Positions 1 through 64,000 of a DNA stretch of 64,000 bases are shown one piece after another. Made by a program: the position numbers and the translations under genes. The first letter of the stretch is position 1. The number at the start of each line of letters is the position of its first letter. Origin of the DNA: an uncultured Cyclobacteriaceae bacterium (GTDB taxonomy: Bacteria > Bacteroidota > Bacteroidia > Cytophagales > Cyclobacteriaceae). The stretch lies in NCBI GenBank assembly GCA_937146645.1, contig CAKZRQ010000057.1, forward strand, positions 1 to 64,000, in the 5' to 3' direction. The notes beneath the pieces were generated by a model. That model made no database searches. It worked only from the letters and a program-made list of their open reading frames with translations, and was not told where the DNA came from.

Positions 1-18
1 AACTTCTCAGATGCGGTA

Positions 19-2124
19 TTGCTTGGAGAACCAGATGAGTTTCAAAATGAGGATCAAGTCTTTAGAGAATTTAATCTCGGCATTCCGGATAGTCTGAAAG
101 GAAAAGAAATTCAATTCAGGTTTCAAATTCGGTATGGAGAAGGTACAGGAACGGCTGCCCGTTGGATCTTGGATGACTTCTGTTATGGAGATTTTGTTCC
201 CGATACTACGCCACCTGAGATTACGGAAGTCCGTGGTTTTGATTTCAATGAAATCCAGGTTGGATTTAGCGAACCCATAGATCCGGTCTTTTCTCAGTTT
301 TTCATCAATTATACCCTTGATGGTATAGAGCCAATAGAAATTGAGTTGGTTAAAAATTCTATCGTCAACCTTCGATTTGAGCAAGACCTTGAAGAAGGAA
401 TAGATTATGAATTGCTCGTTCAGTCTATTTCAGATCTTTCAGGAAATGAAAGTCAGGGTCTAAGCTTTTCGTTTGAGTTTTTTGACCCGACTAACATTCC
501 AAAAAATGGTCTGATCGTAAATGAGCTAATGCCTGCACCAAGATCAGGTAATGATCTTCCTAATTCTGAGTATCTAGAATTGATACACACAGGTGAGAAG
601 TCTTATCGATTGGATTCCGTGATCCTGGAGGTGGAAGAGAGGTCCGTTATACTTCCTGAAGTTTGGATGGAACCTGATGAATTAGTGTTGCTTGTACCCG
701 AAGGTTCTGGAGTTGATTTTTTAGAATATGGGCCAGTGATTGAGTTGGATCCCTGGCTAACTCTTTTGAACTCTGGTGCTATGCTCAAATTAAAAAATGG
801 GCAAGAGTTTATAGATAAGATATCATACTCTTCTACTTCCTGGGGGGATTCTGAATTGGCTAGTGGAGGATACAGTCTTGAAGTAATGAATCCTTTTTTG
901 CTTTGTGATCAGTCACCATTTCTTCAACCTTCGATTGATCCTATGAGAGGAACACCAGGCAAAATCAATTCTGTACTGGATTTAACTCCAGACCAAGACC
1001 CTCCCCGATTACAAAATTTTGGATTCATGAATGCGAATAGTCTCTATTTTGAATTTGACGAGTCAATTTCTGAAAGCGCAGAAGACACGATTCTCGAGCT
1101 GGTTGGATTTACAGGGCTGGATAGCGTGTCGTTTGTTGGAGCCATGGTGACTTTCTATTCTTCGGTTCCTTTTAATGCGAATCAAGTTTACGAAGTAATA
1201 AATCTATCCGTGCTGGATTGCTCTGGAAATGTTTTTGAAGGTCCATTTCCTTTTGAGATGGTCTTCCCAAGGGAGGCTGAAATAGGAGAAGTTTTGATCA
1301 ATGAACTCTTGTTCAATCCTATTTCGGGTACACCCAAATTCCTTGAGTTGGCCAATGCGACTCAGGACTACCTTGAAATTGGAGGTTGGTTTCTTGGGAA
1401 TGAGGATGATTTTGGTGAGGCGAATAGCCTAAAGCAACTATCTGAAAAAAGTTTAATTCTTACCCCAAATTCTTTCCTTGCCATAACTTCAGATACCAGC
1501 AGATTAAAGCTTACATATCCTCAATCTCAGAATGGCAACTTCTTTCAAATCAACTCTCTCCCAAGCTACCCTATTTCCGGTGGCGTAGTCAGGCTTTTGG
1601 ATTCAGGAGTAAGCCCTGCCGATAGGTTCGAGTATAACGAGGATTTACATCATCCTTTGATACGAGATTCAAAGGGAGTTTCACTGGAAAGGATTTCACT
1701 GAAACAGGAAACTCAAGATCCGCAGAACTGGCAATCGGCCGCTGAGGACAAAGGCTTTGCGACACCCGGTGGAGCAAATTCTCAAACCTTCGAAGCTGAA
1801 CGAACGGATGAGTTGATATCCATTGATCCAGAGGTATTTGATCCAGAGGGAAGTAATGGAGAAACATTCACTCAAATCTCCTATTCTTTCGAGCAAAGCG
1901 GTTGGGTGGGTACGTTCAGAATCTATGATTTGAATGGGCGTTTGGTGCAACCGCTGGCAGAAAATGCTGTTCTGGGAACTTCTGGTTTTTACACATGGAC
2001 TGGCACTGATCAAACGGGAACCAGAGTTCCTGTGGGCTACTATGTTCTATTGGTTGAACTTTTCAATCCTTCTGGAGAAACACTAGCCATAAAGAAAACT
2101 ATTGTGATAGCTCGCCGACTATAA
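19..2124 (+). CDS. Secreted/surface protein with two lamin-tail-like (LTD) domains, Ig-like segments and a FlgD/T9SS-like C-terminal domain; 5' end probably outside the window
   Basis: Repeated 'NELMPAPRSG..SEYLELIH' and 'NELLFNPISGTPKFLELAN' LTD motifs; C-terminus 'GTFRIYDLNGRLVQPL...GYYVLLVELF..KKTIVIAR' resembles T9SS/FlgD-like sorting domains; no signal peptide at the ORF start. Confidence 0.75.
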   Translation: MLGEPDEFQNEDQVFREFNLGIPDSLKGKEIQFRFQIRYGEGTGTAARWILDDFCYGDFVPDTTPPEITEVRGFDFNEIQVGFSEPIDPVFSQFFINYTLDGIEPIEIELVKNSIVNLRFEQDLEEGIDYELLVQSISDLSGNESQGLSFSFEFFDPTNIPKNGLIVNELMPAPRSGNDLPNSEYLELIHTGEKSYRLDSVILEVEERSVILPEVWMEPDELVLLVPEGSGVDFLEYGPVIELDPWLTLLNSGAMLKLKNGQEFIDKISYSSTSWGDSELASGGYSLEVMNPFLLCDQSPFLQPSIDPMRGTPGKINSVLDLTPDQDPPRLQNFGFMNANSLYFEFDESISESAEDTILELVGFTGLDSVSFVGAMVTFYSSVPFNANQVYEVINLSVLDCSGNVFEGPFPFEMVFPREAEIGEVLINELLFNPISGTPKFLELANATQDYLEIGGWFLGNEDDFGEANSLKQLSEKSLILTPNSFLAITSDTSRLKLTYPQSQNGNFFQINSLPSYPISGGVVRLLDSGVSPADRFEYNEDLHHPLIRDSKGVSLERISLKQETQDPQNWQSAAEDKGFATPGGANSQTFEAERTDELISIDPEVFDPEGSNGETFTQISYSFEQSGWVGTFRIYDLNGRLVQPLAENAVLGTSGFYTWTGTDQTGTRVPVGYYVLLVELFNPSGETLAIKKTIVIARRL

Positions 2125-2174
2125 AATTTTCTTTTTTCATACAACCCAAGTGCACTAATTTCAGTAAATTAAGT

Positions 2175-2366
2175 GTGGAATTAACCGAACACCCTATGGA
2201 AAATGACCTAATCACTCAGGCGCTTAAGGATTTGCATATAGCCCAGAACAAATCTCTTAAAGACGTACAAAATTACCTTAGCTTAAGGTATCGAATAGAC
2301 CTCGAATTAAGGGTTTTGGAAATTCGTCTCAGTAAAATCGAGCAAGAAGAAAAAGCCGTCGCCTGA
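2175..2366 (+). CDS. Small conserved-looking hypothetical protein (start may be ATG at 2196)
   Basis: 63-aa ORF, helical composition, followed by a terminator that overlaps its stop codon. Confidence 0.5.
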   Translation: MELTEHPMENDLITQALKDLHIAQNKSLKDVQNYLSLRYRIDLELRVLEIRLSKIEQEEKAVA

Positions 2367-2377
2367 CGGTTTTTTTT
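2356..2377 (+). terminator. Intrinsic terminator overlapping the stop codon of 2175..2366
   Basis: CCGTC-GCCT-GACGG followed by TTTTTTTT. Confidence 0.8.
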
Positions 2378-2584
2378 GTGCCAAAGCCGCAATATTACCA
2401 ATCCCCATTCTAGTTTTTGGCTGAAAACTAGAGGGTTGGAAATCATTAGATTATTCACAAAAAAATATCCTAAAATATATTTCCCCGTACAGCCGTTTTA
2501 AGTTTGCAATTTTGCCCCGGAAATGTATTTTTAGCTAGCTTTTTCAGAGAAGAAGCCCAGCACTAACAAAAAATAAATACCATT

Positions 2585-2968
2585 ATGAGTGATAGTACTA
2601 AAACAGCATACTCTCCTGATGAATTGAAGGAGTTTGAAGAGATAATCTTGAAGAAACTGGACGTTGCTAAAGAGGAACTTCACATGTTAAAAGATACCAT
2701 TAGTAAAAAGAATTCTAGTGGTACTGATCATACTGCTTCGACTTCAAAACTTCTTGAGGATGGAGCTGACACTCTTGAGAGAGAAAGTATGAATCAGCTA
2801 GCTGCAAGGCAGCAAAAATTCATCATCAACTTAGAGAATGCCTTGGTTCGAATTAAGAATGGAACCTATGGCGTATGCGTGGATACAGGAAATTTGATTT
2901 CTAAAGAGAGACTTCGTGCGGTACCACATACCATGCACTCTATAGCTGCAAAGCTTGCTAAAAAATAA
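2585..2968 (+). CDS. TraR/DksA family protein
   Basis: Coiled-coil N-terminus plus 'RIKNGTYGVCVDTGNLISKERLRAVPHT' DksA C-terminal signature; zinc-finger cysteines mostly absent. Confidence 0.85.
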   Translation: MSDSTKTAYSPDELKEFEEIILKKLDVAKEELHMLKDTISKKNSSGTDHTASTSKLLEDGADTLERESMNQLAARQQKFIINLENALVRIKNGTYGVCVDTGNLISKERLRAVPHTMHSIAAKLAKK

Positions 2969-2969
2969 G

Positions 2970-3530
2970 ATGGATTTTCTCCATCGTCATATTGAGGCCC
3001 TCATCTTTTGTTCTCCTAATCCACTTCATGAAGAAGATATTCAGAAGTGCTTAACGGAAATGTTTGAAGCTGACATTCCTGAAGCGGATGTCAGTGGAGC
3101 AATAGTGGCGCTCAAAGAAAAATATGACGATGAGGAATTTTCCTTTACGCTTGAGAAGGTCGGTGGGGGATATCAGTTTCTTAGCAAACCGGCCTATCAA
3201 ACTTCCATTGGAATTCTGCTAAAACAGCAGTCTAAAAAACGTCTTTCCACGGCACAGCTTGAAACACTTTCAATAATCGCGTATAAGCAGCCCGTTACAA
3301 AGGGCGACATCGAACAGATTCGAGGTGTCAATAGTGACTATTCCGTGCAAAAGCTTCTTGAAAAAGAGCTTGTTGAAATAAAAGGAAAGTCCGAAGGATT
3401 AGGAAGACCAATTCTATACGGAACCTCAGAAAAGTTTATGGAGTATTTTGGTATCAATTCCATTCAGGACCTGCCTCAGCCAAAAGACTTCGCTAAACCG
3501 GATAACGAAATCGGGGAAGAGAGAGAATAG
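2970..3530 (+). CDS. scpB: SMC-Scp complex subunit ScpB
   Basis: 'IEALIFCSPNPL...RLSTAQLETLSIIAYKQPVTKGDIEQIRGVNSDYSVQKLLEKELVEIKGKSEGLGRPILYGTSEKFMEYFGI' is a canonical ScpB signature; ATG at 2970 preferred over ORF start 2955. Confidence 0.93.
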   Translation: MDFLHRHIEALIFCSPNPLHEEDIQKCLTEMFEADIPEADVSGAIVALKEKYDDEEFSFTLEKVGGGYQFLSKPAYQTSIGILLKQQSKKRLSTAQLETLSIIAYKQPVTKGDIEQIRGVNSDYSVQKLLEKELVEIKGKSEGLGRPILYGTSEKFMEYFGINSIQDLPQPKDFAKPDNEIGEERE

Positions 3531-3566
3531 GCAAAAAAGCGGAAGACTGAAGGTAGAAATCTAAAA

Positions 3567-4184
3567 TCAGGAGGGTTTGACCTTGGCTAATAGGTTTACA
3601 TAAAACTTTCTCTTGCTGCTAAGCTCCAGGCAAAGAGCTCTTGTTCGTTTTACGGATTCCTTTCGAAACATCCGTCCTGATAATTCGAATGAGCTGCCCA
3701 AAGGCAGATCTGCCAAAAAGCACTCCTCTGATTCTTTCACTTCATCATATTTTCCCATTTCCTTCATAAGCCAAAGGTCTCCAGCAGAACTCGCCTTTGG
3801 GTTTTGCATGTGCTTTCGTAGCGGGATAAGGATATTTTGTGGGAACACATCTTGATTCAAAAGGGGAGCTATCAATGACTTAAAAGTAGACTTCCATTCT
3901 GACCCATGTGGTTTGATTCGCCTTCCATAATTTTTGAAAGCTCTGAGATGGGCTACTTCATGTATGAATGTCAAAAGAAACTGGTAAGGATTTAGGCTAC
4001 CGTTTATCGTGATGGTCTGGAATGGCTGATCCGGCCGAAACCTGAAGTCCCCGAGCTTAGTTTTTCGCTCCCTTGTGACCTTGAAGGAAAATGGAGTTTC
4101 AGTCCAAATAGCAATGCAGTAATCCAGTGCTTCATTGGGTATTTTATCCCTTAGTATTTCCTGGAATTTCTCAGCTGATCCCAT
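3567..4184 (-). CDS. SprT-like domain protein (zinc metalloprotease fold)
   Basis: 'LLTFIHEVAHLRAF' HExxH motif with SprT-like context. Confidence 0.8.
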   Translation of the reverse strand: MGSAEKFQEILRDKIPNEALDYCIAIWTETPFSFKVTRERKTKLGDFRFRPDQPFQTITINGSLNPYQFLLTFIHEVAHLRAFKNYGRRIKPHGSEWKSTFKSLIAPLLNQDVFPQNILIPLRKHMQNPKASSAGDLWLMKEMGKYDEVKESEECFLADLPLGSSFELSGRMFRKESVKRTRALCLELSSKRKFYVNLLAKVKPS

Positions 4185-4204
4185 TCTGAAAAGTACATAA
4201 AAAA

Positions 4205-4222
4205 ACCCCGGAAAACCGGGGT
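4205..4222 (-). terminator. Intrinsic terminator downstream of 4247..4507
   Basis: ACCCCGG-AAAA-CCGGGGT with a T-tract on the minus strand. Confidence 0.8.
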
Positions 4223-4246
4223 CTATTTCTTCGATTGAGAAGGAAA

Positions 4247-4507
4247 TTAGTTCTTTTCTTCAACGATTTCTTCTACTTCCTCTACCACTTCTTCCACAGT
4301 TTCTTCCACATCATCTGCCGCATCTTCGATAGCTTCAGCAGCATCCTCTGCTACCTCCTCTACTGTATCGGCGGCATCTTCAGCTACTTCCTCGATAGTT
4401 TCAGTAGTTTCTTCTACCATTTCCTCCATGGCAGAAACATCTTTTTTACCACAAGCGCTGAATCCTAAGAATCCAGCAATTGCGAATAGTGTAAATAATT
4501 TCTTCAT
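4247..4507 (-). CDS. Small acidic lipoprotein with 11-residue repeats
   Basis: Lipobox-like 'GFSAC' then five 11-mers (AMEEMVEETTE/TIEEVAEDAAD/TVEEVAEDAAE/AIEDAADDVEE/TVEEVVEEVEE). Confidence 0.8.
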   Translation of the reverse strand: MKKLFTLFAIAGFLGFSACGKKDVSAMEEMVEETTETIEEVAEDAADTVEEVAEDAAEAIEDAADDVEETVEEVVEEVEEIVEEKN

Positions 4508-4580
4508 ATTTAAAAGGGTTTCGATTGAAACGGCAAATCTATTAGAATATTTCTAATGAACTACCATAATCATTAAACTC

Positions 4581-5900
4581 TTATTTGTTTTTATAGATGA
4601 TCTTGATGGGTACACCTTCAAAATCGAAATTCTCTCTAAGACGGTTTTCCAAAAACCGGGTATACGGTGGCTTAATGTACTGCGGGAGATTACAGAAGAA
4701 TGCAAATACCGGATTTTTCGTAGGCAGCTGTGTGATGTATTTAATCTTTATGTACTTCCCTTTAATGGCTGGTGGAGGATACCGCTCTATCTCCGGGCCA
4801 ATCAAATCATTCAACTTCGAAGTAGTGATTCTCCTGTTTTTATTTTCATAGACTTTTACCGCCAGTTCTATGGCCTGCATGATTCGCTGCTTTTCAGTCA
4901 CAGAAGTGAAGATGATAGGAATCCATTTATTTTCACCTAATCTCTCTATCATCTCATCCTTGAACTTCTTCATGGTTTTGTGATCTTTTTCGATGAGGTC
5001 CCATTTATTCACCATGATCATGACGCCTTTATTGTTCTTGATGGCTAGGCCAATGAGATTAATGTCCTGAGATTCCAGCCCTCTGGTAGCATCCACCATT
5101 ACGATGACCACATCGGATTCTTCAAGAGTTCTTAAGGAACGCATTACGGAATAAAACTCGATGTCTTCTTTAACCTTGGATTTCTTTCGGATTCCTGCTG
5201 TATCTGTTATGATAAAGTCCTTCCCATACAATTGATACCGTGTATGGATGGCATCTCGGGTAGTACCTGCTTCGTTGGTGACAATGGATCTTTCTTTTCC
5301 AAGGAGTGCATTGAGATAAGAGGACTTACCTACATTCGGTCTGCCAAGAATGGAGATTTTAGGGATTCCTGCCTCAGGGTCTTCTACCCCTTCATCTTCA
5401 AATTGATCTACGACTGCGTCCAATAAATCCCCGGTTCCTGATCCATTGATGGCCGCGATAGGAAATATCTCAAAGTTGCTGATTCCCATGGCATAGAATT
5501 CATTCGCCATGAATTCCTGTTCCTGATTGTCAGCTTTGTTCGCAACAACAAAAATGGGCTTTTCGGTGCTTCTGAGTTCATTTGCGAATTCAGTATCCAG
5601 ATCAGTAAGTCCATCATGGCAATCCACTACAAACAAAATGACGTCTGATTCTTCAATCGCGAGGGTCACCTGCTTTCGAATCTCTGCTTCATAAACATCG
5701 TCTGATCCGGTAACATATCCACCTGTATCGATTACAGAAAAGAATTTACCTGTCCATTGAGCATGACCGTAATGGCGATCTCTTGTGACTCCGCTGAGGT
5801 TATCTTCGATAGCCTTTCTCTGCTCCACCAATCGATTAAAAAGAGTGGATTTACCCACATTGGGCCTACCAACTATTGCTGCAATATTTGCCATGATCAA
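4581..5900 (-). CDS. der: Ribosome biogenesis GTPase Der (EngA)
   Basis: Two GTPase domains 'GRPNVGKSTLFNRL' and 'GRPNVGKSSYLNALL' plus a KH-like C-terminus. Confidence 0.98.
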   Translation of the reverse strand: MIMANIAAIVGRPNVGKSTLFNRLVEQRKAIEDNLSGVTRDRHYGHAQWTGKFFSVIDTGGYVTGSDDVYEAEIRKQVTLAIEESDVILFVVDCHDGLTDLDTEFANELRSTEKPIFVVANKADNQEQEFMANEFYAMGISNFEIFPIAAINGSGTGDLLDAVVDQFEDEGVEDPEAGIPKISILGRPNVGKSSYLNALLGKERSIVTNEAGTTRDAIHTRYQLYGKDFIITDTAGIRKKSKVKEDIEFYSVMRSLRTLEESDVVIVMVDATRGLESQDINLIGLAIKNNKGVMIMVNKWDLIEKDHKTMKKFKDEMIERLGENKWIPIIFTSVTEKQRIMQAIELAVKVYENKNRRITTSKLNDLIGPEIERYPPPAIKGKYIKIKYITQLPTKNPVFAFFCNLPQYIKPPYTRFLENRLRENFDFEGVPIKIIYKNK

Positions 5901-6799
5901 GTCGGATCGTATCCGAATTTTTTCAGTTTTGATTTATTCTTTCTCCAGTCGGCTTCTACTTTGACAAAGGTTTCCAGGAAGACCTTCTTGCCAAAAAACT
6001 TCTCCAGTTCCTCTCTTGCCTCTATTCCAACCTTCTTGAGCATTTTACCCTTCTCCCCAATCAGAATTCCTTTTTGAGAGTTCCGCTCCACGTAGATGGT
6101 CGCACGGATTCTGATGATTTTCTTCTCATCATGAAAGTCTTCAATATTTACCTCGGTACTATAAGGGACTTCCTTTTTGTAATTTTTGAAGATCTTTTCC
6201 CGAATAATTTCAGAAGCAAAAAAGCGTTCTGTTCTATCCGTGAGATCGCCTTTGTCATAAAAAGGTGGGTGAACGGGGAGTCTATCCAGGATTTCCTGAA
6301 GAATTCGTTCGGTATTGAATTTTTCTAAAGCGGAAATAGGGATAACCGTTTCTACTTTTATTCGGTCTGTCCAATACTTCGTTACTTCTGCCAGTTTATC
6401 TCCTTTTGCTAAATCGATCTTGTTGACCACCAAGAGAACCGGAAGTCCGCTTTTATTTATCCTTTCCAGAATTTCCTCGATCTCATCTGCTGTCTCAAAA
6501 AGGTCAGTGACGAAAACGATCACATCCGCATCTTCCAGTGAGATATTCACAAAGCCCATCATATTTTTATGAAGCTCGTATTGTGGCTTCAGCATACCCG
6601 GAGTATCAGAAAAGACAATTTGATAATTCTTTTCATTGATCATCCCAAGGATGCGATGACGGGTGGTCTGAGCCTTTGAAGAAATGATCGAAAGTCTCTC
6701 ACCCACAAGGATATTCATCAATGTAGACTTACCTACATTTGGTTTTCCAATGATATTAACAAAGCCTGCCTTGTGTTGAGAATCGCTCATTATGGACAA
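5897..6799 (-). CDS. era: GTPase Era
   Basis: 'GKPNVGKSTLMNILVGERLSIISSKAQTTRHRILG' and C-terminal KH domain 'VERNSQKGILIGEKGKMLKKVG'; overlaps der by 4 bp. Confidence 0.98.
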   Translation of the reverse strand: MSIMSDSQHKAGFVNIIGKPNVGKSTLMNILVGERLSIISSKAQTTRHRILGMINEKNYQIVFSDTPGMLKPQYELHKNMMGFVNISLEDADVIVFVTDLFETADEIEEILERINKSGLPVLLVVNKIDLAKGDKLAEVTKYWTDRIKVETVIPISALEKFNTERILQEILDRLPVHPPFYDKGDLTDRTERFFASEIIREKIFKNYKKEVPYSTEVNIEDFHDEKKIIRIRATIYVERNSQKGILIGEKGKMLKKVGIEAREELEKFFGKKVFLETFVKVEADWRKNKSKLKKFGYDPT

Positions 6800-6916
6800 A
6801 TTTTTGACAAAGGTACTTGATTTTCGAGAGTTTGTCTTTACCTTTGTATCACAATTCGCCGGAAGGGCAATTTGAAAAGAAATATTAGCGAAAGCTTAAC
6901 TATATATCGAGGAGTG

Positions 6917-6934
6917 GATCCGCCGCGGCGGATC
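6917..6934. repeat. Perfect 18-bp GC-rich palindrome GATCCGCCGCGGCGGATC inside a larger CGAGGA...TCCTCG inverted repeat
   Basis: Read directly from sequence. Confidence 0.9.
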
Positions 6935-6962
6935 GTCGGGCTTCCTCGCAAAAATAGCATAT

Positions 6963-7035
<73 letters not shown>

Positions 7036-7040
7036 CTACA

Positions 7041-7068
7041 AGCCAGTCAAACATGACTGGCTTTTTTT
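7041..7068 (+). terminator. Intrinsic terminator downstream of tRNA-Met
   Basis: AGCCAGTCA-AACA-TGACTGGCT followed by TTTTTT. Confidence 0.9.
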
Positions 7069-7081
7069 GTTTGGTTCAAAT

Positions 7082-7633
7082 TTACAATGGACCTGAAAGG
7101 ATAGATTCCGCACTCTTTACGATAATTCTTCCTTTGGTCAGAATCATATTCTCCCAAACCCAATTGTAATGATCGATTACCTGTTTAGCGCTTAGATTAG
7201 GTCGATCTGCAGTGGTGTGGGCATTCGAAACAACGGTGATAAAATAATCTTTTGAAAGTGCAGACTGGATCGTGGATTCCACACAGAAGTCAGTTGCGCA
7301 GCCAGTGATGACTAATTCCTGGATGGATAATTCATTTAGCTTCGATTCGAGACCTGAATTGTAAAAGCAGTCATTTGCGTATTTATCGATCAATAGATCA
7401 GAATCTTCTGCCTCTAATTCCTCGAGCAGTTCCCAATCCCAATTATGCTTTTCAAACTCCCCTGAATCTGTACCATCATGCTGGATAAAAATCACAGAAT
7501 GACCTTCCCTTCGGAATTTTTCGGCCAACTTGTTTATTTTTTTAACGACTCCCTCTGTATCAAATCTTGGAGTTTCTGGCACAAAAGAGCCCTTTTGCAT
7601 ATCGATGACTAAAAGGGCTTTTTTATCAATCAT
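7082..7633 (-). CDS. Isochorismatase-family cysteine hydrolase
   Basis: 'KKALLVIDMQKGSF' and 'LVITGCATDFCVESTIQSAL' motifs. Confidence 0.92.
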   Translation of the reverse strand: MIDKKALLVIDMQKGSFVPETPRFDTEGVVKKINKLAEKFRREGHSVIFIQHDGTDSGEFEKHNWDWELLEELEAEDSDLLIDKYANDCFYNSGLESKLNELSIQELVITGCATDFCVESTIQSALSKDYFITVVSNAHTTADRPNLSAKQVIDHYNWVWENMILTKGRIIVKSAESILSGPL

Positions 7634-7651
7634 ATTTAGTGAATGTTAAGG

Positions 7652-8053
7652 TTACTTGATCACTCTGCTCACAAGCACCTCCGGCTCAATATTCGTGTAG
7701 TTCGGGATATCCTCTCGAATCTTTAGGGCATTAGGTCCCATCGCTGCACCAAATTCTTCCACGGACTTAAAGTAAAAATATCCCATGGCTAAATAGGGAA
7801 CCGGAGCATCAGGCGTACGACCGCCAATTCCCTGCTCTATTCCATAACCCACCAAAGCTTCTCCAAATAGCTCTGCGACCATAGGCATATGCTTTTCCTG
7901 ATAGTAATCCATGTCAAAGGTTTTGCCCTCTCCGTTAGGATAAATAATGGAGATTTTAATCATACCTTCTTGATGCATGTTCTCCTGAGCCATAGTTTGA
8001 GAGCTGAGGGCGAATATGGCTAATGCGAAAATTAGAGTGAGTAGTTTTTTCAT
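7652..8053 (-). CDS. Secreted EthD-family protein
   Basis: Signal peptide then 'IKISIIYPNGEGKTFDMDYYQEKHMPMVAELFG'; ATG at 8053 preferred. Confidence 0.85.
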   Translation of the reverse strand: MKKLLTLIFALAIFALSSQTMAQENMHQEGMIKISIIYPNGEGKTFDMDYYQEKHMPMVAELFGEALVGYGIEQGIGGRTPDAPVPYLAMGYFYFKSVEEFGAAMGPNALKIREDIPNYTNIEPEVLVSRVIK

Positions 8054-8132
8054 GGTGTAAGTTTTTTGGTTCAAGAATATAATTAATTCTGCCTTAGCAG
8101 TTTATTGGATTCTTATCCGAAGCCGAAAGAAA

Positions 8133-8675
8133 TCATTCGAAGATTCCCGTCTCAAAACCATCGATACTTTTTCGGTTTTTCTGATCCCAATACTCTTCTA
8201 CTCCAGCCTCACCCTTTTTTGAGGACCAATCGCTCAAGATGCTTCTTTCTTCTCTGAAATCCATTAGCGGCACCGCAAAGCCACAGGAAGTCTGTACCAA
8301 ATCCACATCCAGTACAATGATTTGTCTGGCTCCGGCATCAGTAGGGAAATGAGGAGCATATTCCTGAAAGACCGAATCGCGTTTATGGAAGATTTTAGCT
8401 TTGCCGTACAGGCGAAGAATCAATGGCTTCCCTTCAAAGGCACAAAACATGATCGTCATCCGGGGATTTTTCAGCAAGTGAGCGGCCGTCTCATTTCCGC
8501 TGCCTGTAAGATTCATCCAGACCACCGTGTTCTGATCAATTACTCTCAGTGAATCCATCCCTTTGGGAGATACGTTGATCCGACCTTCTGCTGCAGCCGT
8601 CCCAACGAAAAAAACCTTTTGCTCGCTAATAAAATCCGCGAGCCTTGCGTCTATGTGAGGGAATTGTTTTGCCAT
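8133..8675 (-). CDS. Pyridoxamine 5'-phosphate oxidase family protein (flavin split-barrel)
   Basis: 'FFVGTAAAEGRINVSPKGMDSLRVIDQNTVVWMNLTGSGNETAAHL'. Confidence 0.88.
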   Translation of the reverse strand: MAKQFPHIDARLADFISEQKVFFVGTAAAEGRINVSPKGMDSLRVIDQNTVVWMNLTGSGNETAAHLLKNPRMTIMFCAFEGKPLILRLYGKAKIFHKRDSVFQEYAPHFPTDAGARQIIVLDVDLVQTSCGFAVPLMDFREERSILSDWSSKKGEAGVEEYWDQKNRKSIDGFETGIFE

Positions 8676-8826
8676 ATCCTAAGGTACGAAATCTGGTATT
8701 TACGTATGAAGCGGGCCATTTGGAGACCGGCTGATTTTTTAATCCTTCGATTTGTCTTAGCTTCATTTGCTGTTAGCACTCATGTGCAAAGCCAATTAGG
8801 CTCAATTCGTCCTGGAGAAATTCAAA

Positions 8827-9528
8827 TTGAAGAAGTACGAGATCATAGAAGACCATTTTAAGAAGAAAATCCAAAGTGGAGATTTTCCCGTGGATAGTCT
8901 TTTGCCTTCTGAATATGATATCTGTGCCCGATTCTCAGCGACTCGAACCACAGTCCGAAAGGCGCTGGATGAATTGCTAAGAGAGGGTTATATCAAAAAA
9001 GAACATGGTCGTGGTTCCAGGGTAATTGAGCGAATCAAAACCCTGGGGCTCCCTTCTGTCAAAGGTTTTTCCAATGCCATGAAACAGGAGGGGGATGCGG
9101 TTTTCACTCAGGAACCCATTATTCAAAAATGGTCTGATCAACAGATTTTTGCGTTATCCGATAAAGAGGGAGAAGGAGATTGTGTTTATTTCCAGCGTCT
9201 ACGCCTCATAGATCAGAAACCAGTGCTGGTGGAGAATAATTGGTATTCCGGAAGCATGCTTGAGCTGGTCCGTTCTGAAGAGTTCTTGGATGGTTCCTTT
9301 TTTAAAACCTTAAGCCAGCGATTTCATATCGATATCATAGGAGTGGAGCAGGAAATCATGGCGAAATCTGCTAGTGCTGAAATAGCGTCTATGCTGACGA
9401 TTCAAGAGGGTGATCCTGTCCTTTTCATAGCTGTCAGATATCAAACCAGTCTGGAAGACTTTCACATTTATGGAAGCTGGTTCTGCAATACGGAGGATTT
9501 TCCCATCGTCAGTAATACTTTTTCTTAA
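8827..9528 (+). CDS. GntR-family (HutC/UTRA) transcriptional regulator; apparent TTG start
   Basis: 'LLPSEYDICARFSATRTTVRKALDELLREGYIKKEHGRGSRV' GntR wHTH plus UTRA domain. Confidence 0.93.
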   Translation: MKKYEIIEDHFKKKIQSGDFPVDSLLPSEYDICARFSATRTTVRKALDELLREGYIKKEHGRGSRVIERIKTLGLPSVKGFSNAMKQEGDAVFTQEPIIQKWSDQQIFALSDKEGEGDCVYFQRLRLIDQKPVLVENNWYSGSMLELVRSEEFLDGSFFKTLSQRFHIDIIGVEQEIMAKSASAEIASMLTIQEGDPVLFIAVRYQTSLEDFHIYGSWFCNTEDFPIVSNTFS

Positions 9529-9542
9529 TTTTTTGTAGGTCT

Positions 9543-9564
9543 TCAACTTGTACGTACAAGTTGA
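9543..9564. promoter_or_regulatory. Putative GntR operator: 22-bp perfect palindrome TCAACTTGTACGTACAAGTTGA
   Basis: Perfect dyad lying between the regulator and the first catabolic gene. Confidence 0.8.
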
Positions 9565-9628
9565 GTTTAGTATCTTGAAAAGAATTGTTGAATTCACTGA
9601 AATCTCTGATAAACCTAAATACTGACAA

Positions 9629-10828
9629 ATGAATATTGCAATGCTTGGCTCCGGGTTTATTGCCCGTTTTTATGCCGAATCCCTTCACGCCCAGCGTCGA
9701 AAAGATCGCGTGGTAATGGTTTATTCTCGCAACGAAGAAAATGCCAAGCGCTATGCGAGCGATTACGATTTACCACATTACACCACCGACATGAATGAGG
9801 CCATTGCTCATCCAGATGTGGATGTGGTGCTGATTTCTTTACCGAATGATCTGCACGAAATGGCTGTGATGGCATGCGTTGAAGCAAAGAAGAATGTGAT
9901 CTGTACGAAACCATTGGGAAGAACAGCAGCTGAGGCAAAACGGATGTTAGATGCCGTGGAGGGAGCTGGGATTTTTGCAGGTTATCTGGAAGATTTATGC
10001 TACACACCCAAATTTCTTAAGTCCGTTGCCAGTGTGAAAAATGGTGATGTCGGTGATGTGCTTTGGACGAAGTCCAGAGAAGCCCACCCGGGACCTCACT
10101 CCGACTGGTTCTGGGATAAGGAAAGATCGGGTGGAGGAGCTATCATCGATCTGGGATGTCACTGTGTGGAAATCAGTAGGAATTTTATTGGGAAGAACAT
10201 CAAGCCCATGGAGGTGATGTGCTGGGCGGATACTCAGGTGCATCCCATCGATGCGGAGGATCATGCGATAGGCCTTGTGAAGTTTGCGAATGGAGCCATC
10301 GGGCAGTTTGAAGTAAGCTGGACCTTCCGAGGGGGGATGGATTTGCGGGATGAGGTAATGGGAACTGAGGGAACCATTTGGGTGAATAGCTTTCTTAGAA
10401 CAGGTTTTGAGATGTTCTCTACCGGAAAGGGAAATGAAGGGTATGTGGCCGAGAAAGCCGAGACGGCTACCGGCTGGCTTTTCCCGGTAGGGGATGAGGC
10501 TCATGAATTGGGATATCCACACATGTTTACGGATATGTTTTCGGCGATGGAAGAAGGGAGAGAGCCACTTGAGACCTTTTATGATGGCTATATCGTGAAT
10601 GCGATTTTGGATGCGGCTTTTAAGTCTGCGGAGACCAAGCAGTGGGAGCCAATTTTGATTGAGGACTGGCGTGGAGATGCTCCAGAAGACAGTCAGAGAC
10701 AATGGGAATCCTATGATGAGGAAAACTATCTGATCAAAGAAGAAATCCTTCCAAATGGGGATGTGAATTTGATTCTCAAGAATAAGGCAACAGGCAAAGT
10801 ATTCAAAAAAGTGACTCAGGCCGATTAA
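9629..10828 (+). CDS. Gfo/Idh/MocA family oxidoreductase
   Basis: 'MNIAMLGSGFIARFYAESL' Rossmann start; 'VLISLPNDLHEMAVMACVEAKKNVICTKPLGRTAAEAKRM'. Confidence 0.95.
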   Translation: MNIAMLGSGFIARFYAESLHAQRRKDRVVMVYSRNEENAKRYASDYDLPHYTTDMNEAIAHPDVDVVLISLPNDLHEMAVMACVEAKKNVICTKPLGRTAAEAKRMLDAVEGAGIFAGYLEDLCYTPKFLKSVASVKNGDVGDVLWTKSREAHPGPHSDWFWDKERSGGGAIIDLGCHCVEISRNFIGKNIKPMEVMCWADTQVHPIDAEDHAIGLVKFANGAIGQFEVSWTFRGGMDLRDEVMGTEGTIWVNSFLRTGFEMFSTGKGNEGYVAEKAETATGWLFPVGDEAHELGYPHMFTDMFSAMEEGREPLETFYDGYIVNAILDAAFKSAETKQWEPILIEDWRGDAPEDSQRQWESYDEENYLIKEEILPNGDVNLILKNKATGKVFKKVTQAD

Positions 10829-10842
10829 TAGACCTTATCCAA

Positions 10843-11631
10843 ATGGAATTCAAGAACACGGCTTATGTGATTATGGGAGGGACTTCAGGTCTTGGATTGG
10901 CTTCCTCCAAAGCTTTAATATCACAGGGTGCCAAAGTGATGGTTGTGGGTCGAAACCCGGAAACCTGTAAAGCTGCACAAGAAGAACTTGGGGAGGATGC
11001 CATTTCTCTTTCAGGAGACGCTACAGATCCTAAAACTGTTGAGACAGCCTTAACGAAAGCTCATGAGGCATTCGGTCAGGTCAACGGACTTTTCCATGTT
11101 GCCGGGGGCAGTGGAAGGAGATGGGGGGATGGCCCACTTCACTCCCTTACCTTGGATGGCTGGAACAAGACCATGGATTTAAACCTTACTTCACTCATGC
11201 TTTCAAACCGAGCTGCCGTGAATTATTTCCTTGATAATAAGATTCCAGGATCCATCTTGAATATGGGTTCAGTTTTGGGCTATTCTCCTTCGCCAAAATA
11301 CTTCACGACCCATGCCTATGCAGCGGCAAAGTCTGCAATCATCGGTTTTTCAAAGTCTATCGCTTCTTACTATGCCGAACACAAAATTCGAGTGAATGTA
11401 ATCGCTCCTAGTCTTTTTGTGACGCCTATGGCGCAAAGAGCGGCAAGTGATGAAGAGATCATGGGTTTCCTCAAAACGAAGCAGCCCTTGGATGGAGGAC
11501 GTGCTGGTGATCCTGATGATATCAATAACGCGGTACTTATGTTTTTGCATCCCGATTCGAAATTCATCACAGGACAGGTTCTGGCTGTCGATGGGGGTTG
11601 GACTCTAAGTGAAGGTCAATATATTTCCTGA
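10843..11631 (+). CDS. SDR-family NAD(P)-dependent oxidoreductase
   Basis: 'YVIMGGTSGLGLASSKAL' and 'YAAAKSAIIGFSKSIASYYAEHKIRVNVIAPS'. Confidence 0.95.
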   Translation: MEFKNTAYVIMGGTSGLGLASSKALISQGAKVMVVGRNPETCKAAQEELGEDAISLSGDATDPKTVETALTKAHEAFGQVNGLFHVAGGSGRRWGDGPLHSLTLDGWNKTMDLNLTSLMLSNRAAVNYFLDNKIPGSILNMGSVLGYSPSPKYFTTHAYAAAKSAIIGFSKSIASYYAEHKIRVNVIAPSLFVTPMAQRAASDEEIMGFLKTKQPLDGGRAGDPDDINNAVLMFLHPDSKFITGQVLAVDGGWTLSEGQYIS

Positions 11632-11673
11632 TATGATTTCGGTTTTATCACATAATCCATTGCGAAATACCTG

Positions 11674-12576
11674 ATGCACTATCTGGGAATCGATATTGGT
11701 GGCACCAAAGTTAAAACACTCATTTTGAATGAGCAAAGTGATGTGATTCATCAGGATGAAGTTTTTACCGAGGATGGTTCTGGGGAGCTTTGGAAGCAGA
11801 AGATTATTCAAATCCTTAATAGGCAATTTTCAACCTATGGGAAAAGGGAATTGGTTTGTGGAATCTCCGCCCCAGGACTCGTAGATGAAACGAATCGCAA
11901 AACAATGTACATGCCGGAACGGCTTCAGGGAATTGAAAATTACAATTGGTCTGAAGAGCTGGGCCAGGAAATATGGGCGCTAAATGACGGTCATTCTGCC
12001 TGTCTGGCTGAATACGAGAGCTTTTTTAAAAAAGAAGGTGTTCAGAATTTGGTGATGCTCACTCTGGGAACTGGAGTTGGTGGAGGAATTGTCATCAATG
12101 GAGAACTCTACCAAGGGAAGCTTCAGCGGGCTGGTCATTTAGGACATATGACTGCTGACCTCCATGGCCCGAACACCATGACCAATATGCCGGGCAGTCT
12201 AGAGTATGCCATAGGAAACTTTTCAGTTGGCCAAAGAACTGAAGGAAAATTTCAAACGGTACTTGATCTGGTCAAGGCTTTCGAAAATGGAGATGAGATC
12301 GCTAAAAGATTTTGGTATGAAGCGGTGGAGAAACTGGCTGTTTCATTGGCAGGATTAAATAACATTTTAGCACCAGAGGTCATCGTTTTGGGTGGTGGAA
12401 TTACGAAAGGAGCCGGCGATTCCCTTCTTAAGCCACTGGCAGAATTCATGGAAAAATTCGAGTGGAGACCTGGTGGCAATAAAGTCCGAATCGAAACGGC
12501 TAAATACGGAACCTTTGCAGGAGCGATAGGGGCGGCACTTTTCGCCAAAAAACAACACGAAAAAGGAATCAAATGA
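11674..12576 (+). CDS. ROK-family protein/sugar kinase
   Basis: 'YLGIDIGGTKVKTLIL', 'LTLGTGVGGGIVINGELYQGKLQRAGHLGHM'. Confidence 0.92.
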   Translation: MHYLGIDIGGTKVKTLILNEQSDVIHQDEVFTEDGSGELWKQKIIQILNRQFSTYGKRELVCGISAPGLVDETNRKTMYMPERLQGIENYNWSEELGQEIWALNDGHSACLAEYESFFKKEGVQNLVMLTLGTGVGGGIVINGELYQGKLQRAGHLGHMTADLHGPNTMTNMPGSLEYAIGNFSVGQRTEGKFQTVLDLVKAFENGDEIAKRFWYEAVEKLAVSLAGLNNILAPEVIVLGGGITKGAGDSLLKPLAEFMEKFEWRPGGNKVRIETAKYGTFAGAIGAALFAKKQHEKGIK

Positions 12577-13352
12577 GTCTTACCAAAGAATACCTAGAGA
12601 AAGGGCGTGAGATAATTTCAACCGTTGAAAAGCAAGAACCGATCATTCAGGAAGTGGCCAAAATCTTTGCTGAATCGATCTTAAATGGGCGAATGGTCCA
12701 TCTTTTTGGCTCGGGTCACAGCCGAATTATGGTGGAGGAAATGTGGCCACGCTATGGTTCATTTCCTGGTTTTAACCCCATCGTCGAGCTTTCACTATCC
12801 TTCCATAATTTGGTGGTTGGTGCCAATGGACAAAGACAGGCCATGTTCCTGGAGAACATTCCAGGACTTGCTGATCGAATCCTTAGGAACTTCGATTTGA
12901 GCACTCAGGATACCGCTTTGGTGATCTCTTCCAGTGGTTGCAATGTGGTGCCTATTGAAATGGCAGAGTTATTTCAAAAAAATGGGATCAAGGTAGCTGC
13001 TTTGGTCAGTAAACTGCATTTGGAAGGAAGTACTTCAAAAAGAGCAGATGGCAAGAAACTGACTGATTTCGCTGACTATGTACTTGACACAGGCGCACCG
13101 CTAGGGGATGCCATGATCTATTTGGATGGATTGGATAGTCCTGTTTCTCCGGGGTCTACTCTTGGTGGCGTCATGATTATCAACACCATTAAAGCTGAGG
13201 TGGCTAAAATTCTTCATGAAAGTGGGCATTCGCCCAAAGTGCTAAGCAGTGGTAAGATAGTGGGAGATAAGAGAGCCGTGGAGCTTTTTGAAAGTGCGTA
13301 TGATGAGCATGCCCATAGAATGGCAAAGCTTTATGAAAATGTTGGGAAGTAA
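12573..13352 (+). CDS. SIS-domain protein (UPF0309-like, phosphosugar isomerase fold)
   Basis: 'VHLFGSGHSRIMVEEMWPRYGSFPGFNPI' and 'DTALVISSSGCNVVPIEMAELFQKNGIKVAAL'; 4-bp overlap with the ROK gene. Confidence 0.88.
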   Translation: MSLTKEYLEKGREIISTVEKQEPIIQEVAKIFAESILNGRMVHLFGSGHSRIMVEEMWPRYGSFPGFNPIVELSLSFHNLVVGANGQRQAMFLENIPGLADRILRNFDLSTQDTALVISSSGCNVVPIEMAELFQKNGIKVAALVSKLHLEGSTSKRADGKKLTDFADYVLDTGAPLGDAMIYLDGLDSPVSPGSTLGGVMIINTIKAEVAKILHESGHSPKVLSSGKIVGDKRAVELFESAYDEHAHRMAKLYENVGK

Positions 13353-13384
13353 ACCTATTTGAAGAACACTTAAACTCTGTGGAT

Positions 13385-14743
13385 ATGAGTTTTTCTCCAG
13401 TCATTCAGAAAAGTTACGACACCGATATTCTGATAATCGGAAGTGGAAGCGCCGGATCTGTTGCAGCTTTGGCGGCAGCCGATTCCAAGTACAAGGTTAC
13501 CTTGGTGGAACGCTACGGATTTCCAGGTGGAACGTCCACCCAAATGCTGGATACTTTTTATGGCTTTTACACCCCTTCAGAGAGTCCAAGGAAGATCGTG
13601 GGTGGGATTCCTGATCTGATCGTTAATCAGCTGAATAAATCTGGAGATATTTTCCTTCGACCTAATACCTATGGGGCGGGAACAGGTGTGAATTATAATC
13701 CGGAGCGATTAAAACTGGTTTGGGATCAGCTTTTCGCGACTCGTGGAGTAGAGGTTTTCTATCATAGCACCCTTGTGGGAGTCGAAGATACTTCTGAAGT
13801 AAAGAGCTGTGTGTTTTTTTATAAAGGTCTAGGGTTTTTCCGGATTCGAGCGAAGCGAGTGATTGATGCCTCTGGCGATGCGGATTATTGCCGATGGGCA
13901 GGCTTGCACTTTGAGAGGGCCGGCGAAAAGGAACCCGCGCAAAGTTTGACCACCACCTTCCGAATGAGCAATGTGGATTTGGAAGAGTTTGAACACGCCG
14001 GTGGAAAAAAGATGCTGAAAGAAAAGATGTCGGAGGCTTTCAATTCTGGAACCCATGCGCTACCCAGAAAAGAGGGATCCGCACACGAAATGTGCCAGCC
14101 AAAATGCATTTCTACTGTGGCCGTGAAGGTGGTGGATCGAAACGCTCTAGATCTAAAAGAACTGACTGAAGCAGAAATTGAGGGTAGGAAACAGTCATTT
14201 ATCTACGAGGAGTTTTTCAGGGATATGGTGCCCGGTTATCAGAATTCAAAGGTTATTGGCCTATCGCATCAGATTGGCGTGAGAGAGACAAGAAGAGTCT
14301 ATGGCTTGCATCGTTTGACCAAGGAAGATTGTATGAGTGCCAAGACTTTTGAGGATCAGATTTTCCTTTGTGGAGCTCCGATTGAAGATCATAGGAAGAC
14401 TAAAAATGGCTCAGAAACATATTGGCAGTATGTTCCGGATGGAGGAGTTTATGGAGTACCGTATGGGACTATTGTGCCTCGGGAAAGTGAGAATACCTGG
14501 GTGGTGGGAAGATGTTTTTCTGCGACTCATGATGCGCATGCTTCATGTCGATCTATGGCGCAAACCATGAGTATGGGGCAGGCTGCTGGTTTTGCTGCAG
14601 TGATAACCTTGGATGAGGATCAGGATGCAAAGGACATTTCCATTTCCACACTTCAATCAAAAATTATTCAAAATGGGGGCATTCTAGAAATGCCTGAAGA
14701 GATCGCAGATACCAGCCGAGATGGATGGGGTAAATATTTGTAA
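13385..14743 (+). CDS. FAD-dependent oxidoreductase (FAD_oxidored type)
   Basis: 'DTDILIIGSGSAGSVAALAAADSKYKVTLVERYGFPGGTST' dinucleotide-binding motif and C-terminal 'WVVGRCFSATHDAHASCRSMAQTMSMGQAAGFAA'. Confidence 0.9.
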   Translation: MSFSPVIQKSYDTDILIIGSGSAGSVAALAAADSKYKVTLVERYGFPGGTSTQMLDTFYGFYTPSESPRKIVGGIPDLIVNQLNKSGDIFLRPNTYGAGTGVNYNPERLKLVWDQLFATRGVEVFYHSTLVGVEDTSEVKSCVFFYKGLGFFRIRAKRVIDASGDADYCRWAGLHFERAGEKEPAQSLTTTFRMSNVDLEEFEHAGGKKMLKEKMSEAFNSGTHALPRKEGSAHEMCQPKCISTVAVKVVDRNALDLKELTEAEIEGRKQSFIYEEFFRDMVPGYQNSKVIGLSHQIGVRETRRVYGLHRLTKEDCMSAKTFEDQIFLCGAPIEDHRKTKNGSETYWQYVPDGGVYGVPYGTIVPRESENTWVVGRCFSATHDAHASCRSMAQTMSMGQAAGFAAVITLDEDQDAKDISISTLQSKIIQNGGILEMPEEIADTSRDGWGKYL

Positions 14744-14749
14744 GAAAAC

Positions 14750-15712
14750 ATGGAGAAGACTTTTTTCAGAACAGTTTTGGGAGATTTTCCCTCTGAACAA
14801 ATGGGATTAACCTATGCTCACGAGCATATCATCATCGAAGATTCCTATGTGACTGCAAAGCACCCTGAGTTCTTATTGAATGATATCGGTAAAATTTCAA
14901 CCGAGCTCAAGGAGTTCTACGATGCGGGTGGACGAACTGTAGTAGACACAATGCCTTCAAATTCGGGAAGGAATGTCCTAAAATCTGCGGAATTGACGAG
15001 GCTAACGGGAGTTCGGATTATCGTTCCCACCGGCATTCATTTGGAGATTTATTATCCAGAAAACCACTGGCGATATTCCATATCTGAGGATCAACTGACC
15101 GAGCTATTTATAGCTGATATTGAAAAGGGAATTGATGAGTTTGATTACACAGGGCCTTTTGTGAAGCGGACTGGGCATAAGGCGGGTATGATCAAATTGG
15201 CTACGGGTGATCAAAAGTTTTCAAAGCATCAGGAGATGGTCTTTCAAGCTGTTGTCAATGCTCATCTAGCTACAGGTGCACCTATTTTGACGCATACTAA
15301 CTTTGGCCGACAGGCCTATGAGCAGGCAAAACTTTTCGAAAAGCTAGGCGCAAAGCTAGACCATGTGGTGCTTTCGCATGTGGATAGAGCTAAGGAAGTG
15401 GATTACAATCGGAAGGTTCTGGATGTAGGCGTGAGGCTGGAGTATGATAGCGCATTTCGATGGGGGCTAAAGAATGAGCCGAATTATACTTTGCAGTTGG
15501 TGGAGAATCTGGCTCCGGAGTTTCCAGAGCAGATAGTGATGGGTATGGATATGGCGAAGAATGCGTATTGGAAGAGTTATGGAGGCCAACCAGGACTGAA
15601 TTACCTCATTGAAACGATGCCTGAATTTTTAAATGAAAGAGGATTAAGTGAGCATTTTCAAAAAATATTTTTTGATAATCCTAAACGTTTGTATAGCTTT
15701 TTTAAAGTATAA
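14750..15712 (+). CDS. Phosphotriesterase-family amidohydrolase (PTE-like, possible lactonase)
   Basis: 'GLTYAHEHIII' HxH, 'KAGMIKLATG' Lys, 'PILTHTNFG', 'VVLSHVDR', 'VMGMDMAK' metal ligands all present. Confidence 0.9.
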   Translation: MEKTFFRTVLGDFPSEQMGLTYAHEHIIIEDSYVTAKHPEFLLNDIGKISTELKEFYDAGGRTVVDTMPSNSGRNVLKSAELTRLTGVRIIVPTGIHLEIYYPENHWRYSISEDQLTELFIADIEKGIDEFDYTGPFVKRTGHKAGMIKLATGDQKFSKHQEMVFQAVVNAHLATGAPILTHTNFGRQAYEQAKLFEKLGAKLDHVVLSHVDRAKEVDYNRKVLDVGVRLEYDSAFRWGLKNEPNYTLQLVENLAPEFPEQIVMGMDMAKNAYWKSYGGQPGLNYLIETMPEFLNERGLSEHFQKIFFDNPKRLYSFFKV

Positions 15713-15726
15713 ATCTCTTGTCGAGA

Positions 15727-16431
15727 TTAGGTTCGAATTTCAAAAGCCTTACGAATCTCTTCCCGGTATTTTCGCCCAATCGGGATGTCCTTTTTTTCAA
15801 GAGAAAGATAAGAATAGCTCATTTTTTTAATCCTTGATAGATTTACGGCGAAAGACTTATGAACTCTTTGAAGGTTGATTTTAGGATTCTCTTCCAGGAA
15901 TTGCTGCAGACCAGATTTGATGACAATGGTGTCTGATTCAGTGTAAACTTTAACATAGTTCCCAAGAGATTCCAGATACAAAATCTCTTCTGGGTGGATT
16001 TGATAAGTATTTCCTGAATCTTTGAGGGTAAGGGAGGTCTGCTTAATTGTCTCTTGACTGGCAGGATAAATAAGGGTGGAGGCCTTATTTACAGCCTTGA
16101 CAAATCTTGGAAATGCAATGGGTTTAAGAAGGTAGTCCAGGACATTGTACTCATAGCTCTCCAAGGCAAATTCAGAATAAGCCGTACTTAGAATAATTAA
16201 GGGAGGATTTGTGAGGCTCTTGATAAAATCCAGACCCGACATTTCAGGCATGTTTATGTCTAGAAAAATAAGTTGAACCGGATTACGATTAAGATAGGAA
16301 ATGGCCTCAAGAGGATTTCGGAATGTCTTTGCCAATCCTAATCCTGGTAGCTTTTCTGCAAATTTCTCAATGATCCGTAAGGCGGCGGGTTCATCATCCA
16401 CCGCAATGCTCACTATCCTAGATTCATCCAT
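15727..16431 (-). CDS. LytTR-family response regulator
   Basis: Receiver domain 'QLIFLDINMPEMSGLDFIKSL' and LytTR 'EEILYLESLGNYVKVYTESDTIVIKSGLQQFLE'. Confidence 0.95.
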   Translation of the reverse strand: MDESRIVSIAVDDEPAALRIIEKFAEKLPGLGLAKTFRNPLEAISYLNRNPVQLIFLDINMPEMSGLDFIKSLTNPPLIILSTAYSEFALESYEYNVLDYLLKPIAFPRFVKAVNKASTLIYPASQETIKQTSLTLKDSGNTYQIHPEEILYLESLGNYVKVYTESDTIVIKSGLQQFLEENPKINLQRVHKSFAVNLSRIKKMSYSYLSLEKKDIPIGRKYREEIRKAFEIRT

Positions 16432-17462
16432 AAGTCCAATTTATACAATCCATCTTCTTTACGGGTCTCTAACTTGTGATGGCCAGGATAATTCAATTCC
16501 AAAATCCTCTTCGTTTTGGCATTTCCTCCATCTTCGTTGGCTCTAAGAGAATGATCCGAGTTTTCAATTTTGAAATGAATTTCATTGCCATTTTGAATTA
16601 AGTCGATGTTGATGGAAGAAGCTTTGCCGTATTGATATCCATGCTGAAATGCATTTTCAACATAATTCAATAAGATCATAGGAGTTATGTCCATATCATC
16701 ATTTAGGCTTGGGAATGAAGTTGAAAGTTCTAATTCCTCTAAGCCCAGGCGTTCCTTTTGGAGTGCTATGTAGCTTTTAATCGCATCAATTTCCTTGAAT
16801 AGTGAAACCTTAGATTTATTGGACTGGTCGAGCGAGTATCGAAGGGTTTCAGTCAGATTGAGAATGGAACTCTGAATTCTTTCATTTCCCTCTTCCACGG
16901 CAATGTCGTAAAAACTATTGATGGTATTGAAAATGAAGTGTGGATTTAGTTGTCTTTGAAGGGTGTCGTATGACTTTTGAGTTTGATGGAGTTTTTTTAG
17001 GTTTTTAAATTCGACGATCCAATTTCGCGCTGATTTAAGGGTCCAGCCAACCAGAAGCAGGCTCAAATAAATTCCTGTGATGGCAAAAAGATCATAGCTC
17101 CATGTCAGTCGAAATCCTTCTTGAGAAGAAGACGAGAGAAAAAGATAATATCCCTTACATACTAAATAATCTAACGAAAGAAATCCTGCCAACCAAAATG
17201 GGGCAAGTAGGATTTCTTTTTTGGTAATGCTAAGTTTTTCGCCAAGAAAATATAAAACTAGAATTAGGTAGCTCCCGCGTAAAAGGCTCAGGATAATATA
17301 CCATCCGAGCTGTTTGTCATTGGTAGTGACGACATAACCCAGGTCTTTATATCCATCTACAAACCAGGAGAATAGATCGATCCGAGCCTCAACCCAGAAA
17401 ATCCATGCAATAAAGGCGCATGCCCAAAAGATGATATGAAACAATTTTTCCTTAGAACTCAT
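16413..17462 (-). CDS. LytS-like membrane sensor histidine kinase
   Basis: 'LQRQLNPHFIFNTINSFYDIAVEE' His_kinase motif and 'ITPMILLNYVENAFQHG' ATPase motif; overlaps the regulator gene. Confidence 0.93.
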   Translation of the reverse strand: MSSKEKLFHIIFWACAFIAWIFWVEARIDLFSWFVDGYKDLGYVVTTNDKQLGWYIILSLLRGSYLILVLYFLGEKLSITKKEILLAPFWLAGFLSLDYLVCKGYYLFLSSSSQEGFRLTWSYDLFAITGIYLSLLLVGWTLKSARNWIVEFKNLKKLHQTQKSYDTLQRQLNPHFIFNTINSFYDIAVEEGNERIQSSILNLTETLRYSLDQSNKSKVSLFKEIDAIKSYIALQKERLGLEELELSTSFPSLNDDMDITPMILLNYVENAFQHGYQYGKASSINIDLIQNGNEIHFKIENSDHSLRANEDGGNAKTKRILELNYPGHHKLETRKEDGLYKLDLWMNLG

Positions 17463-17510
17463 GCCTCCAAAGTACTAAGGTATTTAAGACTCTAATAGCG
17501 CTGAGGATAA

Positions 17511-17602
17511 ACGACCATACTAATTGTATGAACGACCAGAAAATCAATTAATGGTCGTTTAAACTCGTTTCCTGCCTATTTACATAGTATTTGAGTCGTT
17601 TA
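17511..17602. promoter_or_regulatory. Putative LytTR regulator binding region (repeated ACGACCA / TCGTTT elements)
   Basis: Direct repeats ACGACCA at 17511 and 17532 (21-bp spacing) and inverted copies ATGGTCGTTTAAA at 17551 and GTCGTTTAAA at 17595. Confidence 0.55.
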
Positions 17603-17664
17603 AATTCGAGGCTTTGTCCTTCGATTTTCACCCTCTATGATTGAGGAAAACAAAATCGAAAATC

Positions 17665-18588
17665 ATGAAAGCGAATTACAAAAAACTCTTCTGGCTGGTA
17701 CCAATTTTCATCTTAATAATCAATGTAAGTGTGGCTACTTCCTTCAGTCAGTTTATCTACTTTTTCTTTGAAGGATCCATGATCGCAATCACTCTTTGTG
17801 GCATTGTTTGGTTAACATGGACAAAGAATATTAAGGGAGAAGCCGGGAAATGGCTAGGAGCCAGCCTTTTTATTCTACTGGTTCTTACTCACATCACCCG
17901 GATCATCTGGCTTTGTATTCGTGGAGGAAATGAAATCCTTCTCAAGCATTTTGTACGAACTGATCTTATGGAACCTACTATTGAGCATTTTGTAGGAAGC
18001 TTGGTTGCCGCATTGGTGGTTTCATTTCTTATTTGGCTTTTCAGGCTACCTAAAAAACAGCTTATAAAAGTAGGAGGAACTGTAGGGGGATTAATTCTCA
18101 CAGGGGCTCTGACCTTCACTTGGTATGTGAATCGTGACCTAAGCTCGGATGAAATTTTCTTCCAGTATGGAATTACAGATCTTGATGGAGTACGTGGCTT
18201 GGCTCAAGAAAAAGGTAAAACTCTCTATGTAGATTTTTGGCACTCGGGCTGTAAGCCATGCATAGAGCAATTCATGGTGCATCAGGAATTTAGTTCTCAG
18301 GTGGACCATGGGAACGTCCATTTTCTCTTTGTCGGGGCAGATTTGTCAATGCCGGGCGAGAAGCAAAGACAGAGACTTATCGTGGAAAAGTATGATTTGA
18401 AAGGAACCCATGCCTTCGTTTCAAGAGAGGCATTTGCGGAGATTCTTGATTCCGCGGGCTATTTGGATAGCGTACATGGGACTAAGGCTTTTCCCCATTA
18501 TATGATTTTAGACTCAGCAGGAGAAGTAGTAGAAATAAAGGCAGGAAAGCCTTCTCGTCTTGTTGCACAAAGGTTGAATTCATTATAG
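17665..18588 (+). CDS. Membrane-anchored thioredoxin-like protein
   Basis: Hydrophobic N-terminal segments; C-terminal 'LYVDFWHSGCKPCIEQF' CxxC thioredoxin motif. Confidence 0.85.
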   Translation: MKANYKKLFWLVPIFILIINVSVATSFSQFIYFFFEGSMIAITLCGIVWLTWTKNIKGEAGKWLGASLFILLVLTHITRIIWLCIRGGNEILLKHFVRTDLMEPTIEHFVGSLVAALVVSFLIWLFRLPKKQLIKVGGTVGGLILTGALTFTWYVNRDLSSDEIFFQYGITDLDGVRGLAQEKGKTLYVDFWHSGCKPCIEQFMVHQEFSSQVDHGNVHFLFVGADLSMPGEKQRQRLIVEKYDLKGTHAFVSREAFAEILDSAGYLDSVHGTKAFPHYMILDSAGEVVEIKAGKPSRLVAQRLNSL

Positions 18589-18610
18589 TAATAGCCTCAC
18601 TAAACCAACA

Positions 18611-18635
18611 AAAAGGGACCGCATAGGTCCCTTTT
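18611..18635. terminator. Bidirectional intrinsic terminator between convergent genes
   Basis: AAAAGGGACC-GCATA-GGTCCCTTTT. Confidence 0.85.
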
Positions 18636-18639
18636 CAAG

Positions 18640-19191
18640 TCACGCTGCCAGAGGGCTTTTTTGTTTTTTGAGTTCCTCAATTCTCTTTCTTTTGGCTTCT
18701 GAAATCAATCCCGTTTCAGCATAAATTTTTGCATCCTTCAGAACGATTTCTAAGGTTTCTTTGAGATTTTTTTTCATTAAAGGGTTCATTAATATGGCCA
18801 CCACACCTTTTGACCTGAACTTTGCAGACATAGTGAGAATGGATTTATTGGGCCCATCCTCAAGAACGGACCATTCATTCGTTGCGCTTTCCACAAAGTT
18901 TGGCATGCCTCCTGTAACACTGTATGCTAAAACTCTGTCCTGATCACTGTACTTGACAAGCCTCTCACTGATCTTATCAAATCCTTTCACATTTACATTG
19001 CAAAACCGGTTTCTGACGGCTGCTCCTTCAAATTCAGGCTCGCCTGAGCCTTCAGCGAAATCCACATTTGAAGACCACTTGTAAACGTCTACAAAGCCAG
19101 GACCAATCATTTCCCAGAGTTTTTCTGCAGATACATCAATGCTAATCTGCTTTTCGATATCAAATCCTTTTTGTGCCATAATTTCTTTCAT
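18640..19191 (-). CDS. SRPBCC (START/Bet v1-like) family protein
   Basis: 'ISIDVSAEKLWEMIGPGFVDVYKWSSNVDFAEG' typical SRPBCC N-terminus. Confidence 0.75.
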   Translation of the reverse strand: MKEIMAQKGFDIEKQISIDVSAEKLWEMIGPGFVDVYKWSSNVDFAEGSGEPEFEGAAVRNRFCNVNVKGFDKISERLVKYSDQDRVLAYSVTGGMPNFVESATNEWSVLEDGPNKSILTMSAKFRSKGVVAILMNPLMKKNLKETLEIVLKDAKIYAETGLISEAKRKRIEELKKQKSPLAA

Positions 19192-19276
19192 TTTGAGTAA
19201 GACATAAATTCAATCCTTCATAAGGCTTGTATCTCAAAATTCTCGAAATCGGCTGGCTCCGGCTTTCTGAAATGGT

Positions 19277-20122
19277 TCAAATACTTGCTGAATTGGACAG
19301 CCGATATTCTCGTGGGGAGATTTTATATTTTTGCTGGAAATTCGCAGAAAATGTTGTGGGATCCACGAAGCCACAATCGTAAGCTATCGCTGAAATGGGA
19401 TCCTTGGTGGTGATTATTTTTTTGGCTGCCTTTTCTAGTCTTTGGGACTTAATATATCTGGCAGGACTCTCATTGAATTCCTTTTTAAATTCCCTCTTGA
19501 ATTTAGAGAGGCTCATGTGGCATATGAAAGCCAACTCTTCAATACTCAATGGATTGAATAGATTTTGCTCAAGTGCTTTTCGGAATTCATGGTTAACAGG
19601 ACTGAATATGTCGGTGAGAAGTGTCCGAACACTTTGATGATTTGCAGATTTCAGCAAAATCATGATCAGTTCCTTGAGCTTTAAAACGCCAAGTTCCTCA
19701 TCCAAGGCCTCAGGTTCTTCGAAGTAAATGGTGAGATTCTTTATGTACTGCTCGATCAGCTTGTTGCCAATAAATTTTTCTGGCTTTCTGCTGACTTCCT
19801 GTTTAAGGGAAGAAGGAAGCTCGTCTTTAAAAATTGACTGGAGCATCTTTGGGTATAGATACACCGCTATGGCCTCTACCTCATCTGAGTTTTCGTTGGG
19901 TCTAAACTTCTGAACATAATTATTGCAGTTTTTGATCACTGCTTCATTCATGCTAATGATGTGTTCACCTCTTGAGTCATAGGAGTACATGTTTCCTTCG
20001 GTGATGTAGAAAAAGCAAGCGAAATCCTGGATGGTACCCTGCGATCCAAAAGGGGCTTTGATTCGCATTTTTTGGAACAAGGGCATCCCCTTGAATTCTA
20101 TGATCTCATTTTTTAGAATCAT
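19277..20122 (-). CDS. AraC-family transcriptional regulator
   Basis: 'LSIEELAFICHMSLSKFKREFKKEFNESPARYIKSQRLEKAAKKI..ISAIAYDCGFVDPTTFSANFQQKYKISPREYR'. Confidence 0.95.
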   Translation of the reverse strand: MILKNEIIEFKGMPLFQKMRIKAPFGSQGTIQDFACFFYITEGNMYSYDSRGEHIISMNEAVIKNCNNYVQKFRPNENSDEVEAIAVYLYPKMLQSIFKDELPSSLKQEVSRKPEKFIGNKLIEQYIKNLTIYFEEPEALDEELGVLKLKELIMILLKSANHQSVRTLLTDIFSPVNHEFRKALEQNLFNPLSIEELAFICHMSLSKFKREFKKEFNESPARYIKSQRLEKAAKKIITTKDPISAIAYDCGFVDPTTFSANFQQKYKISPREYRLSNSASI

Positions 20123-20191
20123 GCTTCAAGGTTAGGTAATGCCTTTCGAAAAGACTTTCTGAAAAAGCTCAAATGATTAAGCTAGTCTCTA

Positions 20192-21061
20192 TTACTGATA
20201 AACCCGAATATAATCCACCAGCATGGAGCTTTCTTGAAAATTTGGATCCAGGTTGGGTTCCAAAGCAATGTTCATTAAGAAATAATATTTGTCGTCGTAA
20301 GGCCAGGTATCCTTGTTCTTTTCCGAAGGAGCATATTCTAAATGCTGTTTACCATCTACACTGAAGGTCATTTTGTCCTCTGTCCATACAAAAGAGTAGA
20401 CGTGAAATTCACTCGAAGCACCGTTTATTTTCTGCGCCCCGAAGTTTTTGGTTTGATCTCCATAGCTTGATCCATTATGCAAAGCACTGGAAACCACATC
20501 CTGATTTTTTCCCCAATGCTCTACAATATCAATTTCACCGCAATGCGGCCAAACGGTGGTTCCATAACCCTCATTATCCCAATATGCACCATCTTCGTCA
20601 ATATTTGTATTGAGCATCCAGATCGCTGGCCAGGTACCATATCCTTCTGGCATCTTGGCTCGTACTTCCACTCGTCCATAAGTAAAAGAGAACTTAGAAT
20701 TCAAGCGAGCTGACGTATATTCTTTTAGCTCACCCTGGTCCTCGTAGGACTCTTTCTTAGCAACTACATGTAAATGGCCATCCTTGACGAAGGCATTGTC
20801 TTCCTTATCTGTATAATGCATTAAGAGACCTCCCCACCAGCTTCCGTTACCGCTCTCAGGTAGTTGGGTTTGCATAAACCACTTTTCAGGGTCAATAGGG
20901 CCATCTTCATTAAATTCATCAGACCAGATAAGCGTATCGAATTCTGATTCTGGGAATTCTACAGCAACCAGCGGTTCCTCAAAGTTGAGGCTAATGAATC
21001 CTGAAACAGTGATTACGGTGAATGCCAAAAGGCTCCAAAGGATGGTTCTCTTATTCTTCAT
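20192..21061 (-). CDS. GH16 family beta-glucanase/laminarinase-like glycoside hydrolase
   Basis: 'WSDEFNEDGPIDPEKW' and catalytic 'GEIDIVEHWG' (ExDxxE). Confidence 0.93.
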   Translation of the reverse strand: MKNKRTILWSLLAFTVITVSGFISLNFEEPLVAVEFPESEFDTLIWSDEFNEDGPIDPEKWFMQTQLPESGNGSWWGGLLMHYTDKEDNAFVKDGHLHVVAKKESYEDQGELKEYTSARLNSKFSFTYGRVEVRAKMPEGYGTWPAIWMLNTNIDEDGAYWDNEGYGTTVWPHCGEIDIVEHWGKNQDVVSSALHNGSSYGDQTKNFGAQKINGASSEFHVYSFVWTEDKMTFSVDGKQHLEYAPSEKNKDTWPYDDKYYFLMNIALEPNLDPNFQESSMLVDYIRVYQ

Positions 21062-21143
21062 AATTGATAAAGGTGCTAAGGGATTTTGAATCTAGTCAAC
21101 CAGAAGTAAATATGAAATTTGGGTGGTCCAATTTATCTGTACC

Positions 21144-21977
21144 TCATTCAATCTTGACTGTCGGGCTGCTGGACAAATACCCCAAACTTTGAAGGAATGA
21201 ATCCGCTTCCTGAACCGTTTGTTTATAGAAGTCAAAGTTGCCATAATTGAAAAAACCATGGCCTTCTCCTTCGTAAAGTTTGAGTTCGCATCGACTTCCA
21301 ACTTTTTCCATTACAGTTTTGTAATATTCAGCAGTTTCTACAGGAATCAGTTCATCCTCTGTTCCGAGAAATACAATGGTTGGAGGGGCTCCTTCCCTGA
21401 TGTTGTGCAATGGAGAGAACTTGAGGTAATCCTCACCAATTCGCTCAAAACCATAACCTCCAGGGCCATTATCAATCACGGGATTAAATAAGACCAATGC
21501 ATTGGGAACGGCATCAATCATGATGTCATCCATTGGGTCGTTGTATGCTTCGATTAACGCGGTAGCTGCAGCCAGATGGCCGCCAGCTGAGCCACCGGAA
21601 GCGATGATTTTATCTGGATCGATTTTGAAATTTTCGGCGTTTATTCGAATAAATCGGATGGCAGATTTGGCATCTTTTAAAGATTCAAAAGGAGTGATCT
21701 GATGGATGCTCGCAATTCTATAATCTACGAGAAAGCAAGTCAATCCCCGTTGAGAAAAATACTCCGCATGTTTTCTAAAGTGACTTCGATTCCCTCCGGT
21801 CCATCCACCACCAAAAAAGAAAATCATTGCGGGGTTTATGGACGCTTCAGTTTCAGCTTGATACACTTCCAGATAAAGTCTTGTAGTATCAATTTCTTTA
21901 TACAGGACTGTGTCTTGGGCTTTGACTCTGAAGCAAATAGTAATTCCGATAAGAAGAAAACCAAAAAGCTTTTTCAT
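21144..21977 (-). CDS. Alpha/beta hydrolase (BD-FAE/lipase-like esterase)
   Basis: Signal peptide, 'MIFFFGGGWTGG' oxyanion and 'IIASGGSAGGHLAAATAL' GxSxG. Confidence 0.9.
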   Translation of the reverse strand: MKKLFGFLLIGITICFRVKAQDTVLYKEIDTTRLYLEVYQAETEASINPAMIFFFGGGWTGGNRSHFRKHAEYFSQRGLTCFLVDYRIASIHQITPFESLKDAKSAIRFIRINAENFKIDPDKIIASGGSAGGHLAAATALIEAYNDPMDDIMIDAVPNALVLFNPVIDNGPGGYGFERIGEDYLKFSPLHNIREGAPPTIVFLGTEDELIPVETAEYYKTVMEKVGSRCELKLYEGEGHGFFNYGNFDFYKQTVQEADSFLQSLGYLSSSPTVKIE

Positions 21978-22041
21978 GCCTCTAAAATAGGCTGTTTAAT
22001 TAAGCAGGCAAGCGAGTGTTAAACCGGAATAGGGGTACTTC

Positions 22042-22854
22042 TTACATCCGAATTTGGCCATATTTCAAGATTCCTACAAAAATGGTTCCACCCAATACAT
22101 TGCCCAGCGTGGCCCAAACCTGAAAATTGACATAATCTATCAACCTGATTTTCTCACTTGTCATAAGACCAGCCAATACTTCGATGGAGCCGACGATACA
22201 GTGATGTAATCCTGCTAAACCAATTACAAAAGTCACCAAAATAATAACGAAAATCCTACTCAAGCTGTCTTTTGAAGAAGTAACAAGCCAGCCTAAGAGC
22301 CCCATCATCCAACCAGCTAGGATTGCACTCACAAGAATAGTACTCCAGTCATGGTCAACCATTTTATCCGCTAGATGGAAGAATGAGTTTATTTCAATAA
22401 AACCGACGGACGGACCAATTTTAATCAGAAGAAGGGAAAAAATTAATCCTCCTAAGAGGTTGCCTACATAGACTAGGGACCATAGAGAGATTAGACTTCT
22501 TATCGTAACTGAGCGATTTAAAACGGGAAGCAATGCAAGAGCTGTATGCTCTGTAAAAAGTTCAGAACGACCAATTATGACAAAAATGAAACCTAACGGA
22601 TAAGAGAGCGCAAGTAGAACGGTTAAAAGTTCAGGGCTAGTGTTCCCTCCGAAAAGTGTGTAGAGGGTTCCCATCAAAAGCACACTGAATCCAATCTCGA
22701 GACCAGCAATGAAGGCAGAAATAAACAGATTGGTATTTGATCTCTTAAACTCTTTTAAGCTTGCAGCAATTTGTTCTTCCAATATCTCTTCTGATTCTTT
22801 TGGCTTGGACTGCGGTTCAATTTTTTTCTTCTGTTCAAAAAGCTTTTTAATCAT
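22042..22854 (-). CDS. Formate/nitrite transporter (FNT) family channel
   Basis: Six hydrophobic segments; 'SAFIAGLEIGFSVLLMG', 'NLLGGLIFSLLL', 'GLHHCIVGSIEVLAGL', 'LGNVLGGTIFVGILKYG'. Confidence 0.88.
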   Translation of the reverse strand: MIKKLFEQKKKIEPQSKPKESEEILEEQIAASLKEFKRSNTNLFISAFIAGLEIGFSVLLMGTLYTLFGGNTSPELLTVLLALSYPLGFIFVIIGRSELFTEHTALALLPVLNRSVTIRSLISLWSLVYVGNLLGGLIFSLLLIKIGPSVGFIEINSFFHLADKMVDHDWSTILVSAILAGWMMGLLGWLVTSSKDSLSRIFVIILVTFVIGLAGLHHCIVGSIEVLAGLMTSEKIRLIDYVNFQVWATLGNVLGGTIFVGILKYGQIRM

Positions 22855-22974
22855 TTTGGTTCTCTAATTTTTCCTTCTGTAATGGTCGGAAGAATCATGC
22901 CATTAAATGAATGTGGGTTAATAGCCCAGTTATCTTAGACTTTGAGCTTATATTGTAGAATTATTACACAGTTT

Positions 22975-23331
22975 ATGGGGATTCTTGTTGTAGATGATGA
23001 AGCGGATATCCGGCACATGATAACAGTTTTTCTAAAAAAATCTAATAGGGAGGTTATTACTGTAGGGACTTTTAGCGAAGCTAAAGAAATGCTGATTAGC
23101 CATAATTTTGATTTACATTTCCTGGATTTGAATTTACCTGATGGTACCGGTTTTGATTTGATTCCCTTTGTACGAAAGAAATATAATTATTCGAGGATCA
23201 TCGTGATGAGTGCCTACCACAATGAATCTGAGATGATTAGAGCACAAGAGTTGGGAGCAGATATGTTTTTAAAAAAACCATTTAGCAAGGTCCAAGTGCT
23301 GAATGCAGTTAATAATTTTTTATCTGAATAA
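22975..23331 (+). CDS. Single-domain response regulator receiver protein
   Basis: 'ILVVDDEADIRHMI', 'LHFLDLNLPDGTGFDLI', 'FLKKPFSKVQVL'. Confidence 0.93.
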   Translation: MGILVVDDEADIRHMITVFLKKSNREVITVGTFSEAKEMLISHNFDLHFLDLNLPDGTGFDLIPFVRKKYNYSRIIVMSAYHNESEMIRAQELGADMFLKKPFSKVQVLNAVNNFLSE

Positions 23332-23334
23332 GCA

Positions 23335-24702
23335 ATGCAAAAAATTTTAATAATCGACGACGAACAGGATATCTGTACACTATTAAAACGATTTTTTGAA
23401 AAGAAAAATTTTCAGGTTAGTACTGGACTTTCTGGTAAAGAAGGTCTTAAAATGATTCAGAGTGAAGCCTTTGATTTAGTTATATGTGATTTTAGACTAC
23501 CGGATCATACGGGCTTGGAGATGCTGGAGAGAATCAAGATTCTTCAAAAAGACCTTCAGGTTATAATAATTACTGGATATTCGGATGTCCGAATTGCTGT
23601 GGAGGCCTTAAAAAAGGGAGCATTCGATTATGTTACGAAACCGCTATATCCTGACGAAATATTATTGACGGTAAATAAAGCCTTGAATAAGGAAAATGTC
23701 ACTCAGTATAAATCCAAATCTGGGGCAAAGAAGAAGCAAAGAAAAAACTTTATTGTTGGAGCAAGTCGTCCATCACAGACTGTCCGGAATCATATTGATC
23801 TAGTTGCTCCAACGGATTTATCCGTGATTGTTACGGGAGAAACAGGAACTGGTAAGGAATTCGTTGCAAGGTCTATTCACGAAAAAAGTAACAGAAGCGG
23901 TAAAAGTTTTGTGGCTTTGGATTGTGGGGCACTTCCTCAGGAACTGGCTGGAAGTGAACTTTTTGGACATATAAAAGGGGCTTTCACGGGTGCAGTTTCG
24001 GATAAAACTGGCTGCTTCGAACTAGCCTCCGGCGGTACATTATTCCTAGATGAAATAGGTAATCTTTCTTACGAAAATCAAATCAAGCTTTTGAGGGTTT
24101 TGCAGGAAAGGGTCATAAAAAAGGTAGGGGGAACGAAAAATATTCCAGTAGATGTGAGGTTAATAGCGGCTACGAATGAAGACCTTAAATCTGCTGTAAG
24201 AGAAGGAGATTTCAGAGAGGACCTTTATCACAGACTTAATGAATTCAGCATACCACTAGCCCCACTTAGAGAAAGAAAGGAGGATATTATTCTTTTTTCC
24301 AATCACTTCTTAAAGGAGTCCAATGAGAGGCTTGGAAAAGCTGTTGAAACTTTTGATCCTGACGTTCTTGAACTCCTTTCCGCCTATCCTTGGTATGGGA
24401 ATCTGAGGGAATTAGGCAATGTGATTCGTCGATCAGTTTTACTATCCTCAGGAAAAAATATTAGTTCTTCCACCATTCCTTTAGAGATCAAAAATCCAGA
24501 TTCTGAAGGGTCGCGAATAAATGATTCTTCAGCTTTTTATAGAGGAAAAACATTAAAAGAGGTTGCCGCATTGGCGGAGGCCAAAGCTATTCGGTCGGCC
24601 ATGGAAGCGACAAATAACAATAAGTCTGAAATGGCGAGGCTTTTAGGTGTGGATAGAAAAACTCTCTACAACAAACTCAAATCCTACAATATTGACATCT
24701 AA
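23335..24702 (+). CDS. Sigma-54-dependent response regulator (NtrC family)
   Basis: Receiver domain, AAA+ '[15 protein letters not shown]', 'GAFTGA' loop, C-terminal Fis-type HTH '[22 protein letters not shown]'. Confidence 0.97.
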
Positions 24703-26137
24703 TCGATCTACCCACGAATTTTTGCACAGCATTCTTCAGGGTTCCTTTAGTGGCATCATGGCCTTTAAATCTATAAGGAATGAGAATGACGATATTGTGG
24801 ATTTTGAGTGGACCTTTGTTAATCAACTCGCCAGTAAATTGGTTGGCATACCCTCAGACGAACTAGTAGGTTCAAGACTTTTAGATTTGCTACCAGGTAA
24901 TAAAGAAGCAGGCTTATTTGATCGATACAAGGAGGTGGTTGAGTCTCGTAAAATGGTCACGTTTGAGCAGTTTTATCCTGGAGAAGAGATAAATAAATGG
25001 TTTAAAATTTCGGCAGTTCATCTTGAAGACGGTTTTACTGTAAATTTCCAGGATATTTCAGACCTGAAGGAGGCCATGATCGAATCAGAGTCTAGAGGCA
25101 AGAAATACCAAAAGCTTTTTGAAGAATCTCTTGATCCTATTTTTCTCGCTGATGAAAAGTTTAATGTGATGGAATCCAATGACGCTTTTGTCAAACTTTT
25201 TTCAAGTGAAAAAAATCTTAATTCTTCATCTCTTGATTCTCTCTTTGCCCTAACATCGGATTTTGAAAAATTTCATGATGAAATACGAAAATCGGGAAAG
25301 GTGGTCGAGTTTGAAGCAGACTTATTGAATCAGCTGGGGAAAAAGCGTCCATGCCTGATTAATTGCTCTCACCTGATTGGCGAAAACGATAAGGAAAAAT
25401 TCTTTCTGGGTGTGGTGAGAGATTTAACTAAAAGAAAGCGTGCAGAGCGCGAACTAATCCTGGCGGAAAAAATATCTATGACTGGAAAGCTTTCTCGAAC
25501 CATTGGCCATGAGGTCAGAAATCCGCTGACCAATTTGGGCTTGGCTCTGGATCAATTAAAGGATGAAGTTGAGCAGTATTCAGCGGATGTGGAGATCTAC
25601 TTTGAGATCATTGAAAGAAATCTAAAGCGGATCAATAATCTAATTAATGATTTGCTAGACTCATCAAAACCCAAAGAGCTTAAACTTCAAAAGAAAAGCT
25701 TAAATGAGGTAGTTCAGTCATCTATCGCCTTGGTGAGGGATCGTCTCAATCTTAGAAACTTGAGGCTAGAGGAAAATTATGATCGCCACCTTACTGAGTG
25801 TTTGATTGATGAAGATCAGCTTAAAGTTGCGCTATTAAATTTGATGATTAATGCCATAGAGGCCATGGAGGATGGGAAAGGTATTTTATCTGTAAAGAGC
25901 TACTATGAGGAGAGTTCCATCTATCTGGAAATTGAGGATAATGGCATTGGTATACCTAAAGAAAATCTAACGAAATTATTTCAGCCTTTTTTTACTTCTA
26001 AAAAGGAAGGTACAGGACTGGGACTGGTTACCGTACAAAATATCATTCAAAGCCATAGGGGAGAGATTCAGGCAGAGAGTGAAGTTGGAAAGGGTACCCG
26101 ATTTACCATGAGCTTCCCAATCCTGGTTGAGGATTAA
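24692..26137 (+). CDS. PAS-domain sensor histidine kinase; ORF opens at ATG 24647, TTG at 24692 is an alternative start with less overlap
   Basis: 'TIGHEVRNPLTNLGLALDQL' H-box, 'LEIEDNGIGIPKENLTKLFQPFFTSKKEGTGLGLVTVQNII'. Confidence 0.93.
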   Translation: MTSNRSTHEFLHSILQGSFSGIMAFKSIRNENDDIVDFEWTFVNQLASKLVGIPSDELVGSRLLDLLPGNKEAGLFDRYKEVVESRKMVTFEQFYPGEEINKWFKISAVHLEDGFTVNFQDISDLKEAMIESESRGKKYQKLFEESLDPIFLADEKFNVMESNDAFVKLFSSEKNLNSSSLDSLFALTSDFEKFHDEIRKSGKVVEFEADLLNQLGKKRPCLINCSHLIGENDKEKFFLGVVRDLTKRKRAERELILAEKISMTGKLSRTIGHEVRNPLTNLGLALDQLKDEVEQYSADVEIYFEIIERNLKRINNLINDLLDSSKPKELKLQKKSLNEVVQSSIALVRDRLNLRNLRLEENYDRHLTECLIDEDQLKVALLNLMINAIEAMEDGKGILSVKSYYEESSIYLEIEDNGIGIPKENLTKLFQPFFTSKKEGTGLGLVTVQNIIQSHRGEIQAESEVGKGTRFTMSFPILVED

Positions 26138-26206
26138 TCACCCCACCTGAGAAATATTTTCTACATCGTAACCCCACCAAGTCTCGTTATTTGGCTTCCC
26201 TGCTCC

Positions 26207-26224
26207 TTGGTACATGATTCGCTT
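26207..26224 (+). promoter_or_regulatory. Putative sigma-54 (-24/-12) promoter
   Basis: TTGGTACATGATTCGCTT: GG-N10-GC spacing, close to TGGCAC-N5-TTGCW; 55 bp upstream of the YtxH ATG and downstream of an NtrC-type activator gene. Confidence 0.6.
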
Positions 26225-26278
26225 CTAAAATCATTGAACGTTCTAAAGATTTTAGAATAGCTGACAAAAATTAAAATT

Positions 26279-26542
26279 ATGGATTATTTAAAAACTACAT
26301 TTTCATTTTTATTAGGAGCCGGACTAGGAGTAGCAGCCGGAATTCTGACTGCACCAAAGAAAGGAAAGAGAACCAGAGCTGATATCTCCAACTTCATAGA
26401 CGATACCAAAAGCGAGTTAGAGGAAATGAGTAATCAAAAGTTGGCTGAAGCTAAAAGCTATCTCAACCAAACAGTAGAAACTCAAAGAAAAAATGCCAAG
26501 AAGGGCATTAAAAAGGTAAAAGAAGTAGCTACTATTTCATAA
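26279..26542 (+). CDS. YtxH domain-containing (gas vesicle/stress) protein
   Basis: 'FLLGAGLGVAAGILTAPKKGKRTRADI'. Confidence 0.92.
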   Translation: MDYLKTTFSFLLGAGLGVAAGILTAPKKGKRTRADISNFIDDTKSELEEMSNQKLAEAKSYLNQTVETQRKNAKKGIKKVKEVATIS

Positions 26543-26560
26543 GCCGAATTCAATTAACTG

Positions 26561-26591
26561 AAAAAAAGCCGCCATTTTTGGCGGCTTTTTT
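26561..26591 (+). terminator. Intrinsic terminator (bidirectional in appearance) between convergent genes
   Basis: AAAAAGCCGCC-ATTTTT-GGCGGCTTTTTT. Confidence 0.9.
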
Positions 26592-27657
26592 ATTGATCAA
26601 TTGCCCGTCTTAATTTATCCTTCGCTTCTGCTTGGTCGTCCGAGTCCAATTTCTTCGAAGTAATGCTTTTTTTACTTCCCTCCGAAAAATCAGGAAGATA
26701 GATTTCTGCAAGAATGGGGAAATGATCTGACCCGAAGTGTTTCAACCTCTTCAGCTGGGTTATTTGAAATTCAGAACTCAAGAAAAAATGGTCAAGCGGC
26801 CACCTGATTAATGGGTAGTTAGCATTGAAAGTATTGAAGAAACCCCTTCCCTTTCTTGGATCCTTCAAGCCACTAAGTCTTAAGAAAAGTCTGGTGGTAT
26901 GAGACCATGCCACATCATTCAAATCGCCAGCTACGAGTACAGGACATTCACTGTTCCGAACCTCTTTACCCACTTGAATCAATTCAGCGTCCCTTTCTAA
27001 AGAACTTTTATTTTCGGATGGAGATGGAGGTTTTGGGTGTAATCCAAAAAACTTGATAGATCTATCATTTCCTAACTCAATAATAGATTCAATGGAAGGT
27101 ACATCATTTTCAATTCTGAAATGAATCTTCGTGTCCCTTAGTTTTAATCTACTGTATAGCAATAATCCATACGTATTTTCAAGAGGATGCAAGACGCTGT
27201 ACGGATATTCTGCGCTAATAGCCTTATCAATGTTTTCTTTCCAAAGCGTATTGGTTTCGAGAAGAAAAATTAAGTCTGGATTTTCTTCTTTAATAATTCG
27301 AATCAATGCCTCAAAATTCTTATTAGGCATTAAAACGTTCGCTGCCATAATTTTAACGGAGACTCCATTTTCTTGATATTTTGCACTTTTTACAGACTTT
27401 GAAGCGATAGCGGTGTATGGGAAAATAATCCATAGTCGAATTGCTAGACAAAGCAATAGCAGGCAAATCATACCGACTTGGATTAAGGGGTTTTCGTTGG
27501 GCCATAAAATGATAAAAAATATTGCCCCAATATTTATGGTAGAGAATTGAACGTAAGGAAAATCAAAGAATCTAAATGCCCAATGCTCCAATTTTAAAAA
27601 GGGCAAGACGGTACCGAGTAAAATTAGAAGACTTAATGATAAGGAAACGATGTTCAT
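26590..27657 (-). CDS. Endonuclease/exonuclease/phosphatase family protein with N-terminal membrane segments
   Basis: 'IMAANVLMPNKNFEALI', 'PVLVAGDLNDVAWSHTTRLF', 'PLDHFFLSSEFQ..GSDHFPILAEI'. Confidence 0.9.
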   Translation of the reverse strand: MNIVSLSLSLLILLGTVLPFLKLEHWAFRFFDFPYVQFSTINIGAIFFIILWPNENPLIQVGMICLLLLCLAIRLWIIFPYTAIASKSVKSAKYQENGVSVKIMAANVLMPNKNFEALIRIIKEENPDLIFLLETNTLWKENIDKAISAEYPYSVLHPLENTYGLLLYSRLKLRDTKIHFRIENDVPSIESIIELGNDRSIKFFGLHPKPPSPSENKSSLERDAELIQVGKEVRNSECPVLVAGDLNDVAWSHTTRLFLRLSGLKDPRKGRGFFNTFNANYPLIRWPLDHFFLSSEFQITQLKRLKHFGSDHFPILAEIYLPDFSEGSKKSITSKKLDSDDQAEAKDKLRRAIDQ

Positions 27658-27662
27658 AAAAT

Positions 27663-27689
27663 AAAGCCAGGCTTCAAAACCTGGCTTAT
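27663..27689 (-). terminator. Intrinsic terminator between the DUF1328 gene and the EEP-family gene
   Basis: AAGCCAGG-(CTTCAAAA)-CCTGGCTT hairpin with a T-rich flank on the minus strand. Confidence 0.65.
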
Positions 27690-27695
27690 TAAGAC

Positions 27696-27854
27696 TTAAG
27701 AGAAAACTTGCCCTAGCAGAGACACGACCACAAGTACTAGGAAAATAAAGAATATTATTCTAGCTATTGAGGCGGCTCCTTTCGCTATTCCTGTGAAGCC
27801 TAATAATCCTGCTATAATTGCGATGACGACAAATGCTATAGTCCATTCTAACAT
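27696..27854 (-). CDS. DUF1328-family small membrane protein (52 aa), absent from the supplied ORF track
   Basis: Manual reverse-complement translation: [52 protein letters not shown]. Confidence 0.92.
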
Positions 27855-28190
27855 AATTTTAAATTTTTTAGTGAAACATTTTTTACTCTACTCCCTGTAC
27901 CCAGATAATAACATTTGATAACCCATTTTCATTTTAATCGACTGGCATAGGTTTTACTGATACTAATCATGAGTATGTATTTGTATAATCTAATTCAGAT
28001 TACTCAGAGAAGTGAGAATACTATTCCAAATGCCAAATCCTCTGAAAACGCTTATTTCGGCGATAATGTGTAGAGAATTCTACACAGTATTGAGGCATTG
28101 ACTACCCAATTTTTTACAAAAAGCAGCCTGTCAGCGGTCTAAACAGGGATGGCATGAAGTTTCTCTGTTATTGGGTGTTTTTAACCAACA

Positions 28191-28646
28191 ATGAGAAAAA
28201 TGAAAAAAGGAAAATTAAAATACAGCATCAAAGGATCTATTTTTCTTCTTCTACTCACCGGAGCTATTGTTTCTTGCGCTCCTCAAAAGGAGAAATCTCT
28301 TTCTGAAGAATTTGAAAGCGAGAAAAAAGAAATGATTAATGAGTTAGAATCTCTAGAAGCAGATATTGATAAAAGCATAGATGAGCTTGAGGACGAGATG
28401 AATATAAATGAAGGTCCCATCGAAAGAAACTTTGAAAAAGCAATGGCTGAACTCAAGGCCAAGAAAAAGGATGTAAATGAATCCTTAGAGGAAACAAAAA
28501 ATGCCACCAAAGAAAATTGGGATAGCGTGAAAAATGATTCAGAAAAGCTATTTGAAGAGGTAAAGTCGGACTTTAATAAACTGGTTAAAGAGGTTGAAGA
28601 AAGTGCTTCAGAAGTTAATTCAGAGTTGAATGAATCTGATGCCTAA
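28191..28646 (+). CDS. Coiled-coil lipoprotein
   Basis: 'LLLLTGAIVSC' lipobox followed by a long E/K-rich helical region. Confidence 0.75.
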   Translation: MRKMKKGKLKYSIKGSIFLLLLTGAIVSCAPQKEKSLSEEFESEKKEMINELESLEADIDKSIDELEDEMNINEGPIERNFEKAMAELKAKKKDVNESLEETKNATKENWDSVKNDSEKLFEEVKSDFNKLVKEVEESASEVNSELNESDA

Positions 28647-28688
28647 TCGATAGAATTGGAATATTAAAGAACCTAAGACTTAGACAAA

Positions 28689-29198
28689 ATGAATTTAGAA
28701 GTAAAAAAAGAAAGAAATAAAAAGATATACGCAAAACTCGGTTTTAAGCCTATGGAAACTGTGGAATTAACTGAGGCATTAAATAATCTGCTGGCTAACT
28801 ATAGTGTACATTATCAAAAGTTGAGAAACTATCACTGGAACGTGAAAGGACCAGAATTTTTCGATGTACATGAAAAGTTTGAAGACCAATACAATCAAGC
28901 CAAGGTGGCCATCGATGATATCGCTGAGCGAATTAGAGTATTCAACCAAACTCCATATAGTACCATGAAGGATTATTTGGATAATGCAGAAATCAAGGAG
29001 ACGGGTACTGATTTGACTGCTATGGAAATGGTAGAGGAAATCTTAAATGACTACCGAATTATATTAGAATACTTGGTAAGGGTTGTGGAAAAATCCATAG
29101 AATTCGGAGATAGTGGGTCAGAAGATTTGGCCAAAGGATTCATTAAGAAGGTGGAAAAGAACCACTGGATGATGTTGGCTTTCAGTCAGCAATCATAA
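28689..29198 (+). CDS. dps: Dps-family DNA-protection/ferritin-like protein
   Basis: 'LNNLLANYSVHYQKLRNYHWNVKGPEFFDVHEKFEDQYNQAKVAIDDIAERIRVFNQTP'. Confidence 0.95.
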   Translation: MNLEVKKERNKKIYAKLGFKPMETVELTEALNNLLANYSVHYQKLRNYHWNVKGPEFFDVHEKFEDQYNQAKVAIDDIAERIRVFNQTPYSTMKDYLDNAEIKETGTDLTAMEMVEEILNDYRIILEYLVRVVEKSIEFGDSGSEDLAKGFIKKVEKNHWMMLAFSQQS

Positions 29199-29228
29199 AA
29201 TAATTTTGAACTAAAAATTTTAGAAACA

Positions 29229-29417
29229 ATGGAATTAGAATTAAAAGGAAATATAAAATTGATTAAAGGGAAGCTTCAAGAGAAATATGGTCAACTGACT
29301 GATGATGATCTTCAGGTTATGGAAGGCGAGGAGAACCAATTAATTGGTCTCCTTCAAAAAAAACTCGGCAAAACTGAAGCTGAGATCAAAGAAGAAATAG
29401 ATGCTTTACTGAAATAA
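29229..29417 (+). CDS. CsbD-family stress protein
   Basis: 'GNIKLIKGKLQEKYGQLTDDDLQVMEGEENQLIGLLQKKLGKT'. Confidence 0.93.
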   Translation: MELELKGNIKLIKGKLQEKYGQLTDDDLQVMEGEENQLIGLLQKKLGKTEAEIKEEIDALLK

Positions 29418-29423
29418 TAAGTT

Positions 29424-30335
29424 ATGACCATCGATTTAAAAGAGGCGTTGAACGTTGCAGTTGGTAAAATCGAAGGGTGGATAGAATCACTCGCTGCCAT
29501 GATCCCTAATATGGTCGTGGCAGTGGTCATTTTTTCTCTCTTCTTTATACTTGCTCGAATGACTCGTCGATTTTCGGGTAAATTACTTCGAAGGTTTTCG
29601 AATAAATCTGCGCTTAATACTTTAGCCACCACATTAATTCAATTTCTAGTTTTAGGAGGTGGTTTAATCATAGTATTGAATGTTCTGGAATTAGAAAAAA
29701 CAGTTACCTCACTCTTGGCTGGTGCAGGTATTATCGGTTTGGCACTTGGTTTTGCCTTTCAGGACATTGCGGCCAATTTTATGTCAGGCGTCGCTATGGC
29801 CATCCGACAGCCTATCAAGGTAGGGGACATCATAGAAACGAACGATTTTATGGGTGAGGTGGAGAAAATTGATCTTCGCGTTACCACAATTCGAACGTTT
29901 CAAGGAATTCATGTTCTTATTCCGAATAAGGAAGTTTTTCAGAATCCTTTATTGAATTACACTAAAACTCATGAAAGAAGGATAGACCTTTCTGTCGGAA
30001 TATCTTATGCAGATGACCTAGAGCGAGTAAAGGATATTGCTGAAAAGGCCATCAGAAATTTACCTTTCTTACTTGAAGGTAAAGAGGTTAATCTTTTCTA
30101 TAAAGAGTTTGGTGATAGTTCGATCAATTTTGACATCATGTTTTGGATCCAATATCCAGGACAGGCAGGTTATTTAAAGGCAACGAGTGATGCCATAATC
30201 GCCATTAAGAAAGCTTTTGATGAAAATGATATTACCATACCATTCCCTATCCGTACTATGGACTTCGGGATTAAGGGTGGTGAAAAATTATCTGAAATGA
30301 AAATTCTTAGCGAAGAGGATGCAATGGCGTCATGA
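29424..30335 (+). CDS. Small-conductance mechanosensitive channel (MscS family)
   Basis: 'LLAGAGIIGLALGFAFQDIAANFMSGVAMAIRQPIKVGDIIE' MscS pore/beta-domain signature. Confidence 0.96.
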   Translation: MTIDLKEALNVAVGKIEGWIESLAAMIPNMVVAVVIFSLFFILARMTRRFSGKLLRRFSNKSALNTLATTLIQFLVLGGGLIIVLNVLELEKTVTSLLAGAGIIGLALGFAFQDIAANFMSGVAMAIRQPIKVGDIIETNDFMGEVEKIDLRVTTIRTFQGIHVLIPNKEVFQNPLLNYTKTHERRIDLSVGISYADDLERVKDIAEKAIRNLPFLLEGKEVNLFYKEFGDSSINFDIMFWIQYPGQAGYLKATSDAIIAIKKAFDENDITIPFPIRTMDFGIKGGEKLSEMKILSEEDAMAS

Positions 30336-30362
30336 AAACTCTTTGGAGAGGAGAGATAGAGA

Positions 30363-30746
30363 ATGAAGGAAGAAATTAAAATTTTGGTACAAAATTTAGT
30401 AGAAGCTGAGAAATTGTACGATGAACAACTGGATAGAATAAATGACGGTTCAATTAAACTGCTTTTAGCTTTCGCGAACAGGCGAAAAGCTCTGCATTCA
30501 AAAGAAATAGGTCGACTGTTCCAAATCGATTTGAAAGAGCTAGAATCGTCAAAAAATAATACTCTAGATTTTGCAGAAGACGTTAATCAAGCATCCATTA
30601 AAAATTGGATTGCGACAGTCGAGAAAGATATTATGAATCAATATGAGAGAATTCTATCTGCGAACAAATTCGATCCTGTTCAGACCTTCGTGTTAAAAAA
30701 TCATATGAAAAGCCAAAAAATTATACTAGATGAAGTTCGGTCCTAG
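30363..30746 (+). CDS. Hypothetical helical protein at the end of the stress cassette
   Basis: Intact 127-aa ORF with a terminator overlapping its stop; no family recognised. Confidence 0.65.
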   Translation: MKEEIKILVQNLVEAEKLYDEQLDRINDGSIKLLLAFANRRKALHSKEIGRLFQIDLKELESSKNNTLDFAEDVNQASIKNWIATVEKDIMNQYERILSANKFDPVQTFVLKNHMKSQKIILDEVRS

Positions 30747-30760
30747 GCCGAACTTTTTTT
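30733..30760 (+). terminator. Intrinsic terminator whose loop contains the stop codon of 30363..30746
   Basis: AAGTTCGG-TCCTAGG-CCGAACTT then T-tract; TAG stop in loop. Confidence 0.85.
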
Positions 30761-30868
30761 GTGCTCGAGAAAACCAAGGAACTAATTATTGGCAGATTTT
30801 ACTAAAATCAAATTTGAGTTTGGGATTTTTTGCAAAGAGGTTTCAAGTGGTTCTATCTAATATGAGGT

Positions 30869-31363
30869 ATGAAAAAATGTATCTACTTTTTATTGATTTT
30901 GATCCTGGCTAGCTGTAGCGAAAATAATCCGGAGCCAGATCCTGTACCATTATCTACTCTATCGGGTAGGTACTCTGGAAGTATCCAGCATGACGTCATA
31001 GTACCGGGGGCGGGCGGCCTTGAAGAAATTGACACTACTCTTTTCTCTGGGATTATTGAAGCTCAGGTCAATGTAGTAGAAGATGAACTTTCGGTTGTCG
31101 TGACTGGATCTGACCGATATCAGATACCTGAGTTGAGATATGAGATTTATAAAGTAGAGCAAGGAGCATTTTTCAATCAATCATTTGTCACCTTGAGACT
31201 CCTGTCGAGAAACCAATACAGAGAAAGGGTGAGAGAGACTGATCCTCTGCGAAATTATTCCTTCACATTCAATGAAATGCGATCCAATATGACCCTGTTT
31301 TTACGCAGTCAGGATCCAGACAGTGTCTATAATATCTGGATTCAAGGGGAGAAGATGAATTAA
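30869..31363 (+). CDS. Hypothetical lipoprotein
   Basis: 'YFLLILILASCSENNPEPDPVPLSTLSG' lipoprotein signal. Confidence 0.7.
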   Translation: MKKCIYFLLILILASCSENNPEPDPVPLSTLSGRYSGSIQHDVIVPGAGGLEEIDTTLFSGIIEAQVNVVEDELSVVVTGSDRYQIPELRYEIYKVEQGAFFNQSFVTLRLLSRNQYRERVRETDPLRNYSFTFNEMRSNMTLFLRSQDPDSVYNIWIQGEKMN

Positions 31364-32212
31364 TTACCTCCCATACCTTTCAAAAAACTCCTGCGTGTCC
31401 TTAATGTCTTCCAGACCCAGGATATAGCAAACCTCGGAAAGGTCTGAAAAATCCACACCTCCACTTGCTACGGCTTCATTGTTATATCTTCCTTCTTTGG
31501 CATTAAATTCTAGTCCGATCTCTACAGCCAGCTCCCAGATTTTTAAAAGCTCTTCATCAGAAAGCATGGTCTTCCAGGCATCAAACTCTGGAGTTCTGAA
31601 CCCGGGAGTGCCATTTCCTACAGCATTTCCATCTGGAATTTTATGATAATCTGTTTCTTCCTGCACAAATGCCAAAGCCTGAGGCGAGGTAACTTCTTCG
31701 TTCCAGTTGCTATGCTGAACGATGTGAATCCTTTCAGCAATTATCAGATCAGGAATATCCCTTTCAACTACCTTCACAAGCATGGCAGAAAAATCGGATT
31801 GACCACCATCAGCTATCCAAATATCACCTCCATTTTTGAGCGTGTTCGTCGCTAATTTGGCTACTCTCTCCACAGCCTGATTTCTATCTGCATGGGCATC
31901 ACTCCAATCTTTATCCTCCAGAGCCAACTCAAAAAGAGGATTCGGAGGGACATAAAGACCTTCCTGAATTCCATAGGTTCCAGCCACCACGTGATAGTTG
32001 ACTTTTGGCATATCTGGATGAGATAAAAGCGTTACGAATCCAGCTAAAGTATGAACATCATCCACATCGGTTTTACAATCCAGATTGAGCAGCAAGAGAT
32101 CCTTGTTAGCATCGAATGGCTTTTTTGAATCTGAGCTTTGGCCGGAGGCCAAAAAGGGAATAAGCGTAATTAAGCAGAAGATGAGTCGTAATTTCATATA
32201 GATCGTTTTCAA
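31364..32212 (-). CDS. Secreted nucleoside-hydrolase-like protein
   Basis: Signal peptide; 'LLLNLDCKTDVDDVHTLAGFV' resembles the N-terminal DxDxxxDD metal site of nucleoside hydrolases. Confidence 0.5.
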   Translation of the reverse strand: MKTIYMKLRLIFCLITLIPFLASGQSSDSKKPFDANKDLLLLNLDCKTDVDDVHTLAGFVTLLSHPDMPKVNYHVVAGTYGIQEGLYVPPNPLFELALEDKDWSDAHADRNQAVERVAKLATNTLKNGGDIWIADGGQSDFSAMLVKVVERDIPDLIIAERIHIVQHSNWNEEVTSPQALAFVQEETDYHKIPDGNAVGNGTPGFRTPEFDAWKTMLSDEELLKIWELAVEIGLEFNAKEGRYNNEAVASGGVDFSDLSEVCYILGLEDIKDTQEFFERYGR

Positions 32213-32261
32213 ATTTTACAACTAGATTTTTATGGTGAATTCCAAGGCCAACTGGGATTAA

Positions 32262-33959
32262 TTACCAGCTTCCCCCGCCTCCGCCGCCAAAACCACCGCC
32301 TGAAGAACCACCTCCGCTGCTGCTACTGGATGAAGGTTGACTGACCATGTTCGATTGGGTATTTGACATACTTCGGCTGAAGGATTTAGAGAAATTATTC
32401 ATAGAACCATAGCTGCCATGCGGAGTGTGATACCATTCGGGTGGTCTTTCGCCAAGAGCATCAAACTTATCCGACCATCTCTCCAGAGACCCAAAAGCCA
32501 GAGCATAGGACATGGTGTCTTCAAAATAATTCGGGGATTCCCTGATGAGTATTTTAATTCGATTTTCTTCTGCTGTCTTAATGAACTGCCGAAAGCCCTT
32601 CAGCTCAGAGAAAATTTCATTTCCTTGAGGATTTTTCTTGCTCATGTAGAAATTGAGTAGAAGGAGAGCGATGCAGGTCAGCACCAGAGCAATGGTAGCT
32701 ATAAACCCCCAGAAAAAAAGAAAGGCAAAACCAACGAACATAATGGTAAGAATCAATCCAAGTGTCACTTTCCCCTGGACTTTGCGGGATTTTTCCAGAT
32801 AATATTTCTGAGCTTCCTTTTTTAGAAGCCTTTTGCAATCGTCCATTTTTCGATAAAAGCTATCCTTCAGATCGCTGATTTTCACAGAGTTTTTTCCATC
32901 GAATAATTCTTCAAAAAAGAGCCTTTCATAGCTTGGCAATGGCTTGGCTGGTAATTCCTGAAGTTTCACGATTTCAGTGTCCTTCTTTGAGAACCAGCCT
33001 CCATCATCGATTTCATTAATTTCTATTAAACCTTGAGCTCCCCAGTAAGGAATTAGGGATATAATATCCATGGAATCTTGCCTGTCATTAATGAGAAATC
33101 CTACCATGGCTGGATCCATTTTTTCAGGAGGAAAATAGGTGATGGCCATAGGAGATGGTTCTTCTTTTCCGTGTCGGTTCCAGATCAGGTAGAAAGTTAG
33201 GATCAGGGCTAGAATTAATAAGGTCCATCCATAATCTGACCAAAAAGGCCAGAGTGGTTTGATTTCTTTGACTGAATCGGGGGGCAAATTTATGAGGAGT
33301 GTAACGGCTTCTCCGTAGGATGAATTGAAACCCGGTTTGGCTTTCCCGACGATCTCATTTCCCGTTACTGAAACATCAAAAGCCTCGCTTTCAGAACTGT
33401 TGCCAAATGAACCTGAATAGATAAAAACATTATTCTCAGTGATTCGGACTCCTTCCGGTAATTGAATTCGGAAAGACATGTCCTTGAAGTCAGCAAACCA
33501 CCCTGTTGGCTTTAGATTCCAATAAAACTGTATGGCTTCCTTATTATGCAGGAAGGCTTTTTTTACCCGGTAATTGATCTGGTAATTGACATCTCCTTCC
33601 ACAAATTCATCGGCATCACCAATCCGGATTTGTGAAGTGCCAAACAGCCTACGGGCAAATTCTCCATCGGCATCAAACTTATGGTTTGGAACATCAATAT
33701 TACTGAGTGAAATTTCTCGCCTTTCTTCTTTCCCATCGGCTCCGAGGACATCATAATTCAGGACGATGTCTCTGTAGATTCCATGTTTTTGCCGGAAAAA
33801 GAATACATCATAATTCTCCTTGATATCAAAGAATCCCTCTTTGTCAATTCGTACGGATACCTGGTAATCTTTTACTTCGAAATCCTGTGCTTTGGCCGAT
33901 AGGCCTAAGGCAAACAAGGTTCCTAGAAAAAGAAGTGCCGATATGAACCTGAATTTCAC
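32262..33959 (-). CDS. DUF2207 domain-containing membrane protein with Gly-rich C-terminus
   Basis: 'DFEVKDYQVSVRIDKEGFFDIKENYDVFF..HGIYRDIVLNY', terminal 'GGGSSGGGFGGGGGGSW'; adjacent to lemA. Confidence 0.88.
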   Translation of the reverse strand: MKFRFISALLFLGTLFALGLSAKAQDFEVKDYQVSVRIDKEGFFDIKENYDVFFFRQKHGIYRDIVLNYDVLGADGKEERREISLSNIDVPNHKFDADGEFARRLFGTSQIRIGDADEFVEGDVNYQINYRVKKAFLHNKEAIQFYWNLKPTGWFADFKDMSFRIQLPEGVRITENNVFIYSGSFGNSSESEAFDVSVTGNEIVGKAKPGFNSSYGEAVTLLINLPPDSVKEIKPLWPFWSDYGWTLLILALILTFYLIWNRHGKEEPSPMAITYFPPEKMDPAMVGFLINDRQDSMDIISLIPYWGAQGLIEINEIDDGGWFSKKDTEIVKLQELPAKPLPSYERLFFEELFDGKNSVKISDLKDSFYRKMDDCKRLLKKEAQKYYLEKSRKVQGKVTLGLILTIMFVGFAFLFFWGFIATIALVLTCIALLLLNFYMSKKNPQGNEIFSELKGFRQFIKTAEENRIKILIRESPNYFEDTMSYALAFGSLERWSDKFDALGERPPEWYHTPHGSYGSMNNFSKSFSRSMSNTQSNMVSQPSSSSSSGGGSSGGGFGGGGGGSW

Positions 33960-33961
33960 CT

Positions 33962-34522
33962 TTATGAAAAATCCACTTTCACATTTTCTCGAGCAGCTTC
34001 TTCCACCTCGAAATAGTCAAAATGCTGATAGTTGAACATTCCTGCGAATAGCGTCCCGGGGAGGCTTTCACCATAGGTGTTGTTTTCTCGAACCGTTCCA
34101 TTGTAGTATCGTCGACTGCGCTCCAGATTTTCTTCCATTTCATTGAGTTTGCCCTGCAGATCCAGAAAATTAACATTGGCTTTAAGATCAGGGTACGCTT
34201 CGCTCAAAGCAAAAAGACTTTTTAGGGCTTGCTGAAATACATTTTCAGCCTTGATCTTTCCATTGACATCATCAGGTGCCACACCCATGGCCTGATTACG
34301 GGCCTTGATTACCGCATCTAGCGTTTCCTTTTCATGAGAGGCGTAGCCTTTTACGGTTTCGACCAAATTGGGAATCAGATCGTACCGACGCTTGAGTGCA
34401 ACGTCGATATTGCTCCATGCATCTTTGACCAGATTACGGTTTCTGACAAATCGATTATAAACAGAAATGGCTAGTAGAGCTAAAGCCAAAATGACAGCTC
34501 CAAAAATCAAGATTCCAGACAT
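33962..34522 (-). CDS. lemA: LemA-family protein
   Basis: 'YNRFVRNRNLVKDAWSNIDVALKRRYDLIPNLVETVKGYASHEKETLDAVIKAR'. Confidence 0.97.
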   Translation of the reverse strand: MSGILIFGAVILALALLAISVYNRFVRNRNLVKDAWSNIDVALKRRYDLIPNLVETVKGYASHEKETLDAVIKARNQAMGVAPDDVNGKIKAENVFQQALKSLFALSEAYPDLKANVNFLDLQGKLNEMEENLERSRRYYNGTVRENNTYGESLPGTLFAGMFNYQHFDYFEVEEAARENVKVDFS

Positions 34523-34699
34523 GCTTATTGAATTATTGGATTGATTCAGCCCTTCTCAAAAAATGGCTTTCGCTTGCTTAATGGGAGAGCTGAGTTAAAA
34601 GATTGCTTCAGAGTAAGATAGGGAATTTCGAGATGAATTGATAATTCGATTCTCCTGAAAAGGGTGTGAATTGAGCGGACTTTGTATTGGAAAACAATA

Positions 34700-34750
34700 T
34701 TTACTTGACATTTGTATATATAATTATATACTTTACAATTGTTAAGTAAA
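34700..34750. promoter_or_regulatory. Putative PadR operator: nested inverted repeats
   Basis: Inner GTATATA-TAAT-TATATAC (34714-34731) and outer TTTACTT/AAGTAAA arms directly upstream of padR. Confidence 0.6.
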
Positions 34751-34760
34751 TTAAATTGCT

Positions 34761-35090
34761 ATGAACATACCGTCGATCGGGGAATTTGAGGAATTGGTGC
34801 TTTTGACTGTCGCCGCTCAGCATGATGAGGCATATGGGGTCTCTATCCAGGCTAGCCTTGAGGGGAAGCTTGAAAAAAGTATCAACATTAGCAGCATTCA
34901 TGTGGTGCTCAAAAGGATGGTGGATAAAGGTCTGGTGAAGTCACGCTATGGTGGCATCACTCAGGATCGAGGAGGAAGACGGAAGAAGTTTTATGTCATT
35001 ACTGCTTTGGGCAAAGCTGCTTTAGATCAGCAATACGCCATCCGCACCAGCATTTATAATCAGATTCCAAAAATCGCTTTTGGAGAATGA
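34761..35090 (+). CDS. PadR-family transcriptional regulator
   Basis: 'EFEELVLLTVAAQHDEAYGVSIQ..SSIHVVLKRMVDKGLVKSRYGG..GGRRKKFYVITALGKAAL'. Confidence 0.95.
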   Translation: MNIPSIGEFEELVLLTVAAQHDEAYGVSIQASLEGKLEKSINISSIHVVLKRMVDKGLVKSRYGGITQDRGGRRKKFYVITALGKAALDQQYAIRTSIYNQIPKIAFGE

Positions 35091-37711
35091 GCTTACAGCC
35101 TCCAAAATACAGCCTAAAATTCCTTCGATGGTTTTGCAAGGATGATTACCTCGAAGAGATCGAAGGGAATCTCTGGGAGATTTTTGATGTGGATTCAGAG
35201 ACCTCTCCTAATAGAGCGAGGCGAAGATTTACATGGAATGTGATTCGACATTTCCGACCGGCCTTCATTCGCTCCTTTTCTACCGAACCAACTAACTACC
35301 GCGATATGCTACGACACAATACACTTCTCGCTTTTCGAAACTTTAAAAAATACTCCGGATCATTCGCCATAAATCTGGTGGGTCTTTCCACTGGCATAGC
35401 CTGTGCCATTCTACTCTATCTCTGGGTGGGGAGTGAAGTTTCTATGGATAAATTCCATGAAAATGATTCCAGGATTTTTCAGGTGATGCAGAATCTGGTG
35501 AGGCCGGGGGACACCCTAACGATTTCAAGTACACCAGGAATTTTGGCAGATGCCTTGAAAGAAGAATTACCTGAGGTGGAGTATGCTGCAAGTGTAATTC
35601 CAACAGATTGGTTTGAAAATCCTGAAGGGATTGTGGGTTATGAGGATCAATTCGTTCAAGCAAAAGGTCAACTCGTCCAGCCTGACTATCTAAAGATTTT
35701 TTCATGGGAAATAACTCAGGGCAATCCCGATCAGGTTTTGGCTGATAGGAATTCGATGGTAATCTCTGAAGAACTGGCTATAAAACTTTTTGGCTCTACG
35801 GATGCTGCTTTGGGCAAAGCCCTGCAATGGGATCAAGGTGTTTCTGAAGGCACTTATCAGGTAAGTGGTTTATTTAAAACCCCGCCTTCAAATTCTACTC
35901 AACAATTCGATGTACTGCTCAATTATGACATTTTTTACCAACGAAGAAAAGAGCAAATGGATAAATGGAGCAATAGTGACCCGGATACTTATGTTCTTCT
36001 TCGTGAAGGCTCGAGCAAAGCTGATTTCGATGCTAAGTTGAAAAACTTTGCAAGAGATAAATTCGAAGCGATTAATGGACCAGAATACTTACACTATGTA
36101 GGAGTCCTATTTAGCCGCAAGTTTTCAGATGGATATCTTTATAATTCCTATGACAATGGGCAACAAGCCGGAGGCCGTATTAGCTATGTCAAGCTGTTTT
36201 CTGTTATCGCTATTTTCATTCTAGGAATCGCTTGTATCAATTTCATAAATCTCACCACGGCAAGAGCCTCCAGGCGAGCCAAAGAAATCGGAGTAAAGAA
36301 AGCCATCGGTGCAAAGAGAGGATCTCTGGTAAATCAATTTCTTATCGAATCCTTACTGGTTACAGCCTTCTCCATGGTACTGGGATTAGTTTTGGTGTTT
36401 ATTCTTTTACCAGCATTTAATGCCCTTACGGGCAAAGCTATTTCGCTGGGCTTGGACTTAATACTTCCCGTAATAGGGATTACTGTCATTGTAAGCTTTC
36501 TGGCAGGCTTGTACCCGGCTATTTATCTCTCCGGTTTTAAGCCCGTTGGAATTTTAAAGGCTAATGTGATTGGAAAAACTGTAGATGGTTTTTCTACCCA
36601 GATGGTTCGAAAAGGCCTGGTAGTTTTCCAATTCTCCATTTCCGTGGTTTTGATCATCGCTGTGGTGGTGGTGTATAATCAGATGGAGCTAATTCAAACC
36701 AAGAAGCTTGGCTACAACGATGAAAATGTGGTAGCACTAAAGAGTTCAGGAAAGCTTTATGATGAAATGGAAACCTTCGTTCAGGAGTTAAAGAAAGTTC
36801 CGGGGGTGATTAATGCGAGTCCATTTGGGCACGACATGGTAGGAGATTATGGCGGAACCACTGGTGTTGCCTGGCCAGGGCAATTGCCGGATGAAAAAAT
36901 ACGCTTCGGAAATCTTGAAGTGGGACATGATTGGATAGAGCTTTTGGACATTGAGCTGCTAGATGGGCGGACTTACACAGATAATTATTTAGCGGAAGAA
37001 GACAACATTATTTTCAATAAGACAGCTATCGAGGCGATGGGCTTGGAAGATCCCGTTGGGCAAACCGTAAGGATTTGGGGAAAGGATCGATTGATCATAG
37101 GAGTTGTTGATGACTTTAACTTCGCTTCCCTTTATGAAGATGTGGCCCCATTATTTATCCAACTTTACCCTGATCTATCTACTGTATTGATAAAAGTAGA
37201 TGGTCAACGAACGGCTGAAACCCTGGCGCAAATTGAAGATTTCCATACCGAATTTAATGACGGACTTCCTTTCGATTATACCTTTATGGATGACGACTAT
37301 CAGAGGCTTTATGAATCCGAACAAAGAGTGTCGGTGCTATCAAGATACTTTGCAGTGGTAGCCATATTAATCTCGAGTTTAGGGCTTTTGGCTTTAGCCG
37401 CTTTCACTACGGAAAGGAGACAAAAAGAAATAGGAATCAGAAAGGTTATGGGATCTTCGGCAATCGGTATCGTAGCCTTGCTTTCCAGTGACTTTATCAA
37501 AATGGTGCTAATCGCCATTATGATTGCAACACCTATAAGTTATTGGTTTGCGGAAGAGTGGCTGAGCTCCTTCGCTTTCAGAATCGATCTTTCCTGGTGG
37601 TATTTTGCACTTTCAGGTGGTGCAGCCCTCCTCATTGCCGGATTAACTGTAAGTCTACAAACCTTAAAGGCAGCGTTTTTGAATCCGGTCCTTTGCCTAA
37701 AAGACGAATAA
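35087..37711 (+). CDS. FtsX/MacB-type ABC transporter permease with N-terminal PadR-associated prefix
   Basis: 'NLVGLSTGIACAILLYLWV', 'RRAKEIGVKKAIGAKRGSLVNQFLIESLL', 'RRQKEIGIRKVMGSSAIGIVALLSSDF'; 4-bp overlap with padR. Confidence 0.93.
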   Translation: MSLQPPKYSLKFLRWFCKDDYLEEIEGNLWEIFDVDSETSPNRARRRFTWNVIRHFRPAFIRSFSTEPTNYRDMLRHNTLLAFRNFKKYSGSFAINLVGLSTGIACAILLYLWVGSEVSMDKFHENDSRIFQVMQNLVRPGDTLTISSTPGILADALKEELPEVEYAASVIPTDWFENPEGIVGYEDQFVQAKGQLVQPDYLKIFSWEITQGNPDQVLADRNSMVISEELAIKLFGSTDAALGKALQWDQGVSEGTYQVSGLFKTPPSNSTQQFDVLLNYDIFYQRRKEQMDKWSNSDPDTYVLLREGSSKADFDAKLKNFARDKFEAINGPEYLHYVGVLFSRKFSDGYLYNSYDNGQQAGGRISYVKLFSVIAIFILGIACINFINLTTARASRRAKEIGVKKAIGAKRGSLVNQFLIESLLVTAFSMVLGLVLVFILLPAFNALTGKAISLGLDLILPVIGITVIVSFLAGLYPAIYLSGFKPVGILKANVIGKTVDGFSTQMVRKGLVVFQFSISVVLIIAVVVVYNQMELIQTKKLGYNDENVVALKSSGKLYDEMETFVQELKKVPGVINASPFGHDMVGDYGGTTGVAWPGQLPDEKIRFGNLEVGHDWIELLDIELLDGRTYTDNYLAEEDNIIFNKTAIEAMGLEDPVGQTVRIWGKDRLIIGVVDDFNFASLYEDVAPLFIQLYPDLSTVLIKVDGQRTAETLAQIEDFHTEFNDGLPFDYTFMDDDYQRLYESEQRVSVLSRYFAVVAILISSLGLLALAAFTTERRQKEIGIRKVMGSSAIGIVALLSSDFIKMVLIAIMIATPISYWFAEEWLSSFAFRIDLSWWYFALSGGAALLIAGLTVSLQTLKAAFLNPVLCLKDE

Positions 37712-37724
37712 ACTTTGATGGGGG

Positions 37725-37746
37725 AAAGGCCGTCTAGGCCTTTTTT
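37725..37746 (+). terminator. Intrinsic terminator at the convergent junction; the loop contains the antisense stop codon of the patatin gene
   Basis: AAAGGCC-GTCTA-GGCCTTTTTT. Confidence 0.8.
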
Positions 37747-38630
37747 CCAATAGTTTTAAATGTTCTTTTTGCTGTTTTAAAGCCCAGATCGATCATTTCT
37801 TTTGCGCGATCAAATTCCAAAGTACCACATGCATTCCTAGGAATCTCTATCACCATATCTGGTGGATAGGCCGCTATCTTTTGCCTTGAGATAGCACTTT
37901 GCATGGTATCGAATGCCCGGTCCATGACTTCATACATTCCGATCTTTTCATCCTTCGAATCCTTTTCAGGTTTTTGGATGGAACGAAAGAATTTTCGCAA
38001 ACTTTCTTCGAATGAAAATTCTGTGTCCTTCAGTTCTTCTACCAGCTCTTCAGCTTTGGTCTCCTGAACCAAATCCCCGCCCAGATTCACAGCGATGGTG
38101 AGGTCTGTTTTGTATTTAAAAGTAGGGGCGATAGGTACTGGATTTAGAACTCCGCCATCGATTAAAATAGAGTCCTTATATCTCACGGGCGTAAAGAATA
38201 GAGGAAGAGAAATGGAGGCACGGATCGCGTCAAAAAGAGATCCGGAATTAATCCAAACTTCCTTTTCAGTAGCAATATCTGTTGCCACTGCCGTGTATGG
38301 AATGTCCAGATCTTCAATCTGAATGTCCTCCAAAAGTTCAATCAGAGTCTTGATAATTTTGTCTCCTTTAAATAGACCTGCTCGCCCCCAGGAAAGGTCG
38401 AGGAGATTTACGATATCGAGTTCCTCTATGGAAAGCATCCATTTTTCCAACTCATCCAATTTTCCTGCGGCATAGACACCGCCAATTAGGGAGCCGATTG
38501 AGCATCCGCTAATGGCTTTGATTTCATGTCCGTTCTTTTCCATCCATCGGATAACCCCGATGTGAGCAAGTCCACGAGCACCTCCGCTGCCAAGAACAAG
38601 GGAAACTGTTTTGGAATTTTTCTTATTCAT
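37734..38630 (-). CDS. Patatin-like phospholipase family protein
   Basis: 'LVLGSGGARGLAHIGVIRWM', 'SGCSIGSLIGGVYAAG' and 'LIDGGVLNPVPI' Ser/Asp dyad. Confidence 0.95.
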   Translation of the reverse strand: MNKKNSKTVSLVLGSGGARGLAHIGVIRWMEKNGHEIKAISGCSIGSLIGGVYAAGKLDELEKWMLSIEELDIVNLLDLSWGRAGLFKGDKIIKTLIELLEDIQIEDLDIPYTAVATDIATEKEVWINSGSLFDAIRASISLPLFFTPVRYKDSILIDGGVLNPVPIAPTFKYKTDLTIAVNLGGDLVQETKAEELVEELKDTEFSFEESLRKFFRSIQKPEKDSKDEKIGMYEVMDRAFDTMQSAISRQKIAAYPPDMVIEIPRNACGTLEFDRAKEMIDLGFKTAKRTFKTIGKKA

Positions 38631-38652
38631 GGGATCAAATTAAGAAGCTTAA

Positions 38653-40056
38653 TCAATCCGGCAAAAGGGAGCTATTACTCTTTAAAAACTCAATGGCTTT
38701 GTCCAGAACTGGGTCTCCATCATTCATGAAATCTTCCACGGTCTTACTGACCAAAATGTCTGGTTGGATTCCGTAGCCCACGAATTCTCGCCCGTCCGGA
38801 TAGGTGTCTTTTTTGGTGCAGATTCTCGCACTTCCTCTACCCGGTAAAACTATTCTCAAAGGCTGACCAGTGCTCCCAAAGGTAGGTTCTCCAATTTTGG
38901 TCATGTGCTCCTGATTATCCGCAGCGATTAGAAAGTCTTCCGCTGCAGAAGCTGTGTTGTTGCCAATTAGAATCACAGTAGGAACTACGATTCGCTCGTC
39001 CATTTTAAGATCAACTTTAGTAATGTTGGATCCAAATTCATGGAAATAATCATCCCTTGCAGAGAGAAATGCCTGCTTATTCCATGCGATGCTTTCCGGG
39101 GACCCTTCTATGGTATCCTTTGGAGTTTTCCATGCTCCCCAAGCCTTAAAGGATGGGATATGTAAGCGGCTTTCTGAGGCAGATAAAAAGAGCACATCAT
39201 CATTCGTTAGATATTGGAGAATATCTGTTCCAATGTTCGTGTTGCCTCCTCCATTGTATCGAAGATCGAGGATCATTTTTTTTGCTTTTCTGATCTCAGA
39301 GAGCTTCTCTGTGAAAAGACTGTTGATTTCTGGATTGGAAAAAGTATTTAGGGAAATGTACGCCGTGCCGTCCTCAAGCCATTCAAACTCCATTGGAGGC
39401 CTTCTTTTAATCTCAGGAAATACTGCTTTGTCTTGGGTTTCTGTCAAAGTCAAATTCATAGCTTCTGTCTGCCCATCCGGATATTTCAAAACCATCTCAA
39501 AGGAAGTTCCTGTTGGTCCCTGGAGCAGCCTTCTGTTGGCTTTATCCATTCGGACATAATCTGTGGAGGAAGATACGTACGGCAGGACCTCTTCTTCTAA
39601 ATAGGATTGCGTGTCCATGCCGTTGACCTCAATTATCTCGGTTCCAATTGGAATATCATCCTTTTTATTTGGTGTGATATGTGTGATGATCGCCCTGTCA
39701 TCAATATTGGTTATAACAAACCTGAAATCTCCGAATGACGCATTTTGCAGCTTATCGGTTACTCTCTTTGGTAGATAGACATTGGTATGGCCATCCTTGA
39801 GCGAGGCGCAGAATTTTTGAAGCAACATGAAGTATTCATAGTCGTTCTCCGTTTCCTGAACTTCGGTGATCAGGCTTTGGTAATCCTTATCCCATTGATT
39901 TCTATCGATCTTGTTGAGGTAGACGAAGTTGTAATTGACCTCTTGCCAGAATTTTGACAGGCCATAAACTTTTTCAGCGGGAGTGAGTGTGTTGGGCATT
40001 TGAGCATACGCGGCGCTAGCGCCAAAGCATAGCAATGCCAGGAGTAGATTTTTCAT
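38653..40056 (-). CDS. S41-family peptidase
   Basis: 'KMILDLRYNGGGNTNIGTDIL' and 'VILIGNNTASAAEDFLIAADN'. Confidence 0.92.
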   Translation of the reverse strand: MKNLLLALLCFGASAAYAQMPNTLTPAEKVYGLSKFWQEVNYNFVYLNKIDRNQWDKDYQSLITEVQETENDYEYFMLLQKFCASLKDGHTNVYLPKRVTDKLQNASFGDFRFVITNIDDRAIITHITPNKKDDIPIGTEIIEVNGMDTQSYLEEEVLPYVSSSTDYVRMDKANRRLLQGPTGTSFEMVLKYPDGQTEAMNLTLTETQDKAVFPEIKRRPPMEFEWLEDGTAYISLNTFSNPEINSLFTEKLSEIRKAKKMILDLRYNGGGNTNIGTDILQYLTNDDVLFLSASESRLHIPSFKAWGAWKTPKDTIEGSPESIAWNKQAFLSARDDYFHEFGSNITKVDLKMDERIVVPTVILIGNNTASAAEDFLIAADNQEHMTKIGEPTFGSTGQPLRIVLPGRGSARICTKKDTYPDGREFVGYGIQPDILVSKTVEDFMNDGDPVLDKAIEFLKSNSSLLPD

Positions 40057-40165
40057 AGTGTGGTTGGTTGGTTTTTTAATTTACTAATGAACCCAAAAAG
40101 GAACAATTAGCCTTGATTTCACGGTGAATCTGAAAGGAGGGTTGTCTAAGCCCGATATCGAATCA

Positions 40166-40708
40166 TCATCTAAACTCCAGAATATCTTTTTTTAAATAGC
40201 CTTCATACCATTCTACCCTAACTTTGACCCAATCATTCGAATCCTCGAGGATGTAAACTTTTGTGCCTTTAGCTATTTCTTCTAGAACTTTGGAGTCTGG
40301 TTTCGGATCTATTCGAATACTTGCTTTTTCTCTTGTTTCAGCTTGCTGAAGCTTTTCAAAATCAACCTTCCTAAAAATACAGCCCATGTAACTGATGGTG
40401 TTGGAATCTATGATAATCATTCCAACATTGGTCGGTCCAAAAGCAGTACTATTCAGAAAAATGGTATCATTTTTTATCTCATATGCGGTGCCAAATTCGA
40501 ATTTCAAAGGTTTAGTGAAGCAGGAATCATTTCTGAATTCAATAATCCCTAATGCTTCGCAAGCGCCTTCTTTACCCCAACCTGAAATTTTCTTAAGTAA
40601 GTTTTCATTTTCTCTTGGGAAATAGGTGTAGTGAAACTTTCCTTCAGGGGATCTGGGTTTGCATCCAATGAGGAAAATGATTAAGACCAGATATACAGCG
40701 TATTTCAC
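40166..40708 (-). CDS. Lipoprotein with C-terminal SH3-like domain
   Basis: 'LVLIIFLIGCKPRSP' lipobox; 'KVLEEIAKGTKVYILEDSNDWVKVRVEWYEGYLKKDIL' bacterial SH3. Confidence 0.8.
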   Translation of the reverse strand: MKYAVYLVLIIFLIGCKPRSPEGKFHYTYFPRENENLLKKISGWGKEGACEALGIIEFRNDSCFTKPLKFEFGTAYEIKNDTIFLNSTAFGPTNVGMIIIDSNTISYMGCIFRKVDFEKLQQAETREKASIRIDPKPDSKVLEEIAKGTKVYILEDSNDWVKVRVEWYEGYLKKDILEFR

Positions 40709-40837
40709 GGAGATTTTGCTTTGGACAAGGCTATAATAGTTTAATTCCTATTAAAAAGCGCATCTTTTGGATCTGGGATAAAGGTTTGTAGTTTCAGTTA
40801 AACTCTTTTCTAATTGCAGTAGTATATTCAAAGCGAA

Positions 40838-41863
40838 ATGACCCACGAATTCAAATCTATAGTACAACAGGCCGCAGCCTGGCAAAATGAAAACCTTAAA
40901 ATAGTTTTGGCAACGGTGGTCGCTCTTAATGGCTCTTCCTACAGAAGGCCTGGAGTTCGGATGCTACTGGCAGAAAATGGAAAGTGGGTTGGTGCGGTGA
41001 GTGGAGGCTGTGTGGAGAAGGAGGTTTATCGTCAAGCTCAGCATGTATTCGATAATGGAAAAGCTCGCTTGATGAGCTATGATGGAACTTATAGGTTGGG
41101 GTGCGAAGGAACACTCTATGTTCTTTTGGAACCTTTTGTGATAAGCGATGAGTTTTTGTCTTCTTTTGATCGAGCTCTGGCATTGAGACAAGAATTTAGC
41201 ATTAAGAGCATTTTTGAACCGGGCACTGAAAATCAGGATTCAAACAAAAAACAGGGTTCCATCATATCCTTCGGATCAAACCAATTGACTTTCCAGCCTA
41301 ATTTAGAACCAAAGGATTTTGATGCTTCTGAGAACTTTGATCAAAGGTTCGGTCCACTGTTTCAGCTTTGTATTTTCGGAGCGGAGCATGATGCGGTGGC
41401 CTTGGCTAAATTAGGCGCTAATCTGGGTTGGGAAGTGCATGTTTTCGCCAGCCCGGATGAGCATAAAACCATAGATTTCTTTCAAGGTGCCAGCACTTTA
41501 AAAACTCCGACTTTCGATCAGATTGATCCTGTGGATTTTGGAGAGAATACGGCTGTAATTTTGATGACCCACAGCTTCAATAAAGATGTGCAATATCTGC
41601 TTGCACTTAAGGATTCGAATCCAGAGTATTTTGGTCTTTTGGGCCCAGCCCACAGACGAGAGAAGCTACTGGCAAAGTTTCTCGAATACCATCCTGAAGC
41701 TGAGCTTGAGTTTTTAGAAAAGCTACACGGACCTGCTGGAATTGATATTGGAGCTGAGTCTGCCTATGAGATCGCGGTTTCCATCATCGGAGAGATTCTC
41801 TCTGTGACGAGAAATAGTAATCCGCAATCTCTTCGAGACAAATCAGGCCGAATTCATGCCTGA
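40838..41863 (+). CDS. XdhC-family protein
   Basis: 'LATVVALNGSSYRRPGVRMLLAENGKWVGAVSGGCVEKEVYRQAQ' and 'YFGLLGPAHRREKLL'. Confidence 0.94.
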   Translation: MTHEFKSIVQQAAAWQNENLKIVLATVVALNGSSYRRPGVRMLLAENGKWVGAVSGGCVEKEVYRQAQHVFDNGKARLMSYDGTYRLGCEGTLYVLLEPFVISDEFLSSFDRALALRQEFSIKSIFEPGTENQDSNKKQGSIISFGSNQLTFQPNLEPKDFDASENFDQRFGPLFQLCIFGAEHDAVALAKLGANLGWEVHVFASPDEHKTIDFFQGASTLKTPTFDQIDPVDFGENTAVILMTHSFNKDVQYLLALKDSNPEYFGLLGPAHRREKLLAKFLEYHPEAELEFLEKLHGPAGIDIGAESAYEIAVSIIGEILSVTRNSNPQSLRDKSGRIHA

Positions 41864-42449
41864 GTTGAGTATTGCCTTGATGGCGGCAGGATCATCCAGT
41901 CGTATGGGGAGCCCTAAAGCTCTTCTTGATTGGGGAGGACAAAGCTTGCTTTCCTTCCAAATTCAAAAACTTCATGATTTAGATCTTCCAGTTAATTTGA
42001 TCCTTGGGTCAGAATCAGAACAAGTCCAGAGCCATATTTCTGGTTTTCAAGGAAAGATATTTGTCAATGACAACTGGTCAGAAGGGATGAGTTCTTCTAT
42101 GGCCTTTGCCACCCAATGTCTTGAAGATTCAGAAGCAACTCTCTTTTATTTGGTTGATCAGCCCCTGATCGAATTATCTGATTTGAAGAGGCTAATTAAC
42201 TTTCACAGGCAGAATCCTCAAAAAATCATTGTTTCAAGATCAAGTGAAGCTTGGTCTGGGCCGCCGGTAATTTTTCCAAAAAAGTTCTTTCAGGAATTGA
42301 TGCAGCTTAGCGGGGACTTAGGTGGAAAACCTTTGGTGAAAAAACATCCCGATGACGTGATTTTTGTGGAATTGGATTCTTCCATGGAGGATATGGACAC
42401 ACCCGAAGCCTACCAAAAGCTTTTGGCGAAGGCTAACCTCCGATCCTAA
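41856..42449 (+). CDS. MobA-like/MocA-type molybdopterin nucleotidyltransferase
   Basis: 'ALMAAGSSSRMGSPKALLDWGGQSLL' and 'VNDNWSEGMSSSMAFA'; overlaps xdhC-like gene. Confidence 0.93.
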   Translation: MPELSIALMAAGSSSRMGSPKALLDWGGQSLLSFQIQKLHDLDLPVNLILGSESEQVQSHISGFQGKIFVNDNWSEGMSSSMAFATQCLEDSEATLFYLVDQPLIELSDLKRLINFHRQNPQKIIVSRSSEAWSGPPVIFPKKFFQELMQLSGDLGGKPLVKKHPDDVIFVELDSSMEDMDTPEAYQKLLAKANLRS

Positions 42450-43416
42450 TCATGCTTCGGTTATGATGCATCTCTGGATTGTTAAAATCATCCGGATTGG
42501 ATAAGCCTCCACGCATTGCGAATTTCTTTCCAACCGCATTCTGAATCACTGGAAGAATGTCTTCCCCATTCCTGAACGGAGTAAGAAGATCAGACTCGGA
42601 TTGGGAGAATAGGCAGTTTTTGATCTGTCCATTTGCCGTCAACCTGATTCTATTGCAGCTATCACAGAATGGATTCGTCACGGTGCTGATGATTCCAAAG
42701 TCACCTGAGTAGCCTTTGATTTTATAATTCTTGGCCGTGTCATTCGGGGCATCCTGAATTCTGAGAATATCTTTTTCGGCGTAAAATGCACGAAGTCTAT
42801 CCAGAATTTCTTCCAGGGATACAGTTTGCTCTCTATTCCATTTGTTCCCTTCGAAGGGCATAAACTCAATAAAGCGAACCACAAATGGGTAATCTTTGGT
42901 CAACTCAATAAAATCGATGATTTCATCCTCGTTGACTCCTTTCATGAGGACTACATTGATTTTGACTTTGAATCCGTGATCCAAGAGCTTGAACATGTTT
43001 TCATGAACCTTGTCAAATTGATCACGGAAAGTAATTTTCTTGAATTTGTCTTTTTGAATGGTATCCAAACTCAGGTTTAAGGTCTGCATATCACATTCCT
43101 TCAGCAGATCGAAATGCCTGTCGATGGTCACCCCGTTGCTGGTCATGGTAAGCTTTACCGGAAGGCTGGCTAGCATTCTGAGTATCTCGGGAAAGTCCTT
43201 CCTTACCAAAGGTTCTCCTCCTGTCAGACGTATTTTATCTACCCCCTCATTAACAAAAATCTTTGCGATCTGATAGACTTCCTCGGCATTCATTAGATGC
43301 TCTTTTGGAAGCAAGGGCACTCCTTCCAGCGGCATACAGTAAGAGCATCGCAGATTGCACCTTTCGGTAAGAGAAATCCGAAGATAGCTGTGCTTTCTCC
43401 CAAAGGAGTCTTTCAA
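42433..43416 (-). CDS. moaA: GTP 3',8-cyclase MoaA (TTG start at 43416 proposed; ORF extends to 43551)
   Basis: 'LKDSFGRKHSYLRISLTERCNLRCSYCMP' radical SAM CxxxCxxC and C-terminal 'NPFCDSCNRIRLTANGQIKNCLFS'. Confidence 0.95.
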   Translation of the reverse strand: MKDSFGRKHSYLRISLTERCNLRCSYCMPLEGVPLLPKEHLMNAEEVYQIAKIFVNEGVDKIRLTGGEPLVRKDFPEILRMLASLPVKLTMTSNGVTIDRHFDLLKECDMQTLNLSLDTIQKDKFKKITFRDQFDKVHENMFKLLDHGFKVKINVVLMKGVNEDEIIDFIELTKDYPFVVRFIEFMPFEGNKWNREQTVSLEEILDRLRAFYAEKDILRIQDAPNDTAKNYKIKGYSGDFGIISTVTNPFCDSCNRIRLTANGQIKNCLFSQSESDLLTPFRNGEDILPVIQNAVGKKFAMRGGLSNPDDFNNPEMHHNRSMIRIGG

Positions 43417-43441
43417 TATTTCTTTGCTTTGGCTCAAATCT

Positions 43442-43885
43442 TTAGGCGATTGCGGGTTCGGAATAATTGATGTCTGACTTGCCACCACTTTTGTGAAGCA
43501 GTCGGATGTGGTGAATTTCCACCTGCTTATCGATAGGTTTGAGCATGTCATAAATGTTCAAGGCAACCACGCTGGCGCCATGCATGGCTTCTACTTCAAC
43601 ACCTGTTTTGTAGATGGTTTTGATGGTGCAAAGGATGGTGATTTCCAGTCCTATGATTTCAAATTTCACACCTCCAAATTCTATGGGGAGCGGATGGCAA
43701 TCAGGAAGGATATCAGGAGTTTTTTTGATAGCCAAGAGTCCGGCAGCTCGGCTCATTTCAAAAACGTCTCCCTTTGGAACGGTGCCATTTTGAATCGCTT
43801 CAATAGTGCTTTCGCTTCCCACTTTCACCACCGCCTGAGCAGTCGCAATTCGGAGCGTATTTTGTTTATGTGTGATATCTACCAT
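43442..43885 (-). CDS. moaC: Cyclic pyranopterin monophosphate synthase MoaC
   Basis: 'MVDITHKQNTLRIATAQAVVKVG' and 'LLAIKKTPDILPDCHPLPI', 'TGVEVEAMHGASVVALNIYDMLK'. Confidence 0.96.
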   Translation of the reverse strand: MVDITHKQNTLRIATAQAVVKVGSESTIEAIQNGTVPKGDVFEMSRAAGLLAIKKTPDILPDCHPLPIEFGGVKFEIIGLEITILCTIKTIYKTGVEVEAMHGASVVALNIYDMLKPIDKQVEIHHIRLLHKSGGKSDINYSEPAIA

Positions 43886-43887
43886 GA

Positions 43888-44328
43888 TTATTTATTCACT
43901 TTCCATTGATGCGATTCATCTTCGAAAATCTCCTTTCCGAAGATTGGAAGTCGCGACTTGAGTTCATTTACCACATGTGGCAAGGCTTCAAAAACCTGCT
44001 GGCGATGACCGGAAGAAACCATCACAAAAATGCAGAGACCACCTGCCTCAACCTTGCCAATGCTGTGCGAGATATGAATGCTTTTCAGATCAAATTTTTC
44101 AAAGCTTTCAGTTCGTATTTCTTCGGCCACGGCATTGGCCATTTCCTCCTGTGCGGTAAAATCGATGGCCGCTACCTTCTTGCCATCGATCTCATCTGAC
44201 CTCACCCGACCGAGGAAAATATCGTGTGCTCCCTGATCAGTTTCTGCTTCTAAACCAGCAATGGCCCCAGCCACCAGTTCAGGACTTATTGCTCCTTGTA
44301 CAAAGATTTTGTTTCCTTTTTCCGTCAT
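43888..44328 (-). CDS. moaE: Molybdopterin synthase catalytic subunit MoaE
   Basis: 'GAHDIFLGRVRSDEIDGKKVAAIDFTAQEEMA', 'HSIGKVEAGGLCIFVMVSSGHRQQVFEA'. Confidence 0.94.
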   Translation of the reverse strand: MTEKGNKIFVQGAISPELVAGAIAGLEAETDQGAHDIFLGRVRSDEIDGKKVAAIDFTAQEEMANAVAEEIRTESFEKFDLKSIHISHSIGKVEAGGLCIFVMVSSGHRQQVFEALPHVVNELKSRLPIFGKEIFEDESHQWKVNK

Positions 44329-45386
44329 TTATTCAACCAGGTTTCCAGTTCATCTGCTCCCTCCATCAGGCTATAGCAGTTTGGTATATTTTGTTTTTTG
44401 GCTTTCGCCAAAGCTTGATTACTTCGGATTCCCGAGGCACAGAAGAAAACTTTCATTCCTTCCACCGGAATGCTTTTTATCTCCTTGGAAAACTGACTCA
44501 TCGGCAATTCAGATACATTGACTTTTTCAACTCTTGGTAGCTCATCCAGTTCGCGCACATCGATAAAAAGTGTGCTTTCCAGATTATCCAATTCTTCAAT
44601 GGAAATCTGAGTTTCTAGCTGGCAATCATTGGTGTCCACCAGAGAGATAGTATCCAAGTCTTTGATTTTTTTGATCTCTCCTTCATTTCTCGAAAACTCA
44701 ATGATTCTCTGGCGATGATCCAGCAAATTATAATGCATTAGTTTTCTGCTCAAAGGAGAACCAAGCCCAAGAATCATTTTTATAGCCTCCGTTGCCTGAA
44801 GGGTACCGATGATACCCGGAAGCACGCCGAGAACCCCGACTTCATTGCAATTGGGTATATCTCCAGATTTTGGTGGATCTGGGAAAAGACATCGATAGGA
44901 GGGGCCGCTTTGATAATTAAAGACGGAAACTTGCCCTTCGTATTTGTACAGTGACCCATGTACAAAGGGCTTTTCCAGCCGAACGCAGATATCATTCACG
45001 AGATATCGGGTCACGAAATTGTCGCTGCAATCCAGAATGATGTCATACTTTCCTAAGAGCTCTTCTGCATTTTCCAGCCCCAGATGATTTGGAAAAGCCT
45101 CTATTTCAATCTTGGAATTCAGCGCTTCCAGCTTTTCTTTTGCCTGAATGGCTTTGTTCAGTCCTACATCCTTTTCATCGAAAAGAACCTGTCGCTGGAG
45201 GTTCGTTAATGAGACTCTGTCGCCATCGACTATTCCAATTTTGCCAACTCCAGCGGCAACTAAATACTGGAGAGCGGGGCATCCCAGCCCACCAGTCCCC
45301 ACCACCAGGACCTTGGCAGCACTGAGCTTTTCCTGACCTGATGCACCAACTTCAGCTAATTGGATATGTCTTTGGTAACGATTCAA
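44325..45386 (-). CDS. moeB: MoeB/ThiF-type adenylyltransferase with C-terminal rhodanese domain
   Basis: 'RYQRHIQLAEVGASGQEKLSAAKVLVVGTGGLGCPALQYL' and rhodanese 'LFIDVRELDELP..VFFCASGIRS'. Confidence 0.93.
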   Translation of the reverse strand: MNRYQRHIQLAEVGASGQEKLSAAKVLVVGTGGLGCPALQYLVAAGVGKIGIVDGDRVSLTNLQRQVLFDEKDVGLNKAIQAKEKLEALNSKIEIEAFPNHLGLENAEELLGKYDIILDCSDNFVTRYLVNDICVRLEKPFVHGSLYKYEGQVSVFNYQSGPSYRCLFPDPPKSGDIPNCNEVGVLGVLPGIIGTLQATEAIKMILGLGSPLSRKLMHYNLLDHRQRIIEFSRNEGEIKKIKDLDTISLVDTNDCQLETQISIEELDNLESTLFIDVRELDELPRVEKVNVSELPMSQFSKEIKSIPVEGMKVFFCASGIRSNQALAKAKKQNIPNCYSLMEGADELETWLNK

Positions 45387-45389
45387 ATT

Positions 45390-45623
45390 TCAACCTCCGG
45401 AAAATGGTGGAAATACATCAATGTCCAGCTCCTCTATCGGAGTCTCGGACTTCATGATTTTATTCTTTTGCGCCAGCTGAAATGTAGTTTCTCTCAACTG
45501 CGGTCTGTGGGTAATAATCTCCTTGATCAAATCCCCTGCATTCTGGGAAGTGATTTGAAGCCTCTCCGAATTTCGGCCGAGAACCTCCGAGAGTTTTCCG
45601 TGATATCTGAATTCAATGTTCAT
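45390..45623 (-). CDS. moaD: Molybdopterin synthase sulfur-carrier subunit MoaD
   Basis: Ubiquitin-like length, C-terminal 'DVFPPFSGG' ending in Gly-Gly, located between moeB and the rest of the cluster. Confidence 0.88.
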   Translation of the reverse strand: MNIEFRYHGKLSEVLGRNSERLQITSQNAGDLIKEIITHRPQLRETTFQLAQKNKIMKSETPIEELDIDVFPPFSGG

Positions 45624-45626
45624 TTC

Positions 45627-46370
45627 TTAAAAGAGTAATAGTTTGATAGAAGCGGTGAGCAAAACCGTCGCTAGAGCATATTCCAGAATTCGGTTATTCC
45701 ATCTTTGGCTGCCAAGGTAGCTGCCGGCCAGGCCACCTAAAACCGCGATGAAAACCATAATGCCTGAAATAGGTAATAACTCCACTCCAGAAGTGAATTG
45801 GCCGATCAAGCCAGCGGCAGAATTCACCCAGATAAACAAAGCTGAAACAGCTGCTGCTTCCTTCATATTTCCCCAATGAAGGAGTAAGATGATGGGAGTC
45901 AGAATGATGCCACCTCCGATGCCAATAAGCCCGGAAAAGAATCCAACCAAAGCACCAAGAGTGAAAGCTTGAATAAACTTGATCGATTTAGCCGGATGGT
46001 CCTTATCAGAGCTTTGCCAAAGCATCCTTGCTACTGCAAAAATCAGAAGCACTCCCAGGACTTTCTTATAAATATCTGGGTCTAATTCCGTCAATCCACC
46101 GAAAAAAGCAGCAGGAATAGAAGCAAGTGCAAAAGGCCAGAATAAATCCTTTCGGAAATGTCCTGCTTTCTGATAATGATAGAAGGCCACTCCGGCAACG
46201 AAGAGATTCAGAAGTAAGGCTGTTTGCTTCATCATTTCATTTGGGAAACTGAATAGGGCCATAAGTGCCAGGTATCCACTCGCCCCGCCATGTCCTACAC
46301 TCGCATAGAGGAATGATAAAATGGGTAAGATCACCATGAATAGCACGAATGTCCCAGATCCTATTTCCAT
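45627..46370 (-). CDS. TauE/SafE family sulfite exporter-like permease
   Basis: 'ASVGHGGASGYLALMALF', 'GALVGFFSGLIGIGGGIILTPIILLL'. Confidence 0.93.
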   Translation of the reverse strand: MEIGSGTFVLFMVILPILSFLYASVGHGGASGYLALMALFSFPNEMMKQTALLLNLFVAGVAFYHYQKAGHFRKDLFWPFALASIPAAFFGGLTELDPDIYKKVLGVLLIFAVARMLWQSSDKDHPAKSIKFIQAFTLGALVGFFSGLIGIGGGIILTPIILLLHWGNMKEAAAVSALFIWVNSAAGLIGQFTSGVELLPISGIMVFIAVLGGLAGSYLGSQRWNNRILEYALATVLLTASIKLLLF

Positions 46371-46705
46371 AAACCTTCGTGCTTTTGAACATAATCCTGC
46401 ATTTTCTCAGCGAACTCTACCTGAAGCCCAGAGTAAAATTCAAGAAGCTGGAAGCCATAGGGAGTTATCTTGGTGCCTCCGCCTTTAGCACCACCTTTTT
46501 TTAGTAGTACCACTTCCTCCTTTCCAAGCTCATTGATTTGATGGATCAGCCTCCAGGCTTTCCGATATGAAATCCCGGTTTGCTTTGCCGCACCATTAAG
46601 TGAGCCAGTTTTTTCAATAGCATTTAGCAGCTGGAGATGCCCTTTTCCCATGAACTTCTCACCTTCCAGCTCCACCCAGATTCTGCCCTTAATCTTAGCT
46701 TCCAT
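46361..46705 (-). CDS. ModE-like winged-helix (LysR-type HTH) regulator
   Basis: 'KGHLQLLNAIEKTGSLNGAAKQTGISYRKAWRLIHQINE'; ATG at 46705 preferred over ORF start 46792. Confidence 0.88.
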   Translation of the reverse strand: MEAKIKGRIWVELEGEKFMGKGHLQLLNAIEKTGSLNGAAKQTGISYRKAWRLIHQINELGKEEVVLLKKGGAKGGGTKITPYGFQLLEFYSGLQVEFAEKMQDYVQKHEGLWK

Positions 46706-47879
46706 AAGGCAGGAATATGGTTTCGACCGGGTCGCCTTTATGAATTTCCTTGGTCTGAGCTGGGATATAGACCAGTGCATTTGCTTTCGCAAAGCTGATC
46801 ATCGTACTACTGGCTTGATGATCGAGAATTTCAACGGACTCATTATTTACTCTCGCCTTCAGAAATAAGGCTCTTCCAAATTTATTCCCGTAATCCTGGT
46901 TGATTGGAAGCTTTATTCTTAGCAGACCAGGATGATTTTCTGCTTTGCAAAGATCAATGAGCAGGTTCACATAGATATAAAAGCAAGTAAGCGTGGAGGC
47001 GGGATTTCCGGGAAGTGCAAAAACGAAAGTTTCGTTTCGCTTTCCAAAAAACAGGGGTTTACCTGGCTTTTGCAGAACTCTGTAAAAGAGCTCCTCCACT
47101 TCCAAAGTCTTCAAAGCTTTGCCTACGAAATCATATTCCCCAACAGATATCCCACCGGAAATCAAAACCAGGTCATTTTCATCCAGAGCTGTTCTGAGTT
47201 GAGAAATCGTGTCATCCAGATTATCTCTGATGGTAATTTGGTTAACTTCATAAATGCCCTTGGATTTTAATGCCGCTTCGATGACTGCGCTATTGCTTTC
47301 GTAGATCTGCCCTTCCTTAAGCTCCTGTCCACTTTCCACCAGCTCATTTCCAGTCACAATCACAGCAGCCCTTAAATTTTTAACGACTTCCACCTCCTGA
47401 ATTCCAAGGCTTTTTAATAACCCCAAGGAAGAAGGATTAAGTGTATGACCTTTGTCTAATGGGATAGATCCTTTTTCAATTTGCTCCCCTATATTTCTTA
47501 TAAAGTCCCCAGGTTTCGGCTTTCCCTGAAGCTTGATTTGGTTTTCTTCACGAATCACATTTTCCTGAATGACAATGGAATTGGCTGAATCTGGGACTTT
47601 AGCGCCTGTGAAAATTCTGGCCGCCTGACCGGGCTCAAGGTTAATATCTACTTCGTCACCAGCTTTCACTTCGTCGACTACTTCGTATCGATGCGAATCA
47701 CTCAAATTAAGCGCATAGCCATCCATAGCAGATTGTCGAAAGGAGGGAAGGTTAAGTGGAGACTTGGGTCCTTCGCTCAAAGTCCTACCCACGGCTATTT
47801 CCAATGAAATCAATTCACTGCCTGAAATTGAGGTTGCATTGTCTTTGACTATTTGAATGGCTTCTTCTACTGAAATCAT
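46695..47879 (-). CDS. moeA: Molybdopterin molybdenumtransferase MoeA
   Basis: 'LPSFRQSAMDGYAL', 'ARIFTGAKVPDSANSIVIQE', 'LVLISGGISVGEYDFVGKAL', 'VFALPGNPASTLTCFYIYV'. Confidence 0.96.
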   Translation of the reverse strand: MISVEEAIQIVKDNATSISGSELISLEIAVGRTLSEGPKSPLNLPSFRQSAMDGYALNLSDSHRYEVVDEVKAGDEVDINLEPGQAARIFTGAKVPDSANSIVIQENVIREENQIKLQGKPKPGDFIRNIGEQIEKGSIPLDKGHTLNPSSLGLLKSLGIQEVEVVKNLRAAVIVTGNELVESGQELKEGQIYESNSAVIEAALKSKGIYEVNQITIRDNLDDTISQLRTALDENDLVLISGGISVGEYDFVGKALKTLEVEELFYRVLQKPGKPLFFGKRNETFVFALPGNPASTLTCFYIYVNLLIDLCKAENHPGLLRIKLPINQDYGNKFGRALFLKARVNNESVEILDHQASSTMISFAKANALVYIPAQTKEIHKGDPVETIFLPYGS

Positions 47880-47968
47880 GAGTTTTCATTATGCAAATCT
47901 GAATATAACGAAACCTGATGAATCCCAAATCGAAAATTTGATTTAGCAGAGTTCAAGAAGATTAATGG

Positions 47969-49213
47969 TTAAAATCGGTCCACGGCAAAGCCTTCCACTT
48001 CCATGTCCAACTCTTGATTTTGATGTAATGCAGTCAGTAATTTACCTGTAGCTGGACCCATAGTCACGCCAAGCATGGCATGGCCAGATCCCACCAAGAC
48101 ATTTTCATATCCTGGCGCATGACCGATGTAAGGAAGCCCATCCGGAGAGCAAGGTCGCAAGCCTTTCCAGATTTCACTTTCCTTTGGAAATGTGGCCTTA
48201 AACTCCGGATAGTATTGATTGATCGATTCGTAGATTCCTTCTACCCTCTTCATATTAACCCTTTGGTCTGTGCCAGCGACTTCCAGAGTTCCTCCGAACC
48301 GGACCTGGCCCTGATATGGGCTAACCGCCACTTTTCTTTCAGTTAGGATCGTGGGCAACTGGATTTGAGGTTGATTTGGTAGGACAAAGCTATAACCTTT
48401 TCCACCCATCAAAGGTAAAGTGAAGCCAAGTTTTTTACCGAGTTCTGAGGTCCATGCACCTGCAGCAAGGATGAATTTATCCCCTTCGATTTTTCCCTGT
48501 TCGGTAACCACAGCACGGAGCTTTCTATGTTCTTTTTCAAAATCAAGTACTTGGGTATTGGAGAAGAATTTAGCTCCATTTTCTTTGAGATGACTCTTTA
48601 GGAAATCGTACAAAGCTTTTGGATCTAGGTGGGTATCTCCGGGGAAATAAACTCCACCTCTAGATTTGACCTCGATATTTGGTTCCAATGCCTGTACTTC
48701 TTTCGTATCCAGGATATCAGCCTCCAGGCCATATTCTCGAGCCAGTTTGGCCAACTCCTTCTCTTCTTTTTCCACTGCTTCGGTTTGGTAAATCATAACC
48801 AGCCCTTTTTTGGAAAGGAAAATTGGAGCATCAGGATGTTCCTTTTCCAAATCCACAAAGAGAGACTTGCTCAGCAAGGTGATTCTATTCAGAAGTGGGA
48901 TTCCCCTTTGAACCTGAGTCTCGGAGGTAGATTTAAAAAATAGGAGACACCATTTTAGCAATTGATAATCCAGCCGAGGGTGAATGTAGAAAGGACTCTT
49001 GGCAGAAAACATCCAAGAAATGCCTTTGCTGATCATACCCGGTGCAGCTAAGGGAATGATATGGCTGGGGGTAATCATCCCAGCGTTGCCCGTTGAGCAA
49101 TTTTGCTCCATGTCAGACTTATCGATGATGCTTACTTCGATCCCTTCTTTTCGAAGGAAATAGGCTGTAAACAATCCAACTACCCCACCTCCAATGATTA
49201 CTGTTTGTTTCAT
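47969..49213 (-). CDS. FAD-dependent D-amino-acid dehydrogenase/oxidase (DadA/LhpB-like)
   Basis: 'TVIIGGGVVGLFTAYFLRKEGIEVSIID', C-terminal 'GLRPCSPDGLPYIGHAPGYENVLVGSGHAMLGVTMGPATGKLL'. Confidence 0.92.
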   Translation of the reverse strand: MKQTVIIGGGVVGLFTAYFLRKEGIEVSIIDKSDMEQNCSTGNAGMITPSHIIPLAAPGMISKGISWMFSAKSPFYIHPRLDYQLLKWCLLFFKSTSETQVQRGIPLLNRITLLSKSLFVDLEKEHPDAPIFLSKKGLVMIYQTEAVEKEEKELAKLAREYGLEADILDTKEVQALEPNIEVKSRGGVYFPGDTHLDPKALYDFLKSHLKENGAKFFSNTQVLDFEKEHRKLRAVVTEQGKIEGDKFILAAGAWTSELGKKLGFTLPLMGGKGYSFVLPNQPQIQLPTILTERKVAVSPYQGQVRFGGTLEVAGTDQRVNMKRVEGIYESINQYYPEFKATFPKESEIWKGLRPCSPDGLPYIGHAPGYENVLVGSGHAMLGVTMGPATGKLLTALHQNQELDMEVEGFAVDRF

Positions 49214-49238
49214 TAATTCAGGCTATTTCAAAGAATGA

Positions 49239-50306
49239 TCAATTCGCTTCTCCCAAGGAGTAAGGCTGACAGTTGTCCGTGATTTGCTTCTGGAATTCCT
49301 TGTCATCTTTTAGAATTTCGAAAAACTCAGACATAAACTTACTCGCCTCCTTAAACTGGGATTTAGGAATTTCATTTTCTAAGCTATTCACCAATCCCAT
49401 TATGTTTGACTCCTTAGAAAGGAAAATAGCTTTGGCGTAAGCCATAAGTTCTGCATCCCTGCAGATTCCCCGGTACAATCTGTCTTTTGTGCTCTCGATT
49501 TGGAGGTGATCATATGGTTTAGCATATGGAGCATCTACAAAACCTGCCTGATCAAAATCATAAGGAAATGGCACTAATTTTTGGCCTTCTCTTTCCATGA
49601 CTTTTACATTATGCTTTGTGGTGTTGGACCAGTCTGTGTTCCCAACCATGAAGGCAAAAATATCCTGAATAAGTGCAGTTGTATCATTGAGCAAGTCCGG
49701 ACGAATGATCCTTAGATCGGTTATTTGTCCTCCGAATCTTTCTGCAGTCTTATCGTCATCCTCTATTAAAAATGCCGGAATCTCATACGTTTTTGGTTTT
49801 CGACCTTCAGTATCGGTAAGGCTGAGGTTTACCGAAGTAGTGTTAAAGTGATATGGAGTCACCTCTTCATAAAATTTATAAATCAGATATTCCTTCCTGA
49901 CCAAGGCCAGATAGTTATTAAACTCTTCACATGGCACCACTAGCTTAAGTGCTTTTTCCCCTTCGAAAAGGGTATTCTTTGAAGCTTCTTCTTCAATTTT
50001 TATTCGGATAGGAGGGAAATCGCAGCGAGTTCGCCTTGAATTTCCTCTGGCTCTCACCAAGACTTCCAAGGAATCCCAATCACTGCCCTGAGTTTTGTAG
50101 TGCAGAATGGATGGGAAGTAAACCGTATCTGATTCAGATAGGCGGAGTTCTTCGATGGAGAAACCAAGCTTTATTTCAACGGGCTCAGAAGTACTAAACA
50201 GTGTCTCATTGGCTTGAGCACGGATTTGGCCTCTAGAACCAATTAGGGTCACAAGGAAAAGAAGAAAAGTAATTCCAGATTTCATTTTAAGCTTAAGTCT
50301 TTTCAT
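49239..50306 (-). CDS. Secreted hypothetical protein, possibly CotH kinase-like
   Basis: Signal peptide; 'FMVGNTDWSNTTKHNVKVMEREGQKLVPFPYDFDQAGFV' is kinase-like (metal/catalytic-loop resemblance). Confidence 0.55.
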   Translation of the reverse strand: MKRLKLKMKSGITFLLFLVTLIGSRGQIRAQANETLFSTSEPVEIKLGFSIEELRLSESDTVYFPSILHYKTQGSDWDSLEVLVRARGNSRRTRCDFPPIRIKIEEEASKNTLFEGEKALKLVVPCEEFNNYLALVRKEYLIYKFYEEVTPYHFNTTSVNLSLTDTEGRKPKTYEIPAFLIEDDDKTAERFGGQITDLRIIRPDLLNDTTALIQDIFAFMVGNTDWSNTTKHNVKVMEREGQKLVPFPYDFDQAGFVDAPYAKPYDHLQIESTKDRLYRGICRDAELMAYAKAIFLSKESNIMGLVNSLENEIPKSQFKEASKFMSEFFEILKDDKEFQKQITDNCQPYSLGEAN

Positions 50307-50335
50307 AATAGGCTATCCTTGTTAATTGAAAATTC

Positions 50336-50722
50336 TTATTCAAACCTGCTTTCAACCCAGACTTGGGCTTCGGCATTACTTCCAAAAATTTCATAAGGCA
50401 CCGGTTGCTTCTGAAGAGCAAAGATTCCTTTTAAAATCATTCTCACCGCTGGATTAGAAATCACATAGGCCGTCCCCAGACAGAATTCTTTCATCAAGCC
50501 CTCGTGTTCCTTCAGCCAATCCGCCTGTATTTTCTGATGCTTAAATGATGGCAGTGATGCCTTGCTCGCATCGAAGATGATGGCAAGATTTTTTTCGTGT
50601 CGGTAACAATTCTTATTTCCATTAAGATACGCCTGAAAATTTTCATCCGTACTCTTTTCTCCTGTGAATCGAACATTAATAATTGGGAATTTCGATTCGT
50701 CTATTTCTGCGTAGGGAATCAT
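50336..50722 (-). CDS. STAS/SpoIIAA-like hypothetical protein
   Basis: ~128 aa; 'LAIIFDASKASLPSFKHQKIQADWLKEHEGLMKEFCLGTAYVISNPAVRMILKGIF' pattern. Confidence 0.5.
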   Translation of the reverse strand: MIPYAEIDESKFPIINVRFTGEKSTDENFQAYLNGNKNCYRHEKNLAIIFDASKASLPSFKHQKIQADWLKEHEGLMKEFCLGTAYVISNPAVRMILKGIFALQKQPVPYEIFGSNAEAQVWVESRFE

Positions 50723-50784
50723 TTTTTATCTGTATTAAGTACAAAATACAAAGTCTCAGGCATGTCGTATTGTTCTTACAACAA

Positions 50785-51783
50785 TCAGATCACCTGAAAT
50801 CCGTGAACGTATGGATCATCATCATCTAAAATGATGGTATTATATCCATAAACTTTTGCCCAACCTTCAATGCTTGGAACGATGGCGGGCTTACCCTTTA
50901 TTTCAGTTTCTTCTTCGATTCGACCAATGAATTTTGAGCCGATAAAGCTCTCATGGATAAATTCTTCTCCTGGTGTAAGTTTTCCTTTTGCATGCCATTG
51001 AGCCATTCTTGCAGATGTTCCGGTACCACAAGGTGATCGGTCAATGGCCTTGTCACCATAGAAGACCGCATTTCTTGCTGTACTCTCGGAATCCATGGTT
51101 TTTCCGGTCCAAAGGATATGGGAAAGCCCGGAGATCTCTGGATGCTCAGGATGGATGAATTCATACTTATCATTCATTCTTTTGCGCAAGCTTCTGGACA
51201 TTCCAATCAGCTCCTCAGCCTTGAAATTTTCAATCCCAGAAAAATTCTCCTGGGGATCCACGATACAATAGAAATTTCCGCCATATGCCACATCCACCGT
51301 AAGTATTCCTAAATGCTCGCTTTCGATTTCCAGTCCTTCATTTGCCAGGAAGCTTTTTACATTGGTAAGCTTCACTGATTTTACTTTTTTTCCTTCCTGA
51401 GAATAATCTACGATTACCAAACCAGCTGGGGTCTCCATTCTTAATTTTCCCGGAGTCTTCGGATGGATTAGACCTTCTTCGATTGCAATAGTCACCGTAC
51501 CAATACTTCCATGGCCACACATGGCAAGGCAACCAGAAGTCTCTATAAAAAGGACGGCGAAGTCATTTTCGGGATTATGAGGAGGGAAGAGCATAGAGCC
51601 GGACATCATATCATGTCCACGAGGCTCGAACATCAGCCCGGTGCGAATCCAATCGTAATTCTTCAGAAAGAATTCACGCTTTTCCAGCATATTGGAACCT
51701 TCCAAAAATGGTACACCACCAGAAACAACTCTGACCGGATTCCCACAGGTATGAGCATCGATACAAGAAAATGTATTTCTCAT
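50785..51783 (-). CDS. Proline racemase family, probable 4-hydroxyproline epimerase
   Basis: 'IDAHTCGNPVRVV', 'GCLAMCGHGSIGTV' and 'IDRSPCGTGTSARMA': both catalytic Cys present. Confidence 0.93.
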   Translation of the reverse strand: MRNTFSCIDAHTCGNPVRVVSGGVPFLEGSNMLEKREFFLKNYDWIRTGLMFEPRGHDMMSGSMLFPPHNPENDFAVLFIETSGCLAMCGHGSIGTVTIAIEEGLIHPKTPGKLRMETPAGLVIVDYSQEGKKVKSVKLTNVKSFLANEGLEIESEHLGILTVDVAYGGNFYCIVDPQENFSGIENFKAEELIGMSRSLRKRMNDKYEFIHPEHPEISGLSHILWTGKTMDSESTARNAVFYGDKAIDRSPCGTGTSARMAQWHAKGKLTPGEEFIHESFIGSKFIGRIEEETEIKGKPAIVPSIEGWAKVYGYNTIILDDDDPYVHGFQVI

Positions 51784-51793
51784 CCGCTTAGTG

Positions 51794-52585
51794 TTATTTT
51801 GGAAACAAGAAAACGAAAACAGCTCTCCAACCTATATCGGCTTTTGCGCCTTCTGGGGAGGCCACATTGAACCGAGGACCCAGGACCAGTTGAACTTTCT
51901 GTTTGCCGAGAGATGTAACCCCAGAGATCGTTGGATTTATCCAGATGGTTGCTGCTGAGCTCGTCCAGTTCTGAACCCATTCCATGTTTCCACCAACTCC
52001 TGCCCCAGATTTCCAATTGTAAACCAAAAAGGGTTGAAAAAACATTTGATTCAAATCAGGTTTCTCGGTGTTACCTGAAACACCCCAGATTTGATTAATT
52101 AAACCACCCACCGTGAACCCGTTAATTTGTTTTAGAGCAACAGCGGTAGGACCAAGGCCGAATTGATCCGCTGTCAAGAAGTTGTTGCTCCCAGTAGGGA
52201 GTACGAAAGCTGGACCAGCTCCCCAGATCAGCTTTTCTGAATTAGTTGGAGAAAAGAACGCTGAGACTACAGCATCACCTATTCCGGACTGTTTTTCCCC
52301 CTCACCAGTAATGTTATTTTGAGTGATTACTGGAAGAATTACACGTCCTATCAGATTCCAATTTTCATTAATCCCTATAGGCACTACGGGCTGGATATTC
52401 ATTGTATTCCTTGAGCCCCTAAATTCACCAATGCCGTAATCAGTATTGTTTTGCAATGGAACTGAGATGAGCGATGCGATTGGATTCGCAAGCTTTTTAG
52501 CAAGCTCTTCTGCCTCAGATTGCGTGAATGCTGGGTTTTGGAAAATTAAGAAGCTGATGAAGAAAAGAAGTAAGACTTTTTTCAT
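51794..52585 (-). CDS. Outer-membrane beta-barrel-like protein ('transporter/neuromedin-U-like' type)
   Basis: Signal peptide plus alternating beta strands ('NWNLIGRVILPVITQN', 'LIWGAGPAFVLPTGS', 'VQLVLGPRFNV', terminal 'GWRAVFVFLFPK'). Confidence 0.65.
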   Translation of the reverse strand: MKKVLLLFFISFLIFQNPAFTQSEAEELAKKLANPIASLISVPLQNNTDYGIGEFRGSRNTMNIQPVVPIGINENWNLIGRVILPVITQNNITGEGEKQSGIGDAVVSAFFSPTNSEKLIWGAGPAFVLPTGSNNFLTADQFGLGPTAVALKQINGFTVGGLINQIWGVSGNTEKPDLNQMFFQPFLVYNWKSGAGVGGNMEWVQNWTSSAATIWINPTISGVTSLGKQKVQLVLGPRFNVASPEGAKADIGWRAVFVFLFPK

Positions 52586-52622
52586 TTAAGAATTTATTCT
52601 GGTAGTCGTATTTAAGTTAAGA

Positions 52623-54068
52623 CTATTTCTTCCACTCTCCATTTACTTGCCTCATTAAACCAAGTGGATTTTCATCCTGCAGCTCCTTAGGTAATAATGC
52701 CGAAGGCATATCCTGGAAGGCAATAGGTCTGGCAAATCGTTTGATCGCATTGGCTCCAACTGAAGTGCTTCGGGAGTCTGTAGTCGAAGGAAATGGCCCT
52801 CCGTGCTGCATGGCATATCCCACTTCAACTCCAGTGGGCACACCGGTAAAAAGGAGTCGTCCACACTTTTCTTGCAAAAGAGAAATCAATTCTTGCTCGG
52901 CCTTTAGCTCACCCCCATCTCCCCAAAGAGAAATGGTCAATTGGCCCTTGAGCTTTAAGGACACTGCATTCAATTCTGAGGAATCATCATAAACCACCAT
53001 CAATCCAAATGCTCCAAAAACCTCTTCCTGAAATACATCATCGCTTAACCAGTCCTTTACGGAGATTCTGGCTATGGCTGGATGCGTCTCTAGTTCAGAT
53101 TTAGCTTGGGGAGATTTAATCCAGTTGAGCTCGGAGCGTAATTCCAATTCATTGACTGATTTATCATATGCTTCAGCAATGCCTCCATGGAGCATTGGTG
53201 CGCCTGAAACCTTATCAACGGACGTAGAAACTGCATTAGCAAAACCATCGGCAAGAGACGACGGCACGAATATTAATCCTGGGTTGGTACAGAATTGACC
53301 TACTCCCAGAGTTAAGGAAGCTACATAGTTTTCTGCCAAAGGAACCAACTCGCTTTCCAGTCTTCCTGCAAAAGCGAATATCGGATTCACAGAACCCATT
53401 TCAGCATAAACCGGAATAGGTTCTTCCCTGTCGTTGGCGATATTGAAGAGGGATTTCCCAGCATGAAAGGATCCTGTGAAGCCTACTGCTTTCGCTAGAG
53501 GGTGCTTCACCAAATCCTGACCCATTTTTACCCCGCCTTCCACATGAGTGAAGACTCCAGAAGGAAGTCCTGACTTTTGAGCTGCCTGAGAAATGCATTG
53601 ACCAACGAATTTTGAAGTATCCGGATGGGCGGGATGTCCCTTATAGATTACCGGGCAGCCTGCGGCCAAAGCTGAAGCCGTATCCCCTCCGGCAGTCGAA
53701 AATGCCAAGGGAAAATTGCTAGCTCCGAAAACTACTACTGGTCCCAGAGGCACCAACATCCGTCTGATATCCGCCTTTGGCAAAGGAGTTCTTTCAGGAT
53801 CGGCAGGATCGATGGTGGCTTCTACCCAACTTCCCTCTCTGACAATATTGGCAAATAGCTTCAGCTGACTAGTAGTTCTTCCAAGTTCACCATTAATTCT
53901 TCCATCTGGAAGATTAGATTCTTTGGTGGCCATAAGAACTATCGCACTTCTATTCTCCTCAAGTGTTTCTGCTATCAGGTCTAGGAAATCAGCCTTCTTA
54001 GCTGGAGGAAGATTTTTAAAACTTAAAAATGCTTCTTGAGCGGATTCAAAAATTTGGTCTAGGTTCAT
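52623..54068 (-). CDS. Aldehyde dehydrogenase, probable 2,5-dioxovalerate (alpha-ketoglutarate semialdehyde) dehydrogenase
   Basis: 'VVFGASNFPLAFSTAGGDTASALAAGCPVIYKGHPAHP' and 'GQFCTNPGLIFVP' catalytic Cys. Confidence 0.9.
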   Translation of the reverse strand: MNLDQIFESAQEAFLSFKNLPPAKKADFLDLIAETLEENRSAIVLMATKESNLPDGRINGELGRTTSQLKLFANIVREGSWVEATIDPADPERTPLPKADIRRMLVPLGPVVVFGASNFPLAFSTAGGDTASALAAGCPVIYKGHPAHPDTSKFVGQCISQAAQKSGLPSGVFTHVEGGVKMGQDLVKHPLAKAVGFTGSFHAGKSLFNIANDREEPIPVYAEMGSVNPIFAFAGRLESELVPLAENYVASLTLGVGQFCTNPGLIFVPSSLADGFANAVSTSVDKVSGAPMLHGGIAEAYDKSVNELELRSELNWIKSPQAKSELETHPAIARISVKDWLSDDVFQEEVFGAFGLMVVYDDSSELNAVSLKLKGQLTISLWGDGGELKAEQELISLLQEKCGRLLFTGVPTGVEVGYAMQHGGPFPSTTDSRSTSVGANAIKRFARPIAFQDMPSALLPKELQDENPLGLMRQVNGEWKK

Positions 54069-54154
54069 AGCGATTAGGTTTTTGAAAATAAATTGGCCCT
54101 TGTCTGTCCAAATTAGTCAACGGTTAGCATAGGGCTGACAACTGACAACTGAAA

Positions 54155-55045
54155 TCACAATTTAGGCCTTTTGGCTATGCCATCCGTTATGATTTTTTCT
54201 ATTCTTTCTCTCTCTTCACCAATCAACGTCAAGCGGGGTGCTCTCACATGCTCACTTCCCACACCACAGTGATGCTCGGCTAGTTTGATGTATTGAACCA
54301 GCTTTGGATGAATATCCAATTCCAAAAGAGGAAGAAACCATCTATAAATCTCTTTGGCCTCCTGAATTTTACCTTCCTGAACCAGATTAAAAATGGTAAC
54401 AGTTTCCTTGGGGAAGGCACAAACCAAACCCGCAACCCAGCCGCAGGATCCCATCAAAAGTTCTTCCATGGCCAGCGTATCTACCCCACAAAGAATTTTA
54501 TAACGATCCCCAAAACGATTGATCATTCGAGTGACATTTGATATATCTCGGGTGGATTCTTTAATCGCTTGAATATTTTCGCATTCGGCAAGCTCTTCAA
54601 ACATCTCCACAGTTACCAATGTCTTGTAATCCACTGGGTTGTTGTAGATCATCATCGGAAGTGAGGTAGAATTCGCTACGGTTTTGAAATAAGTTACCAC
54701 TTCTCTGGCATCAGCAGCATATCTCATGGGAGGGAGAATCATTAATCCGGAAGCACCTAATTCCTCGGCCTTCGCAGCCCAGAAAAGCGCATCCTGTGTA
54801 GCTCCTTCGGCAATGTTAAGGATCACCGGAACTTTACCATCTAAATGTTTGACAGTTTCTCTGGTGAGGGTGATTTTTTCCTCAGTGGTCAAAGCAGAGC
54901 TCTCGCCAAGCGTACCTCCCAAAATAATTCCATGAACTCCCGATTCTATTTGAAAATCAAGGTTCTTGAAAAACAAGTCCATATCTAAACTTCCATCAGG
55001 GTGAAACTTAGTTGTCACCGCAGGAAAAACGCCATACCAATTCAT
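54155..55045 (-). CDS. DHDPS/NAL-superfamily lyase, probable pyrroline-4-hydroxy-2-carboxylate deaminase
   Basis: 'GVFPAVTTKFHPDGSLD', 'GGTLGESSALTTEEK', 'MIYNNPVDYKT', 'IQAIKEST' Schiff-base Lys; neighbours of the hydroxyproline pathway. Confidence 0.9.
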   Translation of the reverse strand: MNWYGVFPAVTTKFHPDGSLDMDLFFKNLDFQIESGVHGIILGGTLGESSALTTEEKITLTRETVKHLDGKVPVILNIAEGATQDALFWAAKAEELGASGLMILPPMRYAADAREVVTYFKTVANSTSLPMMIYNNPVDYKTLVTVEMFEELAECENIQAIKESTRDISNVTRMINRFGDRYKILCGVDTLAMEELLMGSCGWVAGLVCAFPKETVTIFNLVQEGKIQEAKEIYRWFLPLLELDIHPKLVQYIKLAEHHCGVGSEHVRAPRLTLIGEERERIEKIITDGIAKRPKL

Positions 55046-55160
55046 AGTTTTTTATTTCAAAGGTAGCTGTGTTCTTATTTGAATTCTTTCACTCATTTAG
55101 TAAAAAAGTATACTATATTGACCATTATAAATTAAATTTTATAATTATGAATCAAAATAG

Positions 55161-56057
55161 ATGAGAAAAGCAATTCAAGGTAGGATAGTACCATTTCAAA
55201 TTCCGAAGTCTGACAGGGAGTTCATCCGATACCAGGAAGATTGTGGGGTTCATTTTTACGATAGACTTCATCAACATCCGGAAATCCAGCTTACTCTCAT
55301 CAGGGCAGGCTATGGCCAATTCATGAGTCGAGATTATATCGGGAGATTTGAGCCCGGAGATATTTTCTTACTTGGCGAAAATGTGCCCCATGTTTTTCGA
55401 AGTGATCCAGAATTCTTTGAGGTAGGTTCCAAACTTAATTCTCATTCGCTCACTATTTTTTTTGATTTGGCCACCATGCATCAAGCCGTAAAAGAGGTTG
55501 AGGATTTAAGAAGCCTTTCCACCCTAAATCAGTTTTCTGGAAAGGCATTTCAAATTCTTGGTGAACGAAAAGTGGTTTTGGCTGATGGGATTCGTGGTTT
55601 CCACAGAAAAAAGGGATTATCCAGATTAGGAGCGGGTCTCGAGTTTTTGGATTTAATTCTCTCCGGAAAACCTGAGCTAATTTCTCTGGGAAAAGATGAG
55701 TTGCCAACGAGATTTTCAGAAAAAGATGGTCAAAGAATGAATAGAATTATTCAATTTATTCTCGCAAATCAGTCCAATAAAATTTCATTGGAAGAGGTGG
55801 CGGGAGAAGCGAATCTTAGTAAGGAAGCCTTTTGTCGGTTTTTTAAGGAGAGAACCAGAATGACCTTTACCGAATACCTTAATCAACTTCGAATTATGGA
55901 GGCAAAGAAGCTTCTCGAAAATTCGAATTCGGATATCACCCAACTCGCCTTTCAGGTAGGCTTTGAAAATATGTCATATTTCCATAGGGTATTTCGGCGG
56001 CAGACAGGAAAGACACCGCTTCAATATCGAAAGCAATTACTACAGACTAGCGCTTAA
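55161..56057 (+). CDS. AraC-family transcriptional regulator
   Basis: 'ISLEEVAGEANLSKEAFCRFFKERTRMTFTEYLNQLRIMEAKKLL..ITQLAFQVGFENMSYFHRVFRRQTGKTPLQYR'. Confidence 0.96.
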   Translation: MRKAIQGRIVPFQIPKSDREFIRYQEDCGVHFYDRLHQHPEIQLTLIRAGYGQFMSRDYIGRFEPGDIFLLGENVPHVFRSDPEFFEVGSKLNSHSLTIFFDLATMHQAVKEVEDLRSLSTLNQFSGKAFQILGERKVVLADGIRGFHRKKGLSRLGAGLEFLDLILSGKPELISLGKDELPTRFSEKDGQRMNRIIQFILANQSNKISLEEVAGEANLSKEAFCRFFKERTRMTFTEYLNQLRIMEAKKLLENSNSDITQLAFQVGFENMSYFHRVFRRQTGKTPLQYRKQLLQTSA

Positions 56058-57090
56058 GGATAAGTACTTTTTCATCCATCACCGTACCTATAAAAAGATA
56101 ACCTCCCCAAGGGACGGCTACGGATGAAGCTGAAATGGTTTCACCAGAATCAACATAAATAGACTCAATGGTACTACCACTTCCTTTGTAGTTAATTTTG
56201 ATCACTTCAGAGGGGGCCGAGGGCTTATTTCCAGCGGCATAGGAAGCGAAGGCCATGAGGTTTGGGTGAGAACCTATCCATAAATTCCCCGATTCATCCA
56301 ACTCAATATTGTCCACTCCAGAGCCTACATCTATATCCTCCCGTAGGTTTAGGTTCCAATTTGAATCCACTTCATAAACCTTCACCATAAACCCTCTGGG
56401 AGATGCCAGATAAAGGAGCTTATCTGATCCATTGAATTGCATTCCATTTGCATATGCGATCGAACCTGCCTTCAGACTGGCTGATTCACCATCATAGAAC
56501 CCTACACTCGCTGCTTTATAACCCAGATAGTTTTCGGCGAAAACCCCTAAGCCACTTGTATATCCATGGTCATTTGAAAAATAGAATTGATCCTCATTCA
56601 CCAGAACCAAATCATTTGGGCTGATGAAATTTTCGTCTGTTATGGTCTCAAGATGGGTCAGTGACTTTCCTTCCAGAAGGAATTTCTCCACAGAGTGATT
56701 TCCATCGACATGATTAATAGCTACCAAAGAATACTTACTCTCACTCAAGGGATAAATGCTAATTCCGTGAGGATAAAATGGGAAATTAAGATGCTCGGAC
56801 AAATGAATTAGAGGTGAACTCAAATCCCTCAAATCTTTTAGATAAAGTCCGGAAGAAACATCTCTACCGTCTCTCCTTGCCGCCCGATCATCAGAAGAAA
56901 GGATAAGGAGACTATCTGCTCTGGCAATGGTAATATCTTCTACTCCCGGGAGTTTAATTTCAGAATGAATGGCACCGAACTCATTTCTATTCTCAATTTC
57001 TCTGAAATATCCGGTGGAAGAGAAAATATGGAACACGAAGGCGACTAATGCGATAACCAGAATAAGTAAAACAAGACCGATTTTCTTCAT
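56047..57090 (-). CDS. Membrane-anchored arylesterase/SMP-30-like beta-propeller (PON-like)
   Basis: N-terminal TM, 'FISPNDLVLVNEDQFYFSNDHGY', 'FNGSDKLLYLAS', 'VDNIELDESGNLWIGSHPN'. Confidence 0.82.
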   Translation of the reverse strand: MKKIGLVLLILVIALVAFVFHIFSSTGYFREIENRNEFGAIHSEIKLPGVEDITIARADSLLILSSDDRAARRDGRDVSSGLYLKDLRDLSSPLIHLSEHLNFPFYPHGISIYPLSESKYSLVAINHVDGNHSVEKFLLEGKSLTHLETITDENFISPNDLVLVNEDQFYFSNDHGYTSGLGVFAENYLGYKAASVGFYDGESASLKAGSIAYANGMQFNGSDKLLYLASPRGFMVKVYEVDSNWNLNLREDIDVGSGVDNIELDESGNLWIGSHPNLMAFASYAAGNKPSAPSEVIKINYKGSGSTIESIYVDSGETISASSVAVPWGGYLFIGTVMDEKVLILKR

Positions 57091-57152
57091 GTGATAAGGG
57101 TAAATTCTTTCAAGGTAATATACAGCTTAATTTTTCCTGAAGAGATAAGAGA

Positions 57153-57178
57153 AAAGGCGTGGAATTTCCCACGCCTTT
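57153..57178 (-). terminator. Intrinsic terminator downstream of the head-GIN gene
   Basis: AAAGGCGTGG-AATTTC-CCACGCCTTT. Confidence 0.75.
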
Positions 57179-57205
57179 GTTGGTCTAGTTTTCCTAATCC
57201 GTAGA

Positions 57206-57859
57206 TTAGTTTTCGTTGATAACCTTGGCAGCATCCTCCGTACTGACGTTGATAGAAGGGTTGCCTTTGTACATGATTTTGGAACCGTCGGTAGCTTTGC
57301 CATGCAAAAGATCCATAACTGTGATTTCAAGTTTAGAGGCATCCTGAGATCTTACATTGACCGTGTTCGCCATGAAATCAAAGCCATACACCTTACTCGC
57401 ATCTGACATCTCGATAGTCAAGACATCAGCATTTCCACGAAGATCTAGTTTTGAAGCATCCTCCATTTCAATGGTGATTTCATCTGAGATCATGAATAAT
57501 TCTCCATCTACAGCGTCTTCAAATCGAAGCCTATTCAAATCCGGAACCTGAATATCCAGAATAAAGGTCGTGCTTCTGTAAGCTCCATTCTTCAGGTCTA
57601 TTTTCAGAGTATTGTTCTCAACTCTGGTGATGAGGTTTTCAGTGAGATTAGCATTGGTCGTGACCAAGACTTGTTGTGCTTCCCCTTGAGAAACATTTAC
57701 GGTCATTCCATCTTGAGCAATGATATTTTGGAAGGACCCCAGGTCTCTTTCGACGGTCACAAGATCATCTGAACCTTTGTAATCATCTGTCAGATCGCAA
57801 CTTACTAATAGCAATAGGCCAAGTAGAATGAAGCTGTTTTTTACAATGTAGTTTTTCAT
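57206..57859 (-). CDS. Head-GIN domain (DUF2807) lipoprotein
   Basis: Lipobox 'LLLLVSCDLTDDYKGSDD'; 'MTVNVSQGEAQQVLVTTNANLTENLITRVENNTLKIDLKNG'. Confidence 0.9.
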   Translation of the reverse strand: MKNYIVKNSFILLGLLLLVSCDLTDDYKGSDDLVTVERDLGSFQNIIAQDGMTVNVSQGEAQQVLVTTNANLTENLITRVENNTLKIDLKNGAYRSTTFILDIQVPDLNRLRFEDAVDGELFMISDEITIEMEDASKLDLRGNADVLTIEMSDASKVYGFDFMANTVNVRSQDASKLEITVMDLLHGKATDGSKIMYKGNPSINVSTEDAAKVINEN

Positions 57860-57881
57860 AGTTTTTGGATTTAAAAATGAG

Positions 57882-60227
57882 TTAGAATTCTACCCTGTAG
57901 CTCAGGATAGGGATAAGAGATGTCTGATAGGAAGTGTTAAGTCCACCCAAGGATGGATCATAGTATTGTCCGTACACGTTTTTCCTGTTTGTGGCATTTT
58001 GAAGGTCAAGTGCCCAGGTTCTTGTGGATTTAGGTCGGTTTCTTTTAAGGCTGATTCTCAGATCAGTTCTGAAGTAATCTGGGATTTGTTCCTCAAATGC
58101 TCTGGATTCTATGTACACCGTTTCATCCTCCAGAATGGATTGCTCGAGATCGATTGGCGTGGTCCAAAGTCCTCCAGCGTAAATAGCTCTGACATTAATG
58201 CCAAGCGTTCTATTTTTCCTGAGTTGGAATTCCTTCCCACCAGTGAAAGTCAAATTCGCGCCCGTATTAAATCGTGTGTTTCGCCACACGTTTTCATTCG
58301 TTCTATACTGAGATTGAAATATGGAAGCGGACAGAAGAAAATACAGATCATTTCTGGTGAATTGTTCCAAAGTAAACTCCACTCCATAGTTCCTTCCATT
58401 CCCTTCGCTAACCAGCGGGTCCGTAGCAAAAGTCCATTCCTGATTTAAGATGGAGTAGGTTTCATCTACCCCTGGACGAATTGGAATCTGGTATAGGTAC
58501 TGATAATACGTTTCGATCTTCATCCTTAAGAAAGGATTTAGCGATCTATCATATCCGAGTACAAAATGATGGGATTTGCTTAGGTCTAAGTTTTCGTTCG
58601 GAAGGAAAATCTCTCCATCGATTTCTTGCTCCGCAAAGTAGGTACCCAAAGGTTGCACCTGACTATGCATTCCATATCCCAAATTCAACCTTTGCTTTTC
58701 GTCCATCTGATAGGAAGCGGAAAACCGTGGCTCAATTGATTTTGAATTATTTAGCATAAGCTGCAGGTAATGTAAACCAAAGTTGAAAGTCAGCTTCTCT
58801 GAGGCTTTGTAATTGATTTGAGAAAAGGCCTGTACACTTTGGGTATCTCCTTTTGAATTGATTTCGGTCTCCAGCTGATCCGTCTCATCCGAATGATATC
58901 TCTGTTTGAGATTGTAATTCATTTGATTCAGAAAGACTCCACTTCTTAGGCTAGCACGCGCAGAAAGCCGTGTATTCAGAACTGAGCTCAGGGTGTATTT
59001 TGAAGTCCCAAAGCTTTCAAAATATTCGTCTTGAAGTTGGAGTTCATCGGTCATGTAAAAACCTTCGTCACCTATGGAATTGCCTGAAGCGAGAAAAGTG
59101 GTTTGGAGGAAGTTATTGTCATTGATTCCCAAAGAATACTTAACCCCGACTGCTCCAGTGTTGGAGAAATAAGTCGAATTGTATCGATCAAACTCATTCT
59201 CCCAGTCCAGAGAGTCAGCGATTGGATCTTCATTTTGATCACTCAAACCGCCAAAGCCAAATACCGTCAAGCTACTTTTCTTTCCGGTAGGCAAGTACAC
59301 AATGAAGGAAAGATCCTGGAAATTGGTCACAAAATCTCCAAGCGGCAGTCCCATTTGCCCGAGTAGAGAAAGTGTGGAGTACCTATAGTTTACCAAATAA
59401 GATCCTCTGTAATTCTTGGCGATTGGACCTTCAGCCGCAACGTCTAATCCAAGGAATCCTGCCTGCAAGGTGAATTCCTGATTCTCATTGTTCCCTTTTC
59501 TAAGATTGAGATCAAAGACACCTCCCAAAGCATTGCCATATTCAGCGGGAAAGGCACTGGTGATAAAGTCGGAATTAGCCAGAAGCTGTGAGCTCAAAAT
59601 GGAGATTCCTCCTCCCGAAGTACCCGGGTAAACGAAGTGGTTTGGATTCGGAATATCGATACCTTCCATTCTCCAGAGCAGGCCATTGGGGCTATTCCCC
59701 CTGATTGAAATATTGTTATTACCATCATCCGTTCCTACTACCCCACTGAAAGAGGTTGCCATCCTTCCTGGGTCATTCACCGCTGCCGCAAACTTTCTCG
59801 TTTCTTCCACGGAGAAAGTTCTTCCGCTGACCGCCACCATATCATTGATGGTTCGATCTTTTTCATTTGCAGTTACCACAAACTCTTCAATAGTAGAAAT
59901 ATCTTCCTCAAGTTCGATCGGAAGAATGACCTCCTTACCAGAATTCACCTGAATCGCTGGAATGATCAAATCTTTGTAACCCACAAAGCTGATTCGTATG
60001 CTTTGTGGACCTACAGGAACGTTCTTGATTTTGAATTCACCATTTTTATCGGTGATTTCTCCAAGAAGAGGATCGGTGTCGAGGACCATCACGGTAGCCC
60101 CAATCATTGGGACCTGTGATACCTGATCTACCACGCGACCTCTGATGGTCTGGGTAAGATCCTGAGCTAAAAGATTTCCCGTGCTGAGGACACCAAAGAG
60201 GAAAAGCAGTTTAAAATAGGTTTTCAT
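57882..60227 (-). CDS. TonB-dependent receptor with N-terminal carboxypeptidase-regulatory domain
   Basis: 'TIRGRVVDQVSQVPMIGATVMVLDTDPLLGEITDKNGEFKIKNVPVG', plug 'NISIRGNSPNGLLWRMEGIDIPNPNHF', C-terminal barrel 'PILSYRVEF'. Confidence 0.93.
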   Translation of the reverse strand: MKTYFKLLFLFGVLSTGNLLAQDLTQTIRGRVVDQVSQVPMIGATVMVLDTDPLLGEITDKNGEFKIKNVPVGPQSIRISFVGYKDLIIPAIQVNSGKEVILPIELEEDISTIEEFVVTANEKDRTINDMVAVSGRTFSVEETRKFAAAVNDPGRMATSFSGVVGTDDGNNNISIRGNSPNGLLWRMEGIDIPNPNHFVYPGTSGGGISILSSQLLANSDFITSAFPAEYGNALGGVFDLNLRKGNNENQEFTLQAGFLGLDVAAEGPIAKNYRGSYLVNYRYSTLSLLGQMGLPLGDFVTNFQDLSFIVYLPTGKKSSLTVFGFGGLSDQNEDPIADSLDWENEFDRYNSTYFSNTGAVGVKYSLGINDNNFLQTTFLASGNSIGDEGFYMTDELQLQDEYFESFGTSKYTLSSVLNTRLSARASLRSGVFLNQMNYNLKQRYHSDETDQLETEINSKGDTQSVQAFSQINYKASEKLTFNFGLHYLQLMLNNSKSIEPRFSASYQMDEKQRLNLGYGMHSQVQPLGTYFAEQEIDGEIFLPNENLDLSKSHHFVLGYDRSLNPFLRMKIETYYQYLYQIPIRPGVDETYSILNQEWTFATDPLVSEGNGRNYGVEFTLEQFTRNDLYFLLSASIFQSQYRTNENVWRNTRFNTGANLTFTGGKEFQLRKNRTLGINVRAIYAGGLWTTPIDLEQSILEDETVYIESRAFEEQIPDYFRTDLRISLKRNRPKSTRTWALDLQNATNRKNVYGQYYDPSLGGLNTSYQTSLIPILSYRVEF

Positions 60228-60257
60228 TATGTAGTTTTCTGGGTTGGGAAAAAGTGC

Positions 60258-61397
60258 TTAGAAGAATCTCACGCCCGTTCGGATTCCGTACCAAAGCTGA
60301 CCACCTATCTTTCCGTTGTCATAGGTGCGCTCATGCTGGATTTTTGGGTTACCGTAGGCAAAGAGATCCGGGTGGTTTTCGTATCCGGTTTCAAACACCC
60401 GATAGTTCACGGTTGGTCCTCCGAAGACAGCCAGCTTCGGTGTGATCTGATATTCAAAGCCTAGATAAAATCTATTCACCAGATTGAGTTCTACTACTCG
60501 GCCTTTGCTCACTTGCTCAGAAGTGGCTTCTATGTTTAGGTAAGTTTTCTTACCGAGTCTCGGAGCAGTTCCAATACCATATCCAAAGGACCAGGTGACC
60601 TCATCTTCGATTTCAGGTCGGATACCGGCAAACAGAATATTATAAAATGATCTCACTCCGGTCCTCCATGCCAGATTGATTGGCATCACTTCATTCGTGC
60701 TAAGCTCCACGGTGTTGTATCCTGATTTCACTACACTCACCAGGCCGATAGGCACTCCTGAGATGCTATCCGAATAATTGAAGAGTCCTACTTGAACTCC
60801 ATCCACATTTCTGGCGAAATTCAGCACTCCACTTACCTGGGCACCATCCACATCCCCGATGGCGAAGTTGCTCACACCGGCTAGTTGGGTTCCTTTGATG
60901 CTGCCTACCGCAAAGTTCATTACTCCGGCGCCCTGAAATCCTTTCACACTTTTGGTCGTGAAATTCAGCACTCCGGCTATTTGAGCTCCGTCCACGGAAC
61001 CAGTGGTGAAATTGGTCACCCCAGCACCCTGGAACCCATTCACTGAATCAAGATTGGAGTTGATCACTCCTGCGAATTGAGCTCCTTCTACTTTACCGTT
61101 TACCTGATTGAAGACTCCGGCAAACTGAGCATATCTCACATCACTTTTATTGATGTTGAAAAGTCCAGCCAATTCCAGCTTATTGGTTCCAGCAGAGAAT
61201 CCTCCAAGTACATTGAACGAATAGTCATTGATGGTGACTCCCGAGTTAGTTCCATTGGTTCCCAAGAATGGGACAAAGGAGATCTGAAAATCTTTGTGGA
61301 AATACACCGTGGAATTCTCTTCACTTTCGGTTTGAGCCTGTAGAGGATTCAAGGCGAAAAGGAAGATGACAGCGAAAATTCGATTTAAATTTTTCAT
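60258..61397 (-). CDS. LA_2272-like surface-repeat protein (16-residue repeats)
   Basis: Signal peptide; eight 'AGVxNxxxxxVxGxQx' 16-mers. Confidence 0.8.
   Translation of the reverse strand: MKNLNRIFAVIFLFALNPLQAQTESEENSTVYFHKDFQISFVPFLGTNGTNSGVTINDYSFNVLGGFSAGTNKLELAGLFNINKSDVRYAQFAGVFNQVNGKVEGAQFAGVINSNLDSVNGFQGAGVTNFTTGSVDGAQIAGVLNFTTKSVKGFQGAGVMNFAVGSIKGTQLAGVSNFAIGDVDGAQVSGVLNFARNVDGVQVGLFNYSDSISGVPIGLVSVVKSGYNTVELSTNEVMPINLAWRTGVRSFYNILFAGIRPEIEDEVTWSFGYGIGTAPRLGKKTYLNIEATSEQVSKGRVVELNLVNRFYLGFEYQITPKLAVFGGPTVNYRVFETGYENHPDLFAYGNPKIQHERTYDNGKIGGQLWYGIRTGVRFF
60789..61169 (-). repeat. Eight tandem 16-residue (48-bp) coding repeats
   Basis: AGLFNINKSDVRYAQF/AGVFNQVNGKVEGAQF/AGVINSNLDSVNGFQG/AGVTNFTTGSVDGAQI/AGVLNFTTKSVKGFQG/AGVMNFAVGSIKGTQL/AGVSNFAIGDVDGAQV/SGVLNFARNVDGVQV. 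Confidence 0.9.
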
Positions 61398-61497
61398 TGG
61401 TCTAAGTTTGTTTCGCTTCTATGACAGGCGAACAAGACCTTACCCCTATGAGAGATTTAAATTTTTTTGAAAAAAGATTGAAAAACTTTGCGAAGCG

Positions 61498-63150
61498 CTA
61501 AAAAAAGCGGATTCCAGCCCGGAAACCCCACCAAAGTTCCTGTCCCAAATCCTGATCTTCGAAGGATTTTCTGCCAAAAACTCTGGGTGTGAGATAGCCA
61601 AAAGTTTCTGGATGGTCATCATAGCTAGTATCAAAAATCCGAATGTTAAAGGATGGGCCACCGTACAAAGCCACTCCTTTAGCTAGTTGATAATCCAATC
61701 CGAGATAGGCTCGATTGATGAGATTCGTGGCCAGGACATTTCCTTTATTCATCTGTGAGGAATTCAGCTCAAAGTTCAGGTAAGTCTTCTTCCCGAGTCT
61801 TGGGGAAGTACCGATTCCATACCCGAATGACCAAGTGGTAGAGTCGGCCTGTTCTGGCCGAAAACCAGCAGATAGGATATTATAGAATCCCCGGGTACCC
61901 GTTCGCAATGCAACATTAATAGGATAGATTTCATCGGCTCCGATCTCCACTGTGTGATATCCTTTTCTCACAAAGCTTAGTAATCCTATCGAAGCTCCTT
62001 TCACGCTATCTGCGTAGTTGAATAGACCAAACTGAAACCCATCCACATAGCCTCCAGCGATGTTTCCAAGGATACCGGCCTGAACTCCTTTGACATTACG
62101 ATTCGTGTAATTGGCTAGGGCGGTTGCCTGGAAACCATTCATATTCCCCCCGGAAATATTTAGTAGGGGTGAGGCTTGTACTCCATTCACATCCTTCAGA
62201 TTAAAGTTCAAAAGTCCAGCGCCCTGGAAACCTGAGAGGGAATCGAAATTGACATTGGCTAATCCTGCTAGTTGTACCCCTTGAACTTTTCCACCCACCT
62301 GATTGAAAAGCCCTGCGAGTTGAAGACCATTGACCTGACTTCGGTCAAGGTTGAATAAACCACCAATCTCAAATTTATTGGTGCCCGCAGAGTAACCTCC
62401 CAGTAAATTGACCGAGTAATCGTTTACCACATTCCCAGAGAGTTTATGATTCGTGCCAACGAAGGGCAGCAAAGAAAACTGGAATTTCCGAGTAAGGGTA
62501 TCTCTTACGTTTTTACTGTTTTGGACACCAATGGATTCTTTGGCCCACTGCAAGAAATCCTTCATAGGTTTAGTTAGCGTCTCAGCTGTTTCCGGCTTCA
62601 GGAAAACCCTTGAAAAGGAAGACCTTTTCTGATCTACCAGAAGTGTATCTGAATACATTTCCTGGTTGATGATCAATTCAAAATTTTCGTCCGGATTCTT
62701 TACTGCTATCTCGAAAAATCCGAACTCATCAGTGGTAGAGGATTTGAGGGTGATGGGATCATAAACGGTGGCATTTCGAATTCTTTCGCCGGAAGTTTCA
62801 TCGACCAGATACCCACTAATTGTAATTTCTTTTTCCGGGGGAGGTGCAGGTGAAAGGATTATGTAAACTCCCTTTTGCTTGTATTTAATGCTGCCTTGAA
62901 ATACGGCCTCAAGGATTTCCCTGCAAGATTCATTGGTGAAATTACCAGTGATTCTCTGACTCACATCCAAAGCTGAGGGACTATAAGAAAATACCCCGCC
63001 TACTTGCTGCGAGAGGCGATTTAGAAAGTCATCTAATCTTTCATTTTCAACTTTTATCGTGATTTCCTTTTCGAGTAGACGGTTGTCTTCTGCCCGTAGG
63101 GCAAAGCTGAATAGAGACAAAAAGATCAAAAAAAGTAAGGATTGCTTCAT
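61498..63150 (-). CDS. STN domain + carboxypeptidase-regulatory-like domain + LA_2272-like repeat protein
   Basis: STN 'ITIKVENERLDDFLNRLSQQVGGVFSYSPSALDVSQRITGNFTNESCREILEAVF'; 'ITISGYLVDETSGERIRNATV'; then 16-residue repeats paralogous to 60258..61397. Confidence 0.85.
   Translation of the reverse strand: MKQSLLFLIFLSLFSFALRAEDNRLLEKEITIKVENERLDDFLNRLSQQVGGVFSYSPSALDVSQRITGNFTNESCREILEAVFQGSIKYKQKGVYIILSPAPPPEKEITISGYLVDETSGERIRNATVYDPITLKSSTTDEFGFFEIAVKNPDENFELIINQEMYSDTLLVDQKRSSFSRVFLKPETAETLTKPMKDFLQWAKESIGVQNSKNVRDTLTRKFQFSLLPFVGTNHKLSGNVVNDYSVNLLGGYSAGTNKFEIGGLFNLDRSQVNGLQLAGLFNQVGGKVQGVQLAGLANVNFDSLSGFQGAGLLNFNLKDVNGVQASPLLNISGGNMNGFQATALANYTNRNVKGVQAGILGNIAGGYVDGFQFGLFNYADSVKGASIGLLSFVRKGYHTVEIGADEIYPINVALRTGTRGFYNILSAGFRPEQADSTTWSFGYGIGTSPRLGKKTYLNFELNSSQMNKGNVLATNLINRAYLGLDYQLAKGVALYGGPSFNIRIFDTSYDDHPETFGYLTPRVFGRKSFEDQDLGQELWWGFRAGIRFF
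62029..62364 (-). repeat. Seven tandem 16-residue (48-bp) coding repeats
   Basis: GGLFNLDRSQVNGLQL/AGLFNQVGGKVQGVQL/AGLANVNFDSLSGFQG/AGLLNFNLKDVNGVQA/SPLLNISGGNMNGFQA/TALANYTNRNVKGVQA/GILGNIAGGYVDGFQF. Confidence 0.88.
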
Positions 63151-63160
63151 TCCTTCAGAT

Positions 63161-63994
63161 CTAAAAACATCCTTCTCCTGACAGGGTAATAGACTCCTCT
63201 GTTTCGCTCACTTCGAGCCCAAGAGTTTCTGAAATGATCGAAATTATATCGTCTAATTCTTCATCCTCAAAGTTCACCGTCAGGGCACATCCAGCAATAT
63301 CTCCTTCCAGAATTATCGGGATTTGATACACCTCACTAAGCTGAGCCGCAATGGTCTCTAGGCTTTGATTTTGATAGGTGAAAATTTTGGACTGATATGC
63401 CCCCACATTTTGGTCTGCGACGTCCATCTGGAATTCTCCTGTGGTCTTATTATAAATACCTTTCTCACCCGCTGCAATACTTATTCCATCCTCATCGGCT
63501 TTGTAAATGCGAACCTCTCCGGATAAAACAGAAACTTCCACCTGATCACAATCTGGATAGGCTTTCACATTAAATTCCGTTCCTATATCTTCTATGATCA
63601 GCTCCTCAACTTGCACCTGCCAATTCACTTTTTTTTCATCCGGGATCGAGACCAGGGCCTCACCACTCAGTTCTATGATTCCTATGTTTTTGCGCTCATC
63701 ATAGGTCACCTTCGATTCAGATTCTCGATTCAGAGCAAGGGTAGTCTGATCTGGAAGAGTTTGAATTTGTACCTCCGTTTTGCTAGAGAAATTGAATTCT
63801 TCGGAGGTATCTAATTGCTGGAAGAAAAGATAGGAGAGAGCAGCGATAAGAATTAATCCGGCAGCAAATTTCCATAGCCCTATAAAGGCAGATCGGCCTT
63901 CTGGTTCACTTTCAATTCTTGCTGAAACATTCTTCCATGCTTGTTGAGAATCGAACTTCTGATCCACGGCCAATTCAGCACGCTGATAAATCAA
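63161..63994 (-). CDS. FecR-family anti-sigma/transmembrane sensor (5' end truncated by the window)
   Basis: 'VQIQTLPDQTTLALNRESESKVTYDERKNIGIIELSGEALVSIPDEKKVNWQVQVEELIIEDIGTEFNVKAYPDCDQVEVSVLSGEVRIY' and DUF4974-like C-terminus. Confidence 0.93.
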   Translation of the reverse strand: MIYQRAELAVDQKFDSQQAWKNVSARIESEPEGRSAFIGLWKFAAGLILIAALSYLFFQQLDTSEEFNFSSKTEVQIQTLPDQTTLALNRESESKVTYDERKNIGIIELSGEALVSIPDEKKVNWQVQVEELIIEDIGTEFNVKAYPDCDQVEVSVLSGEVRIYKADEDGISIAAGEKGIYNKTTGEFQMDVADQNVGAYQSKIFTYQNQSLETIAAQLSEVYQIPIILEGDIAGCALTVNFEDEELDDIISIISETLGLEVSETEESITLSGEGCF

Positions 63995-64000
63995 AAGTGC

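Follow-up and report, generated by a model that had tools for sequence, protein, structure and literature searches.

Palindrome, regulator gene and downstream operon

Within the window, i.e., the whole 64,000-nucleotide stretch of DNA analyzed here, a gene for a GntR-family protein is followed by a perfect inverted repeat, TCAACTTGTACGTACAAGTTGA, and then by six co-directional genes spanning positions 9629–15712 (Table 1). The regulator combines an N-terminal GntR winged-helix domain (PF00392, 50.7 bits for a cut-off of 27) with a C-terminal UTRA domain (PF07702, 59.8 bits for a cut-off of 23.8), and a genome-wide profile search identified it as the only UTRA match in the genome. Since its best score against the named equivalogs TreR, HutC, PhnF, and GntR_LSA1692 was 100.9 bits, below the curated cut-off of 275, we classified it as a HutC-type regulator without assigned specificity. 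Judged by the protein families that they encode, the six downstream genes appear to form an operon for the catabolism of a sugar or sugar acid. The final hydrolase is closest to phospho-furanose lactonase (NF045706, 182.5 bits, under the cut-off of 630), an enzyme on which a literature search returned nothing useful. Within the family, 12 other genomes encode close relatives of this last enzyme. Most of these 12 keep the gene order SDR-ROK-SIS-FAD-PTE, which is missing from most sampled same-genus genomes, and these genes look like an accessory catabolic operon. The window’s genome also encodes many type IX secretion tails, a trait that identifies it as Bacteroidota.

Table 1 Features of the regulator–operon region, in window coordinates
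Feature	Position	Strand	Basis or remark
GntR-family repressor gene, HutC/UTRA type, 233 aa, TTG start	8827..9528	+	Pfam
Predicted operator, perfect 22-bp palindrome	9543..9564	.	Core ACTTGTACGTACAAGT at 9546-9561
Left-arm TTG, putative -33 box, 20 nt ahead of -7 box	9548..9550	+	Spacing; role inferred
Bacteroidota -7-like box TATCTTG (TAnnTTG form)	9571..9577	+	Fixed position after palindrome in relatives
Gfo/Idh/MocA-type oxidoreductase, operon gene 1	9629..10828	+	Pfam; 76% identical in L105, L106
Short-chain dehydrogenase	10843..11631	+	Pfam; 70% in L105 and L106
ROK-family sugar kinase	11674..12576	+	Pfam, 148.9 bits; 54-56% in L105 and L106
SIS-domain sugar isomerase-like protein, PRK02947 subfamily	12573..13352	+	NCBIfam NF002805, 253.7 bits (cut-off 135)
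FAD-dependent oxidoreductase	13379..14743	+	Pfam FAD_oxidored, 314 bits
Phosphotriesterase-family hydrolase, final operon gene	14750..15712	+	Pfam PTE, 150.6 bits

The palindrome lies between the GntR gene and the operon, as the initial annotation had reported, 14 bases past the end of the stop codon of gntR and 64 bases ahead of the start codon (ATG) of operon gene 1; its 22-bp extent and perfect symmetry were confirmed from the sequence, and it is the longest perfect palindrome without spacer in the window. Base composition leads to an expectation of 0.02 perfect 22-bp palindromes per 64 kb and 1.4 in the 4.3-Mb genome, compared to 2.5e-5 in the 100-bp gap between gntR and the operon, so that the place carries more weight than the palindrome by itself. 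Another perfect palindrome, GATCCGCCGCGGCGGATC, measures 18 bp and is found at positions 6917–6934, just ahead of a tRNA gene (6963–7035).

The 16-bp core occurs once in the genome, with zero other copies at 1 or 2 mismatches. The motif with a free centre, ACTTGTANNTACAAGT, yielded a single exact site plus one site with 1 mismatch, the latter near a contig end and overlapping an ORF. When the regulon search in this genome was relaxed, matches fell below the reversed-pattern controls (8 vs 23 for the core at ≤3 mismatches, 12 vs 27 for the free-centre motif at ≤2 mismatches), and hence we claim no regulon there; with a single-copy site, the genome itself offers no regulon-level support. The wider regulon, e.g., a transporter, that a genome-wide motif search had been expected to reveal was thus not recovered.

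Motif and putative promoter architecture beside related regulators

Across a sample of 198 genomes of the family, most relatives of the regulator (31–48% identity) carry ACTTGTnnnnACAAGT 44–310 bp upstream of their own gene, and relatives from other families of the same order likewise have it upstream of the regulator gene. An unbiased search of the 198 genomes for exact ACTTGTANNTACAAGT returned 25 places in 18 genomes, while the reversed-pattern control returned 12 places. A strong relative of the regulator is encoded in 17 of these 18 motif-bearing genomes (Fisher p=3e-17 for motif and gene co-occurrence, window’s genome excluded), and, by our own count, 18 of the 25 places are directly upstream of the relative’s gene or, in the window, just before the operon; the motif sites share descent, and these counts are not fully independent. 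Gene neighbourhoods of the relatives vary widely, including aldolases, sugar kinases, 2-oxoacid dehydrogenases, and sulfatases, so the motif tracks the regulator and not any one operon. A site upstream of gntR, as in these relatives, would normally represent an autoregulation arrangement. Compared to most relatives, the window site lies at the opposite end of gntR, which counts against the operator reading; given this position, the window gntR is probably not controlled by the palindrome, which should act on the enzymes only.

Several of these neighbourhoods have features of their own. Three genomes (G014, G056, and G183; loci L074, L075, L076, L077, L078, and L079) harbor extra motif copies that lie apart from gntR, in all three ahead of a gene with the size of an M20 peptidase (Pfam check for G183 only) and, in G183, also ahead of a sodium:solute symporter, which suggests real multi-site regulons in these genomes. 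At L067, L071, L084, and L085, a related GntR gene leads a conserved cluster encoding an aldolase of the DeoC/LacD type, a kinase resembling ketohexokinase, and a Gfo/Idh oxidoreductase, with a sulfatase nearby in L085; this cluster looks like a sugar catabolic locus, with families checked in L067 and the other three matched by gene size and order. In the subclade of L068, L070, L081, and L083, the motif separates gntR from divergently oriented genes for the E2 and E1 components of a 2-oxoacid dehydrogenase, which a HutC-type regulator would not usually target; the family assignments were checked for L070 and in part for L081.

The motif also has a fixed relationship to a promoter-like element. 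A TAnn(T)TTG box was found within 24 nt downstream of the site for 27 of 39 non-redundant sites, and on the upstream side for 4 of 39 (shuffles: mean 1.8, maximum 7). In all but one of the sites with the box (26/27), the spacing from the left-arm TTG to the -7 box is 19 or 20 nt. Bacteroidota sigma-ABfr promoters have TTTG as their -33 and TAnnTTTG as their -7 consensus element (PMC7366714), and a TAnnTTGY form has been described in Flavobacterium (PMC9723704); the window box has the shorter form, one T short of TAnnTTTG, which speaks against the operator–promoter reading. The sites resemble sigma-ABfr promoters in that TAnn(T)TTG, where present, is 19–20 nt past the left-arm TTG, and differ from them in that the -33 element is apparently built into the operator. 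With the -7 box 20 nt from this TTG in the window, the predicted operator overlaps the putative -33 region; a dimer on the palindrome would cover this region and should block RNA polymerase.

These patterns bear on whether the palindrome could instead be a transcription terminator or RNA hairpin of the gntR transcript. It can fold into a stem of 9 bp capped by a 4-nt loop and trailed by a weak T-rich tail (-13.9 kcal/mol, z -2.3), and a permissive terminator scan flags it, where 1.0 such flags are expected by chance; yet the stem has just 3 G-C pairs, followed by the tail TTTAGTATCT. In relatives, moreover, the same sequence is upstream of gntR or the operon, a position from which a terminator would shut down the very genes that it precedes, and conservation concerns the sequence of the half-sites, beyond mere pairing, and its placement relative to the promoter box. 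Contradicted by the place of the site in relatives and with the permissive flag as its one hit, the terminator was rejected as very improbable.

Regulators and sites ahead of the same operon

Two same-genus genomes, G369 (L105) and G343 (L106), encode the operon with enzymes 54–82% identical to those of the window. Both carry CAACTTGTATAGACAAGTTG (read on one strand) before the first operon gene, there an extra xylose-isomerase-like gene, and in L106 the stretch past the palindrome, GGGTTTTCTATCTTG, agrees with GAGTTTAGTATCTTG of the window in spacing and box, with TATCTTG likewise as the -7 box at the window’s spacing. In two further genomes (G049 and G114), the operon starts with a GntR gene and AAAGTTGTATAGACAACTTT is found ahead of that gene. 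For the remaining operons, no linked GntR gene of the same type was detected in the fetched stretch; L107 has a distant GntR relative (26%) ~10 kb from the operon.

The regulators of L105 and L106 are just 35–36% identical to the window GntR, while the enzymes are far closer, and the centre of their palindromes is ATAG vs ACGT in the window. In the tree, the window GntR and those of L060–L062 form one clade (100/99 support) in which all 4 members have ACGT-centred sites, whereas forced grouping of the window GntR, which has a long branch, with L105 and L106 was rejected (p-AU 1e-4). The recognition helix follows the same division: the ACGT-centred group shares R-T-T-x-R-K-A-L-D-E-L, compared to R-M-T-V-R-N in L105 and L106 with their ATAG centres. 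In the simplest reading, regulator and operator appear to have been replaced together before the same operon.

That the palindrome serves another regulator, e.g., one encoded outside the locus, would fit with its not being upstream of gntR in the window. We find this hardly credible given that the motif tracks the regulator’s protein family through many gene neighbourhoods, that the palindrome centre tracks the protein clade, and that the adjacent GntR is the sole UTRA regulator in the genome. A chance feature, for which one could invoke the ~1.4 perfect 22-bp palindromes expected genome-wide, is contradicted by the sequence conservation beside relatives as well as by the 2.5e-5 expected in the gntR–operon gap, and its probability is next to nil.

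Proposed regulation and relation to known repressors

We consider with high confidence that the palindrome serves the neighbouring GntR/HutC-type repressor as its operator and controls the six-gene sugar operon, a reading based on its conservation beside related regulators, the fixed -7 spacing, and its conservation before the same operon. This agrees with the initial annotation, which had linked the palindrome to the adjacent GntR as operator for the operon and now finds support from comparative genomics. Under this operator reading, a dimer of the 8827–9528 protein would bind the half-sites ACTTGTAC/GTACAAGT over the -33 region (TTG 9548–9550, -7 box 9571–9577), keeping RNA polymerase off and the operon (9629–15712) silent, until a pathway metabolite, probably a phosphorylated sugar produced by the ROK kinase, would bind to the UTRA domain, upon which the repressor would leave the site. 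Binding, repression, inducer, and transcription start are all inferred here from comparisons at the sequence level.

HutC-subfamily operators follow a rule in which a palindrome has GT and AC 4 nt apart, GT-N4-AC (PMC4494728). The window site conforms to this pattern as CTT-GT-ACGT-AC-AAG, and GT and AC are kept in 39 of 39 sites, in part through the choice of sites. As in the HutC-subfamily repressors NagR/YvoA, DasR, TreR, and HutC, the window protein has GntR and UTRA domains, and its GT-N4-AC palindrome is next to the sugar genes it is predicted to regulate; protein and palindrome are very likely a HutC-type repressor/operator pair, with the protein a predicted sugar regulator. For the best solved relative, NagR (E 2e-14), Arg38 and Arg48 contact two guanines (PMC4333415): Arg48 is kept as Arg40 in the window protein, while Tyr30 takes the place of Arg38 (most relatives have Asn), and the window site reads TG at the position of the GG of NagR sites, a residue comparison that fits the window protein to its site. 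NagR sites in B. subtilis are imperfect, while the window site is perfect.

Some likeness extends to AraR, whose C-terminal domain is LacI-like, not UTRA, and whose structure (PDB 4egy) is matched by the GntR-type DNA-binding domain of the window protein (E 5e-5). AraR has been assigned to a distinct, minor subfamily of GntR regulators owing to its different C-terminal domain, and has Asn at HTH position 28 (PMC4494728), as do most relatives of the window GntR. The window site agrees with the Bacillus subtilis AraR consensus At(T/A)tGTaCGTAcaa(A/T)T (PMC4218819) at 14 of 16 positions, ACGT centre included.

The operator type itself is already known, and the operator is an ordinary kind of switch, found again beside related repressors of many Bacteroidota. 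Literature searches for the palindrome sequence and for Bacteroidetes UTRA regulons found no paper describing this site, and a comparative study of HutC-type regulons included one Bacteroidota regulator (PMC4494728). What is new is the promoter-overlapping architecture across Bacteroidota relatives and, apparently, the joint exchange of regulator and site. We lean slightly towards a broader view in which a large Bacteroidota group of GntR/UTRA repressors would use one portable operator module, with the left half-site as the -33 box at a fixed distance from the -7 box, where regulator and operator travel jointly and can replace another pair before an unchanged operon, the window being one such exchange. 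For Bacteroidota, the gain is a searchable motif, a promoter architecture, and ~40 regulator–site pairs, and the apparent joint exchange before one operon provides a compact natural test of recognition-helix residues against the site centre.
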